Source: Candidatus Nanohalococcus occultus (lineage in GTDB: Archaea > Nanohalarchaeota > Nanosalinia > Nanosalinales > Nanosalinaceae). Taken from it: a DNA stretch of 64,000 nt. The stretch covers positions 1 through 64,000 of the forward strand of contig NZ_CP104395.1 of assembly GCF_029207735.1 (NCBI RefSeq), given 5' to 3'. The notes beneath the pieces are model-generated. The model ran no database searches and had not been told where the DNA came from. It worked only from the letters and a program-made list of their open reading frames with translations. This document shows positions 1-64,000 of the stretch, one piece after another. Positions within the stretch are counted from its first letter, which is position 1. Every line of letters begins with the position of its first letter. Both the position numbers and the translations under genes were made by a program.

Positions 1-60
1 ATAGAAATCAGGGGGTGGGTGGGTCGGACCCTTGTTTCATCTGCGGAGGTATTATAAGCC
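1..60. promoter_or_regulatory. G-rich segment upstream of orc1, possible origin element
   Basis: The leading 60 bases hold a G-rich run (positions 11-27) next to a segment whose reverse strand reads GAAACAAGGG. This resembles the core plus G-string of archaeal origin recognition boxes, which often lie directly upstream of orc1/cdc6. Only one partial element is visible because the window begins here, so an origin call is inference. Confidence 0.25.
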
Positions 61-1320
61 TTGGTTTCAAGTAGAAACTTTACAGTGGCTCCAGACAACT
101 CGAGTAAAGAAGTAAGTTTGAAAGGCGATCTCAAGTCGCGTTTCTCTAACTACATGGAAAAAGACTCCGTGTTCGAAAACAAAGATGCTTTAACTACTAA
201 CTGGAGACCTGAACGCATTCTTCACAGGGATGAAAAAATCAACAACTTAGCATCTATATTAGCGCCTTCGCTGAAAGGAGAGGATCCTTCAAACGTCTTT
301 ATCTATGGCAGCGTTGGCACAGGGAAGACGTTAATTACAAAACACGTCACCTCGGAGCTTCAGGATGTAGCAGAGGAACAGGAAGTCGATCTTAACATTG
401 TATACATTAACTGTAAGATGAAGAAGGTCGCAGACACCGAGTACAGACTACTCGCAAAGCTATGTGAGCAGTTAGGTAAGGAGGTTCCTTCAACAGGCCT
501 GCCAACCGATGAGGTCTACAACAGGTTCTTCGAAGCACTTCAGAACCAGAAAGGAGTTGTCATTATCGCACTGGATGAGATCGATGCTCTGGTAAAGAAG
601 GTCGGCGATGAGTTCCTTTATAACTTAACAAGAATCAACGATGATCTTAGAGAGACAAAGGTCTCTATTTTAGGGATTTCAAACGATCTTAACTTCACAG
701 AATACATGGACTCGCGTGTAAAATCATCGCTGAGTGAGGAAGAGATTATTTTCTCGCCTTATAACGCGATCGAGTTAAGAGAGATACTACAGGAACGGAC
801 GGAGAGAGGCTTCGTAGAAGACGCTCTAGTTGATGGAGTTATTTCCAAGTGTTCGGCTCTAGCAGCTCAGGAACACGGAGATGCCCGCCGCGCACTGGAT
901 CTTATCCGTGTGGCAGGTGAGCTGGCTGAGAGAAGCTCGGAAGAGGAGGTAAGGAAAAAACACGTCGATAAGGCCCAGGAGAAAATCGAGCGCGATAGAG
1001 TGGTCGAGACCGTAGAGTCCCAGCCTAAACACTCCAAGATCGTACTTTACACCATCTTGGATATGGCAGAGGACGATGAGGAGGTCGCTACAGGCGATGT
1101 CTACTCCGAGTACAAACAGTGGTGTGGGGAGATAGATGTTTCACCGCTCACTCAGAGAAGGGTAAGTGGTTTGATCTCCGAGCTGGATATGCTTGGAGTT
1201 ATCAACGCTAATGTTATCTCGAAGGGGCGTTACGGGAGGACGCGCCAGATATCTGTGGACTTATCCGAATCGATTAGAGCGCAGATCGAGAACATGATAG
1301 AAAACAAGTTTTACATTTAG
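61..1320 (+). CDS. orc1: Orc1/Cdc6 replication initiator (copy 1)
   Basis: Archaeal origin-recognition and helicase-loading AAA+ ATPase. Walker A GSVGTGKT lies near residue 82 and Walker B ALDEID near residue 170, followed by sensor motifs and a C-terminal winged helix (about residues 335-410). At 419 aa it has normal family length. The TTG start is preceded by a strong Shine-Dalgarno GGAGGT (45-50) with 10 nt spacing; a leaderless GTG at 85 is the alternative, because ATTATAAG at 51-58 resembles a TATA box. It is followed after 32 nt by the PolD small subunit, an arrangement common in euryarchaea. A second paralogue sits at 13.8 kb. Function is confident; the start is less so. Confidence 0.95.
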   Translation: MVSSRNFTVAPDNSSKEVSLKGDLKSRFSNYMEKDSVFENKDALTTNWRPERILHRDEKINNLASILAPSLKGEDPSNVFIYGSVGTGKTLITKHVTSELQDVAEEQEVDLNIVYINCKMKKVADTEYRLLAKLCEQLGKEVPSTGLPTDEVYNRFFEALQNQKGVVIIALDEIDALVKKVGDEFLYNLTRINDDLRETKVSILGISNDLNFTEYMDSRVKSSLSEEEIIFSPYNAIELREILQERTERGFVEDALVDGVISKCSALAAQEHGDARRALDLIRVAGELAERSSEEEVRKKHVDKAQEKIERDRVVETVESQPKHSKIVLYTILDMAEDDEEVATGDVYSEYKQWCGEIDVSPLTQRRVSGLISELDMLGVINANVISKGRYGRTRQISVDLSESIRAQIENMIENKFYI

Positions 1321-1352
1321 AAGGTTCCTCTTAGGGGGAGGGAGATCGATTG

Positions 1353-2963
1353 ATGAACGAAAAGGCAGTAAAGAAACTTACACAGAAAGGATGTATCGTA
1401 GAGAAAGATGCGGCAGAATCGCTGACGGAAAATGACTTAGAGGCTATTGAAAGACTTGATACGCCTCCAATGGTTCTATCCGAGAAAATGCTTGATTCTC
1501 TAAGAACTACAAATGGGTCGTCTAATAAGACTGAAGTAGAAGACACTCAACAGATGGAAGAAACCGAAGAGGAGCCTGAAGAACTAAATTATACTGGGGA
1601 AGGCTCCGAGGAGACCGAAAAAGACCAGGGAGCACCTGAAAGCTTGGAGGACGATGAGGAGAATGGCACGGATGAATCAGATGAATCTGGCTCCGGATCG
1701 AAGTTCTCAGCTTCCAAAACGGTCACCATCAAGGACTCCGGTCGCAGAGACCGGTTGAAAACCAAGGTAGAGGTCCTTGATCGCGCAGATGTGTCCAAGG
1801 AGGAAAAGGACGTACCAGAGTTTCTGGCAAACTATAATGACCGCTACAAGAAGCTCAAAAAGCTTTTGATGAGACGCAGAGAGCTTCAAAGCGCTGTAAG
1901 CATAAAGAACTTAGAGCGCAGAGATGAAGGCGATCAAGTCGCGTTCATAGGAATGGTAAACCGCAAGTATTCGACGAAAAGCGGGAAGTACATGGTCTCG
2001 CTTGAGGATAAGACCGGAGAGTACCGTGCCTTAGTTGACGAGAGAGACGGAGAACGTATCGTCCCGGACGAGATTATAGGCATCCGTGGCTCGATGGGCG
2101 ATGGAATCGTCTTTGCGAACTCGGTTATCCGGCCGGACCTACCGATCCCTGACGGTGTAAACACGACTGAACAGGAGGTAAAAGCAGCTTATATCTCCGA
2201 TCTACACCTTGGATCGGAAGATACGCTTTACGAGCGTTTTGATCGTTTCGCTGAATGGTTAAACTCCGAGGATGCCTCGAAGATCGGATATCTTGTGATC
2301 GCAGGGGATGTTGTTGAAGGAGTAGGAACGTATCCGGGTCAGGAAGATGAACTCGAGGTAACAGATATCTACAAGCAGTATAACCTCTTCGAGGACTGGG
2401 TCGATAAGCTCCCTGATGACATCCAGGTGATCGTAGGCCCTGGAAACCACGATATTGTCAGGTTAGCGGAACCGCAGCCGGCTTTTGACGGCGATGCCTT
2501 CGATAGAATACATACTTACGATAACGTACACTTGGTTCAGAACCCGCAGAAAGTACGGCTTCACGGGATCGAGTCCAAGGGGATACTTAACCTGATGTAC
2601 CATGGTTACTCGTTCGACGATCACGTCGATCAGATCCAGGACTTGCGTGAGAAGGCATACGATGAGCCTTACCACGTCATGATCGATCTTTTGAAACGCA
2701 GACATCTCGCACCAACCTATGGATCGAATCTGATGAGTCCTGAAGGAAAAGACACCTTGGTGATCGATGAGAAGCCGGATATCATGGTCAGCGGGCATTT
2801 CCACAGCCATTCGGCTGAATCCTACAAGGGAACTAACGTGATTGCCTCCTCGAGCTTCCAGGCGCAGACTGATTTCCAGAGAAGAGTTGGTCACGTACCG
2901 GATCCGGGTAAGGTAACGGTTGTAAACTACAAGACACGCGATACACGGGTGATCCAGTTTTGA
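1353..2963 (+). CDS. DNA polymerase D small subunit (DP1, 3'-5' exonuclease)
   Basis: Exonuclease subunit of the archaeal replicative polymerase PolD. Residues about 50-130 are an acidic low-complexity linker, followed by an OB fold (about 185-265) and a calcineurin-like phosphoesterase domain. Metal-binding motifs are visible: SDLHLGS near residue 280, GDVVEG, GPGNHD near 364 and SGHFHSH near 480. The ATG at 1353 is chosen because GGAG lies about 8 nt upstream; an in-frame TTG lies one codon earlier. It overlaps the large subunit by 4 nt (TTGA), implying translational coupling. Confidence 0.95.
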   Translation: MNEKAVKKLTQKGCIVEKDAAESLTENDLEAIERLDTPPMVLSEKMLDSLRTTNGSSNKTEVEDTQQMEETEEEPEELNYTGEGSEETEKDQGAPESLEDDEENGTDESDESGSGSKFSASKTVTIKDSGRRDRLKTKVEVLDRADVSKEEKDVPEFLANYNDRYKKLKKLLMRRRELQSAVSIKNLERRDEGDQVAFIGMVNRKYSTKSGKYMVSLEDKTGEYRALVDERDGERIVPDEIIGIRGSMGDGIVFANSVIRPDLPIPDGVNTTEQEVKAAYISDLHLGSEDTLYERFDRFAEWLNSEDASKIGYLVIAGDVVEGVGTYPGQEDELEVTDIYKQYNLFEDWVDKLPDDIQVIVGPGNHDIVRLAEPQPAFDGDAFDRIHTYDNVHLVQNPQKVRLHGIESKGILNLMYHGYSFDDHVDQIQDLREKAYDEPYHVMIDLLKRRHLAPTYGSNLMSPEGKDTLVIDEKPDIMVSGHFHSHSAESYKGTNVIASSSFQAQTDFQRRVGHVPDPGKVTVVNYKTRDTRVIQF

Positions 2964-5900
2964 AAGTCGAAGAATACTTCAATAACATACAGAAAGAGAC
3001 GGATAAAGCATTTGAAATCGCAGAAAAGGCCCGTGATCAGAACAAGGACCCTGAATCAAAGGTCGATATCCCTGTAGCAACGAACCTGCCGGAAAAGGCT
3101 TCTTCTCTCGTTATAGCAGCGATGTTCCCGGAGCTAGAAGATCAAGGCGTTGCTCCAAGGATCAAAGAGCTTGAAGACGAGTACGGGAAAAACGATGAAC
3201 GTGTATCCTTCGAGATAGGAAAGGAAATCGCGGAAGGAAAGTTCTACGACTTTGATACCAAGGAAAAGGCTTGTAACGCAGGAATCCGTGTCGGAGTCAG
3301 CTACATGACAGGAGGAATCACGACAGCACCTCTCGAAGGTATCGGCGACATCAAGGTCCGGGAAAACAACGATGGGACAAAATACCTAGCTGTCTACTAC
3401 TCAGGACCTATCAGATCGGCCGGAGGAACCGCTTCAGCAATGTCTGTGCTTCTAGCTGATTACGTCCGGAAAAACGTTGGTCTAGAAGAGTTCAAACCAA
3501 GCGATAAGGTTGTAAAACGTTATGCCGCCGAGGTAGACGATTACTACAACAGGGTTACCGCAAAACAGTACGAACCGGAACGGGAGGAAACGGAGTTCAT
3601 CGCATCACATGTACCGGTTGAAGTAACAGGAAGTCCAACCGAGTCTCTTGAGGTAACTAACTACAAGGATCTTGAGAGGGTTGAGACCAATCAGATCCGT
3701 GGAGGAATGTGTCTAGTATACCTCGATGGACTGCCATTGAAGGCTCCGAAGATCAAAAAGAGAATTGAAAAATGGGGAGCAGAGTTCGGCTTGGAACACT
3801 GGGAATGGGTAAAAGAATACTTAGAGCTACAGGAAGAGCTACACAGCTCCGGAGACGATGAAGGAGACGGAGAGGAAACTAAAAAGTACACGCCGAGCGA
3901 TAAGTACCTTGGATCGCTTACAGCAGGAAGACCGATCTTCTCGCATCCCGGTCGCAAAGGAGGGTTCCGACTGCGTTACGGACACTCCCGTACAAACGGT
4001 TTGGCTGCCACATCTTTCCATCCGGCCACAATGGAGATAACTGAGCGTTTCCTGGCTATAGGAACTCAGATGAAAACAGAGTACCCGGGAAAGGCAACTA
4101 TAGGTACTCCTTGTGATACGATTCATCCTCCTATAGTCAGATTGGACTCCGGAGAAGTCAGAAAAGTCGAGACTAGAGAGGACGCCAAGGAACTTGAAGA
4201 TGATATTGATCAGATTCTATTCCTCGGAGATATCCTGGTTCCTTACGGAGAGTTCGTGGAAAACGGGAAAAACCTTCTGCCGTCGCCGTATGTAGCCGAA
4301 TGGTGGGAAAAAGAGCTGGAAAGAACCTTGGAGGAAAAGGAGATGAAGCTTGGAAGAGACTTTTCGAACCGCACTCCGACACCGGAAGAGGCTTTCCGTA
4401 TATCGGAAGCAGCGGGCGTACCGCTTTACCCTAAATGGACACATCACTGGCGTGAGACAACCCCGGAAAAGTTCAAAGCGCTTTACAAAGCCGTTAGAGC
4501 AAGAAAAATAGATGATAACACAAAAGCCAAAGAGTGTCTCGAGGATATACTGGCTCAGCACAGAGTAGAGGACGGAGAGGTCAAAGTCGAGGAAAACGAG
4601 CTTAAAGCAATAAACAAGCTTCTCGAACCGGATGAGGACAACTCCGAGAAGGTAGAATCTCTCGAATCGTCAAGTGAAATCCCTGAGGTAATTGAGGAAA
4701 TCTCAGGTATCGAGGTCAGGCCTCAGGCACCACATTACATCGGCGGACGTATGGGCCGACCGGAAAAAGCAGAGAGACGTACTATCAAAGGTAAACCGCA
4801 GCTGCTCTTCCCTTGCGGGAAAAAGGAAGGCGGACGCATGCGTAACCTGACGGCTTCGTACAGCAACAAGGTTCACAGCAAGAAAGGGATTGTAAGACAG
4901 TCGATTATCCACAACCGCTGTCCTGAATGCGGAGAGTACTCGTTTTTCTCCTACTGTAGGGACTGTGGGGTTGGAACGGAAAAGATCTGGTTCTGTACCG
5001 ACTGTAAACACGAACACGACGAGGAGCCGGAAAGATGTGAAAAATGCGGGGAGGAACGTTTCTCTCGCTACAAGAGAGCGAATATCAACGTCCGTGAGAT
5101 GATGGACGATGCGATGGAGGATCTGGGAATGAGAAATCCTCCAAAGCTTCTGAAATCGGTCAGAGGGATGAGCGCCAAGCACAAGCACGTAGAGCCTATA
5201 GAAAAAGGATTGCTGAGAGAAAAACACGACCTGTATGTTAACAAGGACGGTACGGTTCGTTACGACGCATCGGATCTACCTATGTCGCATTTCAAGCCGA
5301 GAGAGATCAACGTAAGCGTTGAGAAGCTCAAGGAAATGGGTTATACTCACGATGTTGATGGAAACGAGCTTGAAGACGATGATCAAGTCTTAGCGATGAA
5401 GCCTCAGGACATAGTGATTCCTGATGGGGAAAACACGTTGGCCGCATCCGATTACTTCGTCCGCGTCGCTAACTTCATCGATGACCTGCTTGAAGAGTTT
5501 TACGGGCTTGATCCTTACTACAACGTAGAGGAAAAAGAAGATCTGGTAGGTTCTCTAATTATCGGGCTGGCGCCTCACACATCCGGAGGAACGGTTGGCC
5601 GGATCATCGGTTTCACAAAAGCTAAAGGAATCTATGCTCATCCTTACTGGCATGCGGCGAAAAGACGTAACGCTGACGGGGATGAGGATGCGATCTTGCT
5701 TTTGATGGATGGCCTGCTGAACTTTTCACGTCAGTTCCTACCTGATATGACGGGTGCGCGTACCATGGATGCTCCGCTGATTTTGTCTACGGTTTTGAAC
5801 CCTGATGAGATCGACGATGAGGCCTGGGCTATTGAAACAGTCGATGAGTACCCACTAGAGTTCTACGAGGAAACCAAAGATTACAAGCCGCCATGGGAGC

Positions 5901-6454
5901 TAGATACCGACATCGAGATCGGAGAAGACATTGTATACGGTAAAGAGCCTTTCAACCATGGCTATACTCACGAGACGACCGATGTTGAAGACGGTCCGAA
6001 CCAGAGTGAGTACGTAACGCTTGGAGAGATGAGTGAAAAGACGGGCAGCCAGCTAAACCTCGGTAGAAAGCTCAAGGCTGTTGATGAGAACGCAACAGCA
6101 GAGCTTCTTTTGAAAAAACACTTCATACCGGATATCAAAGGAAATCTCAGGTCGTTTTCGTCTCAGAAGATGCGGTGTGTTGACTGTAACGAGAAGTTCC
6201 GGAGGGTTCCTTTGAGAAGCCAGACGATCGCTCCGACTGGTAAAACTACCGCAGAGTGTCCGGAGTGTGGCGGGAAGGTTTTGCTGACGATTTCGGAGGG
6301 TACGATCAAAAAGTACATGCAGCCGAGTGAGGAGATCATCGATGAGTACGAGATCTCGCCGTACGTCCGACAGCAGATCTTGATCCTGAAAAAGACGTTA
6401 CAGTCGCTTTTCGGCAAAGAGCAGCGTCAAAGCGGTTTGAAACAGTTCACCTAG
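2960..6454 (+). CDS. polC: DNA polymerase D large subunit (DP2, catalytic)
   Basis: Catalytic subunit of PolD, 1164 aa, close to the usual 1100-1200 aa of intein-free DP2. Family landmarks include the AGGTASAMS stretch, the LTAGRP segment, a zinc-ribbon region with paired CxxC (about residues 650-695: CPEC, CRDC, CTDC, CEKC), and a second C-terminal zinc site (CVDC ... CPEC). No intein insertion is seen although DP2 is a frequent intein host. It starts with TTG overlapping the stop of DP1, so the two subunits are made from one transcript. The extreme C-terminus (QRQSGLKQF) resembles the conserved DP2 tail. Confidence 0.96.
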   Translation: MKVEEYFNNIQKETDKAFEIAEKARDQNKDPESKVDIPVATNLPEKASSLVIAAMFPELEDQGVAPRIKELEDEYGKNDERVSFEIGKEIAEGKFYDFDTKEKACNAGIRVGVSYMTGGITTAPLEGIGDIKVRENNDGTKYLAVYYSGPIRSAGGTASAMSVLLADYVRKNVGLEEFKPSDKVVKRYAAEVDDYYNRVTAKQYEPEREETEFIASHVPVEVTGSPTESLEVTNYKDLERVETNQIRGGMCLVYLDGLPLKAPKIKKRIEKWGAEFGLEHWEWVKEYLELQEELHSSGDDEGDGEETKKYTPSDKYLGSLTAGRPIFSHPGRKGGFRLRYGHSRTNGLAATSFHPATMEITERFLAIGTQMKTEYPGKATIGTPCDTIHPPIVRLDSGEVRKVETREDAKELEDDIDQILFLGDILVPYGEFVENGKNLLPSPYVAEWWEKELERTLEEKEMKLGRDFSNRTPTPEEAFRISEAAGVPLYPKWTHHWRETTPEKFKALYKAVRARKIDDNTKAKECLEDILAQHRVEDGEVKVEENELKAINKLLEPDEDNSEKVESLESSSEIPEVIEEISGIEVRPQAPHYIGGRMGRPEKAERRTIKGKPQLLFPCGKKEGGRMRNLTASYSNKVHSKKGIVRQSIIHNRCPECGEYSFFSYCRDCGVGTEKIWFCTDCKHEHDEEPERCEKCGEERFSRYKRANINVREMMDDAMEDLGMRNPPKLLKSVRGMSAKHKHVEPIEKGLLREKHDLYVNKDGTVRYDASDLPMSHFKPREINVSVEKLKEMGYTHDVDGNELEDDDQVLAMKPQDIVIPDGENTLAASDYFVRVANFIDDLLEEFYGLDPYYNVEEKEDLVGSLIIGLAPHTSGGTVGRIIGFTKAKGIYAHPYWHAAKRRNADGDEDAILLLMDGLLNFSRQFLPDMTGARTMDAPLILSTVLNPDEIDDEAWAIETVDEYPLEFYEETKDYKPPWELDTDIEIGEDIVYGKEPFNHGYTHETTDVEDGPNQSEYVTLGEMSEKTGSQLNLGRKLKAVDENATAELLLKKHFIPDIKGNLRSFSSQKMRCVDCNEKFRRVPLRSQTIAPTGKTTAECPECGGKVLLTISEGTIKKYMQPSEEIIDEYEISPYVRQQILILKKTLQSLFGKEQRQSGLKQFT

Positions 6455-6496
6455 ACAATCGTTAACTTAATTAGCTTTCCAAGGCCGTAAAGACCT

Positions 6497-7042
6497 ATGG
6501 AATCCGAAGCCACTATCAAAGAAGTCATGACCGATGGAGTTATCGCGGTCGAAAAGGACAAATCCGTAGTAGATGCGGCCAAGATACTCAGAGAGGAAGG
6601 GATCAGAGGTCTTGTAGTAGTAGATCAGGGAGAAGCTGTAGGCGTAATTGTATGTAGAGACTTGGTCTATGAAGTTGTCTCTAAGGGCAAGAATCCGAAG
6701 CAGACTTCTGTAGAGGAAGTAATGAGTAAGGATCTGATAGTGGCGGAAGAACAGGAGCTTCTAAACGATGTAGCTATGGCGATGATTAAAAACGATATTT
6801 CAAGAGTGCCGGTTGTACGTCAGGACATGCTTGTCGGGATTGTAACTCAGAGCGATATTCTGCGCGCATGGCCAGGATTCGCAGAGATCATGGAGGAAAA
6901 AGGCGAGCTTGAACAGGCAGCTACGCCTAGAGAGACAATGACTTCAGGGGTATGTGAGGACTGTGAGAACTACTCTGAGGATGTCAGAGAGGTAAACGGG
7001 ATGCAGCTCTGTCCGGAGTGCCGGGACTCTCCTGACCAGTAG
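6497..7042 (+). CDS. Tandem CBS-domain protein with C-terminal zinc ribbon
   Basis: 181 aa. Two CBS motifs (about residues 1-60 and 70-130) form a Bateman module, which in this family binds adenine nucleotides and senses energy state. The C-terminus has CxxC pairs (CEDC near 152, CPEC near 173), suggesting a small zinc ribbon. CTTAATTAG about 27 nt before the ATG fits a TATA box for a leaderless transcript, so it probably has its own promoter after the polD operon. The partner or target is unknown. Confidence 0.85.
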   Translation: MESEATIKEVMTDGVIAVEKDKSVVDAAKILREEGIRGLVVVDQGEAVGVIVCRDLVYEVVSKGKNPKQTSVEEVMSKDLIVAEEQELLNDVAMAMIKNDISRVPVVRQDMLVGIVTQSDILRAWPGFAEIMEEKGELEQAATPRETMTSGVCEDCENYSEDVREVNGMQLCPECRDSPDQ

Positions 7043-7052
7043 GGCCAAACTG

Positions 7053-7060
7053 TTTATACC
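7053..7060 (+). promoter_or_regulatory. TATA box of the 7.1-8.8 kb operon
   Basis: TTTATACC is centred 26 nt before the ATG at 7082. That is the spacing expected when transcription begins at the start codon, so the operon is probably leaderless. Confidence 0.6.
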
Positions 7061-7081
7061 GGCCGCCGACAATTAGTTTTT

Positions 7082-7528
7082 ATGAAGATAGTCGAGGAAG
7101 TAGGTCGGCGCCGCCAAACACTGGTCCTGGATGATCCAGGCCGAGCATATGCGGAGATCAGAGATCTTTTAGAGCGGCGGATGAGCTTCGATGAGGTCAG
7201 AGAAGAACAGTACTTCAACGACGTCGATGAAGGAACTATTCGCTCGAAGATAACGACTGTCGAAGGATATGATAAAAGAACAGTAGAGCAGCTCGACATC
7301 ACGCTTTACATCTCCAAGCAACAACGCGAGCTGGAGATACAGATCAGGGCCAAGATGGTGACAGAATACAATACTAACGGCCCCTGGGGAACTCTCTGGT
7401 GGTACGCATACCTAGCGCTTTACGATAAGTTCCTTTACGGTAAGAATCGTCATCACTGGGAAGGTGCGATGGAGGAAAAAGCCGATGAACTACTTCACAG
7501 AGTAAGAGAGAACGTGGAGGCGACATAG
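7082..7528 (+). CDS. Uncharacterised protein, first of a three-gene operon
   Basis: 148 aa, not recognised. The N-terminal half (AYAEIRDLLERR ... TLYIS) is similar to that of the next gene, so they look like paralogues. The C-terminal half has an aromatic-rich WWYAYLALYDKFLY helix and a charged helix. The plan, a mixed alpha/beta domain ending in a long helix, is reminiscent of START/SRPBCC-like folds, but that is inference. No signal peptide or membrane segment is seen. The next start lies 1 nt after its stop. Confidence 0.8.
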   Translation: MKIVEEVGRRRQTLVLDDPGRAYAEIRDLLERRMSFDEVREEQYFNDVDEGTIRSKITTVEGYDKRTVEQLDITLYISKQQRELEIQIRAKMVTEYNTNGPWGTLWWYAYLALYDKFLYGKNRHHWEGAMEEKADELLHRVRENVEAT

Positions 7529-7529
7529 C

Positions 7530-8150
7530 GTGGTTGTGTTCGAACACACTGGTCATGTCATTGAAGACAACTTTTTCGTCCATCAGGATGCGGCACGTAT
7601 CTACAGAGGGCTTAAAGACATGCTGGTCAACGAGTTCGACATTGACCGGATTGAAGAAGGCCACATGGAGTTTAACGTCAGCAAGCCAAAGGATAGAATC
7701 CGTATGTATGCCTTCAAGGAAAAATCCATACATACTGTGATTGTTTACAACCTAAGCTTTAAGGCGGCCAGTCCTAAAAGCATTTACAAGCAGGAACGTG
7801 AGGAAGGTATACTTAGAGCGCATGTCAAGATAAAGCCGACTATCAAAAGTGTTTACCCTGGTTCGGAGCCTATGAAATGGCTGCCGAAAGCTATTGAAAC
7901 CGATCCTAATACGCGTATAAGCCAGCCAGGTCTTGCCGCAGAGGAAAGAACTGCGTGGCATAAGTCAAAACTGTATAAGATCTGTGCGGGTCTCTGGCAC
8001 AAGAAGCTTCACGCAAAGGAGATAGAAGAGTATGAGGAGGAAGCTGAAGAGTCTGCGGTTCGAATGCAGAACCTGCTTCGTGAGAAGTTCGGAGTTGAGG
8101 AAACTATTGCTAGAACAGGTGCGAGCCAGTACGAGGCGCCTTGGAAATGA
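7530..8150 (+). CDS. Uncharacterised protein, second of the operon
   Basis: 206 aa, GTG start 1 nt after the preceding stop. Residues 18-45 (IYRGLKDMLVNEFDIDRIEE) align with the N-terminal region of the upstream protein (AYAEIRDLLERRMSFDEVRE). The C-terminus is a long charged helix rich in Glu (about 155-190). No catalytic motif is recognised. It overlaps the next gene by 4 nt (ATGA), so the three products are probably made in fixed proportion and may form one complex. Confidence 0.8.
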   Translation: MVVFEHTGHVIEDNFFVHQDAARIYRGLKDMLVNEFDIDRIEEGHMEFNVSKPKDRIRMYAFKEKSIHTVIVYNLSFKAASPKSIYKQEREEGILRAHVKIKPTIKSVYPGSEPMKWLPKAIETDPNTRISQPGLAAEERTAWHKSKLYKICAGLWHKKLHAKEIEEYEEEAEESAVRMQNLLREKFGVEETIARTGASQYEAPWK

Positions 8151-8827
8151 GCGATGACGGTAAGGGGTTTTTCGAAAATTTAATGGATAGTCTGCCAGAC
8201 AGTGTAAAGTACTGGGTTAGTCTGCCGGATCCCGGAGGAGAGGACAATATCTGGGAGCATTTCCACGTTTTCAACAATGAATGGATCGACGTACAGAACC
8301 GTATGGAGTGGTATGAGTCTCCTAACGTCCCTACGATCTACACTGATCACAAGTATATTTTCAAGCAGAATATGGGGATGGGTCGGCCTGAAGAGACGTA
8401 TTACGAGGAAAACGTCGACAACGGAGGCTTCGCATCTAACATGGAGGTCACGGAAGATCTTCCAAGTGGTATAGGCGGAGGAGAGATGAAGATTTCCGTG
8501 GAGATGGGTACAAAGTATCCGCCTTCCGGAGAGAACAATTTCTGTATGGTTTCGTATGTTGTAGACACTCAGATAAAGTATGATGTAACTCAGGGGGTCA
8601 AGTTTCTGCCGAGATTTCTTGCGAATCCGTTAAACCGGTTTTTCAAGTGGGCGTTTATGCTTTACATTGCCGAGGATATGGTTGATCGGGACGGCGAGTA
8701 CGCCGTAGAGCGCACCAGAGAGTACTTCCAGTACCTCCGTAAGTACCATGGCGAGGAACCATCTCAGACCAAGTCCCGTCAGACCGAGTTCACGCCTCTT
8801 CCGGAAGAAGGGGTTTTCTTCCAGTGA
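8147..8827 (+). CDS. Uncharacterised protein, third of the operon
   Basis: 226 aa from the ATG at 8147, preferred over an in-frame TTG at 8141 because ATGA overlaps the previous stop. The body is beta-rich with many aromatic and Gly/Asn residues (about 55-150). It is followed by a hydrophobic patch (LPRFLANPLNRFFKWAFMLY, about 165-185) and a helical tail. The hydrophobic stretch is amphipathic rather than a clear membrane span. Family unknown; its general plan resembles its two operon partners. Confidence 0.8.
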   Translation: MSDDGKGFFENLMDSLPDSVKYWVSLPDPGGEDNIWEHFHVFNNEWIDVQNRMEWYESPNVPTIYTDHKYIFKQNMGMGRPEETYYEENVDNGGFASNMEVTEDLPSGIGGGEMKISVEMGTKYPPSGENNFCMVSYVVDTQIKYDVTQGVKFLPRFLANPLNRFFKWAFMLYIAEDMVDRDGEYAVERTREYFQYLRKYHGEEPSQTKSRQTEFTPLPEEGVFFQ

Positions 8828-8839
8828 CATATAAGAATG

Positions 8840-8937
8840 GCTGGTAACTACTGGATGTGCTGTCCGCGGTCAGCAGGCATGACGTTTAAGGGACTCGGAT
8901 GAGTGCCTGTGTTACGGACAGCCGTTCTACCAGCACA
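8840..8937 (+). ncRNA. Candidate H/ACA-type guide RNA
   Basis: The 112-base gap folds into the layout of an archaeal H/ACA RNA. The lower stem is 8840-8846 with 8928-8934 (7 bp). The internal loop is 8847-8858 facing 8923-8927. The upper stem is 8859-8866 with 8915-8922 (8 perfect bp). The apical stem is CAGGCA 8874-8879 with TGCCTG 8904-8909, capped by a loop containing GA/TGA elements as in K-loops. ACA follows the lower stem directly at 8935-8937, 13 nt after the upper stem, close to the 14-16 nt expected from pocket to ACA. No rRNA target was verified. Confidence 0.5.
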
Positions 8938-8939
8938 TC

Positions 8940-9188
8940 ATGACAGAGTTCTACGTCAAAGTAAATCCTGGCTCCGAAGAGTTCAAGATAGAAAACGGTC
9001 TTATGCCGGAAATATATCTCATCTCAGAGCCTGAAAACGGCCGAGCCAACAGCGAACTCACTGAAAAACTAAGTCAGGTCCTGGATTCGCGTGTAGGTAT
9101 TGTCTCCGGGGCGAAATCCCGGAGAAAGAAACTTGTGACTGATTTAACGGAAAAAGAGCTTGAAAAACGGCTTAGTTCGATTCAATAG
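8940..9188 (+). CDS. DUF167 (YggU-like) family protein
   Basis: 82 aa, matching the short DUF167 fold. The conserved pattern VKVNPGS near the N-terminus, PENGRANSEL in the middle and VSGAKSRRKKL near the C-terminus is typical. Its biochemical role is not established. The ATG begins only 3 nt after the candidate guide RNA ACA box, so the two may share a transcript. The 3' end overlaps the convergent LURP-one-like gene by 17 nt. Confidence 0.9.
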   Translation: MTEFYVKVNPGSEEFKIENGLMPEIYLISEPENGRANSELTEKLSQVLDSRVGIVSGAKSRRKKLVTDLTEKELEKRLSSIQ

Positions 9189-9714
9189 CGTCGATCAAAA
9201 CCGTTGCCGCAATAATCATCCGTGGATCAAGTACGTCGTCGATATCTTCGGAGAGGGTTATCTCGTAAGTATCTCTCAGAGATAGCTTGCCGTTGATCGA
9301 ACCTAGCTGTCCGTTCTCCGTTCCTATGCGGTAGCTGAAAGGAACGAGCGTGGTTACAAATCTGCGGACGAGCGCAAGCGCAATATTGTCTTCTATAATA
9401 TCTGCTATGACCTTTCCTTCGGTATCTAAGACCTTCCATTTGTGCTGGAAAAACGATAGCTCTTCTTTAATACCTCCTATCGGCTCGCCGGTTCTTTCGT
9501 CTTCTACTGTGTAGGATGCGGCTATATCAAGCATTTTGTCTGTTGTAACCTTTAGAACTGGCTCTCCATCCATATCCTTGAAACGGAAGTCCTCTTTCAG
9601 CCTCAGCTTTTTCTGCGCGGAGTCAAGGATCTGCTCTCCGTTCTCATAGACCAGGTACTTGTTTCCTATACTCAAGGCTTTCTGTTTGACTTTGTACTGG
9701 TTGGATTCGAACAT
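9172..9714 (-). CDS. LURP-one-related / YxjI-like protein
   Basis: 180 aa with the pattern of LURP-one-related (tubby-like) proteins: repeated short beta strands such as KYLVYENGEQILDSAQKKL, RFKDMDGEPVLKV and KWKVLDTEGKVIADI, ending in a hydrophobic helix (MIIAATVLIDAI). Such proteins are phospholipid-scramblase-like folds with unclear function in prokaryotes. No signal peptide is seen. It is transcribed alone, divergent from mscS across 39 nt. Confidence 0.75.
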   Translation of the reverse strand: MFESNQYKVKQKALSIGNKYLVYENGEQILDSAQKKLRLKEDFRFKDMDGEPVLKVTTDKMLDIAASYTVEDERTGEPIGGIKEELSFFQHKWKVLDTEGKVIADIIEDNIALALVRRFVTTLVPFSYRIGTENGQLGSINGKLSLRDTYEITLSEDIDDVLDPRMIIAATVLIDAIESN

Positions 9715-9753
9715 AGTAACTCGTTGGAGAACCGAAGCTATTAATCGCTCCCC

Positions 9754-10542
9754 ATGGCCATAGAAAACATGGAGTTCCTTAACCCGTTTTTCACCAGCTC
9801 CGAGATGATATTCCGGCTGGTAAGATTTGCCACAGCCTTCGCTATAGGGATAATACTGACGCGTCTAACCGCTACCACGCTATCCAAGCGAGTACTGGAT
9901 CTGAAAAAGTACTCAACACATAGAATCAGCAATATAATACAGCTAATCGGTTTCTCGGTCTCATTGGTTGTAGCACTGGAAGCAGGACAGTTCGGAAATC
10001 TTCTGACAGTTGTAGGTACTCTGGCGGCCGCACTTACAGTAGCTATAGGTTTCGGGATGCGAGAAGAGGTCGCAAACTATGTGGCAGGAATCTTCATCCA
10101 CATGCAAAACCCTTATGTCAAAGGCGATTACATTAAGATCGGAGAAGAACAGGGTAGAGTCAAGGAGATCGGGATGCGAGCTACGGTGCTTAACGAATCG
10201 ACGAGAAGTGATGTGATCGTTCCTAACTCGAAGATTGATTCGAATCCGGTTAGAAATTACACTAGAGGCACGAAAAACTATGCGTCAATAATCGTGTCTG
10301 TTGACAATGAAGATGTACAGCAGGCAGAAGAGATCTTACTTGAATCAGCTTCCAGCATGGAGAAAATACTGGAGAGACCGGAACCAGAGGTCAAGTACCT
10401 GGAGATAGAGGAAAAGGTAAAGATAAAGCTTAACTACACAGTTAAAGGCTCTCCGGTCGATACTCGCTCACGGATAATATCCGAGTTCAACAGGAAAGCT
10501 GTGGAAGCTGAGATCTACGGAAAAGACGAGGAAGAAAAATAA
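9754..10542 (+). CDS. mscS: Small-conductance mechanosensitive channel (MscS family)
   Basis: 262 aa with three predicted N-terminal membrane helices (about residues 20-40, 60-80, 85-110). The pore-lining TM3 is AALTVAIGFGMREEVANYVAGIFIHM, followed by the MscS beta domain (YVKGDYIKIGEEQGRVKEIGMRATVL ... VPNSKI) and a cytoplasmic domain. It opens under membrane tension to release solutes on osmotic downshock, relevant to a halophile. It is a short core-type MscS without extra domains. Confidence 0.93.
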   Translation: MAIENMEFLNPFFTSSEMIFRLVRFATAFAIGIILTRLTATTLSKRVLDLKKYSTHRISNIIQLIGFSVSLVVALEAGQFGNLLTVVGTLAAALTVAIGFGMREEVANYVAGIFIHMQNPYVKGDYIKIGEEQGRVKEIGMRATVLNESTRSDVIVPNSKIDSNPVRNYTRGTKNYASIIVSVDNEDVQQAEEILLESASSMEKILERPEPEVKYLEIEEKVKIKLNYTVKGSPVDTRSRIISEFNRKAVEAEIYGKDEEEK

Positions 10543-10576
10543 AGGCTTCCGTCCAACCGTTTTCTTACAGGACACC

Positions 10577-10727
10577 GCCTCGGTGGCTCAGTCTGGCTAG
10601 AGCGGTCCCCTCGTAGCGCCTGCCGATGCGCAGTGCGGCGCGCATTAAGCCATTCGCAGAATGGCGTCCGGCAAACAGTTGGTCGCGAGACAGGGACAGA
10701 TCTCGGGTTCAAATCCCGATCGGGGCT
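10577..10727 (+). tRNA. tRNA-Thr(CGU) with 76-nt archaeal intron
   Basis: The cloverleaf can be traced. Acceptor stem 10577-10583 pairs with 10720-10726, with U discriminator 10727. D arm is 10586-10603. Anticodon stem GTCCC 10605-10609 pairs with GGGAC 10693-10697, and anticodon CGT is 10612-10614. T stem is TCGGG/CCCGA around TTCAAAT. The intron 10616-10691 lies between positions 37 and 38. A bulge-helix-bulge is visible: CTCG 10610-10613 pairs with CGAG 10686-10689, with 3-nt bulges TAG and ACA at the two splice sites. G1-C72 and C2-G71 fit Thr identity. CCA is not encoded. Confidence 0.92.
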
Positions 10728-10777
10728 CTATAATCTAAGTTAACAGTTTAGGGATTTAGATAGCGGCAGAAATTTCT

Positions 10778-10785
10778 TTTATATG
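10778..10785 (+). promoter_or_regulatory. TATA box of small membrane protein gene
   Basis: TTTATATG is centred about 27 nt before the ATG at 10809 and supports that start as leaderless, over the GTG at 10794. Confidence 0.55.
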
Positions 10786-10808
10786 AATAGCTAGTGAAAA
10801 TTTGTTTT

Positions 10809-11096
10809 ATGGTATCGGTAAGAGCGAAAACTGTAGAAAATATTTTCAGGCCGCCTAGAAGAAGTAAAGTCGGTCTTGTTTATTTTGGGGGTGCCGCCGT
10901 ATTTCTGAGCATGTACCTCTTTATGGACGATAGTTTATTCGTCCTATCTATGTTTTCTGGTTTTCTTTTGACTGGTGCTGCGGAATTTCTTCCCGAAGAA
11001 CGAAATGTTTTAGCTGGTGTTCTAAGAATAATGGCGATAACCGTCTATATTGTAGTTCTGGCTCTGACTTTCTTACGGCCTGAAGCGATAATCTGA
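10809..11096 (+). CDS. Small membrane protein, paralogue 1
   Basis: 95 aa with two or three predicted membrane helices: about residues 22-39, 43-60 and 72-90. The C-terminal pattern EERNVLAGVLRIMA ... LALTFLRPE matches the protein at 11.7-12.0 kb (EERGSMKAALRVVA ... LVLTFIRPE), so the two are paralogues. Start chosen from the TATA box at 10778-10785. Function unknown. Its 3' end overlaps the toxin gene on the other strand by 52 nt. Confidence 0.75.
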   Translation: MVSVRAKTVENIFRPPRRSKVGLVYFGGAAVFLSMYLFMDDSLFVLSMFSGFLLTGAAEFLPEERNVLAGVLRIMAITVYIVVLALTFLRPEAII

Positions 11097-11377
11097 CTTC
11101 TAAACTTATTTCCCTCTTGTCTGTATCCTCTGCCTCTTCTGAATGCTTCTACTATCCAGACTTTGTCGTCTTCTACGAAGTATTCGAATCGATGGTCGCC
11201 GACTCTTAATCTGTACATCTCTTTGTCTTTTCCTTTCAGTTTCTTAATATCGCATTTCGGTCTGCTTCGATAAGGCTCATCAGCAAGTCTTTTGAGCGAA
11301 TCTTCACATCTTCCAGTGCCAGAGTCTTCGAGATCATCAAGGTAGGTTCTAACATCTGGATGTAGTCTTACTTCCAT
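11045..11377 (-). CDS. RelE/ParE-family toxin
   Basis: 110 aa. The RelE fold is indicated by VRLHPDVRTYLDDLE at the N-terminus, IKKLKGKDKEMYRLRVGDHR in the centre and FEYFVEDDKVWIVEAFRRGRGY at the C-terminal strand. Family members are usually mRNA interferases inhibited by a cognate antitoxin, here the 55-aa gene upstream. The start is fixed by an in-frame TGA directly before the ATG. The last ~20 residues extend beyond the typical core and overlap the convergent membrane gene. The exact target is not predictable. Confidence 0.85.
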   Translation of the reverse strand: MEVRLHPDVRTYLDDLEDSGTGRCEDSLKRLADEPYRSRPKCDIKKLKGKDKEMYRLRVGDHRFEYFVEDDKVWIVEAFRRGRGYRQEGNKFRSQIIASGRKKVRARTTI

Positions 11378-11439
11378 TCAAAAATTGCCTCTGAATTTTC
11401 TGTATCTCCAGAAAATTCTTTGATTTTCGAACACGGTAT

Positions 11440-11607
11440 TCACTCAAGTGCTTCAAATTCTTCCTTGTCTTCTTCCAGTTTCTGGTAACGGCTCTCGATA
11501 TACTGGTCTATAAGTTGCTTCACAATGTCATCGTAGCTTTCGCCTTTTTCACCCAGTTTTTTCAACTGGTCGCGGGTGTCCTCATCTACAGATATAGTAG
11601 TTGCCAT
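11440..11607 (-). CDS. Antitoxin partner of the RelE-like toxin
   Basis: 55 aa. The N-terminus MATTISVDEDTRDQLKKLGE followed by KGESYDDIVKQLIDQYIE is the usual ribbon-helix-helix pattern of VapB/RelB-like archaeal antitoxins: a beta strand TTISV for DNA binding, then two helices. An acidic C-terminal tail is suited to toxin binding. It lies 62 nt upstream of the toxin on the same strand. A TATA-like CTTATA is present just upstream (rc of 11612-11642), and such operons are normally autoregulated. Confidence 0.8.
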   Translation of the reverse strand: MATTISVDEDTRDQLKKLGEKGESYDDIVKQLIDQYIESRYQKLEEDKEEFEALE

Positions 11608-11738
11608 AACAACTATAAGTTCTATAAAAATTATAAGTCTTATGGGCGGGTTCTGAAACCAGCACTACATCTTGGATTCTTAGGTCAGTGACCGATCGGG
11701 GCTTGTGTTTTTAATATCTAGAGGTGTTTAACTCCGAT

Positions 11739-12014
11739 ATGGACCTAAAGGAAATCGCCCGAAACCTTTTCAGACGTTCTCGGAGGGATCTAGCCCTTTT
11801 CTATTTGTTAATTTCTGTTTGGTTTGCGGGTCTTTATTTTGTCATCTATAATCTGTTCCCTATTTTCATGTCTTCAGGCTTTCTCGCAATGGGGATAGCG
11901 GAACTGTTCTCCGAGGAAAGAGGCAGTATGAAGGCAGCGTTGAGAGTTGTCGCAATACTGGTTTTCTTGGCTCTATTGGTCCTGACCTTTATTCGTCCAG
12001 AGTTTATAATGTGA
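11739..12014 (+). CDS. Small membrane protein, paralogue 2
   Basis: 91 aa with three hydrophobic stretches (about residues 18-36, 38-56, 68-86). It is clearly related to the 95-aa protein at 10.8 kb, particularly in the last 35 residues ending TFIRPEFIM. TTAATATC (11711-11718) lies about 25 nt before the ATG, so a leaderless ATG at 11739 is preferred over the GTG at 11724. The pair brackets the toxin-antitoxin module. Function unknown. Confidence 0.75.
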   Translation: MDLKEIARNLFRRSRRDLALFYLLISVWFAGLYFVIYNLFPIFMSSGFLAMGIAELFSEERGSMKAALRVVAILVFLALLVLTFIRPEFIM

Positions 12015-12088
12015 ATTTACAGGGGAGATCGAGCTATACTTCTAGCATGTATTTCCAAAAAATCCTGTGTTCAAACTCCACTCCATGT

Positions 12089-12772
12089 TTACAGTGTAGA
12101 TGAGACTTCTTCATAGATCTCATACAGCTCTTGGTTGCTGAGGTCCTCGTTTGTTGATATCCGTCCGTCCTCGCTCAAAACTATTTGCGTGGTTAACGAC
12201 CGGTAACGGTAGTCTATATACAGCGTAGTGGTTGCGGTGAACTTTTCTTTCGATATCTCTTGGTCTATATCCTCTCCGAACTTGGCCACTTTTCTGACTG
12301 CGCCTTCCGAGTCCTCCCACATTCCTCTGGCAGAAATCAGATTCTCTAGCTCCGTTATCTTCTCGAACTCGAAGTGTACTTCGCTGGTTGAAGTCCAGTT
12401 TTCCTTCTCCAGCCGTTTTACGAAGGTCTTTGCCAGCTGTTTCGGAGCGAAAACATACAACTCGGTCTGGTTATTGGAAATCCAGCATCTAAACTCTTTG
12501 ATCTTCTGGTAGCCGCTATCAATCACTCTAGGTCGGCCGTCGTTGACGTAGATAGAGTCTTTTTTCGTCTCAGTGGTGAGCTTTACGTTGAAAACCTTGT
12601 TGTCTCTTTTCTCTCCAAGAAAACTCATGAATGTTCTAGGATTTCCTATACGGGTCTTTTCTAGTTTCTTGAATGCGGAGAGGTCGCTTTGACGGTTTAA
12701 ACGAACTCTATCTGTATCCCGGAGACTGTTTTCAAGCTCCTCTATCTCCAGAATGGTCAGGCTGCATCCCAC
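12089..12772 (-). CDS. Uncharacterised protein
   Basis: 227 aa, acidic, no membrane segment. Not recognised. The sequence alternates short beta strands and charged helices: KVFNVKLTTETKKDSIYV in the middle, TATTTLYIDYRYRSLTTQIVL near the C-terminus, and a final Glu-rich helix QELYEIYEEVSSTL. It stands alone between the membrane paralogue and the helical gene before orc1-2. A tubby-like or effector-like beta fold is possible but unsupported. Confidence 0.7.
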   Translation of the reverse strand: MGCSLTILEIEELENSLRDTDRVRLNRQSDLSAFKKLEKTRIGNPRTFMSFLGEKRDNKVFNVKLTTETKKDSIYVNDGRPRVIDSGYQKIKEFRCWISNNQTELYVFAPKQLAKTFVKRLEKENWTSTSEVHFEFEKITELENLISARGMWEDSEGAVRKVAKFGEDIDQEISKEKFTATTTLYIDYRYRSLTTQIVLSEDGRISTNEDLSNQELYEIYEEVSSTL

Positions 12773-12962
12773 CGGTACAGGATAGAATGCCTCGTTTTAA
12801 TTGACTCATTCGCTTCAGGCAACACTTTGCAGTCCGATGAATTGACTAGAGAAAAAGTGCTTGGATCCCGAAGTTGAACAAGGCTCTTTTTTCCTGATAG
12901 CTCATCTGATTTGACCTCTACGATTCCTAAAACTTATCAACTAACAATGGTTTTTTCTATTT

Positions 12963-13766
12963 ATGGCGTCTATTGAGGTCCGCAAGCCGGAAAACATGTC
13001 GGATGAGGAAGCTCGCAGAGTCGCTGAACGAGCTCTAAAAAATAAAAATATGGTTTCAAGAGCTGTTGAAACTGCTAAAAACTCCGAGCCTCCAAATCCA
13101 GGTAACAAGGAAGGCTCTGAACTTTGCCGGGATCTTCTGAACGATTCCAGTTCTATTTCGGAGCTATCGAATGCTCTGGAATCAACTCTGAAAGCCTTAA
13201 ACCAGCATGCGAATGTGCGCGGCGCTATACATACCTCTAAGAGCGAGCTTGAAGAAAAGATATCTGAGTTAATATCTGTGTGCGAACAGCTTGAGAAGCC
13301 GGTAGCGCAGGTAATAGTCTCACAACTTGAAAGACAGGAAGAGCAGATTGAGTCTGAAACGAGTTACGCTGAACACTTCATGGCTGAGAAGAGGGTTGTT
13401 CTTCTCGAAAACGTGGTCTATGGTTTGAAAGACCAAAATGTCTCGGAAGCTGAGGAGGTTGTTGCGGAACATAAGGCATGTGTGAGAGAGTTAAATGACT
13501 TCAGAGATAAGTTCGTAAACAGCTCCCGTAGAGATAACTATAATATGCAAATACCTATTCATTTTGTATCTGTCACAAGTTCTCTTCTAGACGAGTCCAA
13601 GGAATTGGCGAAACAGGGTGATGAAGAACGCGCTAGAGGGGTTATAGGTTCTTCGGAACAGTTTATAGAGGCGATAGAAGGCTTGTTTACGGACAGGAGA
13701 CTTCAAGAGCAGCTGAGCGACCTCAATAAACTTCGGTCTTCTAACTACAAGTTAGTAAAGAAGTAA
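12963..13766 (+). CDS. Helical coiled-coil protein upstream of orc1-2
   Basis: 267 aa, almost entirely predicted alpha-helix with heptad-like Leu/Val spacing (for example residues 60-140 and 150-180) and no membrane segment. No known family is recognised. It ends 13 nt before the second orc1/cdc6 gene, so the two probably form an operon and the product may act with that initiator. Its dispersed charged helices fit a scaffold or DNA-associated role, which is inference. Confidence 0.75.
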   Translation: MASIEVRKPENMSDEEARRVAERALKNKNMVSRAVETAKNSEPPNPGNKEGSELCRDLLNDSSSISELSNALESTLKALNQHANVRGAIHTSKSELEEKISELISVCEQLEKPVAQVIVSQLERQEEQIESETSYAEHFMAEKRVVLLENVVYGLKDQNVSEAEEVVAEHKACVRELNDFRDKFVNSSRRDNYNMQIPIHFVSVTSSLLDESKELAKQGDEERARGVIGSSEQFIEAIEGLFTDRRLQEQLSDLNKLRSSNYKLVKK

Positions 13767-13779
13767 AAGCACGAATTCT

Positions 13780-14841
13780 GTGGTCGAGCGCGGTAGATAC
13801 AAACCTTTTTCCAACCCATTTACTGATGTGAACAGTTTCCGTAATTCGGTTATTGAAGATGCCCGGGTCTTGACTGCGGATTATTTGCCGAATGAGATGG
13901 TTGCCCGGGACTCTGAGCGTCAGGAGATCGCCCGGAACTTACGTCCGATGACAGAAGATCAGCCGCCTATTGACATGCTGATCTACGGTCCGCCGGGAAC
14001 AGGAAAGACCTCTATGGCGCGTTACGTGGTCGAAGAGCTGAAATCGAAGATGTTTGCGAACTCGGCTTATGTCAACTGTTTTTCCCATAAATCCAAGTTC
14101 GAGATTTTCTACGAGATGCTGGATAAGAAGCTGACAGTTCCCAGAGACGGGACCTCAACGGAGAAGGTGATACAGCTGTTCCGGGAAAAGGTCAGAGACT
14201 CTCCGACCGTTATAATCGTCGATGAGGCCGATCAGGTTGTAGATGATGAGGTCATGTTCGAGCTAAGTAAGCTCAACAACACAGGTTTGATCATGATTGC
14301 TAATGACTCGAATGTATTCGGCCATTTCGATAGCAGGGTTAGAAGCCGGCTTTCCGGTGTCCGGAAGATCCATTTCAGAAGCTACAGCGTCGATCAGATA
14401 GTGGAGATCCTGAAAAGACGCAGAGAACACGGTCTAAGGACAGACTCGGTCTCAGATAAACAGCTGAAGGCTATAGCAAAAGCCGCTGATGGAGATGCCA
14501 GGGTAGGTCTTAACTCTCTTCGTACTGCGGCCCAGGAATCTGAAAAGCAAGGAAACGAAAATATAACTGATAAAATAATCGAACAGTCTGTTGAAGTTTC
14601 GAAAAGCCGTACAAGGATTAGCTCGCTAGAAAGGCTGAACAAGCATCAGAAAACAGTGTATGAAATACTTGAAGAAAACGGCAGAATGAAAATGGGTAAC
14701 ATATATCAGAGCTACTGCGAGCAGATAGATGATAACAAGTCGAAGAGAACTATAAGGCGTTATATGAACAAGATGGAGGCTTACGAGGTTATAGATTCTG
14801 AAGGAGCTAAAAAGGCTAAACGTTATGCGTTAGCTGATTAG
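13780..14841 (+). CDS. Orc1/Cdc6-family AAA+ protein (copy 2)
   Basis: 353 aa. Walker A GPPGTGKTS near residue 70, Walker B IIVDEADQ near 147, an arginine-bearing SRVRSRL sensor segment near 188, and a C-terminal winged-helix region (LNKHQKTVYEILEENG onwards). It is about 65 aa shorter than copy 1 and diverged, so it may serve a second origin, regulate initiation, or belong to an integrated element. The GTG start at 13780 is 13 nt after the helical protein gene. Family is clear; the role is not. Confidence 0.9.
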   Translation: MVERGRYKPFSNPFTDVNSFRNSVIEDARVLTADYLPNEMVARDSERQEIARNLRPMTEDQPPIDMLIYGPPGTGKTSMARYVVEELKSKMFANSAYVNCFSHKSKFEIFYEMLDKKLTVPRDGTSTEKVIQLFREKVRDSPTVIIVDEADQVVDDEVMFELSKLNNTGLIMIANDSNVFGHFDSRVRSRLSGVRKIHFRSYSVDQIVEILKRRREHGLRTDSVSDKQLKAIAKAADGDARVGLNSLRTAAQESEKQGNENITDKIIEQSVEVSKSRTRISSLERLNKHQKTVYEILEENGRMKMGNIYQSYCEQIDDNKSKRTIRRYMNKMEAYEVIDSEGAKKAKRYALAD

Positions 14842-15139
14842 GATTTTTTCGGACATATCGGACAGCCGAGAGATTGTTTAAAAACCAAGCGGAGGGAATA
14901 ATCGAATACGAGTCCGAGATGGCTCGGATCACATGACTCGCCGCATGCTACACAATCGGAGGGGAAGGGAAAGATGAATATATTCACGGAAACGGAGAGA
15001 AAAGAGATTGAAGATATTCTGCCTGGCATAAGGCTTAAGGCGGATGAGAAACTGCTTTGATCTCTGAGAAGGGTCTTTCAGGCCCTACCGCTTCTATATT
15101 TTCCACAACTGTTAACTTCTGTCTTCAGCAAACTAATCT
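14842..15139. other. 298-bp intergenic region with a stem-loop
   Basis: There is no convincing gene. A bulged hairpin is visible at 14909-14940: CGAGT-CCGAG, loop ATGG, CTCGG, 8-nt bulge, ACTCG. A weak hairpin AGGGTC/GGCCCT lies around 15068-15084, and a possible TATA (CTATATTTT, about 15099) precedes the M29 gene. A 28-codon frame at 14974-15060 has no support. Confidence 0.4.
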
Positions 15140-16091
15140 ATGCTGGAGAAAGGAGCGGAAACTATAGTCGAACAGTGTCTGAAAATAAAGGAGGGCGAAG
15201 ACGTTGTCGTTGTAAATGACGGGAACGACCAGGAGTTAATCGATACATTGGTCCAGAAGATATCGGAAGTAACCGACAGCTACGAACTTATCGAGTACGA
15301 GGAACCTTCAGAACACGGAGAGGAGCCGCCGGGGAAGATAGCTGAGAAGCTAAAACAGGCAGATGTTTTTCTCGCACCAACAAAGAAATCGATCTCACAT
15401 ACAGATGCCAGACGGAACGCGAATGAAAACGGCGCCCGAGGGGCCAACTCTTCCAGGCATAACCCAAGAGATCTGGAATACGTCTCTTCAGGCCGACTAC
15501 GGAAGGGTCGAGAGACTGTCCGAGAAGGTTTACTCGCTGCTTGAAGATACCGACACGGTACATATAGAGACTTCAACAGGTACCGATCTGAAGATAGATG
15601 TTGATATAGATTACTTCGAGGTTGATACTGGTATGATTCATGAAAGCGGGGAGTTCGGAAACCTGCCGGCCGGAGAAGCAGATGGAGCATCCTTGAATGC
15701 CAGAGGCACGCTGGTGATCGATCATTTTCCTATAGTTGATGGAAGTGAGGGTGCGAAGATAAGGATTGAAGACAACGAGGTCGTTGAAATCGAAGGCGGT
15801 GAAGAGTTCAGAGAAGCCTTGTTTTCAACAGATGGCGGAAGGAACGTCGCTGAGTTCGGATTCGGAACCAATGAGGAGGCAACCTTGATAGGGAATATTT
15901 TACAGGATGAAAAAGTGCTAGGTACGGTTCATATCGCATTTGGAGATAACTCTTCTTACGTCCCGAAAGGCGATGATAACCGGGTTAACTGCCCGCTTCA
16001 CTGGGATGTTATCTGTGAGAAGCCGACCGTCAGGTTCGACGATCAGCTGATCCTGGACCAGGGAGAGCCAGTCTTCCTCAAGGATTTATAA
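15140..16091 (+). pseudogene. M29-family aminopeptidase, frameshifted
   Basis: Metalloaminopeptidase of the M29 (AmpS/PepS-like) family, split over two frames. Frame one encodes MLEKGAETIVEQCLKIKEGE to about SISHTDARRNANENGAR. The other continues with TLPGITQEIW, HESGEFGNLPAGE, NVAEFGFGTN and GTVHIAFGDNSSY, which carry the family's metal ligands (Glu, Glu, His) and reach the natural C-terminus. The break is at the run GGGG 15440-15443, where one extra G would explain the shift. With it removed, a protein of about 316 aa results. Both halves look well conserved, so this may be a recent mutation, a sequence error or recoding. Confidence 0.85.
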
Positions 16092-16194
16092 GAATGCGGT
16101 AGAATATCGATATTAGAATGTCTAGTTTAGAGGCTGTCAACAACGTATCTGAATTTTCGTGGACAGCTTTCACTATGCCTAAGCGCTTTTTTAC

Positions 16195-16232
16195 TGGAGC
16201 CAAGCTACTGAATATTATCAGATAAGGCTCCA
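16195..16232 (+). repeat. Inverted repeat before the DUF5794-like gene
   Basis: TGGAGCC (16195-16201) and GGCTCCA (16226-16232) form a perfect 7-bp stem around a 24-nt AT-rich loop containing AATATTATC. It sits 30 bp before the next ATG and could be an operator around the promoter or an mRNA hairpin. A second 6-bp repeat GCTGTC/GACAGC lies at about 16133-16167. Confidence 0.35.
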
Positions 16233-16262
16233 GAACCAACAAACGTTTCCCAAGGTTTTCTC

Positions 16263-16961
16263 ATGGTTCTGGAACAACTCAAAGACGGCGCCCAACGGCA
16301 GTTACAGGTCTTCGACGAAGGAACACGTCAGCTAACACTTTTACTCTGCCTTCCGCTTATCGACGGAGTTTTCGCCACCTTGCTTGTAACAGGAGCGGTA
16401 CAGAACCTCACAGATTATCTGCTGATTGCCCTGACAGTTTTCTCAGGCGCAGGCTCTCTAGCGGTACTTTACTCGTACGCTGAGTCTATAGAAGAGGCCA
16501 AATCAATGGTGTTAAAAGCAGCACCGGTCCTAGTTGTCGGAGCCTCATTAATCGGTCTTGTTGCCCCGGTATACGATCAGCTATTTAGCTCACAGACTTT
16601 GAGTTATACTGCGGCTTTGGTTCTGATGGTTATAGCTGGAAAACTCGCTGAAATCGATCCTGCCGAGAAAGTATCTACGACAACGGTCCTGGTAACAGGT
16701 CTTGTCTTATCTCTCCAAAGTCCTGGTGCTTTGACACTTTCACTTGGATACTTGGCGCCTGCGGCTCTGACAGCGCTTACAGCCACCTTTTTCCTTTATG
16801 TGGCTACTTATCTGACGAACATGGATATGGAGCTTGGATACATAAGGAAGGGAAGCGCTCTAGTTGTCATACTGATCGGACTTTCCGTCGCAGGTCTTAG
16901 CATACCTTCAGAGCTAGGCTTGGTTGTTTTCGGCGTATCTCTTATGGCTTCGCTGGCTTAA
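16263..16961 (+). CDS. Multi-pass membrane protein, DUF5794-like
   Basis: 232 aa with about six to seven predicted membrane helices covering most of the length after a short cytoplasmic N-terminus. The opening pattern (LTLLLCLPLIDGVFATLLVTGA) resembles haloarchaeal DUF5794 proteins, whose function is unknown. No transporter or enzyme motif stands out. It converges with the fxsA-like gene with a 4-nt overlap of ends. The family call is from memory of the pattern and is moderate. Confidence 0.7.
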   Translation: MVLEQLKDGAQRQLQVFDEGTRQLTLLLCLPLIDGVFATLLVTGAVQNLTDYLLIALTVFSGAGSLAVLYSYAESIEEAKSMVLKAAPVLVVGASLIGLVAPVYDQLFSSQTLSYTAALVLMVIAGKLAEIDPAEKVSTTTVLVTGLVLSLQSPGALTLSLGYLAPAALTALTATFFLYVATYLTNMDMELGYIRKGSALVVILIGLSVAGLSIPSELGLVVFGVSLMASLA

Positions 16962-17338
16962 AAGGTCTGGACGGTGAAGTTTGCGTTTGATTCGAGCTTT
17001 TTCTCTATTCTAAGCATTATTCGCTGCCGTGTCGGGCTGAGAACCATGAGAAAGCCCACTAGGTCTGTGATAAAACCGGGTGTTAAAAGCGCCAGTCCTC
17101 CGAAAACAAGTAAAGCTGCTTCTATCAGATTCCGAGATGCTTCCTTTGCGGTTACTGCGGTTGTCAGTCTCCTGAAAACAGTTCTGCCTTCTCTACGAAC
17201 AAGCTCTGCTCCTATTAGTCCTGTAAGTAGTATTAAGGCGAGTGTGTAAAGTATTCCGAGGAACTCAGTTGCCTGTAACAGCAGAAAGAAATCAAGGAAT
17301 GGAAGAGTCAACGCGATTATCAGCAGATAGGCGAACAT
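16958..17338 (-). CDS. fxsA: FxsA-family membrane protein
   Basis: 126 aa with an N-terminal helix pair and the typical FxsA stretch: LVRREGRTVFRRL, then a hydrophobic helix AALLVFGGLALLTPGFITDLVGFLMVL in which LTPGFITD is the family hallmark, followed by PTRQ. In E. coli FxsA is an inner-membrane protein whose overproduction suppresses phage exclusion; its normal role is unknown. It is a single gene convergent with the upstream membrane protein. Confidence 0.9.
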   Translation of the reverse strand: MFAYLLIIALTLPFLDFFLLLQATEFLGILYTLALILLTGLIGAELVRREGRTVFRRLTTAVTAKEASRNLIEAALLVFGGLALLTPGFITDLVGFLMVLSPTRQRIMLRIEKKLESNANFTVQTF

Positions 17339-17413
17339 ATTCTACAATGTTGTATCTAGCTTCAAATGGGCTACTGACGAACTCATTAAAGATTTCAGCT
17401 AGCAATCTTTTAC

Positions 17414-18445
17414 ATGAACAAGCTCTTGAAGAAGCTGGTAGAGACTCCGTCCGTATCTGGCGATGAGTCCGAGATAAGAGAACTGATTAAAAACGAGATT
17501 GAAGACGAGGCTGACTCGATTGAAACAGATAACTTCGGCAACCTAGTTGCCAGAAAAGGCAAGGGCGATAAAACGCTGATGCTGATGGCGCACATGGACC
17601 AGATAGGTTTAACGGTCAAAAATATTACAGAAGACGGATTTATCAAGTTCTCCAAGGTAGGAGGGGTTACAACACAGTCATTGATGAACCAGAGGGTTGA
17701 TGTTCACGGCGAGGAAGACATTAAAGGCGTAATAGGTATGAAGCCGCCGCATCTGATGGATAAGGAAGAGCGCGATAAGCTGCCTGAGAAGAAAACATTG
17801 TTCATAGATATCGGCGCAGAGGACAAAGAGGAGGCTCAAGAACTTGTAAGCGTTGGAGACTTCATTACTTTCGAAAGAGAGCTTGAGAACCTTCAGAACG
17901 ATTACTACACTTCGCTGGCGATGGATAACCGTGTTGGGTGCCTAGTTGGGATTAAAGCGCTGGAAAGATTTGATGAGGACTTCGAGCTAGCGGTTGTCTT
18001 CTCCACGCAGGAAGAAGTAGGTCTGAAAGGAGCGAAAACTTCGACTTTCTCAGTTAACCCTGATGCCGCACTTGCTGTCGATGTCTCGATCGCAGGAGAC
18101 GTCCCCGGCGTCCAGGACGATGAGTCCACACTCAAAATGGGTGGCGGGGTCGAGATAACGCTCGTCCAGAGCAACGGCCGCGGGCTGATCACCCCGGAGA
18201 GTGTAAAGACCTGGCTTCTTGATACGGCTGAAGACTACGAACATGAACACCAGCCAGGAGTATGGGAGGGCGGTGCCACGGACGCTGCATCCATCGAACT
18301 TGAGCGCTCAGGCGTACCGACCGGCTCTATAGGAGTTCCATTGAGGAATATGCACTCTTCGACGGAGATAGTCAAGCTCAGTGATATAGAAGACACTGTA
18401 GCATTCCTCGAGGACTCGTTCGCAGAGTTCGAAAACCACTTCTAA
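17414..18445 (+). CDS. M42-family (TET-like) aminopeptidase
   Basis: 343 aa, standard length for FrvX/TET tetrahedral aminopeptidases, which trim peptides downstream of the proteasome. The co-catalytic zinc ligands are all visible: MAHMDQ (His), AMDNRVG (Asp), TQEEVGLKG (Glu pair), AVDVS (Asp) and RNMHSSTE (His). Start MNKLLKKLVETPSVSGDE is the usual N-terminus. It converges with the M32 carboxypeptidase, overlapping 4 nt. Together with the nearby M29 and M32 genes it indicates an active peptide-degrading capacity. Confidence 0.95.
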   Translation: MNKLLKKLVETPSVSGDESEIRELIKNEIEDEADSIETDNFGNLVARKGKGDKTLMLMAHMDQIGLTVKNITEDGFIKFSKVGGVTTQSLMNQRVDVHGEEDIKGVIGMKPPHLMDKEERDKLPEKKTLFIDIGAEDKEEAQELVSVGDFITFERELENLQNDYYTSLAMDNRVGCLVGIKALERFDEDFELAVVFSTQEEVGLKGAKTSTFSVNPDAALAVDVSIAGDVPGVQDDESTLKMGGGVEITLVQSNGRGLITPESVKTWLLDTAEDYEHEHQPGVWEGGATDAASIELERSGVPTGSIGVPLRNMHSSTEIVKLSDIEDTVAFLEDSFAEFENHF

Positions 18446-19932
18446 AGCTCTACGTTGTAGAGCGTCCCATATTTTTCCTTTACATATTCTATGAAGTAAT
18501 CAGCTGTCAGAGCTTCTCCCGTGACGTTTTCGATCAGTTCATCTGTCTCAAGTCTTTGACCCTCGGAGTGGATGTTTTCTCTCAGCCAGCCGAGTAGTGG
18601 CTTGAACTCTCCGTTTTCAAATCCTTCTTCCAGACTGTCTAACTCGTTTTCCGCAGTGTTGTATAGCTGGGCTGCTAGTACAGTTCCCATTGTATAGGTT
18701 GGGAAGTATCCGAAGTTACCCCAGCCCCAGTGAATATCCTGTAAAACACCTTCAGAAGCAGATTCTACTTCGACGTTGAGAAGCTCCTCCATGCGCTGAT
18801 TCCAGAGACCGGGCAGCTCTTCGACCTCTATGTCTCCGTTGATAAGTTTTCGCCCCAGTTCAAAACGTAGAGCAATATGTAAGTGATAGGATAGCTCATC
18901 AGCCTCCGTCCTTATCTTATTGTCGAAATCTATCGAGTTGACCGCTTCATAGCACTCTTCAGGTTCAACGTCCTCGAACTTCCCGGATACCTCTTCCATC
19001 TCTTTTACGAAGTAGTTCCAGAAGCTCTTTGACCGTCCTACGTGGTTCTCCCAGAGTCTTGACTGGGATTCGTGGACGGAAAGCTCTCTTGGCTCTCCTA
19101 AAGGCGTACCGTACTCTTCCTGTGGCACGCCAAGGTTGTAAAGTGCGTGACCGGTCTCATGCATTGTGATCGCGATGTTTTCCGCGACTGAATCGTCCTG
19201 GAAACGGGTTGTGATCCGTGTATCGAACTGGTTTCCGGAGGTAAACGGATGGGTCGAGGTATCGACACGTCCGTGTTCGAAGTCAAAGCCTATCAGCTCG
19301 GCGGCTTTACGAGCCAGCTCCATGTTTTTCTCATCGGAGAGTTCGACCTCCAGAGGTGAGGTATCAAGCTCTTTATCTGCGTTCTCTAGTTTTTCCAGCA
19401 TCTCCGGTAACTCCGATTTCAACTGGTCGATCACCTGCTCAACTCTTTCGAAGCTGATGTATGGTTCGTAATCCTCGAAAAGCACTTTGTAGGCTTCTTT
19501 GTCCGGATCGATGTGTTCAGCGTACTCTCGTTTTAACTCAACCATTTCCTGTAAGCTTTGTGCGAAAATCTCGAAGTCATCTTCTTCACGCGCTTTCTTC
19601 CATGATTCTACGTTTTCACTGCTTTTCTTCGAGATCTTCTCCGTCAGACTTTCAGGAACTTTTTTCGCACGTTCATGGCTTCTTCTAACCTCTCTCAACA
19701 CAGCAGACTGATCTTCATCCAGTTTTTCTTCGGAAAGCTCTTCGATATAGCTCTCTAACTCTTCGGAGGTAATTTTCTGATGTCTGACCTTGGATAGGAC
19801 AGAGTTCTGTAGTGAACGAGCCTGGATGCCTTTTTCCGGCATCATTACCTCTTGATCCCAGCTTAAGACTCCTTGAGCGTCGCCTAGTATGTGTATTTCC
19901 TTTACTTTGTCTTCGAAATTCTCGTAACTCAT
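18442..19932 (-). CDS. M32 carboxypeptidase (Taq/Pfu type)
   Basis: 496 aa, typical of thermostable carboxypeptidase 1. The metal site HEXXH is in ITMHETGHALYNLG, the third ligand lies in HESQSRLWENHVGRS, and the DxRxT-like stretch (FDTRITTRF) and HIALRFELGRKLI are family landmarks. It is a broad-specificity metallocarboxypeptidase, cytoplasmic (no signal). Unusually acidic, in keeping with a salt-in cytoplasm. Confidence 0.95.
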   Translation of the reverse strand: MSYENFEDKVKEIHILGDAQGVLSWDQEVMMPEKGIQARSLQNSVLSKVRHQKITSEELESYIEELSEEKLDEDQSAVLREVRRSHERAKKVPESLTEKISKKSSENVESWKKAREEDDFEIFAQSLQEMVELKREYAEHIDPDKEAYKVLFEDYEPYISFERVEQVIDQLKSELPEMLEKLENADKELDTSPLEVELSDEKNMELARKAAELIGFDFEHGRVDTSTHPFTSGNQFDTRITTRFQDDSVAENIAITMHETGHALYNLGVPQEEYGTPLGEPRELSVHESQSRLWENHVGRSKSFWNYFVKEMEEVSGKFEDVEPEECYEAVNSIDFDNKIRTEADELSYHLHIALRFELGRKLINGDIEVEELPGLWNQRMEELLNVEVESASEGVLQDIHWGWGNFGYFPTYTMGTVLAAQLYNTAENELDSLEEGFENGEFKPLLGWLRENIHSEGQRLETDELIENVTGEALTADYFIEYVKEKYGTLYNVEL

Positions 19933-19964
19933 GTTCAGAAAATGGTGGCTGAGCGGTTAAACGT

Positions 19965-20297
19965 CTATTCAACTCTGTCGGCGATTATCTCCATACTGCC
20001 TTCATAGAGCTTTACGGTCCCGGTGACCTCTACGGTCTGACTGTCATTTACACGGGACGAGGATTCGAACTCCGCGACTTTAACCGCGCCTTCGGAGTCT
20101 TCTAGATCGAAGAACAGCGTGTCGTTAACTCTGTAGCTGTTTCGAACCGTTCCATCCACGGTTACTTTCTTCCCGATCCAGCCCGGTTTTATTTCATCTG
20201 TCTCTGCTTTTTCCGGGGTGATATAGGTAGAGGAAAGATGTATTAGCCCAAGACCGATTACTGATAAGACCAGGGCGTGTCTGTAGTGGTCTTTCAA
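19965..20297 (-). CDS. Membrane-anchored OB-fold protein
   Basis: 110 aa: an N-terminal hydrophobic helix (about residues 8-25), then an OB-fold-like domain with pattern GKKVTVDGTVRNSYRVNDTLFFDLEDSEGAVKVAEF ... VEVTGTVKLYEGSMEIIADRVE. Similar extracytoplasmic or membrane-tethered OB domains occur in archaea; ligand unknown. It lies 32 nt upstream of the M32 gene on the same strand and may be cotranscribed with it. Confidence 0.75.
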   Translation of the reverse strand: MKDHYRHALVLSVIGLGLIHLSSTYITPEKAETDEIKPGWIGKKVTVDGTVRNSYRVNDTLFFDLEDSEGAVKVAEFESSSRVNDSQTVEVTGTVKLYEGSMEIIADRVE

Positions 20298-20420
20298 ACT
20301 GCCACTTCGTCAGAGAGGTACTCGAGTTCGGTTTCAATTTTCGCCATGGCAAACGCCCGGAGCATACAGTTGGTTTTTAACGTTCGACTGGTAAAAATCC
20401 TGTGTAAGGTGCTGAAAACA

Positions 20421-20678
20421 ATGGAGAAGCCTAGAGGAAAACAGTTGATTGGGAAAACAATAGTTTCTGAAGAACACGGCAAGAAGTTCGGAGAGGTCGA
20501 CGATCTTTCATACGTCGCCGATACCGGAGAGCTGATGAACCTGCTTGTTAGAAATACTACAGAACACATCGATGAAGTCAAGCTACAGGAAGACAAGCAA
20601 GGAAGGAACATAGTGCCTTTCAGCGCAGTAAGAAGCATTGGAGACTTCGTGATCGTAAGCGAAGACGATATACTGTAA
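20421..20678 (+). CDS. PRC-barrel domain protein
   Basis: 85 aa from the ATG at 20421, chosen because AAGGTG lies about 9 nt upstream and because the PRC-barrel begins right after it (GKQLIGKTIVSEEHGKKFGEVDDLSYVADTGELMNLLV). The domain ends with IVPFSAVRSIGDFVIV, usual for archaeal stand-alone PRC proteins. These have been linked to RNA processing and to archaeal cell division (CdpB type). The gene overlaps no neighbour and is followed 3 nt later by a membrane protein. Confidence 0.85.
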   Translation: MEKPRGKQLIGKTIVSEEHGKKFGEVDDLSYVADTGELMNLLVRNTTEHIDEVKLQEDKQGRNIVPFSAVRSIGDFVIVSEDDIL

Positions 20679-20681
20679 GTA

Positions 20682-21155
20682 ATGAAACCAAGTCTTGGGG
20701 AAGTCAAAGACTTTCTTCAGGACAAGTTTCTTCTCTCAATATTCTTAGTTGGAGCCTCAGGTTATCTCATCATATTTCTGGAGAATTTTTCAGATCCTTT
20801 CGATATTTTACTGAGGTTAGCAGGGATATCGTTTACAGTAGGCTCTGTGCTTTTTCTAGTATGGAGTGAGATCAGGAGAAATCTTGAGAATTCAAGTAGG
20901 ACGTTAGATGCCTCGCTTGATTTTCTGAAAAGCGGCGTCTACTTTATTATTCTGGCTCCTGCTACACGTATGGTGAAATCTGATCCTCTTAGTCGTGCCT
21001 TCGGACGCTCTGTACCAAGTTTTATCTCAGAACTCGGCATTATTTTTGTAGGCATAGTTTTTGTGATTTCTGCGGTTCTGTCGTTCTTGTACTTCGGTAT
21101 GGGGCTGGAGAAGCTCTTTGAAGAAATAGAAAGAGTAAAGAAATGGAACGAGTAG
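20682..21155 (+). CDS. Membrane protein in PRC-barrel operon
   Basis: 157 aa, not recognised. Four predicted membrane helices: about residues 15-33, 42-62, 84-100 and 118-140. The start is 3 nt downstream of the PRC-barrel gene, so the pair is probably cotranscribed and may work together at the membrane; the partnership is inference. It has the short charged tail typical of small integral proteins and converges with radA across 3 nt. Confidence 0.75.
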   Translation: MKPSLGEVKDFLQDKFLLSIFLVGASGYLIIFLENFSDPFDILLRLAGISFTVGSVLFLVWSEIRRNLENSSRTLDASLDFLKSGVYFIILAPATRMVKSDPLSRAFGRSVPSFISELGIIFVGIVFVISAVLSFLYFGMGLEKLFEEIERVKKWNE

Positions 21156-21158
21156 GAT

Positions 21159-22109
21159 CTAGTCGTTGACGATCCCTGCGTCCTCGATTCTGAAGACTGC
21201 TTCTGCTTCAGGCATGTAAGGGCTGTCGACGAGTCGTGCGACTCTTTTGTCTTTTTTCCCTTTTCTCAGGTATATTCTTACTGCTGAGTTGTGTGCCACG
21301 ATGTGCCCTCCGATTGCTTTTGTTGGGTCTCCAAACATCTGATCAGGGTTGGACATAACCTGGTTGGTTACGACCACTGCGATGTTGTGGGAGTTAGCGA
21401 TACGCAAAAGTGTGTTCATGTGCTTGTTGAGCTTCTGCTGTCTTGGTGCTAGCTCTCCACGTCCAACGTAATCAGATCTGAACTGTGCTGTCAACGAGTC
21501 GACGATGATCAGTCCGATGTCTTCCTTCTGTGCGATGTCCTGTGCTTCATCCGCCAGTAGTACTTGGTGGTCGGAGTTGAATGCCCGTGCGACGTGGATG
21601 TTGTTCAGTACTTCTTCAGGGTCCTGTCCGTTGGCTTCTGCCATCTGTTCGATACGGTCCGGGATGAATGTGTCTTCGGTATCGATGTAGATAGCTCCTT
21701 TTCCAAGTCCGCCTTCTCCTTCCGGTAGCTGGACGTTGGTTGCGAGCTGGTGGGAAAGCTGTGTCTTTGCGCTTCCGTACTCTCCGTAGAACTCGGTGAT
21801 TGCCTGGGTTTCTACTCCGCCGCCAAGGATCTCGTCTAGATCATCGCAGTTTGTGAGAATTCTTTTCATCTCCTTGCGCTGATCGTACTTTTCCTTACCG
21901 GTCTGGAATCCGCCGATGTCGGCCTGTCGCCGCGCCGATGAAATTATCTTCTGCGCGCTGCTTTCACCTACATCCGCTTTCTCCGCTAGCTCTCCCGAGC
22001 TAAGTGTCGCAATCGACATCAGGTCGTCTAGACCTGCTTCCTGTAGTTTCTCCGCGGTTTTGCCTCCTACGCCTTTCAAGTCAGTTAAGTCTTTGTCTTC
22101 TTCAGCCAC
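21159..22109 (-). CDS. radA: RadA recombinase
   Basis: 316 aa, normal length. The N-terminal helix-hairpin-helix domain (about 1-65) is followed by the RecA-fold ATPase core. Walker B is IGLIIVDSLTAQFRSDY, and the L2-side TNQVMSNPDQMFGDPTKAIGGHIVAH is fully typical. It catalyses homologous pairing and strand exchange. The P-loop reads GEYGSAKTQ: residue 114 is Ala where the GxxxxGKT consensus has Gly. It lies 26 nt downstream of the RPA gene on the same strand, so the two may form a recombination operon. Confidence 0.96.
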   Translation of the reverse strand: MAEEDKDLTDLKGVGGKTAEKLQEAGLDDLMSIATLSSGELAEKADVGESSAQKIISSARRQADIGGFQTGKEKYDQRKEMKRILTNCDDLDEILGGGVETQAITEFYGEYGSAKTQLSHQLATNVQLPEGEGGLGKGAIYIDTEDTFIPDRIEQMAEANGQDPEEVLNNIHVARAFNSDHQVLLADEAQDIAQKEDIGLIIVDSLTAQFRSDYVGRGELAPRQQKLNKHMNTLLRIANSHNIAVVVTNQVMSNPDQMFGDPTKAIGGHIVAHNSAVRIYLRKGKKDKRVARLVDSPYMPEAEAVFRIEDAGIVND

Positions 22110-22135
22110 TGTTTAACATCTCCTTAATACTGTTT

Positions 22136-23134
22136 TTACGCTTCTAGAACGTCCAGCAGTTCGTTGATCTCTTCGCTGGCATCGAACTCGTCTAATTCGT
22201 TGACGATGATCTCGAGCTGTCCGAAGTAATCGTTGTAACGTGTACGTCCTGTGATTGTGATTTCCTTGCCTAAAGCGTTTTCCGCTGAGGCCTCGATCTT
22301 CTTCTGTTTGCCGGACTTTTCGGTTTCCTCATCGACGTCCAGAAGTTTCCGTGCCTGCTCTCTGAAGAACACGCATCGGGTGTTTCCTGTGCCGTCGTCG
22401 ATTACCGCTGATACTGCTAGCCGGGTCTCCGGTTCGTCTACGACTTCGCCCTCATCTGTTTCGTAGTCTCCATCGTCGTTTGCCCTGACGGTATCGCCTG
22501 TATCAGGATCTACGCGGTAGAAAGGATTTGAAGTGTATACTGCGACTACGATCCCGTTTGTTATGTAGTTTGCGTTCTCGTCTTTGATGTCTTTGATCTC
22601 TGCTTTCTCTGCGTCTCCGCCGCTTCCACCGGTTTCGACTTCCGGTACTTCATCGTCGTCGGCCATGGCTACTTGAGCTTCGTCTCCAAGTCTTAGCTCT
22701 GCGTTCCCGCGGTTGTCCTCTACGGTGTAGCATCCGCTGATCTTTACGGCATCGCCCTCGTTTACTTTTTCTGCGATCTGTGTCTGTTCATCCCAGAGGG
22801 TTACCCGGATTGATCCGGTTTCATCTGCGATTACAATGTTCTGTACTTTTCCTTCCTCACCGTCGTCTCTGTCGAATGTGTTAGGGTCCAGTACTGCGGT
22901 GACTCGGCCTTTGATGCTTACCTTCCGCATCTCAGGTACTATGTTTTCGATCTTCAGGTCGTTGCTGGCTTCGCTTAGCTGTACTCCGTGTTCTTTAGCT
23001 ACTAAGTGTACTGCTCCTTCTTCACTTACCATTCCGGAGAACTCTTCCATCTTCTCCTCTACTTTTTCTTTAATATCGTCTTCTGAAAGGTCGGATTCCT
23101 CCGCTGTTTTCTCGATTAAACCGTCAACGTCCAT
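22136..23134 (-). CDS. Replication protein A-like single-strand DNA-binding protein
   Basis: 332 aa with an N-terminal helical segment and at least two OB folds. The first covers about residues 65-165 (VSIKGRVTAVLDPNTFDRDDGEEG, IRVTLWDEQTQIAEKVNEGDAVKISG). The second covers about 185-310 (RLAVSAVIDDGTGNTRCVFF, GKEITITGRTRYNDYFGQLE). It is the euryarchaeal RPA type that coats single-stranded DNA in replication and repair. It lies just upstream of radA on the same strand, fitting a shared pathway. The linker between OB folds is very acidic. Confidence 0.92.
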   Translation of the reverse strand: MDVDGLIEKTAEESDLSEDDIKEKVEEKMEEFSGMVSEEGAVHLVAKEHGVQLSEASNDLKIENIVPEMRKVSIKGRVTAVLDPNTFDRDDGEEGKVQNIVIADETGSIRVTLWDEQTQIAEKVNEGDAVKISGCYTVEDNRGNAELRLGDEAQVAMADDDEVPEVETGGSGGDAEKAEIKDIKDENANYITNGIVVAVYTSNPFYRVDPDTGDTVRANDDGDYETDEGEVVDEPETRLAVSAVIDDGTGNTRCVFFREQARKLLDVDEETEKSGKQKKIEASAENALGKEITITGRTRYNDYFGQLEIIVNELDEFDASEEINELLDVLEA

Positions 23135-23236
23135 GTTCTCGAAAGGGTATGAAATCCTTAAATCAGTGGTTGAAGTCCGGTACTTAGGTGTAGAAAAACC
23201 GGGTTCAAAATAAAAATGAGTAAGTCGGAGAACGAC

Positions 23237-23434
23237 TTACCTGAGAGCGTTTCTTACGTCTTCGCCCCTGACTGTCTTCCGGTCGTCGTCTTTTGCGACC
23301 GAGATTGCCTGCTCAGAGATGTCTCCGGCGTAAGTTTCTAGTACTTCACGCAGTTCTTCTGCCGCGCCTTTGGAAACTCTCTTGCTTGTCTCCGACTTGA
23401 TTAAATCCTTCATCTTGGATGTTGAGAACTCCAT
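23237..23434 (-). CDS. Archaeal histone (copy 1)
   Basis: 65 aa, HMf-type histone fold: helix 1 TSKMKDLIKSE, loop with SKRVSKGAAEEL, the long central helix, and DRKTVRGEDVRNAL for loop 2 and helix 3. It compacts DNA as dimers or higher oligomers. A TATA-like GTTTATAATA on the minus strand (23466-23475) precedes it. It is a separate locus from the second histone at 43.2 kb; the two differ at many helix positions, so heterodimers are possible. Confidence 0.95.
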   Translation of the reverse strand: MEFSTSKMKDLIKSETSKRVSKGAAEELREVLETYAGDISEQAISVAKDDDRKTVRGEDVRNALR

Positions 23435-23642
23435 TATCCTATTAGTAGAACCCTCTCAGAACTATTATAAACCGAACGTATATGTGAAACTGTGTTAAGA
23501 CTCCTCCGTCCTCAAAAAATCTTCAGAGACCTAGTTGGTGTATTTCGGCTGTTATACTCGTAAAAATACCTTTCAGATACCTCAACTGTTAACTTCGGCT
23601 CAACAATACTAATAAACTGAAATGCCTTCAAAACTCACATAG

Positions 23643-23966
23643 ATGAAGGATCACGATCTCGAAAAGCTATTTCTGAACAAGAAGCCGGTAGATCTGCTCA
23701 TACAGCTGGAAAAACACGATAATAGAAACTATGCCTCGGCTCTCTCGACCGACGCTGATGTAACTTACTCTCACACAGTCAAATGTCTCCAGAGAATGGA
23801 GCGGTATGGCCTGGTTGAGTTCGAACGCAAGGGCAGGAAAAAGGAGATCAAGCTCACAGATCAAGGCGACCAGATCGCAGAGAATCTCTTCGACCTCATG
23901 AAAGCTATGACAGGAGACGAAGAAACCGAGGACGAAGACTCTGTTATAGAAGATTCCTCGCTGTAA
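23643..23966 (+). CDS. Winged-helix DNA-binding protein (paralogue A)
   Basis: 107 aa. MarR-like winged helix: a helix with LFLNKKPVDLLIQL, recognition region VTYSHTVKCLQRMERYGLVEF, and wing RKGRKKEIKLTDQGDQIAENL. It is paralogous to the genes at 35.5 and 36.0 kb (shared K-KP, Y-HTVK, KQGRKK-LT motifs). CTAATAAAC (23609-23617) sits about 28 nt upstream, so the ATG is probably leaderless. It lies next to the dyad array at 24.07-25.04 kb and could bind it, but that is untested. Confidence 0.85.
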   Translation: MKDHDLEKLFLNKKPVDLLIQLEKHDNRNYASALSTDADVTYSHTVKCLQRMERYGLVEFERKGRKKEIKLTDQGDQIAENLFDLMKAMTGDEETEDEDSVIEDSSL

Positions 23967-24182
23967 ACTCTCTGCCTGCTTCAAAACCTTCTTTTTCTTT
24001 CCACATACCTCTCATTTTCTAGTTCCAGGCTGTTTGTGCGCCATGCGTTCTCACATTCTCACAACACATGTTGTTCTTATCTTGTGAACATTCTTTCCTT
24101 TTAACATCCTTTTGTTTTCATTGACGGGTTAATAGAACTACAAAAGAGTGTTCTTTCCTGGTGAACAACGCCCTTATGTTTG

Positions 24183-24190
24183 TTAATATA
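24183..24190 (+). promoter_or_regulatory. TATA box of the 74-aa gene within the dyad array
   Basis: TTAATATA is centred about 24-26 nt before a GTG at 24210, fitting a leaderless start. The dyad at 24146-24170 is 12 bp further upstream, a position where a bound protein could activate or block the promoter. Confidence 0.5.
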
Positions 24191-24209
24191 CGTACCTAGA
24201 GCCTTTGAT

Positions 24210-24434
24210 GTGAGAGTAACCAGGATTCAAGACGACGGCAAGAAGTTCATTCTACATGGCGAAGAGGCTCTCTACGGTCGTCTAGAGGAGGTATTTGACC
24301 AGATAGGTCTAGGTATTTCTGTCACTGAGTCCGATACAGGTGTCGCAAACATAATCTATACGGAGAACAACCGGGATATCGTCCTCAGCCTGCTTAGAGA
24401 TCATACTGAAGGCGTTATGAGAAACAAGTCGTGA
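24210..24434 (+). CDS. Small uncharacterised protein inside the dyad array
   Basis: 74 aa from the leaderless GTG at 24210; an in-frame TTG at 24180 overlaps the TATA box and is less likely. Acidic, with alternating strands and helices (VRVTRIQDDGKKFILHG, LYGRLEEVFDQIGLGISVTES, ANIIYTENNRDIVLSLLRDH), which looks like a small alpha/beta domain. No family is recognised. It is bracketed by dyads of the 24-25 kb array, so it is probably controlled by, or acts with, the protein that binds them. Confidence 0.6.
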   Translation: MRVTRIQDDGKKFILHGEEALYGRLEEVFDQIGLGISVTESDTGVANIIYTENNRDIVLSLLRDHTEGVMRNKS

Positions 24435-25168
24435 GTGTTCGACCAATTTACACACTCTTCTGACTCAGGGGCCTCTGAACAAGGTGTGAGGAAGCCTGCT
24501 CGAAAAACTCTCATAACAAACCTTCTTTATCGGAAAATACTGAAGTTGTGGTTTCTGGATACTTCTTGGGGAATTGGCTTGGGGTCGCGGCAGAGATCTA
24601 CTCTATAATAAAGGAGGTTTAACTTCGGTCTGTGAAACTACCTGATCGATTTTCCCTAGTTGGGATAAACCTTCTTTGTTATGGCTGTTTTTCGGTATTT
24701 GGCCTCAATCTCTATGAGTGTTCGACTGTTTTGAACACTCTTGGTGTGGTGGGGTCGGTCTCCTAGCGAAGGACTCTCTCAGGAAGAGGCCAGATTGGTT
24801 CTATTCGCCAAGCTGGGGCTGGCTTTCCGTCCAATTTAACTGTCACAGAGAGCAAGACGGCGCCAATATCTGAAAGCAAGATTATGTGTCTCTAGAGGCG
24901 CTGTTCGTAGAGTGTTCGGTAAGCTTTAACACTCGTTAGTTTTCTTTATCATCGCTTGGTGAAATCATAAGGTACTAAAAACAGTAGAGTGTTCAATAGT
25001 TGTGAACACTATAATGTTCGGTAGGGTCGAACAGTCTCAGTTCGTATGTGAGCAACAGCAGGTCTAAATGAGGTATTTGGCTCCAGAATCTTAGAGAGAT
25101 ACTTCTCGAGATCGATCCTACGGCCTGGCTGGGCATGTAAGTTAAATCCTCGGAGCCAAGCTGTGTGT
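24435..25168. other. Gene-poor 730-bp region of the dyad array
   Basis: No convincing coding frame on either strand. Besides five of the seven dyads it holds AAACCTTCTTT at 24518-24528 and 24667-24677, an inverted near-copy (TAAAGGAGGTTTA, 24609-24621), and an additional copy outside at 23984-23994. A replication, partition or regulatory locus would fit; nothing diagnostic of a known RNA was found. Confidence 0.5.
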
Positions 25169-25822
25169 ATGGAGAGAATCAAAGCAATCAGGAAGGCTGC
25201 TGATATAGCTAGCCAGACAATGGGTTTTGCGAGAGAGCAAGAGGCGGTTGGGATGACGGAAAAAGAGCTGGCGGAAATGATAGATGAGAGGATGAGAGAG
25301 TTAGGGGCTAGCCGGAACGCCTTCGATACCATCGTCGGGGCGGGAGAGAACGGAGCCGAGATACACCATGTGCCTGACGATCGAGTGATATGTGAGGGCG
25401 AGCCTGTGGTTATCGACCTGGGTTGTGTGTACAACGAGTACTGTAGTGACATGACGAGAACTGTTGTCTTCGGAGGCTCGCCAGGTGAGAAGTACCGGGA
25501 AGTTTTCGAAGCGGTAAAGGAATCCCAGCGTAAGGCTATCTCGGCTGTTAGGGCAGGGGTAAACGCCCGGGATGTCGATGCCGCTGCCAGAGACTATCTC
25601 GAGGAGAAAGGATGGGGCAAAAACTTCGTTCACTCGACAGGACACGGAGTTGGGAAAAAAGTTCACGAAAAGCCAAGCCTCTCGCCAGGAAGTGAGGATA
25701 AACTCGAGGAAGGAAATGTGGTCACAATCGAACCGGGAGTCTACATCGAAGGAGAGTTCGGTGTGAGGATAGAAGATCTGATGGTTGTGAGGGAGGAAGA
25801 TTATGAGATACTGGGGCGGTAA
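25169..25822 (+). CDS. M24-family aminopeptidase P / prolidase-like
   Basis: 217 aa from the ATG at 25169 (an in-frame GTG is 2 codons earlier). It contains only the pita-bread catalytic domain. The five metal ligands are visible: VIDLGCVYNEYCSDMTRT (two Asp), HSTGHGVGKKVHE (His), VVTIEPGVY (Glu) and GVRIEDLMVV (Glu). It lacks the N-terminal creatinase-like domain of ordinary ~350-aa Xaa-Pro peptidases. Such single-domain forms occur, but truncation is possible because dyad DNA lies directly upstream. Predicted substrate: Xaa-Pro peptides. Confidence 0.88.
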   Translation: MERIKAIRKAADIASQTMGFAREQEAVGMTEKELAEMIDERMRELGASRNAFDTIVGAGENGAEIHHVPDDRVICEGEPVVIDLGCVYNEYCSDMTRTVVFGGSPGEKYREVFEAVKESQRKAISAVRAGVNARDVDAAARDYLEEKGWGKNFVHSTGHGVGKKVHEKPSLSPGSEDKLEEGNVVTIEPGVYIEGEFGVRIEDLMVVREEDYEILGR

Positions 25823-25852
25823 TCTATGGCCACAAACATAGACCTAATTTAA

Positions 25853-27190
25853 GTGTTACTATATAATGACAACTTTGTGAACTTCCGTAAATCGTTGTAT
25901 AAAAAGAGAGACGGTCAGGCTAAGGGGACTTCTGTCTTCATGGGGACTCGGTTTACCGGCTTTCCGAAAAAAGACTGGTATGGGGAGACCAACACCATAG
26001 GGGGCGGAAGCCCGCTTAACTACAGAAGCTCGTTTATGCTCAATAAAGGTCTAACAAACCTGCTCAGGGCGGGCAAAGAAGACTTCGAGATAGAGGAAGG
26101 GTCTTTACACATAAACAACCGGAGTATCGAGGAGATAAACGACTTTCTAAACGGCGAAGGTAACGGCGATCTAACTTTGATCAACACTGGGCCGTTTAAC
26201 AGCGAAATAGAAGACAAGGCCGGCGGAGACAGAGAATCACATCTTAACTACTTCGAGTTAATGATGGATCAAGGCATGAAGGTCGTAAACACGCCTAAGA
26301 TCGCGAAAGCTTGTGGAGACAAGCGTATAACATACAGTTTGTTTGAGGAACAGAAGGAAAACAGTCTTCCATGGTACAACCTTGATCACTATCTTTCCGG
26401 TCCAGGGATCGCAGGGCTAAAAAATGACTTCAAACGTTTCAAAGACAAATATAACTTCGAGGACGGAGAGAACGGAGATGTACCGGTTGTGGCCAAGCCG
26501 GCTAATGGCAGTGGCGGAGATGAAATACTTTTCACAACGATGGATTCGTTTATCAGCGGTGCTGAAAGGAAAGGCTCGATACGGAAACTTTTCGCATCTG
26601 AAGGCTATAATCCGAATGGAAGAGTTCTACAGATGTCAGTTCCTGCGGTATATGATCAGCGGATAATTGCGACCGACGGCGTAATTGAGACTGCCGAAAC
26701 GCGTATTGGCGAAGGAGATCTCCACAACTTACAGGGAGGAGGTAGAGCAATACCTGTCAAGAGAGATGAACTACAGGAGGGGGCTGTAAATATGGTGCAG
26801 GATTACTCGAAAGCTCTCTTACAGGGACTCGGTGTTCATGAAAACGCAGGGTCGTTCATAGGATGGGATGCTCTGGGATTCGACCTTGAAAGCGAGAAGC
26901 TCGATGGCTTCCCGGATTACAAACGTTTTTTGCGGGAAAATGTAGCTCATGAAGATTACGCCGTCGAGCATGAAGGCCAAACAGTTTATCTGGTTCCTGG
27001 AGAGGCCAATGATTCGCCGGGATCAAAGATTGACGGTGTTAACTCGGCTCACCCTGAACAAAACTCAGCTCTAGCTTTGATGAAGTTTGCCGATGATCTC
27101 AGCAGAGGTCAGGTTCACGACCCTTACGAGGCTGAACAACTAGCTCCAGTTTACAGACATATTGTGAACGATCATTTCAGAGACATGTAG
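25853..27190 (+). CDS. ATP-grasp ligase-like protein
   Basis: About 445 aa. ATP-grasp features: FELMMDQGMKVVNTPKIAKACGDK (pre-ATP-grasp to A-loop, about residues 130-155), VPVVAKPANGSGGDEIL (glycine-rich loop, about 210), YDQRIIATDGVIETAETRIGEGDLHNL (RimK-like RxxxxxG segment) and a late acidic YLVPGEANDSPG (metal-binding E/N). Family members join carboxylates to amines; the substrate is unknown. TATATAA at 25860-25866 lies inside the first codons, so the start may be further downstream (GTG 25877 or TTG 25895). It directly precedes the secreted-protein module. Confidence 0.7.
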   Translation: MLLYNDNFVNFRKSLYKKRDGQAKGTSVFMGTRFTGFPKKDWYGETNTIGGGSPLNYRSSFMLNKGLTNLLRAGKEDFEIEEGSLHINNRSIEEINDFLNGEGNGDLTLINTGPFNSEIEDKAGGDRESHLNYFELMMDQGMKVVNTPKIAKACGDKRITYSLFEEQKENSLPWYNLDHYLSGPGIAGLKNDFKRFKDKYNFEDGENGDVPVVAKPANGSGGDEILFTTMDSFISGAERKGSIRKLFASEGYNPNGRVLQMSVPAVYDQRIIATDGVIETAETRIGEGDLHNLQGGGRAIPVKRDELQEGAVNMVQDYSKALLQGLGVHENAGSFIGWDALGFDLESEKLDGFPDYKRFLRENVAHEDYAVEHEGQTVYLVPGEANDSPGSKIDGVNSAHPEQNSALALMKFADDLSRGQVHDPYEAEQLAPVYRHIVNDHFRDM

Positions 27191-27213
27191 GGTTGTGGTC
27201 ACTAAAAGGTAAC

Positions 27214-27222
27214 ATATATAAT
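27214..27222 (+). promoter_or_regulatory. TATA box of the Tat-protein/surface-protein module A
   Basis: ATATATAAT is centred 40 nt before the ATG at 27258, placing the start of transcription near 27244 with a leader of about 14 nt. It is preceded by AACAT and an A-rich stretch; a strong archaeal promoter by appearance. Confidence 0.55.
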
Positions 27223-27257
27223 AGTGTGTCATGGTATTGTCACTGTGAGATAATCAA

Positions 27258-28340
27258 ATGACAGAAGATTCAATAAACCGCGACGGTTCAATAGAGGACG
27301 TCTCGGCAATGTTAGGTGGGGATGGAAGCGCAAAAACGGAAGACGGAACTATCGCAGCTGATGATAGCTCGATGTCATCCGACGACTCAGTGTTCACTCC
27401 TGGTTTCCCAGAGGGTTCTGGAGGATCGACAGGACGTGGAGGTCTTGGACCGAACAGCGACGATTTACCGGTGCCTGCTCCCAGTGGCGACGAACCTGAA
27501 AGAGAGTTCGTTTCTCCTGAGAACTCGGACGAGTTCAGTCTAGGGTACAAAGTTGTCGGAGACAAGTCTGACTCACGACTTCCTAACTTCCTTACTGTAA
27601 CTTACGAACAGGCGAACAGCTGGTTCGATGAAGGATTAGGTTCTGATGCCTCCTACGATATAGGAATAGGGGACAAAATTAAATCTGCTGTAGCACACTT
27701 CCCGGGCGTCGGATCCGCCTCTAACTCGTCCACAGATAGAGGCATTGGGGAAACTGATAGACAAGGAAAACTAACACGCAGAGCCTTCGTTCACGGAGGT
27801 CTGGCGGCTTTAGCGGGAGCTTCCGCAGGCGTAGCATCTCAGCAGACAGGAGGTTCTCAGAATGGTCCTGAGGCACGCGATTCTGGGGGAGGAGCATCTG
27901 AAGCCGCGGGCAGCACAGCTGACGATATTTACAGGCTCCAAGATGGGGAATCCACGATCGATCTGGATATTTCTCCGAGACAGGACTACAATGAGCTTAC
28001 ATGGGGGATCCAGGAAGATGGAGACCTGATTGTAATGGATGAATCCGACCGTCAAATCTGGGAGTATGAGGCAGAAGACGTTGAAGGACTTGACGTCCTT
28101 AAGGCGCTGTATCAGGGCGAGTCTAAGACGCTCCCTGAAGGCGCAGCAAAACAGATCAGCTCTGGAGAAAACTGGGAGGAAAACGACCAGTATGTTGAAG
28201 CCAGTTACTCGGAGGTCAAAGATACTCTCGTAAAAAATGGCCAGAAAAGAACAGCTGCCAACGTCTTATATGACTTCAGTGAATCAAGACTAGATGATCA
28301 ACCAGTCTACGAAGACGAAATCGAACATCTTCTTGAGTAG
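27258..28340 (+). CDS. Tat-signal protein with shared C-terminal domain (module A)
   Basis: 360 aa. A long acidic, Ser/Gly-rich N-terminal part (about 1-170) precedes a twin-arginine signal, TRRAFVHGGLAALAGASAGVA near residue 174, so the N-terminal part should stay cytoplasmic and the C-terminal 160 residues be exported. The exported part has GDLIVMDESDRQIWEYEAEDVEG, matching the LQEDGTV-D-DR-FE-EDFP pattern of the paralogues at 32.5 and 36.6 kb. Function unknown. It is followed after 11 nt by a surface repeat protein, an arrangement repeated at 32.5-33.2 kb. Confidence 0.75.
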   Translation: MTEDSINRDGSIEDVSAMLGGDGSAKTEDGTIAADDSSMSSDDSVFTPGFPEGSGGSTGRGGLGPNSDDLPVPAPSGDEPEREFVSPENSDEFSLGYKVVGDKSDSRLPNFLTVTYEQANSWFDEGLGSDASYDIGIGDKIKSAVAHFPGVGSASNSSTDRGIGETDRQGKLTRRAFVHGGLAALAGASAGVASQQTGGSQNGPEARDSGGGASEAAGSTADDIYRLQDGESTIDLDISPRQDYNELTWGIQEDGDLIVMDESDRQIWEYEAEDVEGLDVLKALYQGESKTLPEGAAKQISSGENWEENDQYVEASYSEVKDTLVKNGQKRTAANVLYDFSESRLDDQPVYEDEIEHLLE

Positions 28341-28351
28341 GTCTTGGGACG

Positions 28352-30106
28352 ATGGGAAATACAAAAATGTTGGCTCTGACAGCACTGCTCTCACTTGCGC
28401 TTATAGCGCCAGCGGCATCGATTGTGGCAGGTCCGGGCGGAGATCCATACGACTGCGGGGACTGCGATAGCGCTTACCCTACAGGCGATGACGGTTCGGA
28501 TGATGGTTCGTGGTCTGGTGGCGATACCGAGACCAATGATGGGACGGATAGTGGTGGAGCTGACACATCTGATGGTTCGGATGATGGTTCGTGGTCTGGT
28601 GATGATTCGGAGACTAATGATGGGACTGACAGTTCCGACGACGACACTGACAGTTCAACGGAGACGGAACAAGACTGGTCTGGTGATGATTCGGAGACTA
28701 ATGATGGGACAGATACTTCTAGCCCTGATTCTGGTTCGGAGGATGATGGTTCGTGGTCTGGTGATGATTCGGAGACTAATGATGGAACGGATACCTCTGA
28801 TTCCGATTCAACGGATACAGATGAAGACATAGGAACAGATGACGGCGGTTCGGACTCTACAGACGATACTTCTGAGGAAGATAGCACTGACACTTCCGGA
28901 GAGTCCGATACTGACGATGAAGCCGGCGGCAGCTCTGGAGGAGGTTCCACTGGCGGCGGATCAACTGGTGGAGGCACCGGTGACGGCGATGGAGATTCTG
29001 GTTCCGGCGACTCTGGTTCTGGAGATGGATCGACTGGAGGAGGCGATTCAGGTGATTCCAACGATGATCCGGCTGTAAGCTTTACTTTCAGCCCTTCGAA
29101 TCCGGAGCCAGGCCAGGAGGTTACGTTCACGGCTGATGCTTCGGACTCGGATGGTTCTATTCAGTCGATTGAATGGGATCTTGACGATGATGGTGCCTTC
29201 GACGATGCGACAGGTGAGACCGCTAAGAGAAGCTTTAGCTCTGAAGGTGACTACAAGGTCACTGTCCGTGCTACCGACGATGACGGTGCGGAAAATACAA
29301 TCTCTGATACAGTCATGGTTAGAGCTGACAGCGGTTCAGATAGCGATGACGACGATGAAGATGACGGTGATTCCAGCGGAGGATCCGGTGGCGGCTCAGT
29401 TGGCGGCGGCGAGATTATAATCGGCAGCCCCGAGCCGTCCATGAATGTGGCTCTCTCAAGTGATACGGTTGAGTACAACCAGCCTGTAACTGTCTCAGGT
29501 AGCTTCGAGAACGTTGATTCGCCTAGACAGGTAACAGTCTACTTCGGCGGGCAGCAGGTCTCGACACTTAGCTCGGCGGATACTTTTTCAACCAGCTTCG
29601 AGGCCAACATTGTTGGAGAAAACGAGGTCCGGGTTGTATCCGGCGAACTAGAAAAGACAATGGTTCTAAATGTCAATCCAGCCGTAAGAATTGACGGAAT
29701 CAACGCTCAGACATTTCTCCGACCTTCGGAAAGACATGAGGTGTGTGTGGAGATAACAGCTCCATCAAGCACCGAAGTACAGCTTTACGAGAACGATGAA
29801 CTAGTAGGAACCAGAAACACCGGCGATGTCGCATGTTTCACACGGATCGCACCCGAAGACAGTAACTCAGTTACATACCGAGCTGTAGCAACTTCAGGCT
29901 CGGCAAGGGATGTGGAGGAAAAAACTATCTCGGTCATACCTGAGGAAACAGGGACTCAGCCGAGCAACACGCCAACTGGAGGTTTCTTCTCGGAGACGTC
30001 CAATATCGCGCTCTCAATAGCCGCCATACTGCTAGCTATCTTAGCAGCAGTCGGCTACAGGAAAAGAGAGCAACTCAAAACTTACGTTTCAGGCATCAGA
30101 GCCTGA
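28352..30106 (+). CDS. Surface protein: Asp-rich repeats, PKD and Ig-like domains
   Basis: 584 aa. Sec-type signal peptide (about 1-27), four copies of a SWSGDDSETNDGTD-like repeat (about 50-145), an Asp/Ser/Gly-rich linker, and a PKD domain (about 240-323: SFTFSPSNPEPGQEVTF ... GDYKVTVRATDDDG). A Gly-rich linker follows, then two Ig-like beta domains with one Cys pair, and a C-terminal membrane anchor (about 551-570) with a basic tail. The acidic repeats may bind Ca2+. The architecture suggests an adhesin or stalk. It is paralogous to the protein at 31.45-32.48 kb. Expressed with the Tat gene 11 nt upstream. Confidence 0.8.
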   Translation: MGNTKMLALTALLSLALIAPAASIVAGPGGDPYDCGDCDSAYPTGDDGSDDGSWSGGDTETNDGTDSGGADTSDGSDDGSWSGDDSETNDGTDSSDDDTDSSTETEQDWSGDDSETNDGTDTSSPDSGSEDDGSWSGDDSETNDGTDTSDSDSTDTDEDIGTDDGGSDSTDDTSEEDSTDTSGESDTDDEAGGSSGGGSTGGGSTGGGTGDGDGDSGSGDSGSGDGSTGGGDSGDSNDDPAVSFTFSPSNPEPGQEVTFTADASDSDGSIQSIEWDLDDDGAFDDATGETAKRSFSSEGDYKVTVRATDDDGAENTISDTVMVRADSGSDSDDDDEDDGDSSGGSGGGSVGGGEIIIGSPEPSMNVALSSDTVEYNQPVTVSGSFENVDSPRQVTVYFGGQQVSTLSSADTFSTSFEANIVGENEVRVVSGELEKTMVLNVNPAVRIDGINAQTFLRPSERHEVCVEITAPSSTEVQLYENDELVGTRNTGDVACFTRIAPEDSNSVTYRAVATSGSARDVEEKTISVIPEETGTQPSNTPTGGFFSETSNIALSIAAILLAILAAVGYRKREQLKTYVSGIRA

Positions 30107-30118
30107 AACAACTTTTCT

Positions 30119-30499
30119 CTATCTTTCTATACGAGAATAACAGTAGAAGGTGCCTAAACCGGTTGCGAGCGCCCCTCCGAGTTCTCCGAATCCGCTGGCC
30201 GCATCAATAACTTTCGGCGCGTACTCAATTAGTTTTTGAGCGTCTTGCTGTAGGTAAGGAGCTGCTTTAGATGCGTCGGTAACTGTGGCGGCGAAACCTG
30301 TGGAAAAAGCAAGTGTGGCGGCTTTGTAGCCTAGGTTCTTCTGGTAATTGCTTTCTGTGCTTTGGCTGTGTTTGCTGGTTTCGTTTTCATCACTTAGAAG
30401 GCTGTTTATCGATTCTTCGTTGCCTTCGAGAGTCACTGAGAGTTCGTTGTTTTCAGGTTCTTCGTCTTCATCGAGGTAGGATAGTATATCAGAACTCAT
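30119..30499 (-). CDS. Small protein with hydrophobic C-terminal region
   Basis: 126 aa, unrecognised. An acidic N-terminal half (residues 1-50, rich in Glu/Asp/Ser) precedes two weakly hydrophobic helical stretches (about 55-75, YKAATLAFSTGFAATVTDA, and 98-118, FGELGGALATGLGTFYCY). The long acidic N-terminus resembles that of the module A Tat protein. It converges with the surface-protein gene, 12 nt apart, and may be a membrane-associated accessory of the module. Confidence 0.6.
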   Translation of the reverse strand: MSSDILSYLDEDEEPENNELSVTLEGNEESINSLLSDENETSKHSQSTESNYQKNLGYKAATLAFSTGFAATVTDASKAAPYLQQDAQKLIEYAPKVIDAASGFGELGGALATGLGTFYCYSRIER

Positions 30500-30599
30500 T
30501 ACAGGTCGTTGTATTATTTTTTCAATACGTTTCTCAATTTAAACCCGGTATACGGAATATTACATGTTGAAGAATATATTTGGGGTGCTGTCGGTTTGT

Positions 30600-31370
30600 C
30601 TAGAGGTAAAATTCGAATCCTCCGTCCCGGACAGCTTCTTCTTCCAGATCGCTTTCAAGGGCGGAAAGTTTCCCTTCCGCGTATTTTTTGATCTCGGATG
30701 TGTTGAAGTATCGGCCGGCCTTACTTCCGCTGTTACCCAGGACGTACAGCTCCATGCCGATAAACTGGTCGTCACGTTCATCTGCTCCGCCTATATCGAA
30801 GACTGGTTCTCCGAGATCGTAGGCTATCTCGAAGCTGTTTTTGAACGGCTGGCTGATGTTGTTGATGTACTCTGCGCGCAGATCCTTGGCAAGGTATTGT
30901 CTGATATCCCGGGTTTCTCCTGAGGCTTTTATTCCCATGCGCATCGTCGCATAATGGTTGTTTCCGATCAGTCGAGATATCTCGTCTTCATCTCCGACTA
31001 GCCTAGGGTTTCTTTCCATCGCCGACAGTATCTCATCGTCTCTGAAGTAAAAAGTATCCATCAAAACCTTGTTCTGGGTTTCCCGGACGGTCGGGCCTGA
31101 AAGCTCCTGTTCGGCCTGATCGTGGATTGCCTGTGCGGTTTCTTCAAGCAGAGGCGCCGAATACGTCACGAACGGCAGATCCTCTTCGAGCTGGAAAGGA
31201 AGCCCGCCAGGTGCTTTTATCCGAAATCGTCCCCAGTCAGTGTAATCTGGGTCCGGTGCGCTACATCCTGCCAGCGCTGTCAGCCCTAAAGCGCCTGCGC
31301 CAGCAAGTAGTTTTCTTCGCGTGGTTTCTTTACCTTCAAGGTAGTCAGATATGTCTTCGAGTCTTTCCAT
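30600..31370 (-). CDS. Tat-exported lipoprotein
   Basis: 256 aa. The Tat motif TTRRKLLAG near residue 17 and the hydrophobic core are followed directly by a lipobox LAGCS (Cys about 35), so the mature protein is predicted to be lipid-anchored outside the membrane, as in haloarchaea. The mature region has mixed alpha/beta content and a long polar linker but no recognised catalytic motif. It lies between the two surface-protein genes of the duplicated module. Confidence 0.8.
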   Translation of the reverse strand: MERLEDISDYLEGKETTRRKLLAGAGALGLTALAGCSAPDPDYTDWGRFRIKAPGGLPFQLEEDLPFVTYSAPLLEETAQAIHDQAEQELSGPTVRETQNKVLMDTFYFRDDEILSAMERNPRLVGDEDEISRLIGNNHYATMRMGIKASGETRDIRQYLAKDLRAEYINNISQPFKNSFEIAYDLGEPVFDIGGADERDDQFIGMELYVLGNSGSKAGRYFNTSEIKKYAEGKLSALESDLEEEAVRDGGFEFYL

Positions 31371-31453
31371 TTTTCTTCGGTTCCAATTATTTGTTTCTGG
31401 TTTTTCGGGTTCGGTTTTCTAATAAGTAAAAAAAGAATATGTGAAGCGCCTAT

Positions 31454-32482
31454 CTACACGATAGGCACTAATTGGACGATGAATGCTACCATTGCTGTTA
31501 GCATGTTGATCATCGACTGGAAGATTCCAGCGGATGTTCGTGGGTTGTCCGATAGGTCGCCAGCTGTTGAGTCAGTTCCATCGCCTGTTACGGTGATGAT
31601 GCCTGTCTGAACATCTCTGTCGCCCTCCACGTTAGCTACGACGTTGACTGTGTGTGTTCCCTGAGATAGGTCTACCTCGAAACATACACGGCCTGTGCCG
31701 GTCTGGCTAGCTACTTCTACGCCATCAACTGTCAGGATTACGTCTGGGTTTGCTGCTGATGATACATCAGCGCAGATATCGACGTTTCTTCCCGAGTCAA
31801 CGGTCGCTGGTAGGTCCAGGTTGCTTACCTCTACTGAGGTTGTTACGTACAGCTGTCTTTCAACAGATGCTTCGCGCGTTCTGATCTCAACTGTGTGTTC
31901 TCCTGCTGTTTCCGCGGTGAACTGTGTGCTGAAATCGTATGCGTCGTTCAGTCGTGTGGTCTGTACAAGTTCTCCATCGACGTAGATGTCAATGTCTCGT
32001 ACTCGTGGGTATTCTACATGACCTGTTACATCGACTGTCTGCCCTACTGCTACTGTTTCAGGTATGTCAACGCTGATCACAGGTTCTAGTACCTGTACGT
32101 CGGCTCTGTGGATTTCTCCGCCGCCGCTACCGCCTCTTGACGAGCTGCTATCTGTTTCTGATGAGCTGTCAGAGGTATCTCGGTCGTCATCGTTGGTTGC
32201 GGACTCTCCGTCCCACGTGCTGGCTGTAGATCCGCCGTCATCGTTGTTCGTGGCTGATCCACCGTCCCACTTGGTGGCTGATCCGTCATTGTCGTTCGTA
32301 GCACTTCCGCCATCCCATCCATTGGTGGATGAGGTGCTGGTGTCAGTGTTGGAATCGGATCCGCCGTCATCGTTGTTTGTAGCGGATGCTCCGTCCCAGT
32401 CCTGCGCCATCCCTGTCCCTGTGACAACGAGTAGCGATACCAGTATGACGAAAAGTGAGCTGATGAGATTTTTCTTCATCAT
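31454..32482 (-). CDS. Surface repeat protein with two Ig-like domains (module B)
   Basis: 342 aa. Signal peptide (about 1-26), four repeats of the form WDGxSATNxDDG (about 28-105), a Ser/Gly linker, then two Ig-like beta domains. The first starts near residue 130 (PVISVDIPETVAVGQTVDVTG). The second carries the Cys pair ICADVS ... RVCFEV. A C-terminal membrane helix (about 320-340) ends the protein. The same order and Cys pairing occur in the 584-aa protein at 28.35 kb, minus its PKD domain, so the two are paralogues. It follows its Tat partner gene by 36 nt on the minus strand. Confidence 0.8.
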   Translation of the reverse strand: MMKKNLISSLFVILVSLLVVTGTGMAQDWDGASATNNDDGGSDSNTDTSTSSTNGWDGGSATNDNDGSATKWDGGSATNNDDGGSTASTWDGESATNDDDRDTSDSSSETDSSSSRGGSGGGEIHRADVQVLEPVISVDIPETVAVGQTVDVTGHVEYPRVRDIDIYVDGELVQTTRLNDAYDFSTQFTAETAGEHTVEIRTREASVERQLYVTTSVEVSNLDLPATVDSGRNVDICADVSSAANPDVILTVDGVEVASQTGTGRVCFEVDLSQGTHTVNVVANVEGDRDVQTGIITVTGDGTDSTAGDLSDNPRTSAGIFQSMINMLTAMVAFIVQLVPIV

Positions 32483-32518
32483 TTATTCACCTTTAGTCTC
32501 TCAACGCGTGAGAGGGGT

Positions 32519-33193
32519 TTAGTTCCCTCCACTGTACGTTGGGTTGCTATCGAAGATCAGATCCCATTCTGCTTCGTCAGCCATATCGTCGTATGCTGAT
32601 GAGCTGTGTCCGAAAAGCTCCTGCTGTGTTACTTCGATACCAGATACTCCTGGAGCAGGTTCCATGGTTTCTCTCGAACCTGAAAGATCTGTGTGGAGTT
32701 CTGCGTAGTCAGCGTTCATAGGGAACTCATCTACTTCGAAGCTTCTCCATTCACGGTCTCCGTGGTCAAGAGCGTAAACAGTCCCGTCTTCCTGTAGGTA
32801 TAGCTCGTCAGATACGTCTCCGACAACTCCAATTCCTTCAGGTGTGTCTGCGGTTTCTCCTGCTGTAGGGTCTGTTACCGCTGCTCCGCCTGCTGCCCAG
32901 TCGATTGCGTATCCGTCGCCGTCTAGGGCTTCAGCTGCTGCGTAACCTACTACTGCTGTTTGTCCGACAAGAGATAGGAATCCTCTTCGGCTTAGATCTC
33001 CTGCTGCAGGTTTGTTAAGGAAATCTGCTTCTTCGAAATCTGTTTCTTTGTCCTCGTCAGTTACCTTGTGGAAATTGACGTAGGAATCTTTGATGTTTGA
33101 TAATCTTTCTCTTATTGAGAGTCTTTCTTCTTCGCTTACAGCTTCTAGACTTCGTTCGACGTCGTCCATTCCGCTGCGGTCTTCTGTTGACAT
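32519..33193 (-). CDS. Tat-signal protein with shared C-terminal domain (module B)
   Basis: 224 aa. An acidic N-terminal part of about 65 residues precedes the twin-arginine signal LSRRGFLSLVGQTAVVGYAAAEAL (about 68-91). The exported C-terminus reads YLQEDGTVYALDHGDREWRSFEVDEFP and later TQQELFGHSSSAYDDMADEAEWD, closely matching the paralogue at 36.6 kb and more distantly the one at 27.3 kb. Function unknown. A minus-strand TATA-like CTTATATTA (33230-33240) precedes it. It forms a pair with the downstream surface repeat protein. Confidence 0.78.
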   Translation of the reverse strand: MSTEDRSGMDDVERSLEAVSEEERLSIRERLSNIKDSYVNFHKVTDEDKETDFEEADFLNKPAAGDLSRRGFLSLVGQTAVVGYAAAEALDGDGYAIDWAAGGAAVTDPTAGETADTPEGIGVVGDVSDELYLQEDGTVYALDHGDREWRSFEVDEFPMNADYAELHTDLSGSRETMEPAPGVSGIEVTQQELFGHSSSAYDDMADEAEWDLIFDSNPTYSGGN

Positions 33194-33354
33194 TGTATTT
33201 TAGTCACCAAGTTGGTAGATGCCGCTGGCGCCTTAATATAAGAATTACGAACAGAAATAGGCTTTCAGAAAGCGTTATTCGAATAGATGTGATCTAGTAG
33301 ATACTTTGGGGTTGTATAGAAAACAAGGGTTTTAGCACAGTGTCTTTAGCGTTT

Positions 33355-33981
33355 TCAGTTGCTAAAGCCTGCGCTTAAAATCCTTTTCAGGGCGTCTTCA
33401 AGCGTTTCATCTGTCTTTACAAGCTGGTCTTCGGTTACTTCAACTACGAATCCGGAGGTGATGTTTGGAGCTGTAGGTACGAAGACGACTTTCCGTCCGT
33501 CCTTGCTACAGTTACCTGTCTGGAAACCGGTGAACTGAACGCCGTTGAAATCGATTTTCACAGGGTGTTTGAAGTCATCTTTCTTCCGGAAGACGGTATC
33601 TGCCGCGGTCTTCGTAATTGTATAGACCGAGGATATCAAAGGTATCTGTAGAAAGATCAGATCCATTCTGCTCTCCAGCATCGAACCCTTACGGGTGGAG
33701 AAAAGCTTGCCGGTGCCTATGATCAGTACGCTTCCTAATACTACTATAAGGCTGCCTTTGATCAGGTGGTTCAGTACGGGGTAGGGTGTGATCTGGAAGA
33801 ACTCGTTTCCAGGGATCGAGCCCACAATCTGTAGAAGCCAGGATGCTAAAAGAAAGTTCGCAGCTAAAGGAGTAAGAACAATTATTCCTACCACTGCTAG
33901 ACGTTTGAAATTTCCAACAGAGCTTACTGTATGGCTTGAAGTATCTATACTGGTTTTTAAAGAGTTAAAGCTGTTTTTCAT
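33355..33981 (-). CDS. DUF502-family membrane protein
   Basis: 208 aa with two predicted membrane helices (about 28-50 and 72-92) and the DUF502 C-terminal signature: VVFVPTAPNITSGFVVEVTEDQLVKTDETLEDALKRILSAG. Members are found in bacteria, plants and archaea with no assigned activity. A hairpin CTTTAGC/GCTAAAG (33344-33350 with 33361-33367) spans the end of the gene and may terminate transcription. Confidence 0.88.
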   Translation of the reverse strand: MKNSFNSLKTSIDTSSHTVSSVGNFKRLAVVGIIVLTPLAANFLLASWLLQIVGSIPGNEFFQITPYPVLNHLIKGSLIVVLGSVLIIGTGKLFSTRKGSMLESRMDLIFLQIPLISSVYTITKTAADTVFRKKDDFKHPVKIDFNGVQFTGFQTGNCSKDGRKVVFVPTAPNITSGFVVEVTEDQLVKTDETLEDALKRILSAGFSN

Positions 33982-34103
33982 GTTTATATACGACCTCGTC
34001 CTTTACAAAAATAATTCAGCTAATTAAAACAGTTAGCTATAGCGAATAGTACAGGTAACAGGATATATGATGCCATATATTTGACAGCAGACAGGGGTTT
34101 CTG

Positions 34104-35261
34104 CTAGTCCAGTTTGTTCTCTGAAAGACGTTTTCTCTTCGCGTCAGGTCCTAAGATCTCACCGATCAGCTTCAAATGTGCGGCCTGTAAGTGCTGGAAG
34201 AGCGTTGAGTCACTTATCCCTATTTTTGAGGAAAGCTCCTTGGCGGTTACTTTTCGCGGGTTGTCATAGTAGCCAGATGTGTAGGCGGATTTTAAGGCTG
34301 AAAACTGTTTTTCCGTTAGCCCCCAGTCTCTGCTTTCTGTGGTGGATATAATCTTTTTCGAGCTAAGGAACTCTTTTTTCAAAACTTTCCAGTCCTCTGA
34401 AATGCCGTTTAAAACGTCGTAAAGTGCTTGTTTTTCGGCATCACTTGCTATCTGGATGGTCATTCGAAGCTTTCTATCGTCTATATCTATTCCGCATATC
34501 ATTCCGCCCGCATCCAGTATGCCTCGTAGCCGGTCGTTCGTTGTCGTGATTTCGAAGTAACCTGTCTCGGTTATAGAGTAGTTTTCCACGATTTCAAGTT
34601 TATCTAGAGCGCTAGAAAGCTTCTCAGAGTCCTCATACTTTAACATATATTTGTTACTGTTTTCTTCTAGAGGCACGAACTTCTCGACCTTTATCCCGCC
34701 GTCAAGGCCTCCAAGTGAAGAAAGCAACACTCTCTGTGTCGGAACATTTACGGTAAGCTCCAGGATTTTCTCCGCATAAACCAAAGCTTCCTGTCTTTCA
34801 TCCTTGATCAAAACTCCTAGAACTTCTGCTAGGATCTCCAAGGAGTTTAACTCCTTTTCGGAGATTTCTTTGCCCTCTCCAGGAAAGATCATCAGAACTC
34901 TGTAAACCAGGTTATTGTAGTTTATAGGGATAGCTATGAAACGCTCTCCCAGTGGATTTTCTCGGCTATCTACGATCTCTGATTCGCGCCAGGCTTTTTC
35001 TATCCCAAGCTCCTCGGGTCTCGGCGACTCGAAAATCTCTTTCTGTCTGGCTTCCATCTCTCCTGCCAGATGTCTAAGGCTGTTTTCAGATGTTTTCCTA
35101 CATATACAGACATTCTCGTATGTATCGTTGTCTAGAAGTTCACACAGCTCGACTTCAAGCTGTCTCGTGTCTCTCCCGGCATTTGAACTTAGATGGGATA
35201 TCGCTTTACACACTTTTTCTGTCCGTTTTACGGCGTCAAAGTCTCTTTTTGTCCTTTTCAT
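34104..35261 (-). CDS. Bat-like transcription regulator (GAF/BAT + HTH_10)
   Basis: 385 aa. The layout is that of haloarchaeal bacterio-opsin-activator-type regulators: an N-terminal GAF-like sensory region (about 5-160), a BAT domain (about 165-310: VPTQRVLLSSLGGLDGGIKVEKF) and a C-terminal HTH_10 helix-turn-helix (about 316-372: LTEKQFSALKSAYTSGYYDNPRKVTAKELSS, SDSTLFQHLQAAHLKL). It probably senses a small molecule or redox signal and regulates nearby genes; targets unknown. It lies between the surface-protein module and the winged-helix paralogues. Confidence 0.87.
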   Translation of the reverse strand: MKRTKRDFDAVKRTEKVCKAISHLSSNAGRDTRQLEVELCELLDNDTYENVCICRKTSENSLRHLAGEMEARQKEIFESPRPEELGIEKAWRESEIVDSRENPLGERFIAIPINYNNLVYRVLMIFPGEGKEISEKELNSLEILAEVLGVLIKDERQEALVYAEKILELTVNVPTQRVLLSSLGGLDGGIKVEKFVPLEENSNKYMLKYEDSEKLSSALDKLEIVENYSITETGYFEITTTNDRLRGILDAGGMICGIDIDDRKLRMTIQIASDAEKQALYDVLNGISEDWKVLKKEFLSSKKIISTTESRDWGLTEKQFSALKSAYTSGYYDNPRKVTAKELSSKIGISDSTLFQHLQAAHLKLIGEILGPDAKRKRLSENKLD

Positions 35262-35504
35262 GATTTCCTATCGTTGCCTGTAACTCTCTGTACGATATTA
35301 AAGGCAGTTCCAACTATAACTCTGAACACGCAGCTTTATCTTTGTTTCGATAACTCTTAATTTGGAGTTAAGGCGCTGCTAACCGGGTTTAGGAGTGCTT
35401 TCATACCTAAGAGCGTTTATAAGATGAGCTTTATGTTCCCTGGATATCGAGGTAGTTTGTATAATAGTTATAACGGGTAATATAGGGTTGAAGGCGATAG
35501 TAGA

Positions 35505-35831
35505 ATGATAGACAATAGTTCGGAAATACAGAAACTTTTCCTGAAAGAAAAACCTGCGCGAGCTTTAGTAGCTCTCAGACAGTCCCGTGAGGAAATGTAT
35601 CTCAGACTGGTCTCGAAGAAAATCGACTGTACCTACGCTCACACTGTAAAGATAATAGCTATGATGAAAGAGCATGGACTTGTAAAAGTGCGAAAACAGG
35701 GCAGAAAAAAGATCTTAGAGCTGACTGAAGACGGAGAGCGTTATGCCGACTGCCTCGTAAGCATGCAGGATATCGAGCGAGGAATGCGCTTCGACATCAA
35801 CGTCGATAGAGAACTCGCACAAAACGCTTAA
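35505..35831 (+). CDS. Winged-helix DNA-binding protein (paralogue B)
   Basis: 108 aa with the same pattern as the gene at 23.6 kb: LFLKEKPARALVAL, TYAHTVKIIAMMKEHGLVKV and RKQGRKKILELTEDGERYA. It is MarR-like, probably dimeric. The short acidic C-terminal tail is unlike the other paralogues. It is next to paralogue C, so the two look like a local duplication. A hairpin at 35846-35865 (CGTGGC/GCCACG) follows and may terminate its transcript. Confidence 0.82.
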   Translation: MIDNSSEIQKLFLKEKPARALVALRQSREEMYLRLVSKKIDCTYAHTVKIIAMMKEHGLVKVRKQGRKKILELTEDGERYADCLVSMQDIERGMRFDINVDRELAQNA

Positions 35832-35845
35832 CTTCTTTCTCAAGT

Positions 35846-35865
35846 CGTGGCAACGTTCCGCCACG
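35846..35865 (+). terminator. Hairpin after the winged-helix gene
   Basis: CGTGGC and GCCACG pair around an 8-nt loop, followed by a T/A-rich stretch (CTATCTTATATTATTT). The position 14 nt after the stop supports a termination or 3'-end role; an operator is also possible. Confidence 0.35.
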
Positions 35866-36028
35866 CTATCTTATATTATTTCGCTTCTAGAATTGTTCTC
35901 ACAGTCCTGTATTAATGTATACGTTCTATAATCTCTATTTGTATTGTTATCTTTGTTCTACTGCCTTATATGCGGGGCAATGAGTATACATGGAGGTATT
36001 TCCATTAGTGTACCTGAGGTCAGTGACC

Positions 36029-36388
36029 ATGGAGCCAACGCACAAGACGCCTACAGAAATTTTCGTCAAAGAAAAGCCTGTTATGGCGCTTTTAGTGATT
36101 TATGAAGCAGAATCCGAGATATACCCGAGTAAAGTCTCCAAAGCTATAGACTCAACTTACTCTCACACTGTGAAGATAATTTCAAAGATGGAAGAGCAAG
36201 GAATAGTTGAGACTGAAAAACAAGGCAGAAAACGACTTTTGAAGCTCACAGAGCTGGGCAACTCGTACGCAGAGATACTTCTGAAACTAGTGGACTTAGA
36301 AGACGGTTTTCCTTACAGAACACAGCTAGGGAGATCGTACGGGTTTTTCAGCAAGAAAGATTCTGGATCAGAGAACTTTGCGGGATAG
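36029..36388 (+). CDS. Winged-helix DNA-binding protein (paralogue C)
   Basis: 119 aa from the ATG at 36029. This start is preferred over the ATG at 35990 because GAGGT lies 8 nt upstream and it matches the N-terminal length of the paralogues; CTTATATG at 35965-35972 could drive either. The core (IFVKEKPVMALLVI, STYSHTVKIISKMEEQGIVET, KQGRKRLLKLTELG) is clearly the same family as 23.6 and 35.5 kb. The C-terminus (residues 88-119) is unique. It precedes the third Tat paralogue by 180 nt. Confidence 0.8.
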   Translation: MEPTHKTPTEIFVKEKPVMALLVIYEAESEIYPSKVSKAIDSTYSHTVKIISKMEEQGIVETEKQGRKRLLKLTELGNSYAEILLKLVDLEDGFPYRTQLGRSYGFFSKKDSGSENFAG

Positions 36389-36526
36389 CCAAAAAACATA
36401 AAGAACACATAATTAGAAGTTTCTAAGAGTCCTAAGAGCTACAGCTACATTTATATGAACTGTGTCTATTTTTAGTACGCTCGTATTTGTTATACTGTGT
36501 CGAATATCTTTTATCGTAACTATGGG

Positions 36527-36534
36527 TTTATATT
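36527..36534 (+). promoter_or_regulatory. TATA box of the third Tat-signal gene
   Basis: TTTATATT lies about 40 nt before the ATG at 36570. An AGAGGA at 36555-36560 near the expected transcription start would act as ribosome-binding site, unlike the leaderless genes nearby. Confidence 0.45.
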
Positions 36535-36569
36535 AGAGACGGTATTTGGTTCTTAGAGGAATCAAAAAA

Positions 36570-37274
36570 ATGTCAACTGAATATGAAAACGATAGTAGAT
36601 CAAACTCTTCTAGAGGCTCGAACAAAGGATCGGCAACACGTAGAGCATTCCTACAGATGGGAGCAGGAGCCTTAGGTGTTTACGGTCTGCTTGATTTTAC
36701 AGATAACGGTAAGCTAGATTTAAGCCCGGTGAGAGGGCAGGGCGCTACTTACTCCAGCAGCGGCGGAGATGACTTCATAGGAGGGAGCGCATCAAACAGT
36801 AACAACCAGTCCGACGGCGAGGCCTCGGATCCTACGGGAGGGGTTGTTGAGCCTACAGAAACACCGGAGGACAGTTCTCAGACTACTTCTACGCCCGAAC
36901 CAACCCCGGAGCCAACCCCGACATCCGAGCCGCGGACAACTTCGGAACCGGCCTACAGCTCCGATCTGCCTGATTCTTGTGATAGAATGTACTTACAGGA
37001 GGATGGAACGGTTGTAGGAGTGGATATAGAGGACAGACAGTACAGAGTGTTTGAACCGGAAGATTTCCCTGCTAACAGCGGTCTCTCGGCGCTCTACGAT
37101 GAACTGGAGGACTCGCGTCCACAGACCAATCTACCGGCTGATGTAGGCACGGGTGTAAGAACCACTAGACAGGAAGTCTTCGGGTTCTCAACGGAGGCAT
37201 ACGACGATATGGCCGACGAACTGGAGTGGGATGAGATATGGGATCCATCATCCAGCTCAACCTGCGATTACTAA
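36570..37274 (+). CDS. Tat-signal protein with shared C-terminal domain (orphan copy)
   Basis: 234 aa from the ATG at 36570, supported by AGAGGA upstream; an in-frame TTG at 36546 has no support. The Tat signal ATRRAFLQMGAGALGVYGLLDF starts near residue 22, so here the cytoplasmic lead is short. It is followed by a Ser/Pro/Thr-rich low-complexity stalk (about 70-130: repeated PEPTP/TSEP) and a C-terminal domain YLQEDGTVVGVDIEDRQYRVFEPEDFP ... FSTEAYDDMADELEWDEIWD, nearly the same as module B. No repeat-protein partner is adjacent. Confidence 0.78.
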   Translation: MSTEYENDSRSNSSRGSNKGSATRRAFLQMGAGALGVYGLLDFTDNGKLDLSPVRGQGATYSSSGGDDFIGGSASNSNNQSDGEASDPTGGVVEPTETPEDSSQTTSTPEPTPEPTPTSEPRTTSEPAYSSDLPDSCDRMYLQEDGTVVGVDIEDRQYRVFEPEDFPANSGLSALYDELEDSRPQTNLPADVGTGVRTTRQEVFGFSTEAYDDMADELEWDEIWDPSSSSTCDY

Positions 37275-37649
37275 TCACGCAGAGTCAAGGATCTCGACTT
37301 CGTATCCTTCCGGATCCTTGACAAAACCGTAGTCGCCAGGACACTCGGCCGGCGGACGGTAATCCTCTCCGCCAGCCTCTACAGCTTTCTCGTAAACCTC
37401 TTGAAGCTCTTGATCTTCATCAATTCTGATCGCTATGTGGCCGAAACCATCGCCTTTCTCGTAGTTTTCATCTTCTCCGTGATTGTAAGTTAACTCTATC
37501 TCTGCTTCCTGACCTGGAATTCTCAAAAAGTAGAGTGTGAACGTCTCCATCTCCTTTTCTCTCCGTAGCTCGAAGCCGAATGCTTCTCGGTAGAACTCGA
37601 TTACTTTTTCAGGATCGGAAACTCTCAGCATCGTGTGTGCTAGTTCCAT
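37275..37649 (-). CDS. gloA: Lactoylglutathione lyase-like (glyoxalase I, VOC fold)
   Basis: 124 aa. Two beta-alpha-beta modules of the VOC fold: LAHTMLRVSDPEKVIEFYREAFGFEL ... IELTYNHGEDENYEKGDGFGHIAIRI ... GFVKDPEGYEVEIL, which reproduce the GloA consensus including the metal-binding His and Glu positions. Glyoxalase I converts the methylglyoxal-thiol hemithioacetal to S-lactoylthiol. Haloarchaea lack glutathione, so the thiol here may be another one. It directly follows dnaJ on the same strand (13 nt). Confidence 0.85.
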   Translation of the reverse strand: MELAHTMLRVSDPEKVIEFYREAFGFELRREKEMETFTLYFLRIPGQEAEIELTYNHGEDENYEKGDGFGHIAIRIDEDQELQEVYEKAVEAGGEDYRPPAECPGDYGFVKDPEGYEVEILDSA

Positions 37650-37661
37650 AACATGCTTTTC

Positions 37662-38729
37662 TCAGATAAACTCTTTGACCTTTTCGAAGAACGATTTTTC
37701 CGTTTTTTCATCTCTCCGTAGTTCTTCCAGAACATCTCTCTGCTTGTCCGATAGTTCTTGAGGTATCCCGACATCGATCTTGATGTAGAAGTCTCCGCTC
37801 CCTCTCCGAGCCTTCATACCTTTCCCACGAAGCCTCAATACGTCTCCGGGCTGTGTGCCTTCCGGGATCTCGACCTGTAGGTCCCCGTCAGGGTGAGGCA
37901 CCGTTGATTTGGAGCCAAGGGCGGCATCGCCGACACCGATCTTCAACACGGTGAACAGATCAGAGTTCCGTCTCTCAATCGAGTCGTGTTCTTCTAGTTG
38001 AACCATTACGTACAGATCGCCAGCTCTGCCTTTCCGATCCTCATGGCCTTTACCTTGAAGTCTTAGACGCTGGCCGCTGCTGACGCCGGCAGGTATATCG
38101 AAAGTAATCTTCTCGTCTTCCTCTACAGTTCCTTTGCCGTTACAATTTTTACAGTCGGTCTCAGGGATTTCTCCCCGGCCATCACAGTTTGGGCATTCGC
38201 CAACCGTCTGACTTATGCCGAAAGGAGTTCTCTGCTGTTTTCTGACCTGACCTTGTCCATCGCACTTTCTACAGGTTGAGGTGTTTCCGTCCTCAGCGCC
38301 CGAACCATCGCAATCCGAGCATTTTCTCTTCCTGGTAACGTTGTAGGTCTTTTCCACGCCGTTGTAGGCATCTTTAAGCGTGATGGTCGCACTGATCTTC
38401 ATGTCCTGTCCGCGACTACGGCGCTGACGTCCTCCGCCACCGCCGAACATCTGCTCGAAAAGATCCTGGAAGCTTGAAGCAGCCTGTCTCTGACCTCTAC
38501 GGGCGTTACCTTCAACACCTTGTTTTCCGAACCTATCGTACTTTCTTTTCTTCTCCTCATCGCTTAGAACATCGTAGGCCTTGTTAATCTTCTTGAACTT
38601 CTCCTCGTCGGCAGTATCCTTATTTGAGTCAGGATGGTACTTCTTCGCTTTCTTACGGTAAGCTTTCTTAATCTCTTCCTGAGAAGCGTCTTCACTTACT
38701 CCTAGAAGTTCGTAGTATTCTTTCGCCAT
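37662..38729 (-). CDS. dnaJ: Chaperone DnaJ (Hsp40)
   Basis: 355 aa. J domain with HPD motif ([11 protein letters not shown]), Gly-rich region with [10 protein letters not shown], four CxxCxGxG-type zinc motifs ([32 protein letters not shown]) and the C-terminal substrate-binding domains. It is a full type I DnaJ that stimulates the DnaK ATPase. It follows dnaK on the same strand after a 93-bp gap containing two perfect hairpins, one of which covers its start codon. gloA follows it. Confidence 0.96.
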
Positions 38730-38779
38730 GAAACTTCTGGAAGTTTCATCACCAGAGAGCGTTCAAGCGAGTTGAACGC
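38728..38779 (-). promoter_or_regulatory. Two perfect hairpins before and over the dnaJ start codon
   Basis: On the minus-strand transcript, 38728-38736 and 38741-38749 form a perfect 9-bp stem with a 4-nt loop; its last two bases are the A and U of the dnaJ AUG. A second perfect 8-bp stem (38759-38766 with 38772-38779, 5-nt loop) lies just upstream. Also ATCTCGAGAT at 38789-38798 is a 10-bp palindrome. The layout would hide the start codon and could act as an attenuator, processing site or temperature-responsive element. Confidence 0.5.
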
Positions 38780-38822
38780 ACCTCAGTGATCTCGAGATTT
38801 TGAAGAACGGGGAGGAGAGGTC

Positions 38823-40736
38823 TCACTCCTCTTTTTCCTCGTCTACTTCTTCGTAGTCGGCATCGACTACATCATCGCCGCCCTGATTTCCGGGTGCGCC
38901 ACCGCCCATGTTCATGTTCTGGGCTGCCTGCTGGATCTCCTCTTGGCTCATGTTGCTAGGATCGATTCCTCCAGGTCCTCCGGCTTGATCGCCGTAGATT
39001 TCTTTGCCGATCTCCTGAAGCTGGGATTCCACGTCCTCGATCGCTTCCTCAAGGGTTTCCGTTGCTTGTTCGAGGTCTTCGATTTCCTCGACGTCTTCCT
39101 TGGTTTCTTCTAGGTCTTCGATTGCCTCCTCGATCTCTGAAACTACGGAATCATCTATCTTCTCACCGTGTTCCTCGATCTGTTCTTCGGCCTGGCTGAT
39201 CATCTGATCGGCCTTGTTCTTGGCTTCGATAAACTCACGTCTCTTCTTGTCTTCTTCGGCGTGTTTTTCGGCTTCTTCTTTCATCTCCTCGATCTCATCG
39301 TCATCAAGCCGTGCCTGATCTTCAATCGTAATTGAAGCTTCCTCGCCGCTTTGCTGTTCTTCAGCGCTTACCTGTAGAATTCCATCGGCGTTGATCTCGA
39401 AGGTTACCTCGATCCTTGGCTGACCTGCCGGTGCGGAAGGGATTCCTTCAAGGTTGAACTGTCCGAGAGACTTGTTGTCCGAAGCCATCTCGCGCTCTCC
39501 CTGAACAACGTGGACGGTTACAACGCTCTGGTTGTCCTGTGCGGTTGTAAACGTCTTCGATTCTTCTGCTGGAACCGTGGTGTTTTCCTCGATCAGTGTC
39601 TCGGTTAGACCGCCCTGAACCTCCACTCCGAGGCTTAGCGGTGCTACGTCTAAGAGAAGAATGTCGTCCATCTCTCCGCTCAGAGAACCTGCCTGGACAG
39701 CTGCTCCCTGTGCGACCGCTTCGTCCGGAGAAACGCTTTGATCCGGCTTCTGACCGGTGATCGCCTGTACGTGTTCCTTGACGGCCGGAATCCGGGTTGT
39801 ACCTCCTACGAGAATTACTTCGTCGATATCGTTCGTCGATACTCCGGCATCGTCCATGGCTTTTTTCGTCGGCTTTGTGGTTCGCTGAATCAGCTCTTCT
39901 ACGAGTTCCTCGAACTTGCTTCTGGTCAGCTCCTGTTCTAGGTTGTAGGTTTCTCCATCTTCCTGGTGGATGAAAGGTATCTGGATCTTGGTTGATTTCC
40001 GGCTTGAAAGCTCTTTTTTGGCTTCCTCGGCGCTTTCCCGGATGCGCTGCATTGCTTCATCGCTCTTGGATAGATCGATCCCGTTCTCCTCTTCGAATTT
40101 CTCGAGTACGTATTCGATAATCTTTTGATCGAAGTCGTCTCCTCCAAGCTCGTTGTCTCCCTCGGTTGATTGGACCTCGTAGATGTCGTCTCCGATCTCG
40201 AGAACGGTTACATCGAAGGTTCCTCCTCCGAAGTCGTATACGAGAACTGTCTGATCCTTCTGTTCGTCCAGTCCGTAGGCTAGGGATGCTGCGGTCGGTT
40301 CGTTAAGTATTCTTTCTACTTCAAGACCTGCGATCTCTCCTGCGTCCTTTGTCGCCTGTCTCTGGGTGTCATCGAAGTGAGCAGGCACTGTGATAACTGC
40401 CTTTTCCACTTCCTCGCCGAGCTTGTCTTCCGCATCGGTCTTTAGCTTCTGAAGAATCATCGAGGAAATCTCCTGCGGCGTGTAATCTTCTCCTTCAAGC
40501 TCCACGTTGTAGTCTTCGCCCATGTGGCGCTTGATGGATTTAACTGTGTTTTTCTCGTTTGTTAACATCTGGTTTTTCGCTGGCTTCCCTACAAGACGTT
40601 CTCCGTCGTCGAACGCAACAATCGAAGGCGTGACTCGTTCACCCTCTGCGTTCTCAAGTATCTGCGGTTCTCCGTCTTTTACAGCTGCTACAGCGCTTCT
40701 GGTTGTACCTAGATCGATTCCGATAATTCTTCCCAT
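38823..40736 (-). CDS. dnaK: Chaperone DnaK (Hsp70)
   Basis: 637 aa, standard length. ATPase domain begins [12 protein letters not shown]; the phosphate loop [27 protein letters not shown] and the linker/substrate domain [17 protein letters not shown] are unmistakable. The C-terminal helical lid is very acidic and ends with a Gly/Met tail and acidic [10 protein letters not shown] minus-strand CTTAAAAAG (about 40776-40784) and an AGGTG near the ATG suggest its own promoter and leader besides readthrough from grpE. Confidence 0.97.
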
Positions 40737-40814
40737 TTAGTTTGACACCTACTGTTTTTGTGGAAGTAATCAAAACTTTTTAAGCCGACCGGAAGCCCTT
40801 GAATACGTAACTGG

Positions 40815-41315
40815 TCATTCCTCTTCTTTCTTTCCTACAACCACTTCTGACGGTCTCAGAACCTTCTCGCCGAAGTAGTATCCGTTCCGCTTTTCCTCAA
40901 GAACCAGGTTGTGTTCCTCGTGTTCCCTGGTCTCAACGGCCTTGTGGTGGTTTGGATCGAACTCTTCACCTTTGGCTTCTATCTTCTCCAAGCCTCTCTT
41001 GTTCAGTTTATCGTGTATCTGGTCCGCTACCATTTCTACGCCTTTAACGACCGCTGAGTCTTCATCAGCTGACTGTATCGCCATCTCCAGGTTGTCGATA
41101 ACTTCCAAGAGGTCTTCAGCCAGATCTTCTTCGGCTTTTTCCTGCCAGCGGTCTTTCCGTTCGTCCTGTTTGGACTTGTAGTTTTCGAAATCGGCCTTGA
41201 ACTTCTTGGCTTTGGTTTCCCACTCATCGCGGCTTTCCTCCAGCTCTTTGGCCTGTTTTTCCAGCTGTTCGAGGGCTTCTTCTAGTTGTTCTCGGCTTAG
41301 TTCTTCGTAGCTCAT
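40815..41315 (-). CDS. grpE: Nucleotide exchange factor GrpE
   Basis: 166 aa. Long N-terminal coiled coil (about 1-60, Glu/Lys/Leu-rich) then the GrpE head with DLLEVIDNLEMAI, VVKGVEMVADQIHDKLNKRGLEKIEAKGEEFDPNHHKAVE and the closing VLRPSEVVVGK. It releases ADP from DnaK. It is first in the grpE-dnaK-dnaJ order on the minus strand; a TATA-like GGTAAAAAAC about 28 nt before the ATG indicates the head promoter. Confidence 0.96.
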   Translation of the reverse strand: MSYEELSREQLEEALEQLEKQAKELEESRDEWETKAKKFKADFENYKSKQDERKDRWQEKAEEDLAEDLLEVIDNLEMAIQSADEDSAVVKGVEMVADQIHDKLNKRGLEKIEAKGEEFDPNHHKAVETREHEEHNLVLEEKRNGYYFGEKVLRPSEVVVGKKEEE

Positions 41316-41413
41316 AATCCAACCAAGAGGCCTCGAAGTTTTTTACCGTGCCTGTGTAAGCTCAAAAATTCTGTAACAAAGGAGTTTTATTCCGGCGGCG
41401 CTCAGATGGTTAT

Positions 41414-41875
41414 ATGGTCGAAGTAGACGATGAGGTCCGGAAGTCTTCAACAGTGGTCACAAAACATTCTATAGCAATCCCGCTCGATGAATCAAAGTAC
41501 CGTAAAAGCGATCGAGCCTGGAACTGGGAGAAGATAGTCGATCTTTTCTTCCCTCAGGAACAGTCACCGAAAAGGAACAAGTATGCGAAAATATTTCTCC
41601 GTGAACTCAAAGAAGAAGGCGAGATAGACTCGGAGAAGCTAAATGCCTTCGATCAGTGGGGTCATGAGAAAGGAAAGAGTAACCTGAAAAACAACATTCT
41701 TCCAAAGCTCCGCAGAGTCGGGATCATAAAGTACGATTACGTCGAGTACAGAAGCCAGAGGGAGGGAAAACAGGGAAGAGAGAAGATCATAAAACCCTGT
41801 TCGTCTTTCACCTCGGTTCTGGACTCGATGGCCAATGGCTGGGCGGCCTACGAATCAGCTTCAAGGAACAACTGA
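41414..41875 (+). CDS. Helical, possibly DNA-binding protein
   Basis: 153 aa, basic for this genome. The middle part (NKYAKIFLRELKEEGEIDSEKLNAFDQWG ... NILPKLRRVGIIKYDY) resembles a winged-helix arrangement with a wing-like VEYRSQREGKQGREKIIK. It is not assignable to a named family. It is divergent from grpE across 98 bp, so it could regulate the chaperone genes, but no evidence beyond position exists. A strong hairpin follows its stop. Confidence 0.65.
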   Translation: MVEVDDEVRKSSTVVTKHSIAIPLDESKYRKSDRAWNWEKIVDLFFPQEQSPKRNKYAKIFLRELKEEGEIDSEKLNAFDQWGHEKGKSNLKNNILPKLRRVGIIKYDYVEYRSQREGKQGREKIIKPCSSFTSVLDSMANGWAAYESASRNN

Positions 41876-41892
41876 AGGTAAAGTAAACGGGA

Positions 41893-41911
41893 GCGGAGGC
41901 CCTGCCTCCGC
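41893..41911 (+). terminator. GC-rich terminator hairpin
   Basis: GCGGAGGC (41893-41900), loop CCT, GCCTCCGC (41904-41911) form a perfect 8-bp stem, followed by an AT-rich stretch with a short T run. It is 18 nt after the stop of the 153-aa gene. Confidence 0.55.
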
Positions 41912-42426
41912 GGATAAAACTATTATTTTCGTCTCTTCTTCTAGTTTAAAGTGTCGTTGCTGCTGTGACTATTGCTTCTGAGTGAAGCGTTACCTGTTCT
42001 GACCGTTCCTGATCTTGGGCGGCAAGTTCTGCTTCGAACTGTCGTGTGTTCGCATCCATTGTTTGATCATCCTCTTTTTGTGTTTGTACGTGGTGTTGAG
42101 CGTCTTGAAATTTTCCAGCGCCGGCCCATACCTTGCAAGCATGAACCGGCGTTAATTCGGAGCCTGTATCGATGCAAGGACGACAGGTTAAGCTCCGAGT
42201 CCAGTTTTGTTGAGTTTCGCGGTCGGCGCGTTGGTCCAAGTCAGGACCAAGGCTTCATCCCACTCTACTCTAGGATAATATTGTAGAAAGCCTTGGCCTT
42301 GTGGTTATAGGTAAATCTCCCCAGATCCACGGACATCCAAACGTTTCTAGGGAATGCGGTTTGAGTAACCAAGGCCATGTTTTCAGGTCAATATTAACGC
42401 GGCCGGTTTAAAAATGTTCGTGTTGA
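41912..42426. other. 515-bp gene-poor region rich in inverted repeats
   Basis: No confident coding frame. Several helices can be formed: GCCGG/CCGGC 42120-42150; TCGGAGC/GCTCCGA with CCTGT/ACAGG 42157-42198; GGTCC/GGACC 42233-42248; CCAAGGCT/AGCCTTGG 42247-42296. CCAAGGC recurs at 42369. A minus-strand TTTTTAAACC lies at 42405-42414. The density of stems suggests a structured RNA on the minus strand or a decayed mobile element; no CR motifs of RNase P or SRP RNA were found. Confidence 0.45.
42265..42378 (-). CDS. Possible 37-aa peptide
   Basis: A short frame starting MALVTQTAFPRNVWMSVD begins about 32 nt downstream of a minus-strand TATA-like element (42405-42414). There is no family match and no ribosome-binding site, and its 3' part lies in the CCAAGGCT hairpin, so it may simply be part of an RNA or of a degenerate element. 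Confidence 0.25.
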   Translation of the reverse strand: MALVTQTAFPRNVWMSVDLGRFTYNHKAKAFYNIILE

Positions 42427-43179
42427 TTAAAGATGTGGCTCGTAGATCTCCTTACGTAAAGCTGTGTGAACATGCTCTAAAAGCCGTTTGAGGTTCTCCG
42501 CATCGTACTGGTTGTACTTTACAAGTTTCTCAAGAGCAGCTTCGTTCCCGTTTTTCTCGTATTTTTTCCACAGCCGGACGGCTTCCCGGCCGTTAACGTC
42601 TTCGACGTCTTCTCTTGCTATACCGACCTGTTTTTCAATCGGCTTCAGTCCTCCGGAAAGCCCGATCCTTTTACAGGCATACATCAAATCGATATGCGGT
42701 TTGTCAAATGAGACATCGAAGTTATGCTCTAGGAATGGCTGGTCGAAACGTTTGCCGTTGAACGATACGAATATGTCGGATTCGAATATTTCCTGACGCA
42801 GGTTTTCTGCGGTCAGATCGTCTCCGCGCACTAGGGTCTTTGACTCGCCGTTCCGGTAGAAACTTACTGTGGTGACCTTGTTCCTGTTTTTATCCAGTCC
42901 TGTGGTCTCAATGTCGTAGAAACAGGCGTTTTCACTGAAATTATTGTATAGGCGCCAGAAGTACTTCGAGTCGATCTGGTTGTTGAAAAATGGAGTGTTG
43001 TTTACTTCGAGATTCTTTTTGGCCTTTTGTATGAACTCGGTGGCTTTCGTGCGCTGACCTGCTGTAACATGGTCGGTCTCCTCTATCTGATCCCAGTGGT
43101 TTACTCCGTTTTTCCAGAGTTTTCTTTCGGTTTTCTCTCCGAAACCAGGTATCACGATAAAGCTGTTTTCTAACTTCAC
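42427..43179 (-). CDS. RNase H-like (YprB-type) exonuclease domain protein
   Basis: 250 aa. The N-terminal helix-hairpin-helix-like segment (FIVIPGFGEKTERKLWKNGV) is followed by a DnaQ-like 3'-5' exonuclease core with the acidic motifs CFYDIETTGLDKN (Asp, Glu), FVSFNGKRFDQPFLE (Asp) and KYNQYDAENLKRLLE (Tyr-x-x-x-Asp). It matches YprB-like RNase_H_2 domains. A role in DNA repair or RNA trimming is likely; no helicase partner is adjacent. It lies 43 nt downstream of a histone gene on the same strand. Confidence 0.85.
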   Translation of the reverse strand: MKLENSFIVIPGFGEKTERKLWKNGVNHWDQIEETDHVTAGQRTKATEFIQKAKKNLEVNNTPFFNNQIDSKYFWRLYNNFSENACFYDIETTGLDKNRNKVTTVSFYRNGESKTLVRGDDLTAENLRQEIFESDIFVSFNGKRFDQPFLEHNFDVSFDKPHIDLMYACKRIGLSGGLKPIEKQVGIAREDVEDVNGREAVRLWKKYEKNGNEAALEKLVKYNQYDAENLKRLLEHVHTALRKEIYEPHL

Positions 43180-43222
43180 TAAAGAAAAATAGAAAGAGGA
43201 AAAGTTAAGACTATGGCCTCCC

Positions 43223-43420
43223 TTACTGGGAAGCTCTTACGTCTTCTGCCTGGACTGTCTTTCGACCAGCGTGTCCAGCGAATTCCTTAGCTTCTCGCGC
43301 TCTGTCTTCAGCGTGACTTTCTAGCTCATCTCTAAGCTCTCTAACTGCGTCTTCTGAAACTCTGTGTGCGCCTGCCTGCTTGATAATTCGCTTTACTGGT
43401 GCGAGTGGTAGTTCTGCCAT
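43223..43420 (-). CDS. Archaeal histone (copy 2)
   Basis: 65 aa beginning [20 protein letters not shown], the canonical HMf-type N-terminus. An upstream in-frame ATG 10 codons earlier is rejected because GAGGTGA lies 7 nt before the chosen start. [13 protein letters not shown] is the loop 2/helix 3 signature. It is closer to the classical haloarchaeal/HMf sequence than copy 1 at 23.2 kb. Confidence 0.95.
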
Positions 43421-43741
43421 TGTAATCTCACCTCGTAGTGTTGTATCCAACTATCTAACATTAGTCTTACTCCCTATAAAAATCTTTGCTGTTTTCGGGT
43501 CTTTTTCAGCTTATGAAGGTTTCTCAGCCCGTGGATTTTCGATCAAAGTCTTTCGAAAGCCCTGAACACTCAGAAGTCTGATGAAGACACACAGGATCAT
43601 TTCAGTCGAACGTATATTTGCTGGTTGAGTTAGAAACTGGTTGAGTTCCCGGACCGGAAGGTTTCAAGGATTCAAACAGCGCTTCGAACTTCACTGGATC
43701 TTCATGTCATCTACTTAACAGTCAGCAGGCAAAGTTTGGGT
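43421..43741. other. 320-bp divergent intergenic region with direct repeat
   Basis: It separates a histone gene from polB. An 11-bp direct repeat CTGGTTGAGTT occurs at 43621-43631 and 43637-43647 (16-bp period). CTACTTAACA (about 43709) lies about 28 nt before the polB ATG and could be its TATA box. A minus-strand CTATAAAAAT-like element (43473-43484) could serve the histone gene. No RNA gene was identified. Confidence 0.4.
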
Positions 43742-46123
43742 ATGCGGAAAACTGCGCGTGTAGTCGATGCCGATTACAGGATAGATGGCGATAAACCGGT
43801 TGTAAGGCTTTTCTGTGAGTCCTCGGAAGGCAGTTTCGTAGCGGTTGATAGAGATATCAGGCCCTACTTTTACGCGCTAGGAGATGACTTAGAAGAGATA
43901 AAGAAAGAAATCTCAGGTGGATTCGAAGAGGAAGACGAAGAGCTTCCGGTAATTGATACAGAGATAGTAGAGCGAACGGATCTCAACCAGGAGATTGAGG
44001 CGCTGAAAGTATACACAACGGTTCCGCCGAAAATACCGAAGCTGCGCAGACAGGTCGCACAGCTCAAAGAGGTCTCGGATACCCGAGAGTTCGATATACC
44101 GTTCTACAAGAGATACCTGATAGACAACGAGATCACGCCCGCGAGAACTTTGGAACTAGAGCTTTCAGACGATGAAGAGTACGATTACGCGCTGGAAAAA
44201 GTACGTGGACTGGTTGAAGAGGAGCTAGAACATTCGACAGCGGCTTTCGATCTTGAAGTAATTGATGATGAGATAATAATGGCGGCTTTCCGGACGGACA
44301 CAGAGGAAAAACTGTTTACTACCGCAGATATCGAACTGGGGTTTGTTGAAACCTTGGAATCCGAAGAGCAGCTACTAAAGCGATTCAAGGAATACATCAA
44401 AGACGAAGACTTCGAGATAATAACTGGTTATAACACCGACGAGTACGACTTCAAGAGGCTTAGAGAACGGTTTGAAAAATATAATTTGACTCTTGATATC
44501 GGCCGACTGGACGAGAGAATGAAGTTCGATCGCAGAGGTCGTTTTTCCAGCGCTAGGGTCAAAGGCAGAATGCATCTAGATCTTTACCCGTTTATATCTC
44601 ATGTGATGGCGCCCGGACTTGAATCCGAGACATTAGACCTTGATTCGGTCGCTGAAGAGCTTCTTGGACGGAAAAAAGATGATGTGTCCTTCGAGCAGAT
44701 GAAAGACTGGTGGCGCAACCAGCAAAATCTTGAGGAGTTTGCTAAATACGCTTTGAAGGATGCGGATCTGGCCTACGAGCTTGCTGAGGAAATAGTGCCG
44801 CAGATAATGGAGCTTTCGCGTATAACGGGTTTGATACCGTTCGATGCCTCTCGGCTAACATATGGTCAGCTGACTGAGAACTATCTTCTGCGTGAGGCCT
44901 TCAACCGGGACATGATCTCGCCTAACCGTCCTTTCCGAGATGAGCGTCAGAAACGGCGGCGACAGGGTGCGTACTCCGGAGGATTTGTTTACTCGCCGGA
45001 ACCTGGGCTTTACGATGAGATAGCTCTTTTGGACTTCAAATCCCTGTATCCTACGGTTATGGTCTCGCACAACATTTCCCCGGATACTTTGGATGTTGAA
45101 GGCTGTGAGGAAAGCTTCGAGCTTGAGGAGTTCGATTACGAGTTCTGTCAGGATGAACAGGGCTTTTTCCCGGAGCTGATAGAGAGCTTGATAGAGGAAA
45201 GGACCGAAATCAAGAACAAGCTTGAGAATATTGAAAACGGCGGTAAAAAACATAAATCGCTTGATAGCCGTCAGCGCGCACTGAAAATTTTGGCAAACTC
45301 GTTTTACGGTTATCTCGGCTATGAAGGCGCACGCTGGTACTCCAGAGAGGCCGCTGAAGCAACAACTTATCTTGGCCGTGAGTACATACAGGATGCGGTA
45401 AAACACTCTGAGGAGGAAGGATTCGAGGTTGTTTATGGAGACACTGACTCGGTGTTTTTGCGCAAGCAGGATCTGAAAAACGAGATCGAAGGATTCCTGG
45501 AGAATGTAAACGCCGAGTTACCATCGTTCATGGAATTAGAGCTTGAAGGATACTTCAAGAGAGGGTTTTTCACCTCAACTGACTCCGGAGAAGGAGCGAA
45601 AAAGAAGTACGCATTGCTCGGAGAGGATGGCTCGATGAAGATAACAGGCTTCGAGCAGGTAAGACGTGACTGGAGTCCTATAGCCAAAGAGACCCAAGAG
45701 AAGGTTTTGAGAAAGGTTCTGGAAAACGAGCCAGAGGCCGCAGCTGAGATCGTCAAAGAGACGATAGAGGAGTTAAATGACGGCAAGGTCGATGTGGAGA
45801 AACTGAAGATATATACTACCTTGACCAAGGAGCCGGAAGAGTACGGCTCTACAGCGCCGCACGTTGAAGCCGTTAAAAAAGCACGGAAGAGAGGAGAGGA
45901 GATAAAACCGGAGACAACAGTTGCCTACGTAATAACGCGGGGCGGCGGAACAATATCCTCGAGAGCTGAGCTTGTAAAATACGCCGATAGCTACGATGCC
46001 GAATACTATATTGACAACCAGATAATACCGGTATCTCTCAGGGCTTTGAAGGTCTTTGGATACACGGAAGACCAGCTCAAGGGAAAGGGCAAGCAAAGCG
46101 GTCTAGGCCGGTTCGGCGGATGA
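43742..46123 (+). CDS. polB: Family B DNA polymerase
   Basis: 793 aa from the ATG at 43742 (an in-frame TTG is two codons earlier). 3'-5' exonuclease motifs TAAFDLEVIDD and GYNTDEYDFKRL; polymerase motifs LLDFKSLYPTVM (A), KILANSFYGYLGY (B) and VYGDTDSVFL (C). All catalytic Asp residues are present and no intein interrupts motifs. The N-terminal domain is the uracil-sensing type in archaea. It supplements PolD in replication and repair. The C-terminus ends with a short GKGKQSGLGRF PCNA-interaction-like tail. Confidence 0.96.
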   Translation: MRKTARVVDADYRIDGDKPVVRLFCESSEGSFVAVDRDIRPYFYALGDDLEEIKKEISGGFEEEDEELPVIDTEIVERTDLNQEIEALKVYTTVPPKIPKLRRQVAQLKEVSDTREFDIPFYKRYLIDNEITPARTLELELSDDEEYDYALEKVRGLVEEELEHSTAAFDLEVIDDEIIMAAFRTDTEEKLFTTADIELGFVETLESEEQLLKRFKEYIKDEDFEIITGYNTDEYDFKRLRERFEKYNLTLDIGRLDERMKFDRRGRFSSARVKGRMHLDLYPFISHVMAPGLESETLDLDSVAEELLGRKKDDVSFEQMKDWWRNQQNLEEFAKYALKDADLAYELAEEIVPQIMELSRITGLIPFDASRLTYGQLTENYLLREAFNRDMISPNRPFRDERQKRRRQGAYSGGFVYSPEPGLYDEIALLDFKSLYPTVMVSHNISPDTLDVEGCEESFELEEFDYEFCQDEQGFFPELIESLIEERTEIKNKLENIENGGKKHKSLDSRQRALKILANSFYGYLGYEGARWYSREAAEATTYLGREYIQDAVKHSEEEGFEVVYGDTDSVFLRKQDLKNEIEGFLENVNAELPSFMELELEGYFKRGFFTSTDSGEGAKKKYALLGEDGSMKITGFEQVRRDWSPIAKETQEKVLRKVLENEPEAAAEIVKETIEELNDGKVDVEKLKIYTTLTKEPEEYGSTAPHVEAVKKARKRGEEIKPETTVAYVITRGGGTISSRAELVKYADSYDAEYYIDNQIIPVSLRALKVFGYTEDQLKGKGKQSGLGRFGG

Positions 46124-46154
46124 ACTTTTAATCGACAGTCTGAAAATACGTGTT

Positions 46155-47429
46155 ATGGTTCTCGGGTTCACAGGCACACTACCGGTCGCACTGATAGGTC
46201 TGCTATCAATAATACTGCTGGTATACGGTGCGGAGATAGTTGTCTCCAAGATGGAAGGTGTCGCAAAATACTACGGAGTCTCCGAGGTAGTGATCGCCAT
46301 GACGATTGTCGCTATCGGAACATCGCTTCCAGAACTTGCCTTACATCTTATAGGATCGGCGAACATACTTTTAAGCTCTCAGAGTCCTTTACAGCTCTTT
46401 TTAGTTGATCCCGGAGTGTTGATGTTTGGGAATCATACTGAGGCGGCGAACCTACTTGTTCAGCAAGGAAAAATCACTGGAGCGGCTGCCGCAAATAGCT
46501 CAGAGGTTTTCATGGGGACATCAGGAGCAGTTCTGGGAGCAAACATCGGTAGCGATGTTGTCCAGCAAACACTGGTTTTAGGCCTTGTAATAATGTCTTC
46601 AGCGCTTTTAGCTGACAAACATAGCTTCAAATTTTCGGAAAAATTCCTGATCAGAGACTACGCTCCGATGATGGGAACTACATTGATGACCTTAATACTT
46701 GCTCTTAACTGGAGAGGCGTGATCAGCTTTCTGACGGGCGGCCCGCTAACAGTTTCAGGGACCTTGACGCGTTTAGATGGATTGGTTCTTGTCGGCAGCT
46801 TTATCGCATACATGCTGTATCTTTATACTACTAGAACAGAAGAGTTAGCGAGCCAGGGAGATGTAGAAGCATCTCAGCGACCGCTAGCTGACTTTTTAAT
46901 TGGCATAGCGGCGATGGGTCTTGTAATTGGATCTGCTGAAGTATTTTTACGTGTTGTAGAGGTTGCGGTAGCTCAGACCGGTCTATCTGAATCGATGATC
47001 GGTGTGGCAACTGTAGGGATTGTTTCTGCGTTCCCGGAGATGATAACAGCTATTTCCGGGCTTAGACATGGCAGTGAAGGAGTATCTCTCGGAACTTTAA
47101 TAGGCAGCAATATAACCAATCCTTTGCTCGCTATCGGCTCAGGCGCCATAATATCGACCTATGCGGTCCCACGGCCGCTTGTTCTCTGGGATTTGCCTAT
47201 GGAGACTGTTACAGCAGGATTGTTGCTCGCATACATGTTCTCGAAGGAGAAAGCAGGTACGAAGCTCGCAAAACCTTTCAAAATAATAGGGCTAGATTCA
47301 GTAGCACGTAGACTTGAGAATACGGAAAACAGAAAGCTCTCGATCGCAGGAGCGTTCTTACTGGTCTTGCTCTACTTTGTCTACATCTACGTCCGGTTTA
47401 CGTACTTCCAGTACGACTTCGCACACTGA
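46155..47429 (+). CDS. Ca2+/cation antiporter (CaCA family)
   Basis: 424 aa with about 10-11 membrane helices in two inverted halves. The alpha repeats are VIAMTIVAIGTSLPELALHL and MIGVATVGIVSAFPEMITAI, with the GTSLPE and SAFPE ion-binding acidic residues. It exchanges Ca2+ for Na+ or H+. An unusual long loop between helices 2 and 3 (about 75-125, rich in Ala/Gln/Ser) is present. TTTTAATC about 27 nt before the ATG suggests a leaderless transcript. Confidence 0.88.
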   Translation: MVLGFTGTLPVALIGLLSIILLVYGAEIVVSKMEGVAKYYGVSEVVIAMTIVAIGTSLPELALHLIGSANILLSSQSPLQLFLVDPGVLMFGNHTEAANLLVQQGKITGAAAANSSEVFMGTSGAVLGANIGSDVVQQTLVLGLVIMSSALLADKHSFKFSEKFLIRDYAPMMGTTLMTLILALNWRGVISFLTGGPLTVSGTLTRLDGLVLVGSFIAYMLYLYTTRTEELASQGDVEASQRPLADFLIGIAAMGLVIGSAEVFLRVVEVAVAQTGLSESMIGVATVGIVSAFPEMITAISGLRHGSEGVSLGTLIGSNITNPLLAIGSGAIISTYAVPRPLVLWDLPMETVTAGLLLAYMFSKEKAGTKLAKPFKIIGLDSVARRLENTENRKLSIAGAFLLVLLYFVYIYVRFTYFQYDFAH

Positions 47430-47435
47430 TAAAAA

Positions 47436-47627
47436 ATGAAACTAGACAAAACACTCTTCCAGAACATTATAGCCATCGAAATAGGGTTTTTAGCGGGTTT
47501 GCTTGGAACCGCGGCTTATTTGAGTTCGGAGACGGCTTCAGCGCTGTATGTGTTTGAATTCCTCGGCGCAGCAATGGCAACGCTCATAACTTCTTATGGT
47601 ATATACAAGATGAACGATATTACATAG
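47436..47627 (+). CDS. Small two-helix membrane protein
   Basis: 63 aa with two predicted membrane helices (about 8-30 and 36-55) and short charged ends. It begins 6 nt after the Ca2+/cation antiporter and is probably cotranscribed; a role as regulatory subunit is possible but inferred from position only. Confidence 0.7.
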   Translation: MKLDKTLFQNIIAIEIGFLAGLLGTAAYLSSETASALYVFEFLGAAMATLITSYGIYKMNDIT

Positions 47628-47633
47628 TATGTG

Positions 47634-47641
47634 TTATAAAA
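47634..47641 (+). promoter_or_regulatory. TATA box of a 51-aa gene
   Basis: TTATAAAA is centred about 26 nt before the ATG at 47664, as for a leaderless mRNA. Confidence 0.6.
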
Positions 47642-47663
47642 CTCATCAACACTCCTGTATCTG

Positions 47664-47819
47664 ATGAGTTACGAAGGAAACACAGATTATCTGGAAACTG
47701 CTTACGACCGAGAACAGGAAAGACAGCGGACGGCTGAAACAGCACTAAATGAGTTTGTTGAAGAGTCCTCTGGAATTATGGGTCTTGTCCTAGGAAATAA
47801 GAATAATAACGAAAGATAG
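47664..47819 (+). CDS. 51-aa charged helical protein
   Basis: A complete frame MSYEGNTDYLETAYDREQER to SGIMGLVLGNKNNNER, mostly charged helix with a short hydrophobic C-terminal patch. Its TATA box at exactly leaderless spacing and acidic composition argue that it is real. No family is recognised. It is convergent with the ogg-like gene, 3 nt apart. Confidence 0.6.
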   Translation: MSYEGNTDYLETAYDREQERQRTAETALNEFVEESSGIMGLVLGNKNNNER

Positions 47820-47822
47820 TTT

Positions 47823-48482
47823 TTACCGGAATACTTTTCCGGTTTTCATCGACCATAGAACCAGGTCGATGGCTCCGACCGGTATACCAAGTTCTTCTCC
47901 CAGTTCTCTCATGGCCTCTTCCATCTTCCCGTACTCTTCGATGTTCGAAGGCGGAGAAGCATCTTCTAAGAAACCAAGTTCGTCTAAAACAGCCAGTGTG
48001 TGTCTGGATGCTATGCCGAGGTCTTCTCCGTAGCCGATGTTTCTCAGGAAGTGTGATGCGCCTTTCAAGCCTATCCCTGGGATGTTTTCCACGAGCCATT
48101 TGCGTGCTTTCTCCGGGTTTTCCAGCGGTAAACGTCCTTTGATCGTCAGTTCGTTTGTAGGGTTGGTCAGGGTTGGCTGGGACAGCTCGTTTCGAGCCTT
48201 CAGTATCTGTCCGGCTTTCTTTCGCTCGTACTGGATGTCGTACTGTTCGAGTATCTCGACTATCTCGGCTTCTGTTCCGCGCAACAGGTTTAGCTCCTCG
48301 AGTTTGGCTGCTGCGTTCCATGCCTGTTCGGCATCGGTCTGGGAGCTAAGGATTACGAATACTAGTTCCTGGAAAAGACGTTCGTTCGAGGAATCGCGCA
48401 GCGAATGGAACTGATCCATCCGCTGTGCTACTGTGTCTTTAACTTCCTCGTACTGGCTTTCTACGTCACTCAGATCGATCAT
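47823..48482 (-). CDS. ogg: Archaeal Ogg-type 8-oxoguanine glycosylase/lyase-like protein
   Basis: 219 aa. HhH-GPD fold of the archaeal OGG2 type, recognised by IPGIGLKGASHFLRNIGY, with the catalytic Lys at 140, and the C-terminal AIDLVLWSMKTGKVFR, close to the family's LDLYIWYLRTGKVLK ending. The usual catalytic Asp of the next segment (xxDRHIL in relatives) is Ser159 in IASRHTL, so activity may be altered. No 4Fe-4S cluster. It overlaps the dsbA-like gene upstream by 4 nt. Confidence 0.85.
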   Translation of the reverse strand: MIDLSDVESQYEEVKDTVAQRMDQFHSLRDSSNERLFQELVFVILSSQTDAEQAWNAAAKLEELNLLRGTEAEIVEILEQYDIQYERKKAGQILKARNELSQPTLTNPTNELTIKGRLPLENPEKARKWLVENIPGIGLKGASHFLRNIGYGEDLGIASRHTLAVLDELGFLEDASPPSNIEEYGKMEEAMRELGEELGIPVGAIDLVLWSMKTGKVFR

Positions 48483-49309
48483 TGTCTGAGTTCTTCTTCG
48501 ATCGCTCGGGCTACTGTGTTGTATCCCCAGCTTGAGAGCTTGTCTCCGTTGACATAGATCGATGGTGTTCCGGTAACGCCTGAGCTACGGCCCATCCGAG
48601 TGTCCTGTCTGACCTCCTGGAGGGTTTGCTTGTTCGCCACACATGTTTGGAACTGGTTGTGATCGAGTCCGCTGGTTGACTGGTTGAATAGTTCTGACAT
48701 GAAATCTTCGGTCGCCCAGTCTTCGTTTTCCGATCCCTGGTTGTTGTAAAGTGCATCGTAGAAGTCCCAGAACTGTTCTTCATCCTGGTTGTATACACAC
48801 TCTGATGCCACTGCCGCGGTCTCGCTGGTATCGCCCGGGAAGTTCTGATCCAGGAACGCGAAGTTGATGAAGTAGAACTTCACATCGCCGGTGTTGATGT
48901 ATTCTTCCTCAAGTCTTGGATAGACCCGGCTATGGAACTGCTCACATACAGGGCAGCGGTAGTCTCCGAACTCGACAACGGTGACGTTCGCGTCCTCACT
49001 TCCCTGGTAAGGCTCTCCTTCAAGATCGAACTCGTATACCTGATCTCCGCTACCGCTCGAGTTCAACAACGGCATTAACTGGGCGCCGACCACACCGATA
49101 AACGCCAGTCCGAGAACAGCTGCGAACCCGTAACCCGCATAACGCTTCCGTTTACGCATCTTGTTCTCTTTGCTTTCCTCGTACTTTCTTTCTGCTTTTT
49201 TGACCTTCTCTTTCTGATGGGAGTTAAGCTCGTCTTCATGTTCTCTCCAGTGTCTATGAAGCTCTTCCTCTGAATCGAACTCATCTCCACAAAAATCACA
49301 TTCTTTCAT
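48479..49309 (-). CDS. DsbA-like thiol oxidoreductase with N-terminal C2H2 zinc finger
   Basis: 276 aa. A C2H2-type finger at the very N-terminus (C4, C7, H20, H24) is followed by a charged helix and a membrane helix (about 58-80). A thioredoxin-fold DsbA domain with active site RCPVC (C119, C122), the usual helical insertion and cis-Pro VTGTPSIYVNG completes it. The DsbA part should face outside and introduce disulfides, while the zinc finger stays cytoplasmic. It is divergent from dsbB (51 bp) and overlaps ogg by 4 nt. Confidence 0.88.
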   Translation of the reverse strand: MKECDFCGDEFDSEEELHRHWREHEDELNSHQKEKVKKAERKYEESKENKMRKRKRYAGYGFAAVLGLAFIGVVGAQLMPLLNSSGSGDQVYEFDLEGEPYQGSEDANVTVVEFGDYRCPVCEQFHSRVYPRLEEEYINTGDVKFYFINFAFLDQNFPGDTSETAAVASECVYNQDEEQFWDFYDALYNNQGSENEDWATEDFMSELFNQSTSGLDHNQFQTCVANKQTLQEVRQDTRMGRSSGVTGTPSIYVNGDKLSSWGYNTVARAIEEELRQ

Positions 49310-49360
49310 ACCTATGAACGGCGTCTCCAGATTTAAATTTGAAACCTGACAACTGCTTAC

Positions 49361-49966
49361 ATGGCAGTAACCTACAATCCTATAGGCGCAGAGAACCCGG
49401 TTGTAGCCGGACTTGCGGTCCTAACCTTGGTTTTGAACGCCGCACTAATCTCAACTCTTGTATACTACATACTACAGAAAACAGGTTTATCCGACAGTCT
49501 TGCCGACAAATGGCACGGGTTCATGGGCGAAGCCAGTACACCGATAAAAGACACTAAAGACTTCCTGAGTTCTAACTACAAAACGCTGTCTTTGATTGTG
49601 GCAGCGGGAGCGACCTCTGGCTCGCTTTACATGTCGAACGTTCTTGGATGGGAGCCATGTCTACTGTGCTGGTACCAGAGAATACTGGTTTATCCAATAG
49701 TCGTCTTAACTGCTGTAGCGGTCTTATTTGAGAAAGACGATGTCCGTGAATACGTAATGCCGCTGGCGATGATAGGTCTGCCTATCTCGGTTTATCACTC
49801 GCTGGTTCAGAGATACAGCCAGTTCCACTCGGCAGGATGTTCGATCGTTGAAGTTTCCTGTTCAACCTCGTATACGTTCTGGTTCGGATACATCACGATC
49901 CCGGTCATGGCCGCTACCGCACTTGCCACGGTACTCGTGCTTATGTGGAGGTTCAGTGAGAACTAA
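49361..49966 (+). CDS. dsbB: DsbB-family disulfide bond formation protein
   Basis: 201 aa with about five membrane helices; an extra N-terminal helix (about 15-40) precedes the four-helix DsbB core. The first redox pair is in GWEPCLLCWYQRI (quinone-interacting), the second in SAGCSIVEVSCS. It reoxidises DsbA and passes electrons to quinone. It is arranged divergently with the DsbA-like gene, so the pair forms a complete oxidative folding system. Confidence 0.93.
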   Translation: MAVTYNPIGAENPVVAGLAVLTLVLNAALISTLVYYILQKTGLSDSLADKWHGFMGEASTPIKDTKDFLSSNYKTLSLIVAAGATSGSLYMSNVLGWEPCLLCWYQRILVYPIVVLTAVAVLFEKDDVREYVMPLAMIGLPISVYHSLVQRYSQFHSAGCSIVEVSCSTSYTFWFGYITIPVMAATALATVLVLMWRFSEN

Positions 49967-50001
49967 AGGGTTCATAACTGAGCCTCTATAACTTATCCTT
50001 T

Positions 50002-50241
50002 ATGAGAAAGAGTTTCATCTTTCTGACTGCCCTTTTACTTATTGGAGTGATCTCAGCACATACAGACAATCACTCGGCACATGAAAACCAGACTCAGCAA
50101 CCTGCCGATGACGGAGCATGGAACAGTCTGATGGATGCGTATCCTTCCCAGACGCTCTCAATTGTTTTAATAGAAATAGTTGTTGTATCTGCGATAACTA
50201 TAGCAGCTGTCCGCCACAGATATCAGTTAAGATCTAAATGA
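50002..50241 (+). CDS. Small secreted/membrane protein with His-containing loop
   Basis: 79 aa. Predicted signal peptide (about 1-18, MRKSFIFLTALLLIGVISAH), then a His/Asn/Gln-rich segment (HTDNHSAHENQ), then a second membrane helix (about 51-70) with a basic tail. It has no Cys. The His cluster could bind a metal. It follows dsbB after 35 nt and may be cotranscribed. Its 3' end overlaps the ATP-cone gene on the opposite strand by 19 nt. Confidence 0.65.
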   Translation: MRKSFIFLTALLLIGVISAHTDNHSAHENQTQQPADDGAWNSLMDAYPSQTLSIVLIEIVVVSAITIAAVRHRYQLRSK

Positions 50242-50495
50242 GTCCTATACATTATACAGACATCGTCGTTCAGCCGTCCTAGAATACTTTCGATCTTTGA
50301 TTCTATCTCCGAGGTCGTAACTACATCGTCTTCATGATCGTGTATCCATGCCTTTACCTCGTAGATCACTTTCTCCGCCAGTGCGTCCGCTCGCTCCTCA
50401 GGGATCTCTACTTCGCGGGCAGGATAGTAAACCGAACAGTAGAGTTTCTCGTCCTCGAACTCCTCTTTTTCGTGATCGCGGTTGATTACTTTCAT
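50223..50495 (-). CDS. Stand-alone ATP-cone domain protein
   Basis: 90 aa: MKVINRDHEKEEFEDEKLYCSVYYPA ... EVVTTSEIE-like ... NDDVCIMYRTH, the complete ATP-cone pattern found at the N-terminus of ribonucleotide reductases and in NrdR. Here it occurs without an enzyme or zinc ribbon. It binds ATP/dATP and probably regulates another protein. It follows the ccdA-like gene by 49 nt on the same strand. Confidence 0.8.
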   Translation of the reverse strand: MKVINRDHEKEEFEDEKLYCSVYYPAREVEIPEERADALAEKVIYEVKAWIHDHEDDVVTTSEIESKIESILGRLNDDVCIMYRTHLDLN

Positions 50496-50544
50496 AGTTG
50501 GGAGTTCTCCGGTCTTCCGGGCGCTGAAACTCGATTTTCCTTCA

Positions 50545-51255
50545 TTATCCGAACCTCACGATTCCTGTCGCCAGCAACAGTAGGATCCATCCGAGGAAGA
50601 TCATCAGCAATCCTGCTCCTAGCCGCATCTTGGCTTTGTTCATGTGTTTCCACTCTTTCATCTCCGAGACCTTGTAAGATCCAAGGTAGGAGGCTGCTAC
50701 GATCAGTATCAGCGGCATTACAAAGATCAAGTTGTAAAGCGCCATCAAACCGTATGCGGTCAGATTGATTCCTTGCTGGGAAAGCACGGTCAGTATTGCC
50801 AGGTAAGGTCCTCCTGTACAAGGCAGCTCCACGGCTGCTACGAATATTCCCAGTCCAATCGCTGACAGCAGTGTCAGTGAATCCATCTTGTCTGCGATCT
50901 TCTCGGCGTACTCTTCCGGTATCATCAAGGACGTTCCCTTACCGTACCAGAAGAAGTCCTTGATCTCCAGCAGACCTCCTGCTATCACCAACATCGCCAC
51001 GCCTGTCGTGATGTAGTTCGCTAGCTGTACAGGCAATCCGACCAAAAAGTGTAGTATTCCAAGTCCTGCGAAAAAGTAGGTCAGGTAAACCGTTGCGACG
51101 TAGATTCCACCGACCTTCAGTATGTCTCGTTTCCGGTCCTGTTTGATCAGAGTTGCTACAAGAAGTAAGATCACTCCGATAGCACATGGATTGATCGAGT
51201 CAACAGCTGCGGTAACCAGTACTGCGCCAAACGTTGGAAGGGTTGCCTCAACCAT
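50545..51255 (-). CDS. CcdA/DsbD-like thiol-electron transporter
   Basis: 236 aa with six predicted membrane helices. The two family Cys lie in SINPCAIG (helix 1) and VELPCTGGPYLA (helix 4), as required for transfer of reductant across the membrane by thiol-disulfide exchange. It would deliver electrons from cytoplasmic thioredoxin to extracytoplasmic partners, opposing or proofreading DsbA/DsbB. It belongs to the minus-strand run after the His-rich membrane protein (83-bp gap). Confidence 0.9.
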   Translation of the reverse strand: MVEATLPTFGAVLVTAAVDSINPCAIGVILLLVATLIKQDRKRDILKVGGIYVATVYLTYFFAGLGILHFLVGLPVQLANYITTGVAMLVIAGGLLEIKDFFWYGKGTSLMIPEEYAEKIADKMDSLTLLSAIGLGIFVAAVELPCTGGPYLAILTVLSQQGINLTAYGLMALYNLIFVMPLILIVAASYLGSYKVSEMKEWKHMNKAKMRLGAGLLMIFLGWILLLLATGIVRFG

Positions 51256-51338
51256 TTGTTTTCACCTTCAGAGTTGCTTCACGTAGCATTCGTCTGTGAA
51301 TGCTGCTCGAGCATGCTTTCTCTGCTGAGAAAGATGCG

Positions 51339-52241
51339 TTAACCATCGTATCCCTCTCCTGACTTTTTCAGGCCGAAACCTTCGTATTTGTCGTCCTCTC
51401 TAATATCTTCCCAGGCCTGTTGTGCTGTCTTCGAATCGTACACTATGAATATCTTGTCCAGGATCTCGCTGTTCGAAGGATTCTGGGTGTAAGGCGAAAC
51501 AACGTAGTTTTCAGGTGAAGTAGCCAGTTCGCCGTAGGATTTACAGGTCCATTCCTTGGCTGCGTTGTTTCCTACAACACACCATTCTCTTGAGCCTCCG
51601 ACTCCTTTCTTTACAAGTATCTTGATCTCCTTTCCGCCGTCTTCTGTCACGTTAACAAGTCCTTCGGTTGTCGGATAAACTAGCTCTTCGTTAGTGATCT
51701 TGCCTCCGAACGTCTCGAAGAAAGCAGCCAGCGACGCGCTTTCACGGGTCTTGAAAGTACCTTCGAGGTGGATTCGCTGATCGTTATGCTCGTGGTACTT
51801 TGTAGAGCCTGTTCTATCATTTATTTTACACATGTAGCTTGATTCATGGCTTGTATCCTTACAAAACTCTTCAGGGTTAACAAGATTTGTTCTGACAAGC
51901 TCTCCGTTTTCCTCGACCAGTACCTCGTAGTCTGCGTGGTAATGTACCTCTCCGTTTGTCCAAGAAGTCATTGTTTCGTGCATGAAGCTCCCTGAGGCAT
52001 AAACTGTTGGAACCATGACTGCTAAGAGAAACCCGTTCATCAAAACAGCTTTTTCCGCGCTGGTGAGCGATCCTTCTAAGTATACAGAGATCCCTGTCAG
52101 GGTCGCGAGTGTTCCAATGCCCAGTCCTATAACTGTCGGGACCTTCGAAACGAAGTCAGCGCCTGGAAATAGCTCCACGGCTAAAGCTGTGAATGCTGCT
52201 CCAGCTACGAGTATATAGATTATCCTTCTAAGCGTGTTCAT
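51339..52241 (-). CDS. Membrane protein with His/Cys-rich exported domain
   Basis: 300 aa. Three predicted N-terminal membrane helices (about 7-25, 33-54, 66-88), then an exported domain with HYHADYE (100-106) and KYHEHNDQRIHLEG (148-161), at least four Cys (about 127, 138, 221, 233), and a beta-rich remainder. The two His clusters look like a metal site (copper or zinc) and the Cys fit disulfides made by the neighbouring Dsb genes. No named family is recalled. It starts 2 nt after the 36-aa CxxC peptide gene. Confidence 0.72.
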   Translation of the reverse strand: MNTLRRIIYILVAGAAFTALAVELFPGADFVSKVPTVIGLGIGTLATLTGISVYLEGSLTSAEKAVLMNGFLLAVMVPTVYASGSFMHETMTSWTNGEVHYHADYEVLVEENGELVRTNLVNPEEFCKDTSHESSYMCKINDRTGSTKYHEHNDQRIHLEGTFKTRESASLAAFFETFGGKITNEELVYPTTEGLVNVTEDGGKEIKILVKKGVGGSREWCVVGNNAAKEWTCKSYGELATSPENYVVSPYTQNPSNSEILDKIFIVYDSKTAQQAWEDIREDDKYEGFGLKKSGEGYDG

Positions 52242-52243
52242 CT

Positions 52244-52354
52244 TTAGCAGAACCTACAGACATCGTTTTCCTCTTCATCGTCGTCTGAATCCGATGTCTC
52301 TGGTTCGTCTTCAATTCCTTTGAGCTTGTGGACCAAGCTGTGGATTGGATTCAT
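52244..52354 (-). CDS. 36-aa peptide ending in CxxC
   Basis: MNPIHSLVHKLKGIED, then an acidic Ser/Asp/Glu run, ending VCRFC directly before the stop. It lies 2 nt upstream of the His/Cys-rich membrane protein on the same strand, so translation is probably coupled. The terminal CRFC pair could be a thiol shuttle or metal site. It is too short for usual annotation; the composition and coupling argue that it is real. Confidence 0.55.
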   Translation of the reverse strand: MNPIHSLVHKLKGIEDEPETSDSDDDEEENDVCRFC

Positions 52355-52379
52355 CAACAACTAGTTTTCGAAGTTCGTA

Positions 52380-55049
52380 TTAAAACCTAGTGCTGAACAG
52401 CCGGTCGAACCACGCACTCATTCCGAACGAAAGCACCATGAATCCGACTGTTCCGGCCAAGACCGCGCCCCACGTCCCTATGCCGAGAGAAGCCACCTCA
52501 AAGAGGCTTGAGATCGGAGTGTAAAGCACAGCTAACTGTAGCAGGATTGAGCCTGAAAGTGCGCCGACAAGCCACTTATTTGAGCTAAGAGGCTGGTTGT
52601 AACGTCTTCTGATAACTTGTATTCTCGCCATCTCTGCCAGTACAAGGAATGTGAACAGAACTGTCTGAGCTGCTATCAGTCCGTAGTTCTGTAGAGTGTA
52701 GAAGAATGCTGGCAGACCGGTTGCTGCCATTAGTCCTCCCATGCCTACAATTGAGGCCATCATGCGTTTGTTGATCACTGATTCTTCGCTTCCACGTGGC
52801 GCTCTGTCCATGATGCCGTCTGACTTTGGATCGGCGCCTAGAGCAAGCGCCGGCATGCCGTCGGTAACGAAGTTGATCCAGAGCAACATTACAGGTGTAA
52901 GGATCAGTGCCTCGGCGTTTCCGGTGAACTGTTCCGGGTAGAGGAAGGCTCCTAGCATAACCCCGAGGAAGACTACCAGTACCTCTCCTGCGTTCGCGCT
53001 CAGTAGATAGTTGACGAACTTCCGGATGTTATCGAATATTCCGCGGCCTTCTGCGATCGCATCCCGGATGGTTACGAAGTTATCGTCCTGTAAAACCATG
53101 TCCGCACTCTGTTTTGCCACGTCAGTGCCTCTTTGCCCCATCGCAACACCGACATCTGAGGCTTTTAGCGCAGGGGCGTCGTTGACACCGTCCCCGGTCA
53201 TCGCCACGTTATGTCCATTGGCTTTCAACGCCTTTGCGATACGTACCTTATGCTCTGGGCTGACTCTCGCAAACACTTCAACATCTTCAACTGCTTTCTG
53301 TAGCTGCTCGTCGCTCATCTCCTCGACTTCCGGTCCGGTGATCGCACCTTCCGGATTGAACCCGATCTGCTCTCCGATTGCTTTCGCTGTCTCAACGTTA
53401 TCGCCTGTCGCCATAACTACGCGGATGCCTGCGCTTCTCGAGTCCTCGATAGCTTCCTTTACCTCTGCTCGTGGAGGATCGATCATTCCCTGAAGCCCGA
53501 GGAACACCATTTCCGATTCCAAATCATCGGGGTTCTCGTAGTCGCCGGCGTCCTTTCTTGCGAAGCCAAGGACTCTGAGAGCCTCCGAGGCGAACTCCTG
53601 GTTTTTCTCAAGTATTTTTTCGCGTTTTTCATCGGTCAGCTCGACTTCTTTGCCGTCTTCCAGAATCCTATCGCATCTTTCAAGAACGGTTTCCGGTGCG
53701 CCCTTCATGTAGGCCGTTCCCTGGTCTGTGACGACCGTCATTCTTTTCCTGTCCGATGAGAAAGGCACAGAATCAACTCGTTCGACTTCCGGTGTTGCTC
53801 CAGCCTTTTCCGCGCTTACAAGCAACGCTACCTCGGTAGGGTCTCCGAAGTATCCTTCTTCGTTGTTCTTCTTCGCGTTATTACATATGTAGCCGCATTC
53901 AACCAGTGGCGTGATTTCTTCGCGTCCCACTGTTTTTCCATCGGTCTTGAACTCTCCGACGGTTTCCAGTCCTTGACCCGTGACTTCGAAGTTTTTGCCG
54001 TCAAAAAAGGCTTTCTTGACGGTCATAGAGTCTTCGGTTAGAGTGCCTGTCTTGTCTGTGACAATTACATCGACGCTTCCAAGCGACTCGACTACGGGGA
54101 GTGAGCGCACTAACGCATCTTTTTTCAACATCTTCTTGGAGCCTAGAGCGAGAGTAAGTGTAACTACAGCAGGCAAACCTTCCGGCACTGCTGCTACTGC
54201 GAGCGTTACGGCAACTAAAAGTATCGATACCGGGCTTGTGGAGGTAAATATTAACTGGGTAAGAGCTACGACCATGATTATGGCTGAAATGCCGTATCCA
54301 ATCTGCTGACCTAGCTCGTTGACTTCTTTCTGGAACGGCGTTTCCGTATCCTCTGCTTCGTTTATCTGTTCTGCGATGTCCCCAACTTCGGTAGCCATCC
54401 CTGTTTCGACTACAACGGCTTTAGCCCGGCCTTTCACCGCCGTGGTATTCATAAAAGCCATGTTTTTCCTGTCTGCGAGTGCGGCATCTTCTCCAACCGG
54501 TTCTACAGACTTTGATACGGTTGTCGACTCTCCTGTAAGGGATGATTCGTCGGTCTCCAAGTTACTCTGTTCGATCAGACGGCAGTCTGCCGGTATGGCA
54601 TCTCCCTGCTCTATAACGACGATATCTCCGGGAACAACTTTTCTCGAATCGATCTCCATCTGCTCGCCGCCACGTATCACGGTTGCATTCGGATTCGACA
54701 TGTCTTTCAAGGCTTCAATCGATTTTTCGGCCTTGTAGTCCTGTATAAATCCGAAAACACCGTTCGCAATAAGTATAAGCATTATTAATCCGGCATCAAC
54801 GTATTCTGGTTCGTGTCCGGGCAGAAGTCCGATTCCCAGCGATACAAACATCGCAGCTATCAGCAAGTAGATCAAAAAGTCTGTGAACTGGTCGATAAGG
54901 ATACTGAGTACGGAAACGGATTCGCTGTCTTCAATTACGTTTTCTCCGTTTTCTTCAAGTCGTTTGTCTGCCTGTTCGTCTGTCAGACCGTCTTTATCGG
55001 TATCCAGTTGCGTGTATACTTCCTGGATGGAGCTGCTGTGCCAGTTCAC
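52380..55049 (-). CDS. P2-type Ca2+-transporting ATPase
   Basis: 889 aa. TGES actuator motif, PEGLPAVVTLTLALG in M4 (P2A Ca2+ type), phosphorylation site DKTGTLTEDSMTV, KGAPE nucleotide-binding motif, MTGDGVNDAPALKASDVGVAMG hinge, and NFVTDGMPALALG in M6. It is full-length with about ten membrane helices. It pumps Ca2+ (or a related cation) out using ATP. It is probably monocistronic, 51 nt downstream of lpdA on the same strand. A CaCA antiporter gene lies 5 kb away. Confidence 0.94.
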   Translation of the reverse strand: MNWHSSSIQEVYTQLDTDKDGLTDEQADKRLEENGENVIEDSESVSVLSILIDQFTDFLIYLLIAAMFVSLGIGLLPGHEPEYVDAGLIMLILIANGVFGFIQDYKAEKSIEALKDMSNPNATVIRGGEQMEIDSRKVVPGDIVVIEQGDAIPADCRLIEQSNLETDESSLTGESTTVSKSVEPVGEDAALADRKNMAFMNTTAVKGRAKAVVVETGMATEVGDIAEQINEAEDTETPFQKEVNELGQQIGYGISAIIMVVALTQLIFTSTSPVSILLVAVTLAVAAVPEGLPAVVTLTLALGSKKMLKKDALVRSLPVVESLGSVDVIVTDKTGTLTEDSMTVKKAFFDGKNFEVTGQGLETVGEFKTDGKTVGREEITPLVECGYICNNAKKNNEEGYFGDPTEVALLVSAEKAGATPEVERVDSVPFSSDRKRMTVVTDQGTAYMKGAPETVLERCDRILEDGKEVELTDEKREKILEKNQEFASEALRVLGFARKDAGDYENPDDLESEMVFLGLQGMIDPPRAEVKEAIEDSRSAGIRVVMATGDNVETAKAIGEQIGFNPEGAITGPEVEEMSDEQLQKAVEDVEVFARVSPEHKVRIAKALKANGHNVAMTGDGVNDAPALKASDVGVAMGQRGTDVAKQSADMVLQDDNFVTIRDAIAEGRGIFDNIRKFVNYLLSANAGEVLVVFLGVMLGAFLYPEQFTGNAEALILTPVMLLWINFVTDGMPALALGADPKSDGIMDRAPRGSEESVINKRMMASIVGMGGLMAATGLPAFFYTLQNYGLIAAQTVLFTFLVLAEMARIQVIRRRYNQPLSSNKWLVGALSGSILLQLAVLYTPISSLFEVASLGIGTWGAVLAGTVGFMVLSFGMSAWFDRLFSTRF

Positions 55050-55100
55050 AGCTTAGGCTTGTCACTCCTGGATTTAAACAGTTGTGGATTTTTGTACGTT

Positions 55101-56513
55101 TCAGGCTTTGTGGATTGATTTATCCATTGCGTCTTCGCACGCTTCGGAGAAAACCTCCGGGAAAGTTGGGTGAGCATGGATGGTGTTAGCCACGTCGTCC
55201 AGATATCCTTGCATTTCAAGGGCTAAAGTAGCTTCTGCGATAATATCGGATGCGTGAGGTCCGACTATCTGGACGCCTTCCAGTTTTCCGGATTCTCTGG
55301 CAACTACACGGACGAATCCGTCGGGTTTGTTGGCGGTAAGCGCTCTGCCGGATGCTGAGAACTTGAACTTTCCGACCTTGGTTGATTCAAACTGTTTTTC
55401 GGCTTCCATCGGAGTCATGCCGACGGCTGCGATCTCGGGGTCGGTGTAGGCAACTTTAGGTATGTATTGGCTGTCAAAAGCCGTGTTTTTACCTGCGGCT
55501 GCTTCCGCAGCGACTTTCCCTTCTCTGTAGGCTTTGTGTGCTAGCATTGGCTGTCCGGCACAGTCTCCTATCGCGAAAATGTTTTCGTTAGAGCTTCTAA
55601 GTTGCTCGTCAACGTCTACAAAACCGTTTTCCGTCGTCTCGACTCCTGCTTTCTCAATATTCAGTCCGTCAAGAGCTGGCTCAGGGGTTCGTCCGACTGC
55701 GACCAGGACGTAATCGCCTTCGACTTCTATGTTTTCACCGTCGGTCTCTGCTTTCACAGTGACTTTCTCGCCTTCTGGTACCGCCTCTTTAGCGGTCACG
55801 CCTGTGTATATTTCGTCGCCGTAACATGCTGAGGTTTCTCTGATGTGGTCTACAATCTCTTCGTCGAAACCGGAGAGAACCCGGTCCTGAGCTTCCAGTA
55901 CTTTGACTGTCGATCCGAACTTACAGAACTTTGTGACTGCCTCCATGCCTATGTATCCTCCGCCGATCACGACGATCTCGTCAGGAACTTCCTCGAGCTG
56001 AAGCAGATCCCGGGATGAAATAACTCGCTCCTTATCGAACTCGAAACCTGGTATTTCTATAGGACGGGAGCCGGTCGCAATTATAGCTTTCTCGAACTTT
56101 ACGTTCTCCGCATCGTGTTCTTCCTCAACTCTTACAGTTTCCTCGTCGATGAACCGGGCGTATCCCTGTTTGTACTCTATGTTATGTGCTTCAAACAGCT
56201 GTTCAATACCGGTATCGAGCTTGTCTACTACTTCCTCTTTCCATTCTTGGATGCTCTCAAAATCTACATCCAGCTCCTTGGTGTGTATACCTATCTCGTC
56301 CCAGTGTTTGAGATCCGCACGGTACTTCGAGGCATGGATCAAAGCTTTGGCAGGAATACAGCCATGGTTCAAGCATATTCCGCCAACCTCTTCTTTATCA
56401 ATCACTACTACGTCCATGCCTTTCTGAGCGGCACGAATAGCGGCAGTGTATCCGCCTGGGCCGGCTCCGATCACTACTAGTTCTGCTCCTTCCTCTACGT
56501 CTCCTACAACCAT
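55101..56513 (-). CDS. lpdA: Dihydrolipoyl dehydrogenase (E3)
   Basis: 470 aa. FAD site VIGAGPGGYTAAIRAAQ, redox disulfide GGICLNHGCIPAK, NAD site VIGGGYIGMEAV, second FAD motif FAIGDCAGQPMLAHKA, and C-terminal HAHPTFPEVFSEA dimer interface with the catalytic His. It reoxidises the lipoyl groups of the E2 subunit. It begins immediately after the E2 stop (adjacent bases), the last gene of the pdh operon. Confidence 0.97.
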   Translation of the reverse strand: MVVGDVEEGAELVVIGAGPGGYTAAIRAAQKGMDVVVIDKEEVGGICLNHGCIPAKALIHASKYRADLKHWDEIGIHTKELDVDFESIQEWKEEVVDKLDTGIEQLFEAHNIEYKQGYARFIDEETVRVEEEHDAENVKFEKAIIATGSRPIEIPGFEFDKERVISSRDLLQLEEVPDEIVVIGGGYIGMEAVTKFCKFGSTVKVLEAQDRVLSGFDEEIVDHIRETSACYGDEIYTGVTAKEAVPEGEKVTVKAETDGENIEVEGDYVLVAVGRTPEPALDGLNIEKAGVETTENGFVDVDEQLRSSNENIFAIGDCAGQPMLAHKAYREGKVAAEAAAGKNTAFDSQYIPKVAYTDPEIAAVGMTPMEAEKQFESTKVGKFKFSASGRALTANKPDGFVRVVARESGKLEGVQIVGPHASDIIAEATLALEMQGYLDDVANTIHAHPTFPEVFSEACEDAMDKSIHKA

Positions 56514-57866
56514 CTAAAGATTCACCAGTAGTTTTTCAGGGTTTTCAAGGTTTTCAACGACGTCGTTTACAAATCTAGCGGCATCCGCGCCGTCGACCAC
56601 GCGGTGATCGTATGAAAGCGAGAGCTTCACGGTTTTACGAGGCTGTATCTCGCCATCGATTACTTCCGCGGTCTCCGATATTTTACCTAGGCCTAGAATA
56701 GCTGTCTGAGGATAGTTAATAATTGGTGTGAACTCTTCTCCGCCGATCACTCCGAGATTTGTGACGGAGAATGTACCGTTTTCCATCTCGGATGATGAAA
56801 GATCGCCGTCCTGAGCTTTTTCTGCTTTTTCCTCTATTTCGCTGGCGATGTCAACTATGCTCTTTTCGCCGACTTCTCTGATAAGAGGCACCATAAGCCC
56901 TTTTTCTGTATCGACTGCTACATTGAAATCAAAACTCGAGTATCTTACGATCTCCTCGTTTGATTCATCCAGCTCTGCGTTAAGATCAGGGTGTTTCTCC
57001 AGTGCCTCGACCAAGGCCTTGATAACGAACGGAAGATAGGTTAAATGCTGTTCGCTGCTCTCATTTACCCTATCTCTCATGGCACTTAGCTCTTCTAAGT
57101 CAGCCTTTTCAACATGGGTTACGTGAGGTGCGGTAAAACGCGATTTTTCCATGCGAGAGGCCACGGTTTTACGCAGCTTCGACATCTCCACTCTTTCAGC
57201 GCCTCCATCGTCTTCAAAAGTTCTATCCGTACTCTTATGAGATGCTCCTTCTTCTATGAAACTCAGAACGTCGTCTCTGGTGATTTTTCCTCCGCGACCG
57301 GAGCCTTCGACTTCTTGGATGTCGATTTCTTTCTCCCTAGCCAGTTTCCGGACTGAGGGCGTAGCCATTATTTTTTGATCGGGTTCGGTGCTTTCGGTGC
57401 TTTCCGAATCTTTTCCGCCGGTATCGGATTCTGCTGCGTTCAAAACGTCTTTTTCCCTGATCCGGCCGTCTATTTCCAGAGATTCGAGATCAACTCCTTT
57501 CTCTTCGGCGAGCTTACGTGCCTTTGGAAGCGCAAGAACTCGGTCTCGGGAGTACAATTCGTCCTCGCTGGTTTCTTGAACCTGTTTTTCTTCTGACTCC
57601 GTGTCTTCTTCGCTCTCGACTTCTTTACTCGGTTCTACGGTATCTAGCTCCATTATAACGTCTCCAACCTTTACGGTATCTCCTGGAGAGGCTTTCAGGC
57701 TTTGGATGGTGCCGTCTGCCGGAGCAGGTATGTCGATTACTGCTTTATCGGTCTCAGCTTCCGCTACCGCTTGATCTTCTTCGACATCTTCTCCTTCTTC
57801 TACAAGCCACTGGAGGAACTCTCCTTCCGTCACTCCCTCGCCCGTATCCGGAAACTCGAATTTCAC
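56514..57866 (-). CDS. pdhC: Dihydrolipoamide acetyltransferase (E2)
   Basis: 450 aa. One lipoyl domain with the lipoyl-lysine in AETDKAVIDIP (K41). It has two consecutive peripheral subunit-binding domains (about 109-145, LPKARKLAEEKGVDLESLEI, and 164-203, TPSVRKLAREKEIDIQEVEG), where one is usual, and a catalytic domain ending SYDHRVVDGADAARFV. The linkers are Glu/Ser-rich. It carries the acyl group from E1 to CoA. It starts 4 nt after the E1 beta stop. Confidence 0.95.
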   Translation of the reverse strand: MKFEFPDTGEGVTEGEFLQWLVEEGEDVEEDQAVAEAETDKAVIDIPAPADGTIQSLKASPGDTVKVGDVIMELDTVEPSKEVESEEDTESEEKQVQETSEDELYSRDRVLALPKARKLAEEKGVDLESLEIDGRIREKDVLNAAESDTGGKDSESTESTEPDQKIMATPSVRKLAREKEIDIQEVEGSGRGGKITRDDVLSFIEEGASHKSTDRTFEDDGGAERVEMSKLRKTVASRMEKSRFTAPHVTHVEKADLEELSAMRDRVNESSEQHLTYLPFVIKALVEALEKHPDLNAELDESNEEIVRYSSFDFNVAVDTEKGLMVPLIREVGEKSIVDIASEIEEKAEKAQDGDLSSSEMENGTFSVTNLGVIGGEEFTPIINYPQTAILGLGKISETAEVIDGEIQPRKTVKLSLSYDHRVVDGADAARFVNDVVENLENPEKLLVNL

Positions 57867-57870
57867 TTTA

Positions 57871-58842
57871 CTAGAACTCTAAGACGTTTTCCAGTCCTTT
57901 TTTGACCTGGTTTTCATCCGGCATGTAGTAATCTTCCAAACTGTAAAGCGGGTAAGGTACGTCCGGTGCGGCAATCCGCTCTACCGGAGCCTCAAGATGT
58001 AGAATTGCTTGTTCGTTGATTCTCGCCGCTATCTCTGCTCCGAAGCCACCGGTCTTCGGTGCCTCGTGAACTATAGCGCACCGACCTGTCTTTTTAACCG
58101 ATTCAATCACTGTATCGAAGTCTGTGGGATAGATTGTGCGCAGATCGATAATTTCTACGTCCGCATCGATTGTTTCTGCGGCTTCCTCTGCGACCGGCAC
58201 CATCGCACCCCAGGCGACCAGTGTTACGTCCTTTCCTTCCTCTATTACTTTTGAGCTTTCAAGCTCGGCGGCATCCGGATCCCGCTCGACTTCCTCTTTG
58301 AATGCTCTGTAGGTCTGTTTAGGCTCTAAAAACACAACAGGATCATCGAGCTGGATGGATTTTCTCAGAAGAGAGTATGCGTCCTGAGGGTTCGAGGGAA
58401 TCACTACGTGAAGTCCCTGTGCGTGAGCAAAGTAAGACTCCGGGGACTCACAGTGGTGTTCTAATGCGTTGATTCCTCCGCCGTAAGGCGCTCTAACGGT
58501 TAACGGCACTTCCTTGGTTCCACGTGTTCTGGTCCGGAACCTTGCTGCGTGTTCTTTGATCTGATGGAACGCCAGGTATGAGAAACCTGAAAACTGGATC
58601 TCCGGTACCGGGCGTTTGCCGTAAAGACTCATTCCGATAGCGGTTCCGACAATCCCTGACTCTGCGAGAGGTGAGGAAAAACATCTTTTCTCGCCGAACT
58701 CTTCCTGTAGGTCTTTGGTGGCTCGGAAAACGCCTCCGTCCTCTCCAACGTCTTCTCCATACATCAAGACGTCTTCGTCATTTTCAAGCTCATCGTGGAG
58801 CGCTGCGTTAATCGCTTCAACTATGTTCATCTTTTCCGGCAT
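57871..58842 (-). CDS. pdhB: 2-oxoacid (pyruvate) dehydrogenase E1 beta
   Basis: 323 aa. Typical E1 beta: LMYGEDVGEDGGVFRATKDL, FSSPLAESGIVGTAIGMSLYG, EIQFSGFSYLAFHQIKEHAARFR, APYGGGINALEHHCESPE, and ending with LRTIYPTDFDTV, APKTGGFGAEIAARI. It makes the heterotetramer with E1 alpha. The start overlaps the alpha stop by 1 nt, indicating coupled synthesis. The specific oxoacid (pyruvate rather than branched-chain) is inferred from operon context with acetate formation. Confidence 0.94.
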   Translation of the reverse strand: MPEKMNIVEAINAALHDELENDEDVLMYGEDVGEDGGVFRATKDLQEEFGEKRCFSSPLAESGIVGTAIGMSLYGKRPVPEIQFSGFSYLAFHQIKEHAARFRTRTRGTKEVPLTVRAPYGGGINALEHHCESPESYFAHAQGLHVVIPSNPQDAYSLLRKSIQLDDPVVFLEPKQTYRAFKEEVERDPDAAELESSKVIEEGKDVTLVAWGAMVPVAEEAAETIDADVEIIDLRTIYPTDFDTVIESVKKTGRCAIVHEAPKTGGFGAEIAARINEQAILHLEAPVERIAAPDVPYPLYSLEDYYMPDENQVKKGLENVLEF

Positions 58843-59885
58843 TACTTTTCGACCTCCTCTAGCTCTTTCTTGTCCTTTTTCAGCAGATCCGGCATCTCCT
58901 TGTAGACGTACTCGAACATCTCCTCCATCTCCGGGTCCTCGACTTCCATCGCCTTGTTCGCCGCCTCATTTATCTTTTCCTCTGCTTTTTCCTCGTATTC
59001 TTCCAGGGATTCATCCCACTGATCGTTTTCCTTCAAGTAATCCTTTAACCTGAGAATTGGGTCGTGTTCTTTCCACTCTTCGACCTCTTGTTCGTCTCTG
59101 TAACGGGTTGAATCATCGCTTGTGGTATGGTCCTCTAAACGGTAAGTCACTGCTTCAAGTAAAACTGGCTCTCCGTTACGGGCTTTTTCCAGCGCCTCGT
59201 TCATCGCCTCGATTACTGCCAGCACATCGTTCCCGTCGACCTGTATTCCTTCTATACCATAAGCCAGGGCTTTCTGAGCTATTGTCTCGGCGTTTGTCTG
59301 TTTTTCAACAGGCATCGAGATCGCATACTGGTTGTTCTGAACTACGATAACTGAGTGAGCATCGAAGACTCCTGAAAAGTTCAGTGCTTCGTGAAAATCT
59401 CCTTCACTGGTTGAACCGTCTCCTGTGAAACCTACAACTGCTTTTTCCTCCTCATCGAATGACATCGCCATTCCGATTCCGACGGCGTGGAGGTTCTGTG
59501 TGCCTACAGGGATCGCAACAGGCAGGTCATTTTCCAGGTCTTTCTGTCCACGGGCATCGCCCATCCAGCGCTGGAAAAGCTTATCCAGCGGGGCGCCGCG
59601 GGCTATGTAGGCTGCGGTCTCTCTAAACGAAGGAACCATCCAGTCATCGTCGTTCATAGCGAAGACTGCCCCGATCTGGGAGGCCTCCTGCCCTTTATGC
59701 GGTGCGTAAGTGCTGACCTCTCCCCGGCGCTGTAGCTTGAACGCTTTCTCGTCGAACTTCCTTGCTAGTATCATTTGCCGGTAGATTTCGTGTAGTTGAT
59801 CTTTCTCAAGACTTGATTCTTCGTCTTGAGCCATTACTTCTATCCTTTTTATCGCGCCTTCGTATACCTGATTCGCAGCCATCAT
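58842..59885 (-). CDS. pdhA: 2-oxoacid (pyruvate) dehydrogenase E1 alpha
   Basis: 347 aa. The thiamine diphosphate motif starts VVGFTGDGSTSEGDFHEALN and ends in QNNQYAIS; RRGEVSTYAPHKGQEASQIG and ETAAYIARG, and the phosphorylation-loop-like TYRLEDHTTSDDSTRYRD, are classical. First gene of the operon. MMAANQVYEGAIKRIEVMAQDEE is the given start; a later Met (residue 18) is an alternative. It decarboxylates the oxoacid and passes the acyl to E2 lipoate. Confidence 0.95.
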   Translation of the reverse strand: MMAANQVYEGAIKRIEVMAQDEESSLEKDQLHEIYRQMILARKFDEKAFKLQRRGEVSTYAPHKGQEASQIGAVFAMNDDDWMVPSFRETAAYIARGAPLDKLFQRWMGDARGQKDLENDLPVAIPVGTQNLHAVGIGMAMSFDEEEKAVVGFTGDGSTSEGDFHEALNFSGVFDAHSVIVVQNNQYAISMPVEKQTNAETIAQKALAYGIEGIQVDGNDVLAVIEAMNEALEKARNGEPVLLEAVTYRLEDHTTSDDSTRYRDEQEVEEWKEHDPILRLKDYLKENDQWDESLEEYEEKAEEKINEAANKAMEVEDPEMEEMFEYVYKEMPDLLKKDKKELEEVEK

Positions 59886-59990
59886 AACAATCAGCTTCTA
59901 CCTTGAATAAAAAGATGTATTTGCGACCACTGAGCAGTTAAAGCCGCTTGCGCCCGAATCTCTTTAACCGAGCTTCGAGAAACCAGTTAC

Positions 59991-62033
59991 ATGTTAGACG
60001 AACTGTTCTCTCCCGAGAAGATAGCGGTCCTCGGAGCCTCCCGAACGGAGGGAAAAACCGGTCACGAGGTCTTCGATAACCTAATACACGACTTCGAGGG
60101 AGAAGTGGTTCCTGTAAACCCGAATGCCGAGGAAATACACGGACATCGTTGCTACGAGGAAATACCAGGCGACGTTGATCTAGCTGTTATCGTAGTACCT
60201 GGAAAAATTGTGCCAGACGTACTCAAACAGTGCGGGGAAAAAGGAGTAGGAGCCGCAATTGTAATCAGCGCAGGTTTTTCCGAGACAGGTAATCAGGAAC
60301 TCGAGGACAAGGTAAGAAAAATTGCCAAACGCCATGATATAGATCTGCTTGGACCGAACGTCTTAGGCGTTATAAACACGGAAAATGCGATGAACGCATC
60401 TTTTGCCTCAAGAATGCCGGAGAAAGGAAGTATTTCTTTCATGAGTCAGAGCGGAGCGTTCTGTACAGCTATACTGGACTATGCGAAGGCAGAACACATC
60501 GGATTCCGGCATTTCGTATCGCTCGGAAACAAAACACTGTTGAACGAGGTTGATATGCTTGAAAAATGGCGCAAAGACTCGACAGAAACCATAATTGGAT
60601 ACACTGAGGGTATAGATAATGGAAGAGAGTTTATAGATGAGGCGCGGAAGACTTCGGAGGAAAAACCTGTTGTATTTGTAAAATCCGGGAGGACTTCGAG
60701 TGGAGGAGCGGCCGCATCATCTCATACGGGATCTATTGCAGGGAGCTACGAGGCATACAAGGCAGCTTTCCGAACCTCTGGGGTTATAGAGGCCGAATCA
60801 AACCGAGAACTACTTGATCTTGCCAGAGCATTTGATTATCAGCCGCTCCCTGATGGAGAAAATGTTGCGGTTGTAACAAACGCAGGTGGGCCAGGTGTTA
60901 TTGCCACCGACGAGATAGAAGAACAGGGACTTGAACTGGCGGCTTTTCGGGACTCAACACGCAGGAAGCTGGATCGAGATCTTCCTGACGAGTCAGCGAA
61001 TCACAACCCTGTGGATGTAATCGGCGATGCCGGCCATGAAAGGTACAAAAACGCGTTAAAGGCTGTACTGGCTGATGAAAACACTGATGCGGTATTGGTG
61101 ATACTTACACCTCAGGCAAATACAGAGATAGAGAAAACTGCGAAGACCGTTGTCAATGTGGCCTCGGATTTCGATAAACCGCTCATGGCTGCGTTCATTG
61201 GCGAGGATCAGGTACAGAAAGGCATGGAGATCCTTGAAGAGAATAAAATACCTGATTTCCAGGACCCTAAAGATGCGGTAAAGTCGCTGAAATCAATGAG
61301 CGAGTATAGAGAGTTTCTCGAGACCGACCGAACCCTGAGAAAGGTCGAATATGATAAAAAAGAAGCTAAAGAAGCTCTAGAGTCGATGAAGAGCTTTGAA
61401 GACGCTCAAAAGCTTCTGGAAGCATATGGCTTCGAGTTCCCGATGTCTTACCTCTGTCAGGCTCCGAGGGACGCAAAAAAAGCAGCATCGAAGACAGGTT
61501 ATCCGGTTGTCGCAAAGCTTGATTCTCCCGACATTTCTCATAAAACAGAGCTTGAAGGTGTCAAAACAGGCCTGGAAGATAAAAAAGAAGTTACCGATGC
61601 GTTTCAGACGGTTATAGACAATGCGTACCATCAAACTAGCGGCGGAGGGATCGATATAAACGGAGTTGTAGTACAGGAACAGGTAGAAGGACTAGAGGTC
61701 GCCATAGGTCTGAAGAGGGATCCGCAGTTCGGCCCTATGGTAATGGTTGGGCTTGGAGGTATCTATATAGAGGCCTTACGAGATGTATCGTTCGGAATTG
61801 CGCCCATCAGCGAACAGGAAGCTGGGAAAATGATTGAGGAGCTTCAATCCCATGAGTTATTTGAAGGCGCCCGAGGCAAGGAGTTCGCCACGGAAAAGCT
61901 CAAGGCCGCGATTATACGGATGGGCGAGATCGGCCTCAACCATTCTGAAATCCAGGCTATAGACATCAATCCATTGATACTTACAGAGGACTCGGCGCTC
62001 GTAGCAGATATCGAAGTTGAGTCTGACCAGTAA
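59991..62033 (+). CDS. acd: Acetate-CoA ligase (ADP-forming), fused alpha-beta
   Basis: 680 aa. N-terminal CoA-binding domain (IAVLGASRTEGKTGHEVFDNL), ligase domain with the phosphohistidine motif AASSHTGSIAGSYEAY, then the C-terminal ATP-grasp domain (about 465-680: AYGFEFPMSYLC, GYPVVAKLDSPDISHKTELEGV, VVVQEQVEGLEVAIGL). It converts acetyl-CoA + ADP + Pi to acetate + ATP, the archaeal substrate-level phosphorylation step. The alpha and beta subunits are separate genes in many archaea and fused here. It is divergent from the pdh operon across 105 bp. Confidence 0.95.
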   Translation: MLDELFSPEKIAVLGASRTEGKTGHEVFDNLIHDFEGEVVPVNPNAEEIHGHRCYEEIPGDVDLAVIVVPGKIVPDVLKQCGEKGVGAAIVISAGFSETGNQELEDKVRKIAKRHDIDLLGPNVLGVINTENAMNASFASRMPEKGSISFMSQSGAFCTAILDYAKAEHIGFRHFVSLGNKTLLNEVDMLEKWRKDSTETIIGYTEGIDNGREFIDEARKTSEEKPVVFVKSGRTSSGGAAASSHTGSIAGSYEAYKAAFRTSGVIEAESNRELLDLARAFDYQPLPDGENVAVVTNAGGPGVIATDEIEEQGLELAAFRDSTRRKLDRDLPDESANHNPVDVIGDAGHERYKNALKAVLADENTDAVLVILTPQANTEIEKTAKTVVNVASDFDKPLMAAFIGEDQVQKGMEILEENKIPDFQDPKDAVKSLKSMSEYREFLETDRTLRKVEYDKKEAKEALESMKSFEDAQKLLEAYGFEFPMSYLCQAPRDAKKAASKTGYPVVAKLDSPDISHKTELEGVKTGLEDKKEVTDAFQTVIDNAYHQTSGGGIDINGVVVQEQVEGLEVAIGLKRDPQFGPMVMVGLGGIYIEALRDVSFGIAPISEQEAGKMIEELQSHELFEGARGKEFATEKLKAAIIRMGEIGLNHSEIQAIDINPLILTEDSALVADIEVESDQ

Positions 62034-62075
62034 CTTTGGTAAGGATTAGTAAGTTTCCGCACCTATTTTCTGATT

Positions 62076-63218
62076 ATGACTAACAGAGAGGACGCACTGA
62101 ATCTTCACTCGAAAAAACCTGGAAAGATCTCGGTCGAACCCGCGGTAAAAGTCGAGACCAAGGAGGATTTAAACCTTGTTTATACTCCAGGCGTCGCAGA
62201 GCCATGTAGAGAAATAGCAAAGGACTCAAGAAAAGCATACGATTATACGACTAAAGGAAACATGGTCGCAGTTGTATCCGACGGTTCCGCAGTCCTTGGA
62301 CTCGGAGATATCGGACCAGAAGCATCAATGCCGGTTATGGAAGGAAAAGCCAACCTAATGAAAAAATTCGGTGAAGTCGATGGATTCCCGATCGTAGTCA
62401 ATGCTGAGAACGCCAAAGATATAATTGAACACACAGAAGGCATAGCTCCGACTTTCGGAGCAATAAATCTTGAAGACATCAAGTCTCCGCGATGCTTCGA
62501 AGTAGAAAAACAGCTGAAAGAAAAACTCGACATACCTGTGTTCCACGACGATCAACACGGCACAGCTATCGTTGTAGGCGCAGCTATCAGAAACGCACTT
62601 GATTTAACTGAGCGGAACATCGAGGATTCGAAAATAGTCGTCTTAGGCGCAGGAGCTTCCGGTATAGCCGTATCAAACTTCTTGCTTAACCTAGGGGCTG
62701 GAGAACTTCTGCCAGTCGATTCATCGGGCATACTAACAACTGACGATGAAAACAAGTACAAAGCCGATCTCGCACAGAGAACTGCGGCCTCCGAACAGTC
62801 CGGCGATCTCTCCGATGCTATGAAGGATGCTGACGTTCTAATCGGGCTTTCAACAGGAGGCATCGTATCAAAACAGATGGTTGAATCCATGGCGGATGAT
62901 TCGATCGTTTTCGCCTTAGCAAACCCTGATCCAGAGATAATGCCGGAAGAAGCAAAGGAGGCTGGCGCTGAAATCGTAGCAACTGGTAGAAGCGATTTCC
63001 CTAATCAGGTCAACAACAGTTTGGCGTTCCCCGGTATTTTCAGAGGCGCACTTGACGCACGGGCCGATGAAATCAATGAAAAAATGAAGAAAGCGGCCTC
63101 GGATGTCATCAAAAACTTCATCGAACCAGAGAAAGACAAGATCGTGCCGGAAACTCTTGACAAAGAGCTTGCTATGGCTATTGCCGAAAAAGTCGAACAG
63201 ACAGCAGAGAGTCGGTAA
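62076..63218 (+). CDS. NAD(P)-dependent malic enzyme (decarboxylating)
   Basis: 380 aa, bacterial/archaeal short-type malic enzyme. VYTPGVAEPCREIA with the catalytic Tyr, GNMVAVVSDGSAVLGLGDIGPEASMPVMEGKANLMKKF, the metal-binding FHDDQHGTAIV, and dinucleotide fold VVLGAGASGIAVSNFLL. It converts malate to pyruvate + CO2, feeding the pdh complex. The gene follows acd by 42 nt on the same strand. Confidence 0.94.
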   Translation: MTNREDALNLHSKKPGKISVEPAVKVETKEDLNLVYTPGVAEPCREIAKDSRKAYDYTTKGNMVAVVSDGSAVLGLGDIGPEASMPVMEGKANLMKKFGEVDGFPIVVNAENAKDIIEHTEGIAPTFGAINLEDIKSPRCFEVEKQLKEKLDIPVFHDDQHGTAIVVGAAIRNALDLTERNIEDSKIVVLGAGASGIAVSNFLLNLGAGELLPVDSSGILTTDDENKYKADLAQRTAASEQSGDLSDAMKDADVLIGLSTGGIVSKQMVESMADDSIVFALANPDPEIMPEEAKEAGAEIVATGRSDFPNQVNNSLAFPGIFRGALDARADEINEKMKKAASDVIKNFIEPEKDKIVPETLDKELAMAIAEKVEQTAESR

Positions 63219-63221
63219 AAA

Positions 63222-64000
63222 ATGGAGAAAGAAGTAAAGGAAAATTACATTGAAGCCGGAAAGGTGATCCAGAAAGCACGTAAGAAGGCCAGAGAGGTAG
63301 CGGAGCCAGGAACTTCGTTTGTAGAGATCGCGGAGACGGTAGAGCAGCTAATCCGTGATGAAGGTCTTCAGCCCGCATTTCCTGTAAACTTATCGGTTAA
63401 TGAGGAAGCCGCTCACTTTACGCCTGCGGAAGACACTGAGAGAAAGCTACAGGAAGACGATGTCTTAAAGATCGATATAGGCGCACAGTCCGAAGGCTAC
63501 ATCGCGGATACAGCGTTAACTGTTAATCCTTCGGGTAAAGACCAGGAAATCATTGATGAAGTGGAAAAAGTACTTGAGGAAGCATTAGATTTCCTTGAGC
63601 CAGGTGTAACTGTCGGAGAGCTTGGAACCTTTATCGAAAAACAGGTTCCGGATGAATACAACATCGTCCAGAACCTTACAGGCCACTCTCTTGGAAACTA
63701 CAATCAGCACGCAGGTCTCTCGATCCCTAACAAGGCAAATACCAACAGCTACGAGTTCCAGGAAGGAGATGCCGTCGCGATTGAGCCGTTTCTGACAACA
63801 GGCACAGGTACTGTCAAAAACGGCCGGGATGGGAACATCTACAAGCTTGAGTCCGAACGGTCTGTCAGGAGCCGTACCGCCCGCCAGTTAATGAAAAAGA
63901 TCAAGAACTACCGTGGTCTTCCGTTTACAACTCGCTGGATGGATCTAAGCGGCAAAGAAAAGATGGCGTTCCGGAAGCTTCTTCAGCAAAACATTGTACG
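63222..64000 (+). CDS. map: Methionine aminopeptidase, type II (partial, runs off window)
   Basis: About 259 codons up to the window edge without a stop. It begins MEKEVKENYIEAGKVIQKARK. The M24 metal ligands are present: LKIDIGAQSEGYIADTA (two Asp), LTGHSLGNY (His) and AIEPFLTT (Glu). The second Glu lies past the edge. The FPVNLSVNEEAAHFTP N-terminal motif and YNQHAGLSIPN indicate type II. It removes the initiator Met in the cytoplasm. It starts 3 nt after the malic enzyme gene. A different M24 protein is at 25.2 kb. Confidence 0.93.
   Translation, partial: MEKEVKENYIEAGKVIQKARKKAREVAEPGTSFVEIAETVEQLIRDEGLQPAFPVNLSVNEEAAHFTPAEDTERKLQEDDVLKIDIGAQSEGYIADTALTVNPSGKDQEIIDEVEKVLEEALDFLEPGVTVGELGTFIEKQVPDEYNIVQNLTGHSLGNYNQHAGLSIPNKANTNSYEFQEGDAVAIEPFLTTGTGTVKNGRDGNIYKLESERSVRSRTARQLMKKIKNYRGLPFTTRWMDLSGKEKMAFRKLLQQNIV

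Follow-up and report, generated by a model that had tools for sequence, protein, structure and literature searches.

A genome-unique array of palindromic sites beside the replication origin of Candidatus Nanohalococcus occultus is a candidate centromere-like locus

Near the replication origin of Candidatus Nanohalococcus occultus lies an array of 25-bp dyad sites that cluster nowhere else in the genome, and a similar array recurs across the order, with examples in each of the five families sampled. Because this array is unique in the genome, comprises many regularly spaced sites, sits beside the origin and has been kept while its neighbours changed, we read it as a cis-acting, origin-proximal locus that may work like parS or a centromere, or as a chromosome-organising site, and on the sequence comparisons described here we give this reading about an even chance. 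The array was identified in the window, by which we mean the whole stretch of DNA analysed, bases 1-64000 of a chromosome of 948,351 bp that is available as one contig.

An earlier note on this DNA had described seven copies of a dyad with a constant 9-bp spacer between 24069 and 25036, including one perfect copy, one abutting pair and two pairs 77 bp apart, and all of this was recovered when we scanned the window with both arms (GAGTGTTC and GAACACTC, separated by 9 bp, with 16 arm bases scored). On the left, the outer dyads at 24069..24093 (12/16 arm bases) and 24146..24170 (13/16) are separated by 77 bp, a spacing that recurs in relatives, and the second of them ends 39 bp ahead of a 74-aa open reading frame, here called S84; a very degenerate match at 24045 (10/16) is an uncertain third left copy. 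The inner left dyad at 24433..24457 (14/16) overlaps the S84 stop codon, and the inner right dyad at 24716..24740 is the perfect one (16/16). The right outer group begins with a dyad at 24910..24934 (15/16), which lies 102 bp from the outermost site and 77 bp from the dyad at 24987..25011 (15/16), the latter abutting the outermost right dyad at 25012..25036 (13/16). The earlier note had weighed the possibility that such sites occur at the density expected from composition; with up to three mismatches allowed, the window holds 8 matches against 0.38 expected, and the maximum among 100 shuffles was 3. Its description of the region as nearly gene-free does not hold, given the conserved S84 frame inside it (24210-24434), and it did not mention the conserved core that we find between the inner dyads.

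Alignment of 92 sites gave the consensus tGAGTGTTCR-N7-YGAACACTCa, so that the refined 25-bp motif reads GAGTGTTCR-N7-YGAACACTC. The motif is palindromic, with a conserved purine following each arm, a position that lies outside the search query. Across 22 related arrays the commonest spacer was 9 bp, at 88 sites, followed by 7 bp at 14 and 5 bp at 7. Separately, the segment between the two left outer dyads of the window (24094-24145) is similar in several relatives (GAACATTC..TTTTAA..GTTAAT) and may be a promoter or an additional element.

Within the window's family (f1), the same dyad spacings recur from array to array, namely 25 bp (9 times), 76-77 bp (13) and 101-102 bp (11), which places the sites of an outer group at offsets of 0, 25 and 102. 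The window has 24910/24987/25012 as its right outer group and 24069/24146 as its left. A complete outer group at each end is not seen in every array, in part because some contigs stop short. Separated by about 250-295 bp in most f1 genomes, the two inner dyads flank a 200-bp intergenic core that carries three boxes (AATAAAGAAGGTATA) at fixed spacings of 88-92 and 60-61 bp, most commonly in the orientation < < > at 92 and 61 bp. In the window, box 1 (ACCTTCTTTAT, 24520..24530, forward strand) is flipped relative to most relatives and stands at 88 bp, as it does in one other genome, G007; box 2 (ATAAAGGAGGT, 24608..24618) is on the reverse strand, and box 3 (ACCTTCTTTGT, 24669..24679, forward strand) follows it at 61 bp. 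A further conserved segment (GTGGTTTCTGGATACTTCTTGG...GGGTCGCG...AGATC) occupies 24549..24598 on the forward strand, between boxes 1 and 2. In 11 genomes the full box pattern was seen at the array and nowhere else, once in each of ten genomes and twice in G017. Core and dyads are duplicated together in G017, about 1196 bp apart (L041, 8900-11100). Sister families keep the dyads and have a different core, which in f3-f5 carries GTNAAC-type repeats; in f4-f5 the dyads also surround a small gene, H125, that is unrelated to S84.

A genome-wide scan of the kind proposed in the earlier note found four dyads with up to two mismatches in the whole chromosome, every one of them inside the array. At three mismatches there are 14 sites, six in the array, as against 3 for a reversed control pattern. 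The same stringent search (up to two mismatches) found at least one dyad in 25/28 genomes of the order, comprising 18/19 in the window's family and 7/9 in the others; outside the order, 5/32 archaea have such a dyad and 6/32 have the reversed control, so that its occurrence there is no more than chance. Four assemblies, all in several contigs (G005, G025, G027 and G004), yielded no good dyad array. Exact matching against 257 Gb of other genomes returned 20 stretches, among which the sole one with two sites comes from a nanohaloarchaeal relative. Viral carriage of the array was considered and rejected, as two viral contigs have a single site each and no cluster. Genome-unique clustering, which the earlier note had named as support for an origin or segregation site, and an order-wide array support a putative dimeric binding protein at an origin- or partition-type locus in preference to a genome-wide regulon.

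The genes around the array are conserved in part. RadA, RPA and histone genes (21159..23434, reverse strand) form its left flank in the window and adjoin it in most genomes whose neighbourhoods were fetched, with RadA and RPA at 17/22 arrays. Between these genes and the dyads lies the usual left neighbour, a forward-strand gene (23643..23966) for a 107-aa winged-helix protein of the AspA/AF_1382-like type, whose profile matches are to AF_1382 (3e-15) and to AspA of pNOB8 (E=2e-5), the latter a weak resemblance common to MarR-like regulators. This protein, related in sequence to the plasmid segregation protein AspA, is our first candidate for the dyad binder, and its gene lies within 2.5 kb of 12/22 arrays. 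It cannot fill that role in all lineages, however, as the gene was not found in the complete single-contig genome G003, which keeps the dyads and gave only weak partial matches, as did G011 and G017. The copy at the array in G009 looks degenerate, and a paralogue is present elsewhere in that genome. In the window genome, two winged-helix paralogues stand in tandem at 35520-35762 and 36053-36295 of the window, and a fourth copy lies at 431912-432148 of the chromosome.

Other candidates for a universal binder fare no better. S84 (24210..24434, forward strand, GTG start, 74 aa) has no match in Pfam, NCBIfam or PDB; eight f1 genomes have it within the array, and it is confined to that family apart from one copy elsewhere (G020), and was not found in genus g2. 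H125 is found in families f2-f5 only, and a gene for a NikR-like ribbon-helix-helix protein is near seven arrays and absent within 9 kb of the others. Across the neighbourhoods of all 22 arrays there is no common gene. In genus g11, S84 has been relocated away from the array, and the arrays are also decoupled from RadA, RPA and the winged-helix gene. Genes named by eye as NikR-like ribbon-helix-helix, VOC-family-like and DnaK/DnaJ-like recur on the opposite side of the array in several relatives (L034, L035, L036, L037, L038, L039 and L040). To the right in the window, a 445-aa frame with no Pfam match (25853-27190) has stretches that left an impression of ATP-grasp ligases, and 27258-30106 holds a 360-aa frame, likewise unmatched in Pfam, with a PKD-domain protein after it; both of the latter have relatives beside the array in G010 and G016. 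As for partition genes, no parB/parA operon is present at the window array or recurs at the others, and a search for ParB_N (PF02195) in ten genomes, including that of the window, gave none above cut-off and one weak sub-threshold match, in G002. The window genome encodes three ParA-superfamily ATPases, one of them below its cut-off, and since these match archaeal MinD best, no motor was identified.

Replication itself most likely starts at cdc6, with the array as its neighbour. Immediately ahead of the single Cdc6/Orc1 gene (1..1320, forward strand, open frame 58-1320) stands an inverted pair of ORB motifs, the canonical origin, of which the right ORB spans the contig junction (948347 to 16) and the left lies at about 948239. 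Nearly all relatives examined have inverted ORB pairs ahead of cdc6, and the 12 genomes that carry both features on a single contig have about 15-38 kb between the array and the gene. Fourfold-degenerate sites in sampled stretches of six genomes were used to measure GC and TA skew, with the genes of each strand treated separately. In the window genome, positive skew prevails over the first 450 kb or so and negative skew from about 500 kb onwards; these sampled stretches suggest a single replichore pair with a terminus near 450-500 kb. As a six-genome mean, the GC skew of the interval between cdc6 and the array exceeds that of the left replichore by 0.125 (95% 0.072 to 0.167) and differs from that of the right by -0.010 (95% -0.064 to 0.034); single genomes are noisier than this mean, G009 being the noisiest. 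Because the skew of the interval resembles the right side and not the left, the start is placed at cdc6/ORB, and the data suggest that in Ca. Nanohalococcus occultus and five relatives this site is the replication origin.

It is accordingly quite unlikely that the array is a replication origin, main or dormant, in which the dyads would be initiator sites and the core an unwinding region. Site groups around a core do resemble origin architecture, and the adjoining RPA, RadA and histone genes would suit such a role. Nevertheless, the dyad is unlike an ORB in sequence and has no G-string, the core in the window is not strongly AT-rich, and the strand-corrected skew of the six genomes shows no sign change at the array. 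The ORBs at cdc6 and the skew switch located there rule out the array as the main origin, and a rarely used second origin at the array is covered by the same low estimate. The earlier note had proposed an origin or a partition locus and had suggested GC skew as a check for the former; that check places the switch at cdc6, away from the array, so that the origin half of the proposal falls and a partition-like locus would be the best remaining reading.

Two further explanations were weighed. The dyads might be operators in a multi-operator regulatory region controlling S84, the winged-helix gene or, in other families, H125. This has some support, in that a dyad starts 58-67 bp ahead of the S84 start codon in 6/8 array-linked copies, H125 is placed between two dyad groups in f4-f5, and winged-helix proteins of the AspA/AF_1382-like type are mostly regulators. 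However, S84 genes away from arrays (G010, G016, G018, G005 and G020) have no dyad upstream, no single gene adjoins all arrays, and the core together with the regular placing of sites across 1-2 kb is more than a promoter needs. Since the array is independent of any single gene, a simple operator reading is poorly supported, and we judge control of these genes unlikely to be its function; the same applies to the earlier note's version, in which the gene at 24210 and the prolidase were the targets, as the gene families that recur beside arrays do not include the M24 peptidase. The other explanation concerns the core, which is conserved and intergenic and could in principle encode a small non-coding RNA regulated by the flanking dyads. 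It folds better than shuffled sequences (z -2.3 in the window and -4.2 in G015), which the inverted repeats of boxes 1 and 3 would lead one to expect, but covariation is almost nil (term -0.21), most box pairs are invariant, and the flip of box 1 in the window and G007 breaks several pairs. Rfam gave no match at the gathering score, and the sub-threshold ones are at chance level. An RNA gene is thus very improbable, and we rejected it on the absent Rfam match and the little covariation.

A centromere-like or chromosome-organising locus is the reading that we prefer, and the array does persist without its usual neighbour genes in some genomes; the variation of core boxes and small genes between families counts against it. 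In such a locus, a dimeric DNA-binding protein would occupy the dyads, whose arm centres are 17 bp apart, and the regular spacing of the sites could build up a higher-order nucleoprotein complex spanning roughly 1 kb. The core boxes may be bound by a second, family-specific factor, and the complex, replicated early, could be used to move or organise sister origins. A more specific proposal, which we put forward only tentatively, is that this is a chromosomal centromere-like locus of a DPANN order and works without ParB or SegB, combining order-wide dyads and a putative dimer with an exchangeable core in which boxes and partner gene alike would have been replaced, the partner being S84 in one family and H125 in others.

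Chromosome segregation in archaea beyond the Sulfolobales is largely an open question, and a fixed DNA element beside the origin offers a bait for the missing DNA-binding protein. The array could also serve as a marker for imaging origins in the tiny symbiotic cells of nanohaloarchaea, and could be used to ask whether archaea commonly have centromere-like sites with non-ParB binders. In the literature on nanohaloarchaea, judged on titles and abstract openings and with most subscription journals outside coverage, we found nothing on chromosome segregation and no description of the array.

Bacterial parS is a 16-bp palindrome. Like the parS sites of ParABS systems, the array is a cluster of palindromes near the replication origin with few or none elsewhere; it differs in its 25-bp bipartite motif with a 9-bp spacer, in its composite layout with a core, and in the lack of a ParB_N protein above cut-off in the ten genomes searched. 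The SegB sites of Sulfolobales are likewise clustered palindromes near an archaeal origin and are bound by a dimer (PMC12284271). Both sets of archaeal palindromes are dense near an origin, with dimer binding known for SegB and presumed for the array, yet the 13-bp SegB motif is TCTAGA-S-TCTAGA and its sites are mostly within genes and spread along the chromosome (PMC12284271), whereas the array is one mostly intergenic cluster of GAGTGTTCR-N7-YGAACACTC, in a genome whose ParA-type matches are best to archaeal MinD and revealed no SegA/SegB pair. The centromere-binding protein AspA, of the Sulfolobus plasmid pNOB8, has a 23-bp palindrome as its target (PMC5120986), and in the AspA-ParB-ParA system, as near 12/22 arrays here, a small winged-helix gene accompanies a palindromic site of similar length (23 bp versus 25 bp here). 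The array, in contrast, is chromosomal, has many sites and no linked parB/parA, and its winged-helix gene is dispensable in some genomes. With Orc1/Cdc6 origins it has in common groups of sites around a core near replication genes, whereas the genuine ORB pair is at cdc6 and the dyad, which has no G-string, differs from it. None of the systems compared (ParABS, SegAB, AspA-ParBA and Orc1/Cdc6 origins) has this motif or this composite array, and the kind of element to which they belong, clustered palindromes near an origin, is already known from parS and the archaeal SegB sites (PMC12284271).

Follow-up and report, generated by a model that had tools for sequence, protein, structure and literature searches.

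In the GTDB family of Candidatus Nanohalococcus occultus, the gene for an Ig-like surface protein, here called B, is preceded in 24 of 26 cases, directly and on the same strand, by the gene for a small protein, A, with an RR or KR motif and a hydrophobic segment. The window, i.e., the 64,000 nucleotides analysed here, covers bases 1-64000 of the single 948,351-bp contig of strain SVXNc (G000) and carries two of the three A-B surface modules of the genome, the third and larger pair being located at 889 kb. In the model towards which we lean, the A ectodomain binds B near the membrane and couples it to the membrane and to the cytoplasmic part of A. A would be a single-pass protein with its N-terminus in the cytoplasm and its ectodomain outside, inserted via an RR (Tat-type) signal-anchor, and B would be a Sec-exported surface protein with two Ig-like domains at its end. 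As A is encoded immediately upstream of B, both would be made together, and their contact would take place outside the cell, as the first-pass annotation had also supposed.

As an entry to the poorly understood construction of the surface with which DPANN symbionts touch their host, the A-B pair offers a compact, testable, family-wide unit that is predicted to join a single membrane partner to a single Ig-like surface protein, a stoichiometry that belongs to the model, as would any role in host contact. Cultivated species (SVXNc, BNXNv and probably LC1Nh) are among those that carry it. The pair also poses a puzzle, in that Tat-type signals are retained where the Tat system is undetected.

The gene pairs of the window

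The five genes named in the first-pass annotation, their coordinates, the same gene order in both pairs and the gaps of 11 and 36 nt were all verified. A1 (27258..28340, plus strand) lies directly upstream of B1 (28352..30106, plus strand). Its N-terminal region of 173 aa is followed by the predicted signal/anchor KLTRRAFVHGGLAALAGASAGV and a 165-aa ectodomain. B1 begins with a Sec signal, continues with four SWSGDD repeats, a linker, a PKD domain and an Ig pair with a Cys pair, and ends with TGGFF and a membrane helix. In the second pair, on the minus strand, A2 (32519..33193) has an N-terminal region of 68 aa, the segment DLSRRGFLSLVGQTAVVGYAAAE and a 134-aa ectodomain; B2 (31454..32482) has a Sec signal, four WDG repeats, a Ser/Gly linker, two Ig-like domains with a Cys pair, and a hydrophobic C-terminus. 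A3 (36570..37274, plus strand) abuts gloA (37275-37649) and has two ectodomain Cys residues (137 and 232) but no adjacent B. GloA is named SVXNc_0045 in PMC10266531; counting back from it gives SVXNc_0044 for A3, SVXNc_0039 for A2, SVXNc_0038 for B2, SVXNc_0037 for C (see below), SVXNc_0035 for B1 and SVXNc_0034 for A1.

Downstream of B2 follow C (30600..31370, minus strand), with the RR lipoprotein signal TTRRKLLAGAGALGLTALAGC, and D (30119..30499, minus strand), a protein of 126 aa with hydrophobic segments that is the last gene of the minus-strand run and doubtful as part of the module. Sequence comparison detected no homologue of C or D in the loci of relatives. On its other side the A2/B2 pair adjoins a gene for a DUF502 membrane protein (33355..33981, minus strand; Pfam PF04367, 2.3e-16). 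This neighbour recurs in G007 and G016, with 37-44% identity to the copies in L041 and L047, and in G007 the pair adjoining it is likewise followed by an RR-type lipoprotein (L041 6891-7562), which shares no detectable sequence similarity with C. Three paralogous small winged-helix-like genes (23643-23966, 35505-35831 and 35990-36388; 37-46% identity) are scattered around the modules, and just upstream of A1 a 445-aa protein (25853-27190) displays weak RimK/LysX-type (ATP-grasp) similarity alone.

The third Tat paralogue reported earlier was borne out, A3 being clearly paralogous to A2 (51% identity over 91 aa, E 2e-26). The C-terminal pattern ascribed to the first genes of both pairs is strong in A2 and A3 and only partial in A1, because A1 has just a 35-aa stretch in common with A3 (E 4e-5) and its match to A2 is close to noise (E 0.017). 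On sequence grounds, A1 is to be regarded as a distant paralogue of the other two. The homology of B1 and B2 extends over the Ig pair (25% identity over 215 aa, E 4e-9). For the second genes the earlier description of a signal peptide, four repeats, an Ig pair and a Cys pair was correct, but it overlooked the PKD domain of B1 (residues 237-323; PKD_4, 9.5e-14), which B2 lacks, and an additional N-terminal CxxC. The assignment of signal peptides and membrane helices is based on sequence and hydropathy. The Sec signal is combined with Ig-type beta-sandwich domains in both proteins, recognized by PKD_4 in B1 and by AlphaFold2 in B2, for which two Ig-like domains were predicted with a pLDDT mostly above 90. 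The prediction for the A domain was uninformative (pLDDT 48). In the PDB the Ig pair of B2 matched generic Ig/Fn3 pairs; titin, NCAM and phage Ig proteins among the fold matches carry no functional information. The W[SD]G repeats, four each in B1 and B2, belong to a type of acidic repeat centred on an aromatic residue: WSGDD and WDGGS in the window, WDDGTADDD in G002, FGDDIDDEG in G007 and RFDSGDS in G006. From genome to genome the repeat type thus persists although its exact residues vary.

The designation of the two pairs as a duplicated module is misleading. B1 matches the B proteins of G010 and G016 better (E 2.7e-14) than it matches B2 (E 1.3e-7), and the A1 ectodomain is related to the A proteins of the same two genomes (27-30% identity, E 7e-13). 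B2 is closest to B of G007 (E 1e-23); between A2 and A of G007 no similarity was detectable. Since A1 and B1 both find their best matches in the G010/G016 pair, a recent tandem duplication is out, and with the best match of B2 in G007 the window pairs are best read as two old paralogous pairs. Neither A3 alone nor a profile of the A C-terminus retrieved a convincing relative outside the genome of the window. The module was detectable across genomes only through the Ig pair of B.

RR signals with and without a detected Tat system

A signal was counted as Tat-type if an S/T-R-R-x-F/hydrophobic motif preceded a weakly hydrophobic h-region. This arrangement was found in A1, A2, A3 and 24 of the 26 family members (two with KR). 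The segments are rich in Gly and Ala, and each is preceded by an N-terminal extension, which reaches 173 residues in the window proteins and measures 8-307 aa across the family. The score of A2 against TIGR01409 (13.4 bits) is below the cut-off.

In SVXNc, tatC (685853-686536) and, directly upstream, tatA (686590-686739) lie next to each other (G000:C1, L142). PMC10266531 ascribes to SVXNc TatC alone and a probably inactive Tat system; the adjacent tatA requires that this statement be corrected. Within 1-3 kb of the two genes are two others encoding canonical SRRxFLK Tat signals after coiled-coil-like N-terminal extensions. Besides G000, tatC was found in G001, G003, G004, G006, G009, G012 and G020, and tatA adjoins it in all of these except G004, in which no tatA was found. 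Neither TatA nor TatC was detected in G002, G007, G008 and G015, which are single contigs 95-99% complete (in draft genomes, failure to detect a gene says little). Tat absences have also been reported in PMC9765267 and PMC10266531. The A proteins of the four genomes nevertheless retain normal RR motifs, which indicates that Tat is probably not necessary for the pair everywhere. The earlier proposal that the modules use both Tat and Sec export is therefore possible for the window genome, where tatA lies beside tatC, but in view of these four it is not supported as a rule.

Three readings of the RR segments in genomes without detected Tat have to be considered. The first, unlikely but the strongest of the three, is that the RR is the positive-inside flank of an ordinary Sec/YidC signal-anchor and that Tat was never the route of A. 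It fits with the observation that, where TatC was undetected, 14 of 15 A proteins retain RR, with a signal hydropathy that hardly differs between these genomes and the TatC genomes (1.52 vs 1.46), and with the lack of detectable TatA and TatC in the four single-contig genomes. It fits less well with the resemblance of the Gly/Ala-rich, weakly hydrophobic segments to Tat signals and with their TIGR01409 scores, which are as high without detected Tat as elsewhere, those of G005 equalling those of Tat-bearing genomes. Moreover, a plain anchor need not retain the motif so widely, and canonical Tat-type signals of proteins without B also persist where TatA and TatC are undetected, in L145 (G007:913000-920000, SRRHFMKTAAGAAALLAGC) and L147 (G002:989000-993000). 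According to a second, rather speculative reading, another translocation route reads the RR signals where TatA and TatC have been lost and keeps them under selection, the A-B modules being among its users. The third, that a very divergent or unassembled TatC was missed and all these species have Tat, would explain the wide retention of RR but is improbable, given that a TatC profile built from this family found nothing up to E 10 in the four single-contig genomes, that TatA is undetected in the same genomes although it lies beside tatC wherever it is found, and that the published absences agree.

Conserved adjacency and loss of the B helix

The Ig-pair profile matches nearly all genomes of the window's family (f1) and defines the 26 B genes, in 17 genomes, referred to above. 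The gaps between A and B range from -86 to +48 nt, and overlaps of 1-19 nt are frequent in type I pairs. The strict A pattern occurs in 20 of the 26 upstream genes and in 17 of 288 other genes from these stretches, for which Fisher's test gives p about 1e-16. Common descent makes this value optimistic, as the test treats genes as independent and pairs descended from a common ancestral pair are not; the background was taken from about 300 genes in the stretches analysed around the loci. The two exceptions to adjacency are the B proteins of G001 (512 aa) and G011 (579 aa), which have trm5 directly upstream in place of an A and likewise lack a clear helix. In the type I locus of G007 the nearest upstream gene encodes an RR lipoprotein, and the gene assigned as A lies one further. 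Had the pairs been unrelated in other genomes, the first-pass annotation would have had to give up its proposal; the pairing survives.

Two types of loci can be distinguished. Type I B proteins, mostly of 870-1650 aa (~1000 aa), lack a C-terminal helix and are encoded beside trm5/dphB, in most cases with a ~580-aa surface protein downstream and often with lipoproteins nearby. Type II B proteins (285-603 aa) have acidic repeats and a C-terminal helix, and their loci are mostly near dnaJ/dnaK/gloA or DUF502. The pairs of the window are small type II modules; counting both types, a genome has up to three copies of the A-B unit. Just upstream of type I A genes lie genes for coiled-coil, probably cytoplasmic proteins (e.g., L040 9120-9821, L146 1091-2888 and L050 9019-10515), some of which resemble the N-terminal region of A.

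In the B homologues of families f2, f3 and f4 the chain continues into a C-terminal membrane helix, whereas in type I B of f1 it ends just after the amphipathic segment that precedes the position of this helix. The C-terminal hydropathy is accordingly <=0.32 in type I B with A versus 3.0-3.1 in f2-f4. No A is found upstream of B in G020 (f3); in G021 (f4), where B retains its helix, the upstream gene is a dissimilar candidate with a KR-hydrophobic stretch; in G019 (f2) a contig end cuts off the upstream region. The B of G020 (L056 5955-7583) showed a match to HAP2/GCS1 (fusexin) that was discarded as probably generic Ig similarity (E 0.0067; 15.5 bits vs a cut-off of 27.4). In the DP2 tree f1 forms a clade (100% support) whose inner branches are poorly resolved. 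The simplest reading would place both the loss of the helix and the acquisition of A at the base of this family. Among the large B proteins, absence of the helix coincides exactly with presence of A; this points to A as the membrane-bound partner of B, and A may have taken over the role of the lost helix. Type II B proteins keep the helix and yet have an A, so that replacement of the anchor cannot be the sole job of A; in the type II modules of the window B would be held by its own helix as well, and the acidic aromatic repeats would serve as an extended stalk.

Certain features of the exported parts also bear on the contact. Ten of the 26 A proteins contain exactly two ectodomain Cys residues, the second within ~6 residues of the C-terminus, and these are likely disulphide-bonded, as expected for an exported domain. 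The A ectodomains diverge far faster than the Ig pair of B. They are too divergent to be aligned across most genera, so that a common binding surface would be conjectural. Binding of A to B is favoured by the adjacency in 24 of 26 cases, the enrichment of the strict pattern, the overlaps, the common relatives of A1 and B1, the helix loss and the two-Cys ectodomains; the type II helices, the divergent ectodomains, the exceptions in G001 and G011, the solitary A3 and the KR gene of G021 with its helix-bearing B speak against it.

Two other explanations of the pairing appear unlikely to about the same degree. A might be a Tat-exported chaperone or assembly factor for the export or folding of B instead of its lasting partner in a surface complex, since A is always upstream and translated first and the region upstream of the type I locus is rich in other RR proteins and in coiled-coil proteins. 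It would be unusual, though, for the chaperone of a conserved domain to evolve so much faster than that domain; a structural role accounts better for the missing helix of type I B, and the long N-terminal regions of A suggest an uncleaved anchor. Alternatively, A and B might be neighbours without contact in a locus of fast-evolving host-attachment surface proteins. Many surface proteins are indeed encoded in the locus, along with lipoproteins and additional RR proteins, and PMC10266531 counts SVXNc_0035 among the putative host-recognition proteins. Mere neighbourhood accounts poorly for order and immediate adjacency being kept at different genome positions (trm5/dphB in type I, dnaJ/gloA/DUF502 in type II) and for the closest relatives that A1 and B1 have in common.

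Near the C-terminal membrane helix, or before it, [TS]GxF is present in 16 of 24 Sec-exported, C-terminally anchored surface proteins as opposed to 11 of 235 other genes. Its carriers include the C-terminus of B1 and the ~580-aa surface proteins (e.g., L040 3677-5422). The archaeosortase TIGR04178 was found in 26 of 27 genomes, and [TS]GxF of B and its neighbours differs from the PGF-type tripartite sorting signal in motif and spacing; it is possibly a new sorting or juxtamembrane motif.

Comparison with known systems

The favoured A-B complex shares features with several known systems. Tat co-export partners and tail-anchored Tat substrates (PMC10924467) similarly combine, in one cluster, a Tat-signal protein with a membrane-anchored partner. 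In those systems the partner lacks a signal of its own and is carried folded through Tat, whereas the B proteins, judged from their sequences, start with their own Sec-type signal, and the A-B pair persists where Tat is undetected. The giant SPEARE proteins (SVXNc_0300) are, like B, Sec-exported, rich in Ig domains and proposed for host contact. SPEARE is one huge polypeptide with more domains, e.g., an ATPase; A-B is a two-gene unit of ordinary size in which enzymatic domains were not detected. The B proteins match the PKD, CARDB, FixG_C and Big families of archaeal surface proteins in Pfam, and the fold matches are generic tandem Ig/Fn3; none of these families implies an obligate upstream partner with an RR signal. 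PMC10266531 lists SVXNc_0035, by gene count B1, as a strain-specific PKD-domain surface protein and, in its accessible portions, does not mention its partner A1. Compared with that label, the PKD insertion alone looks strain-specific, and the Ig pair and the A partner are family-wide.
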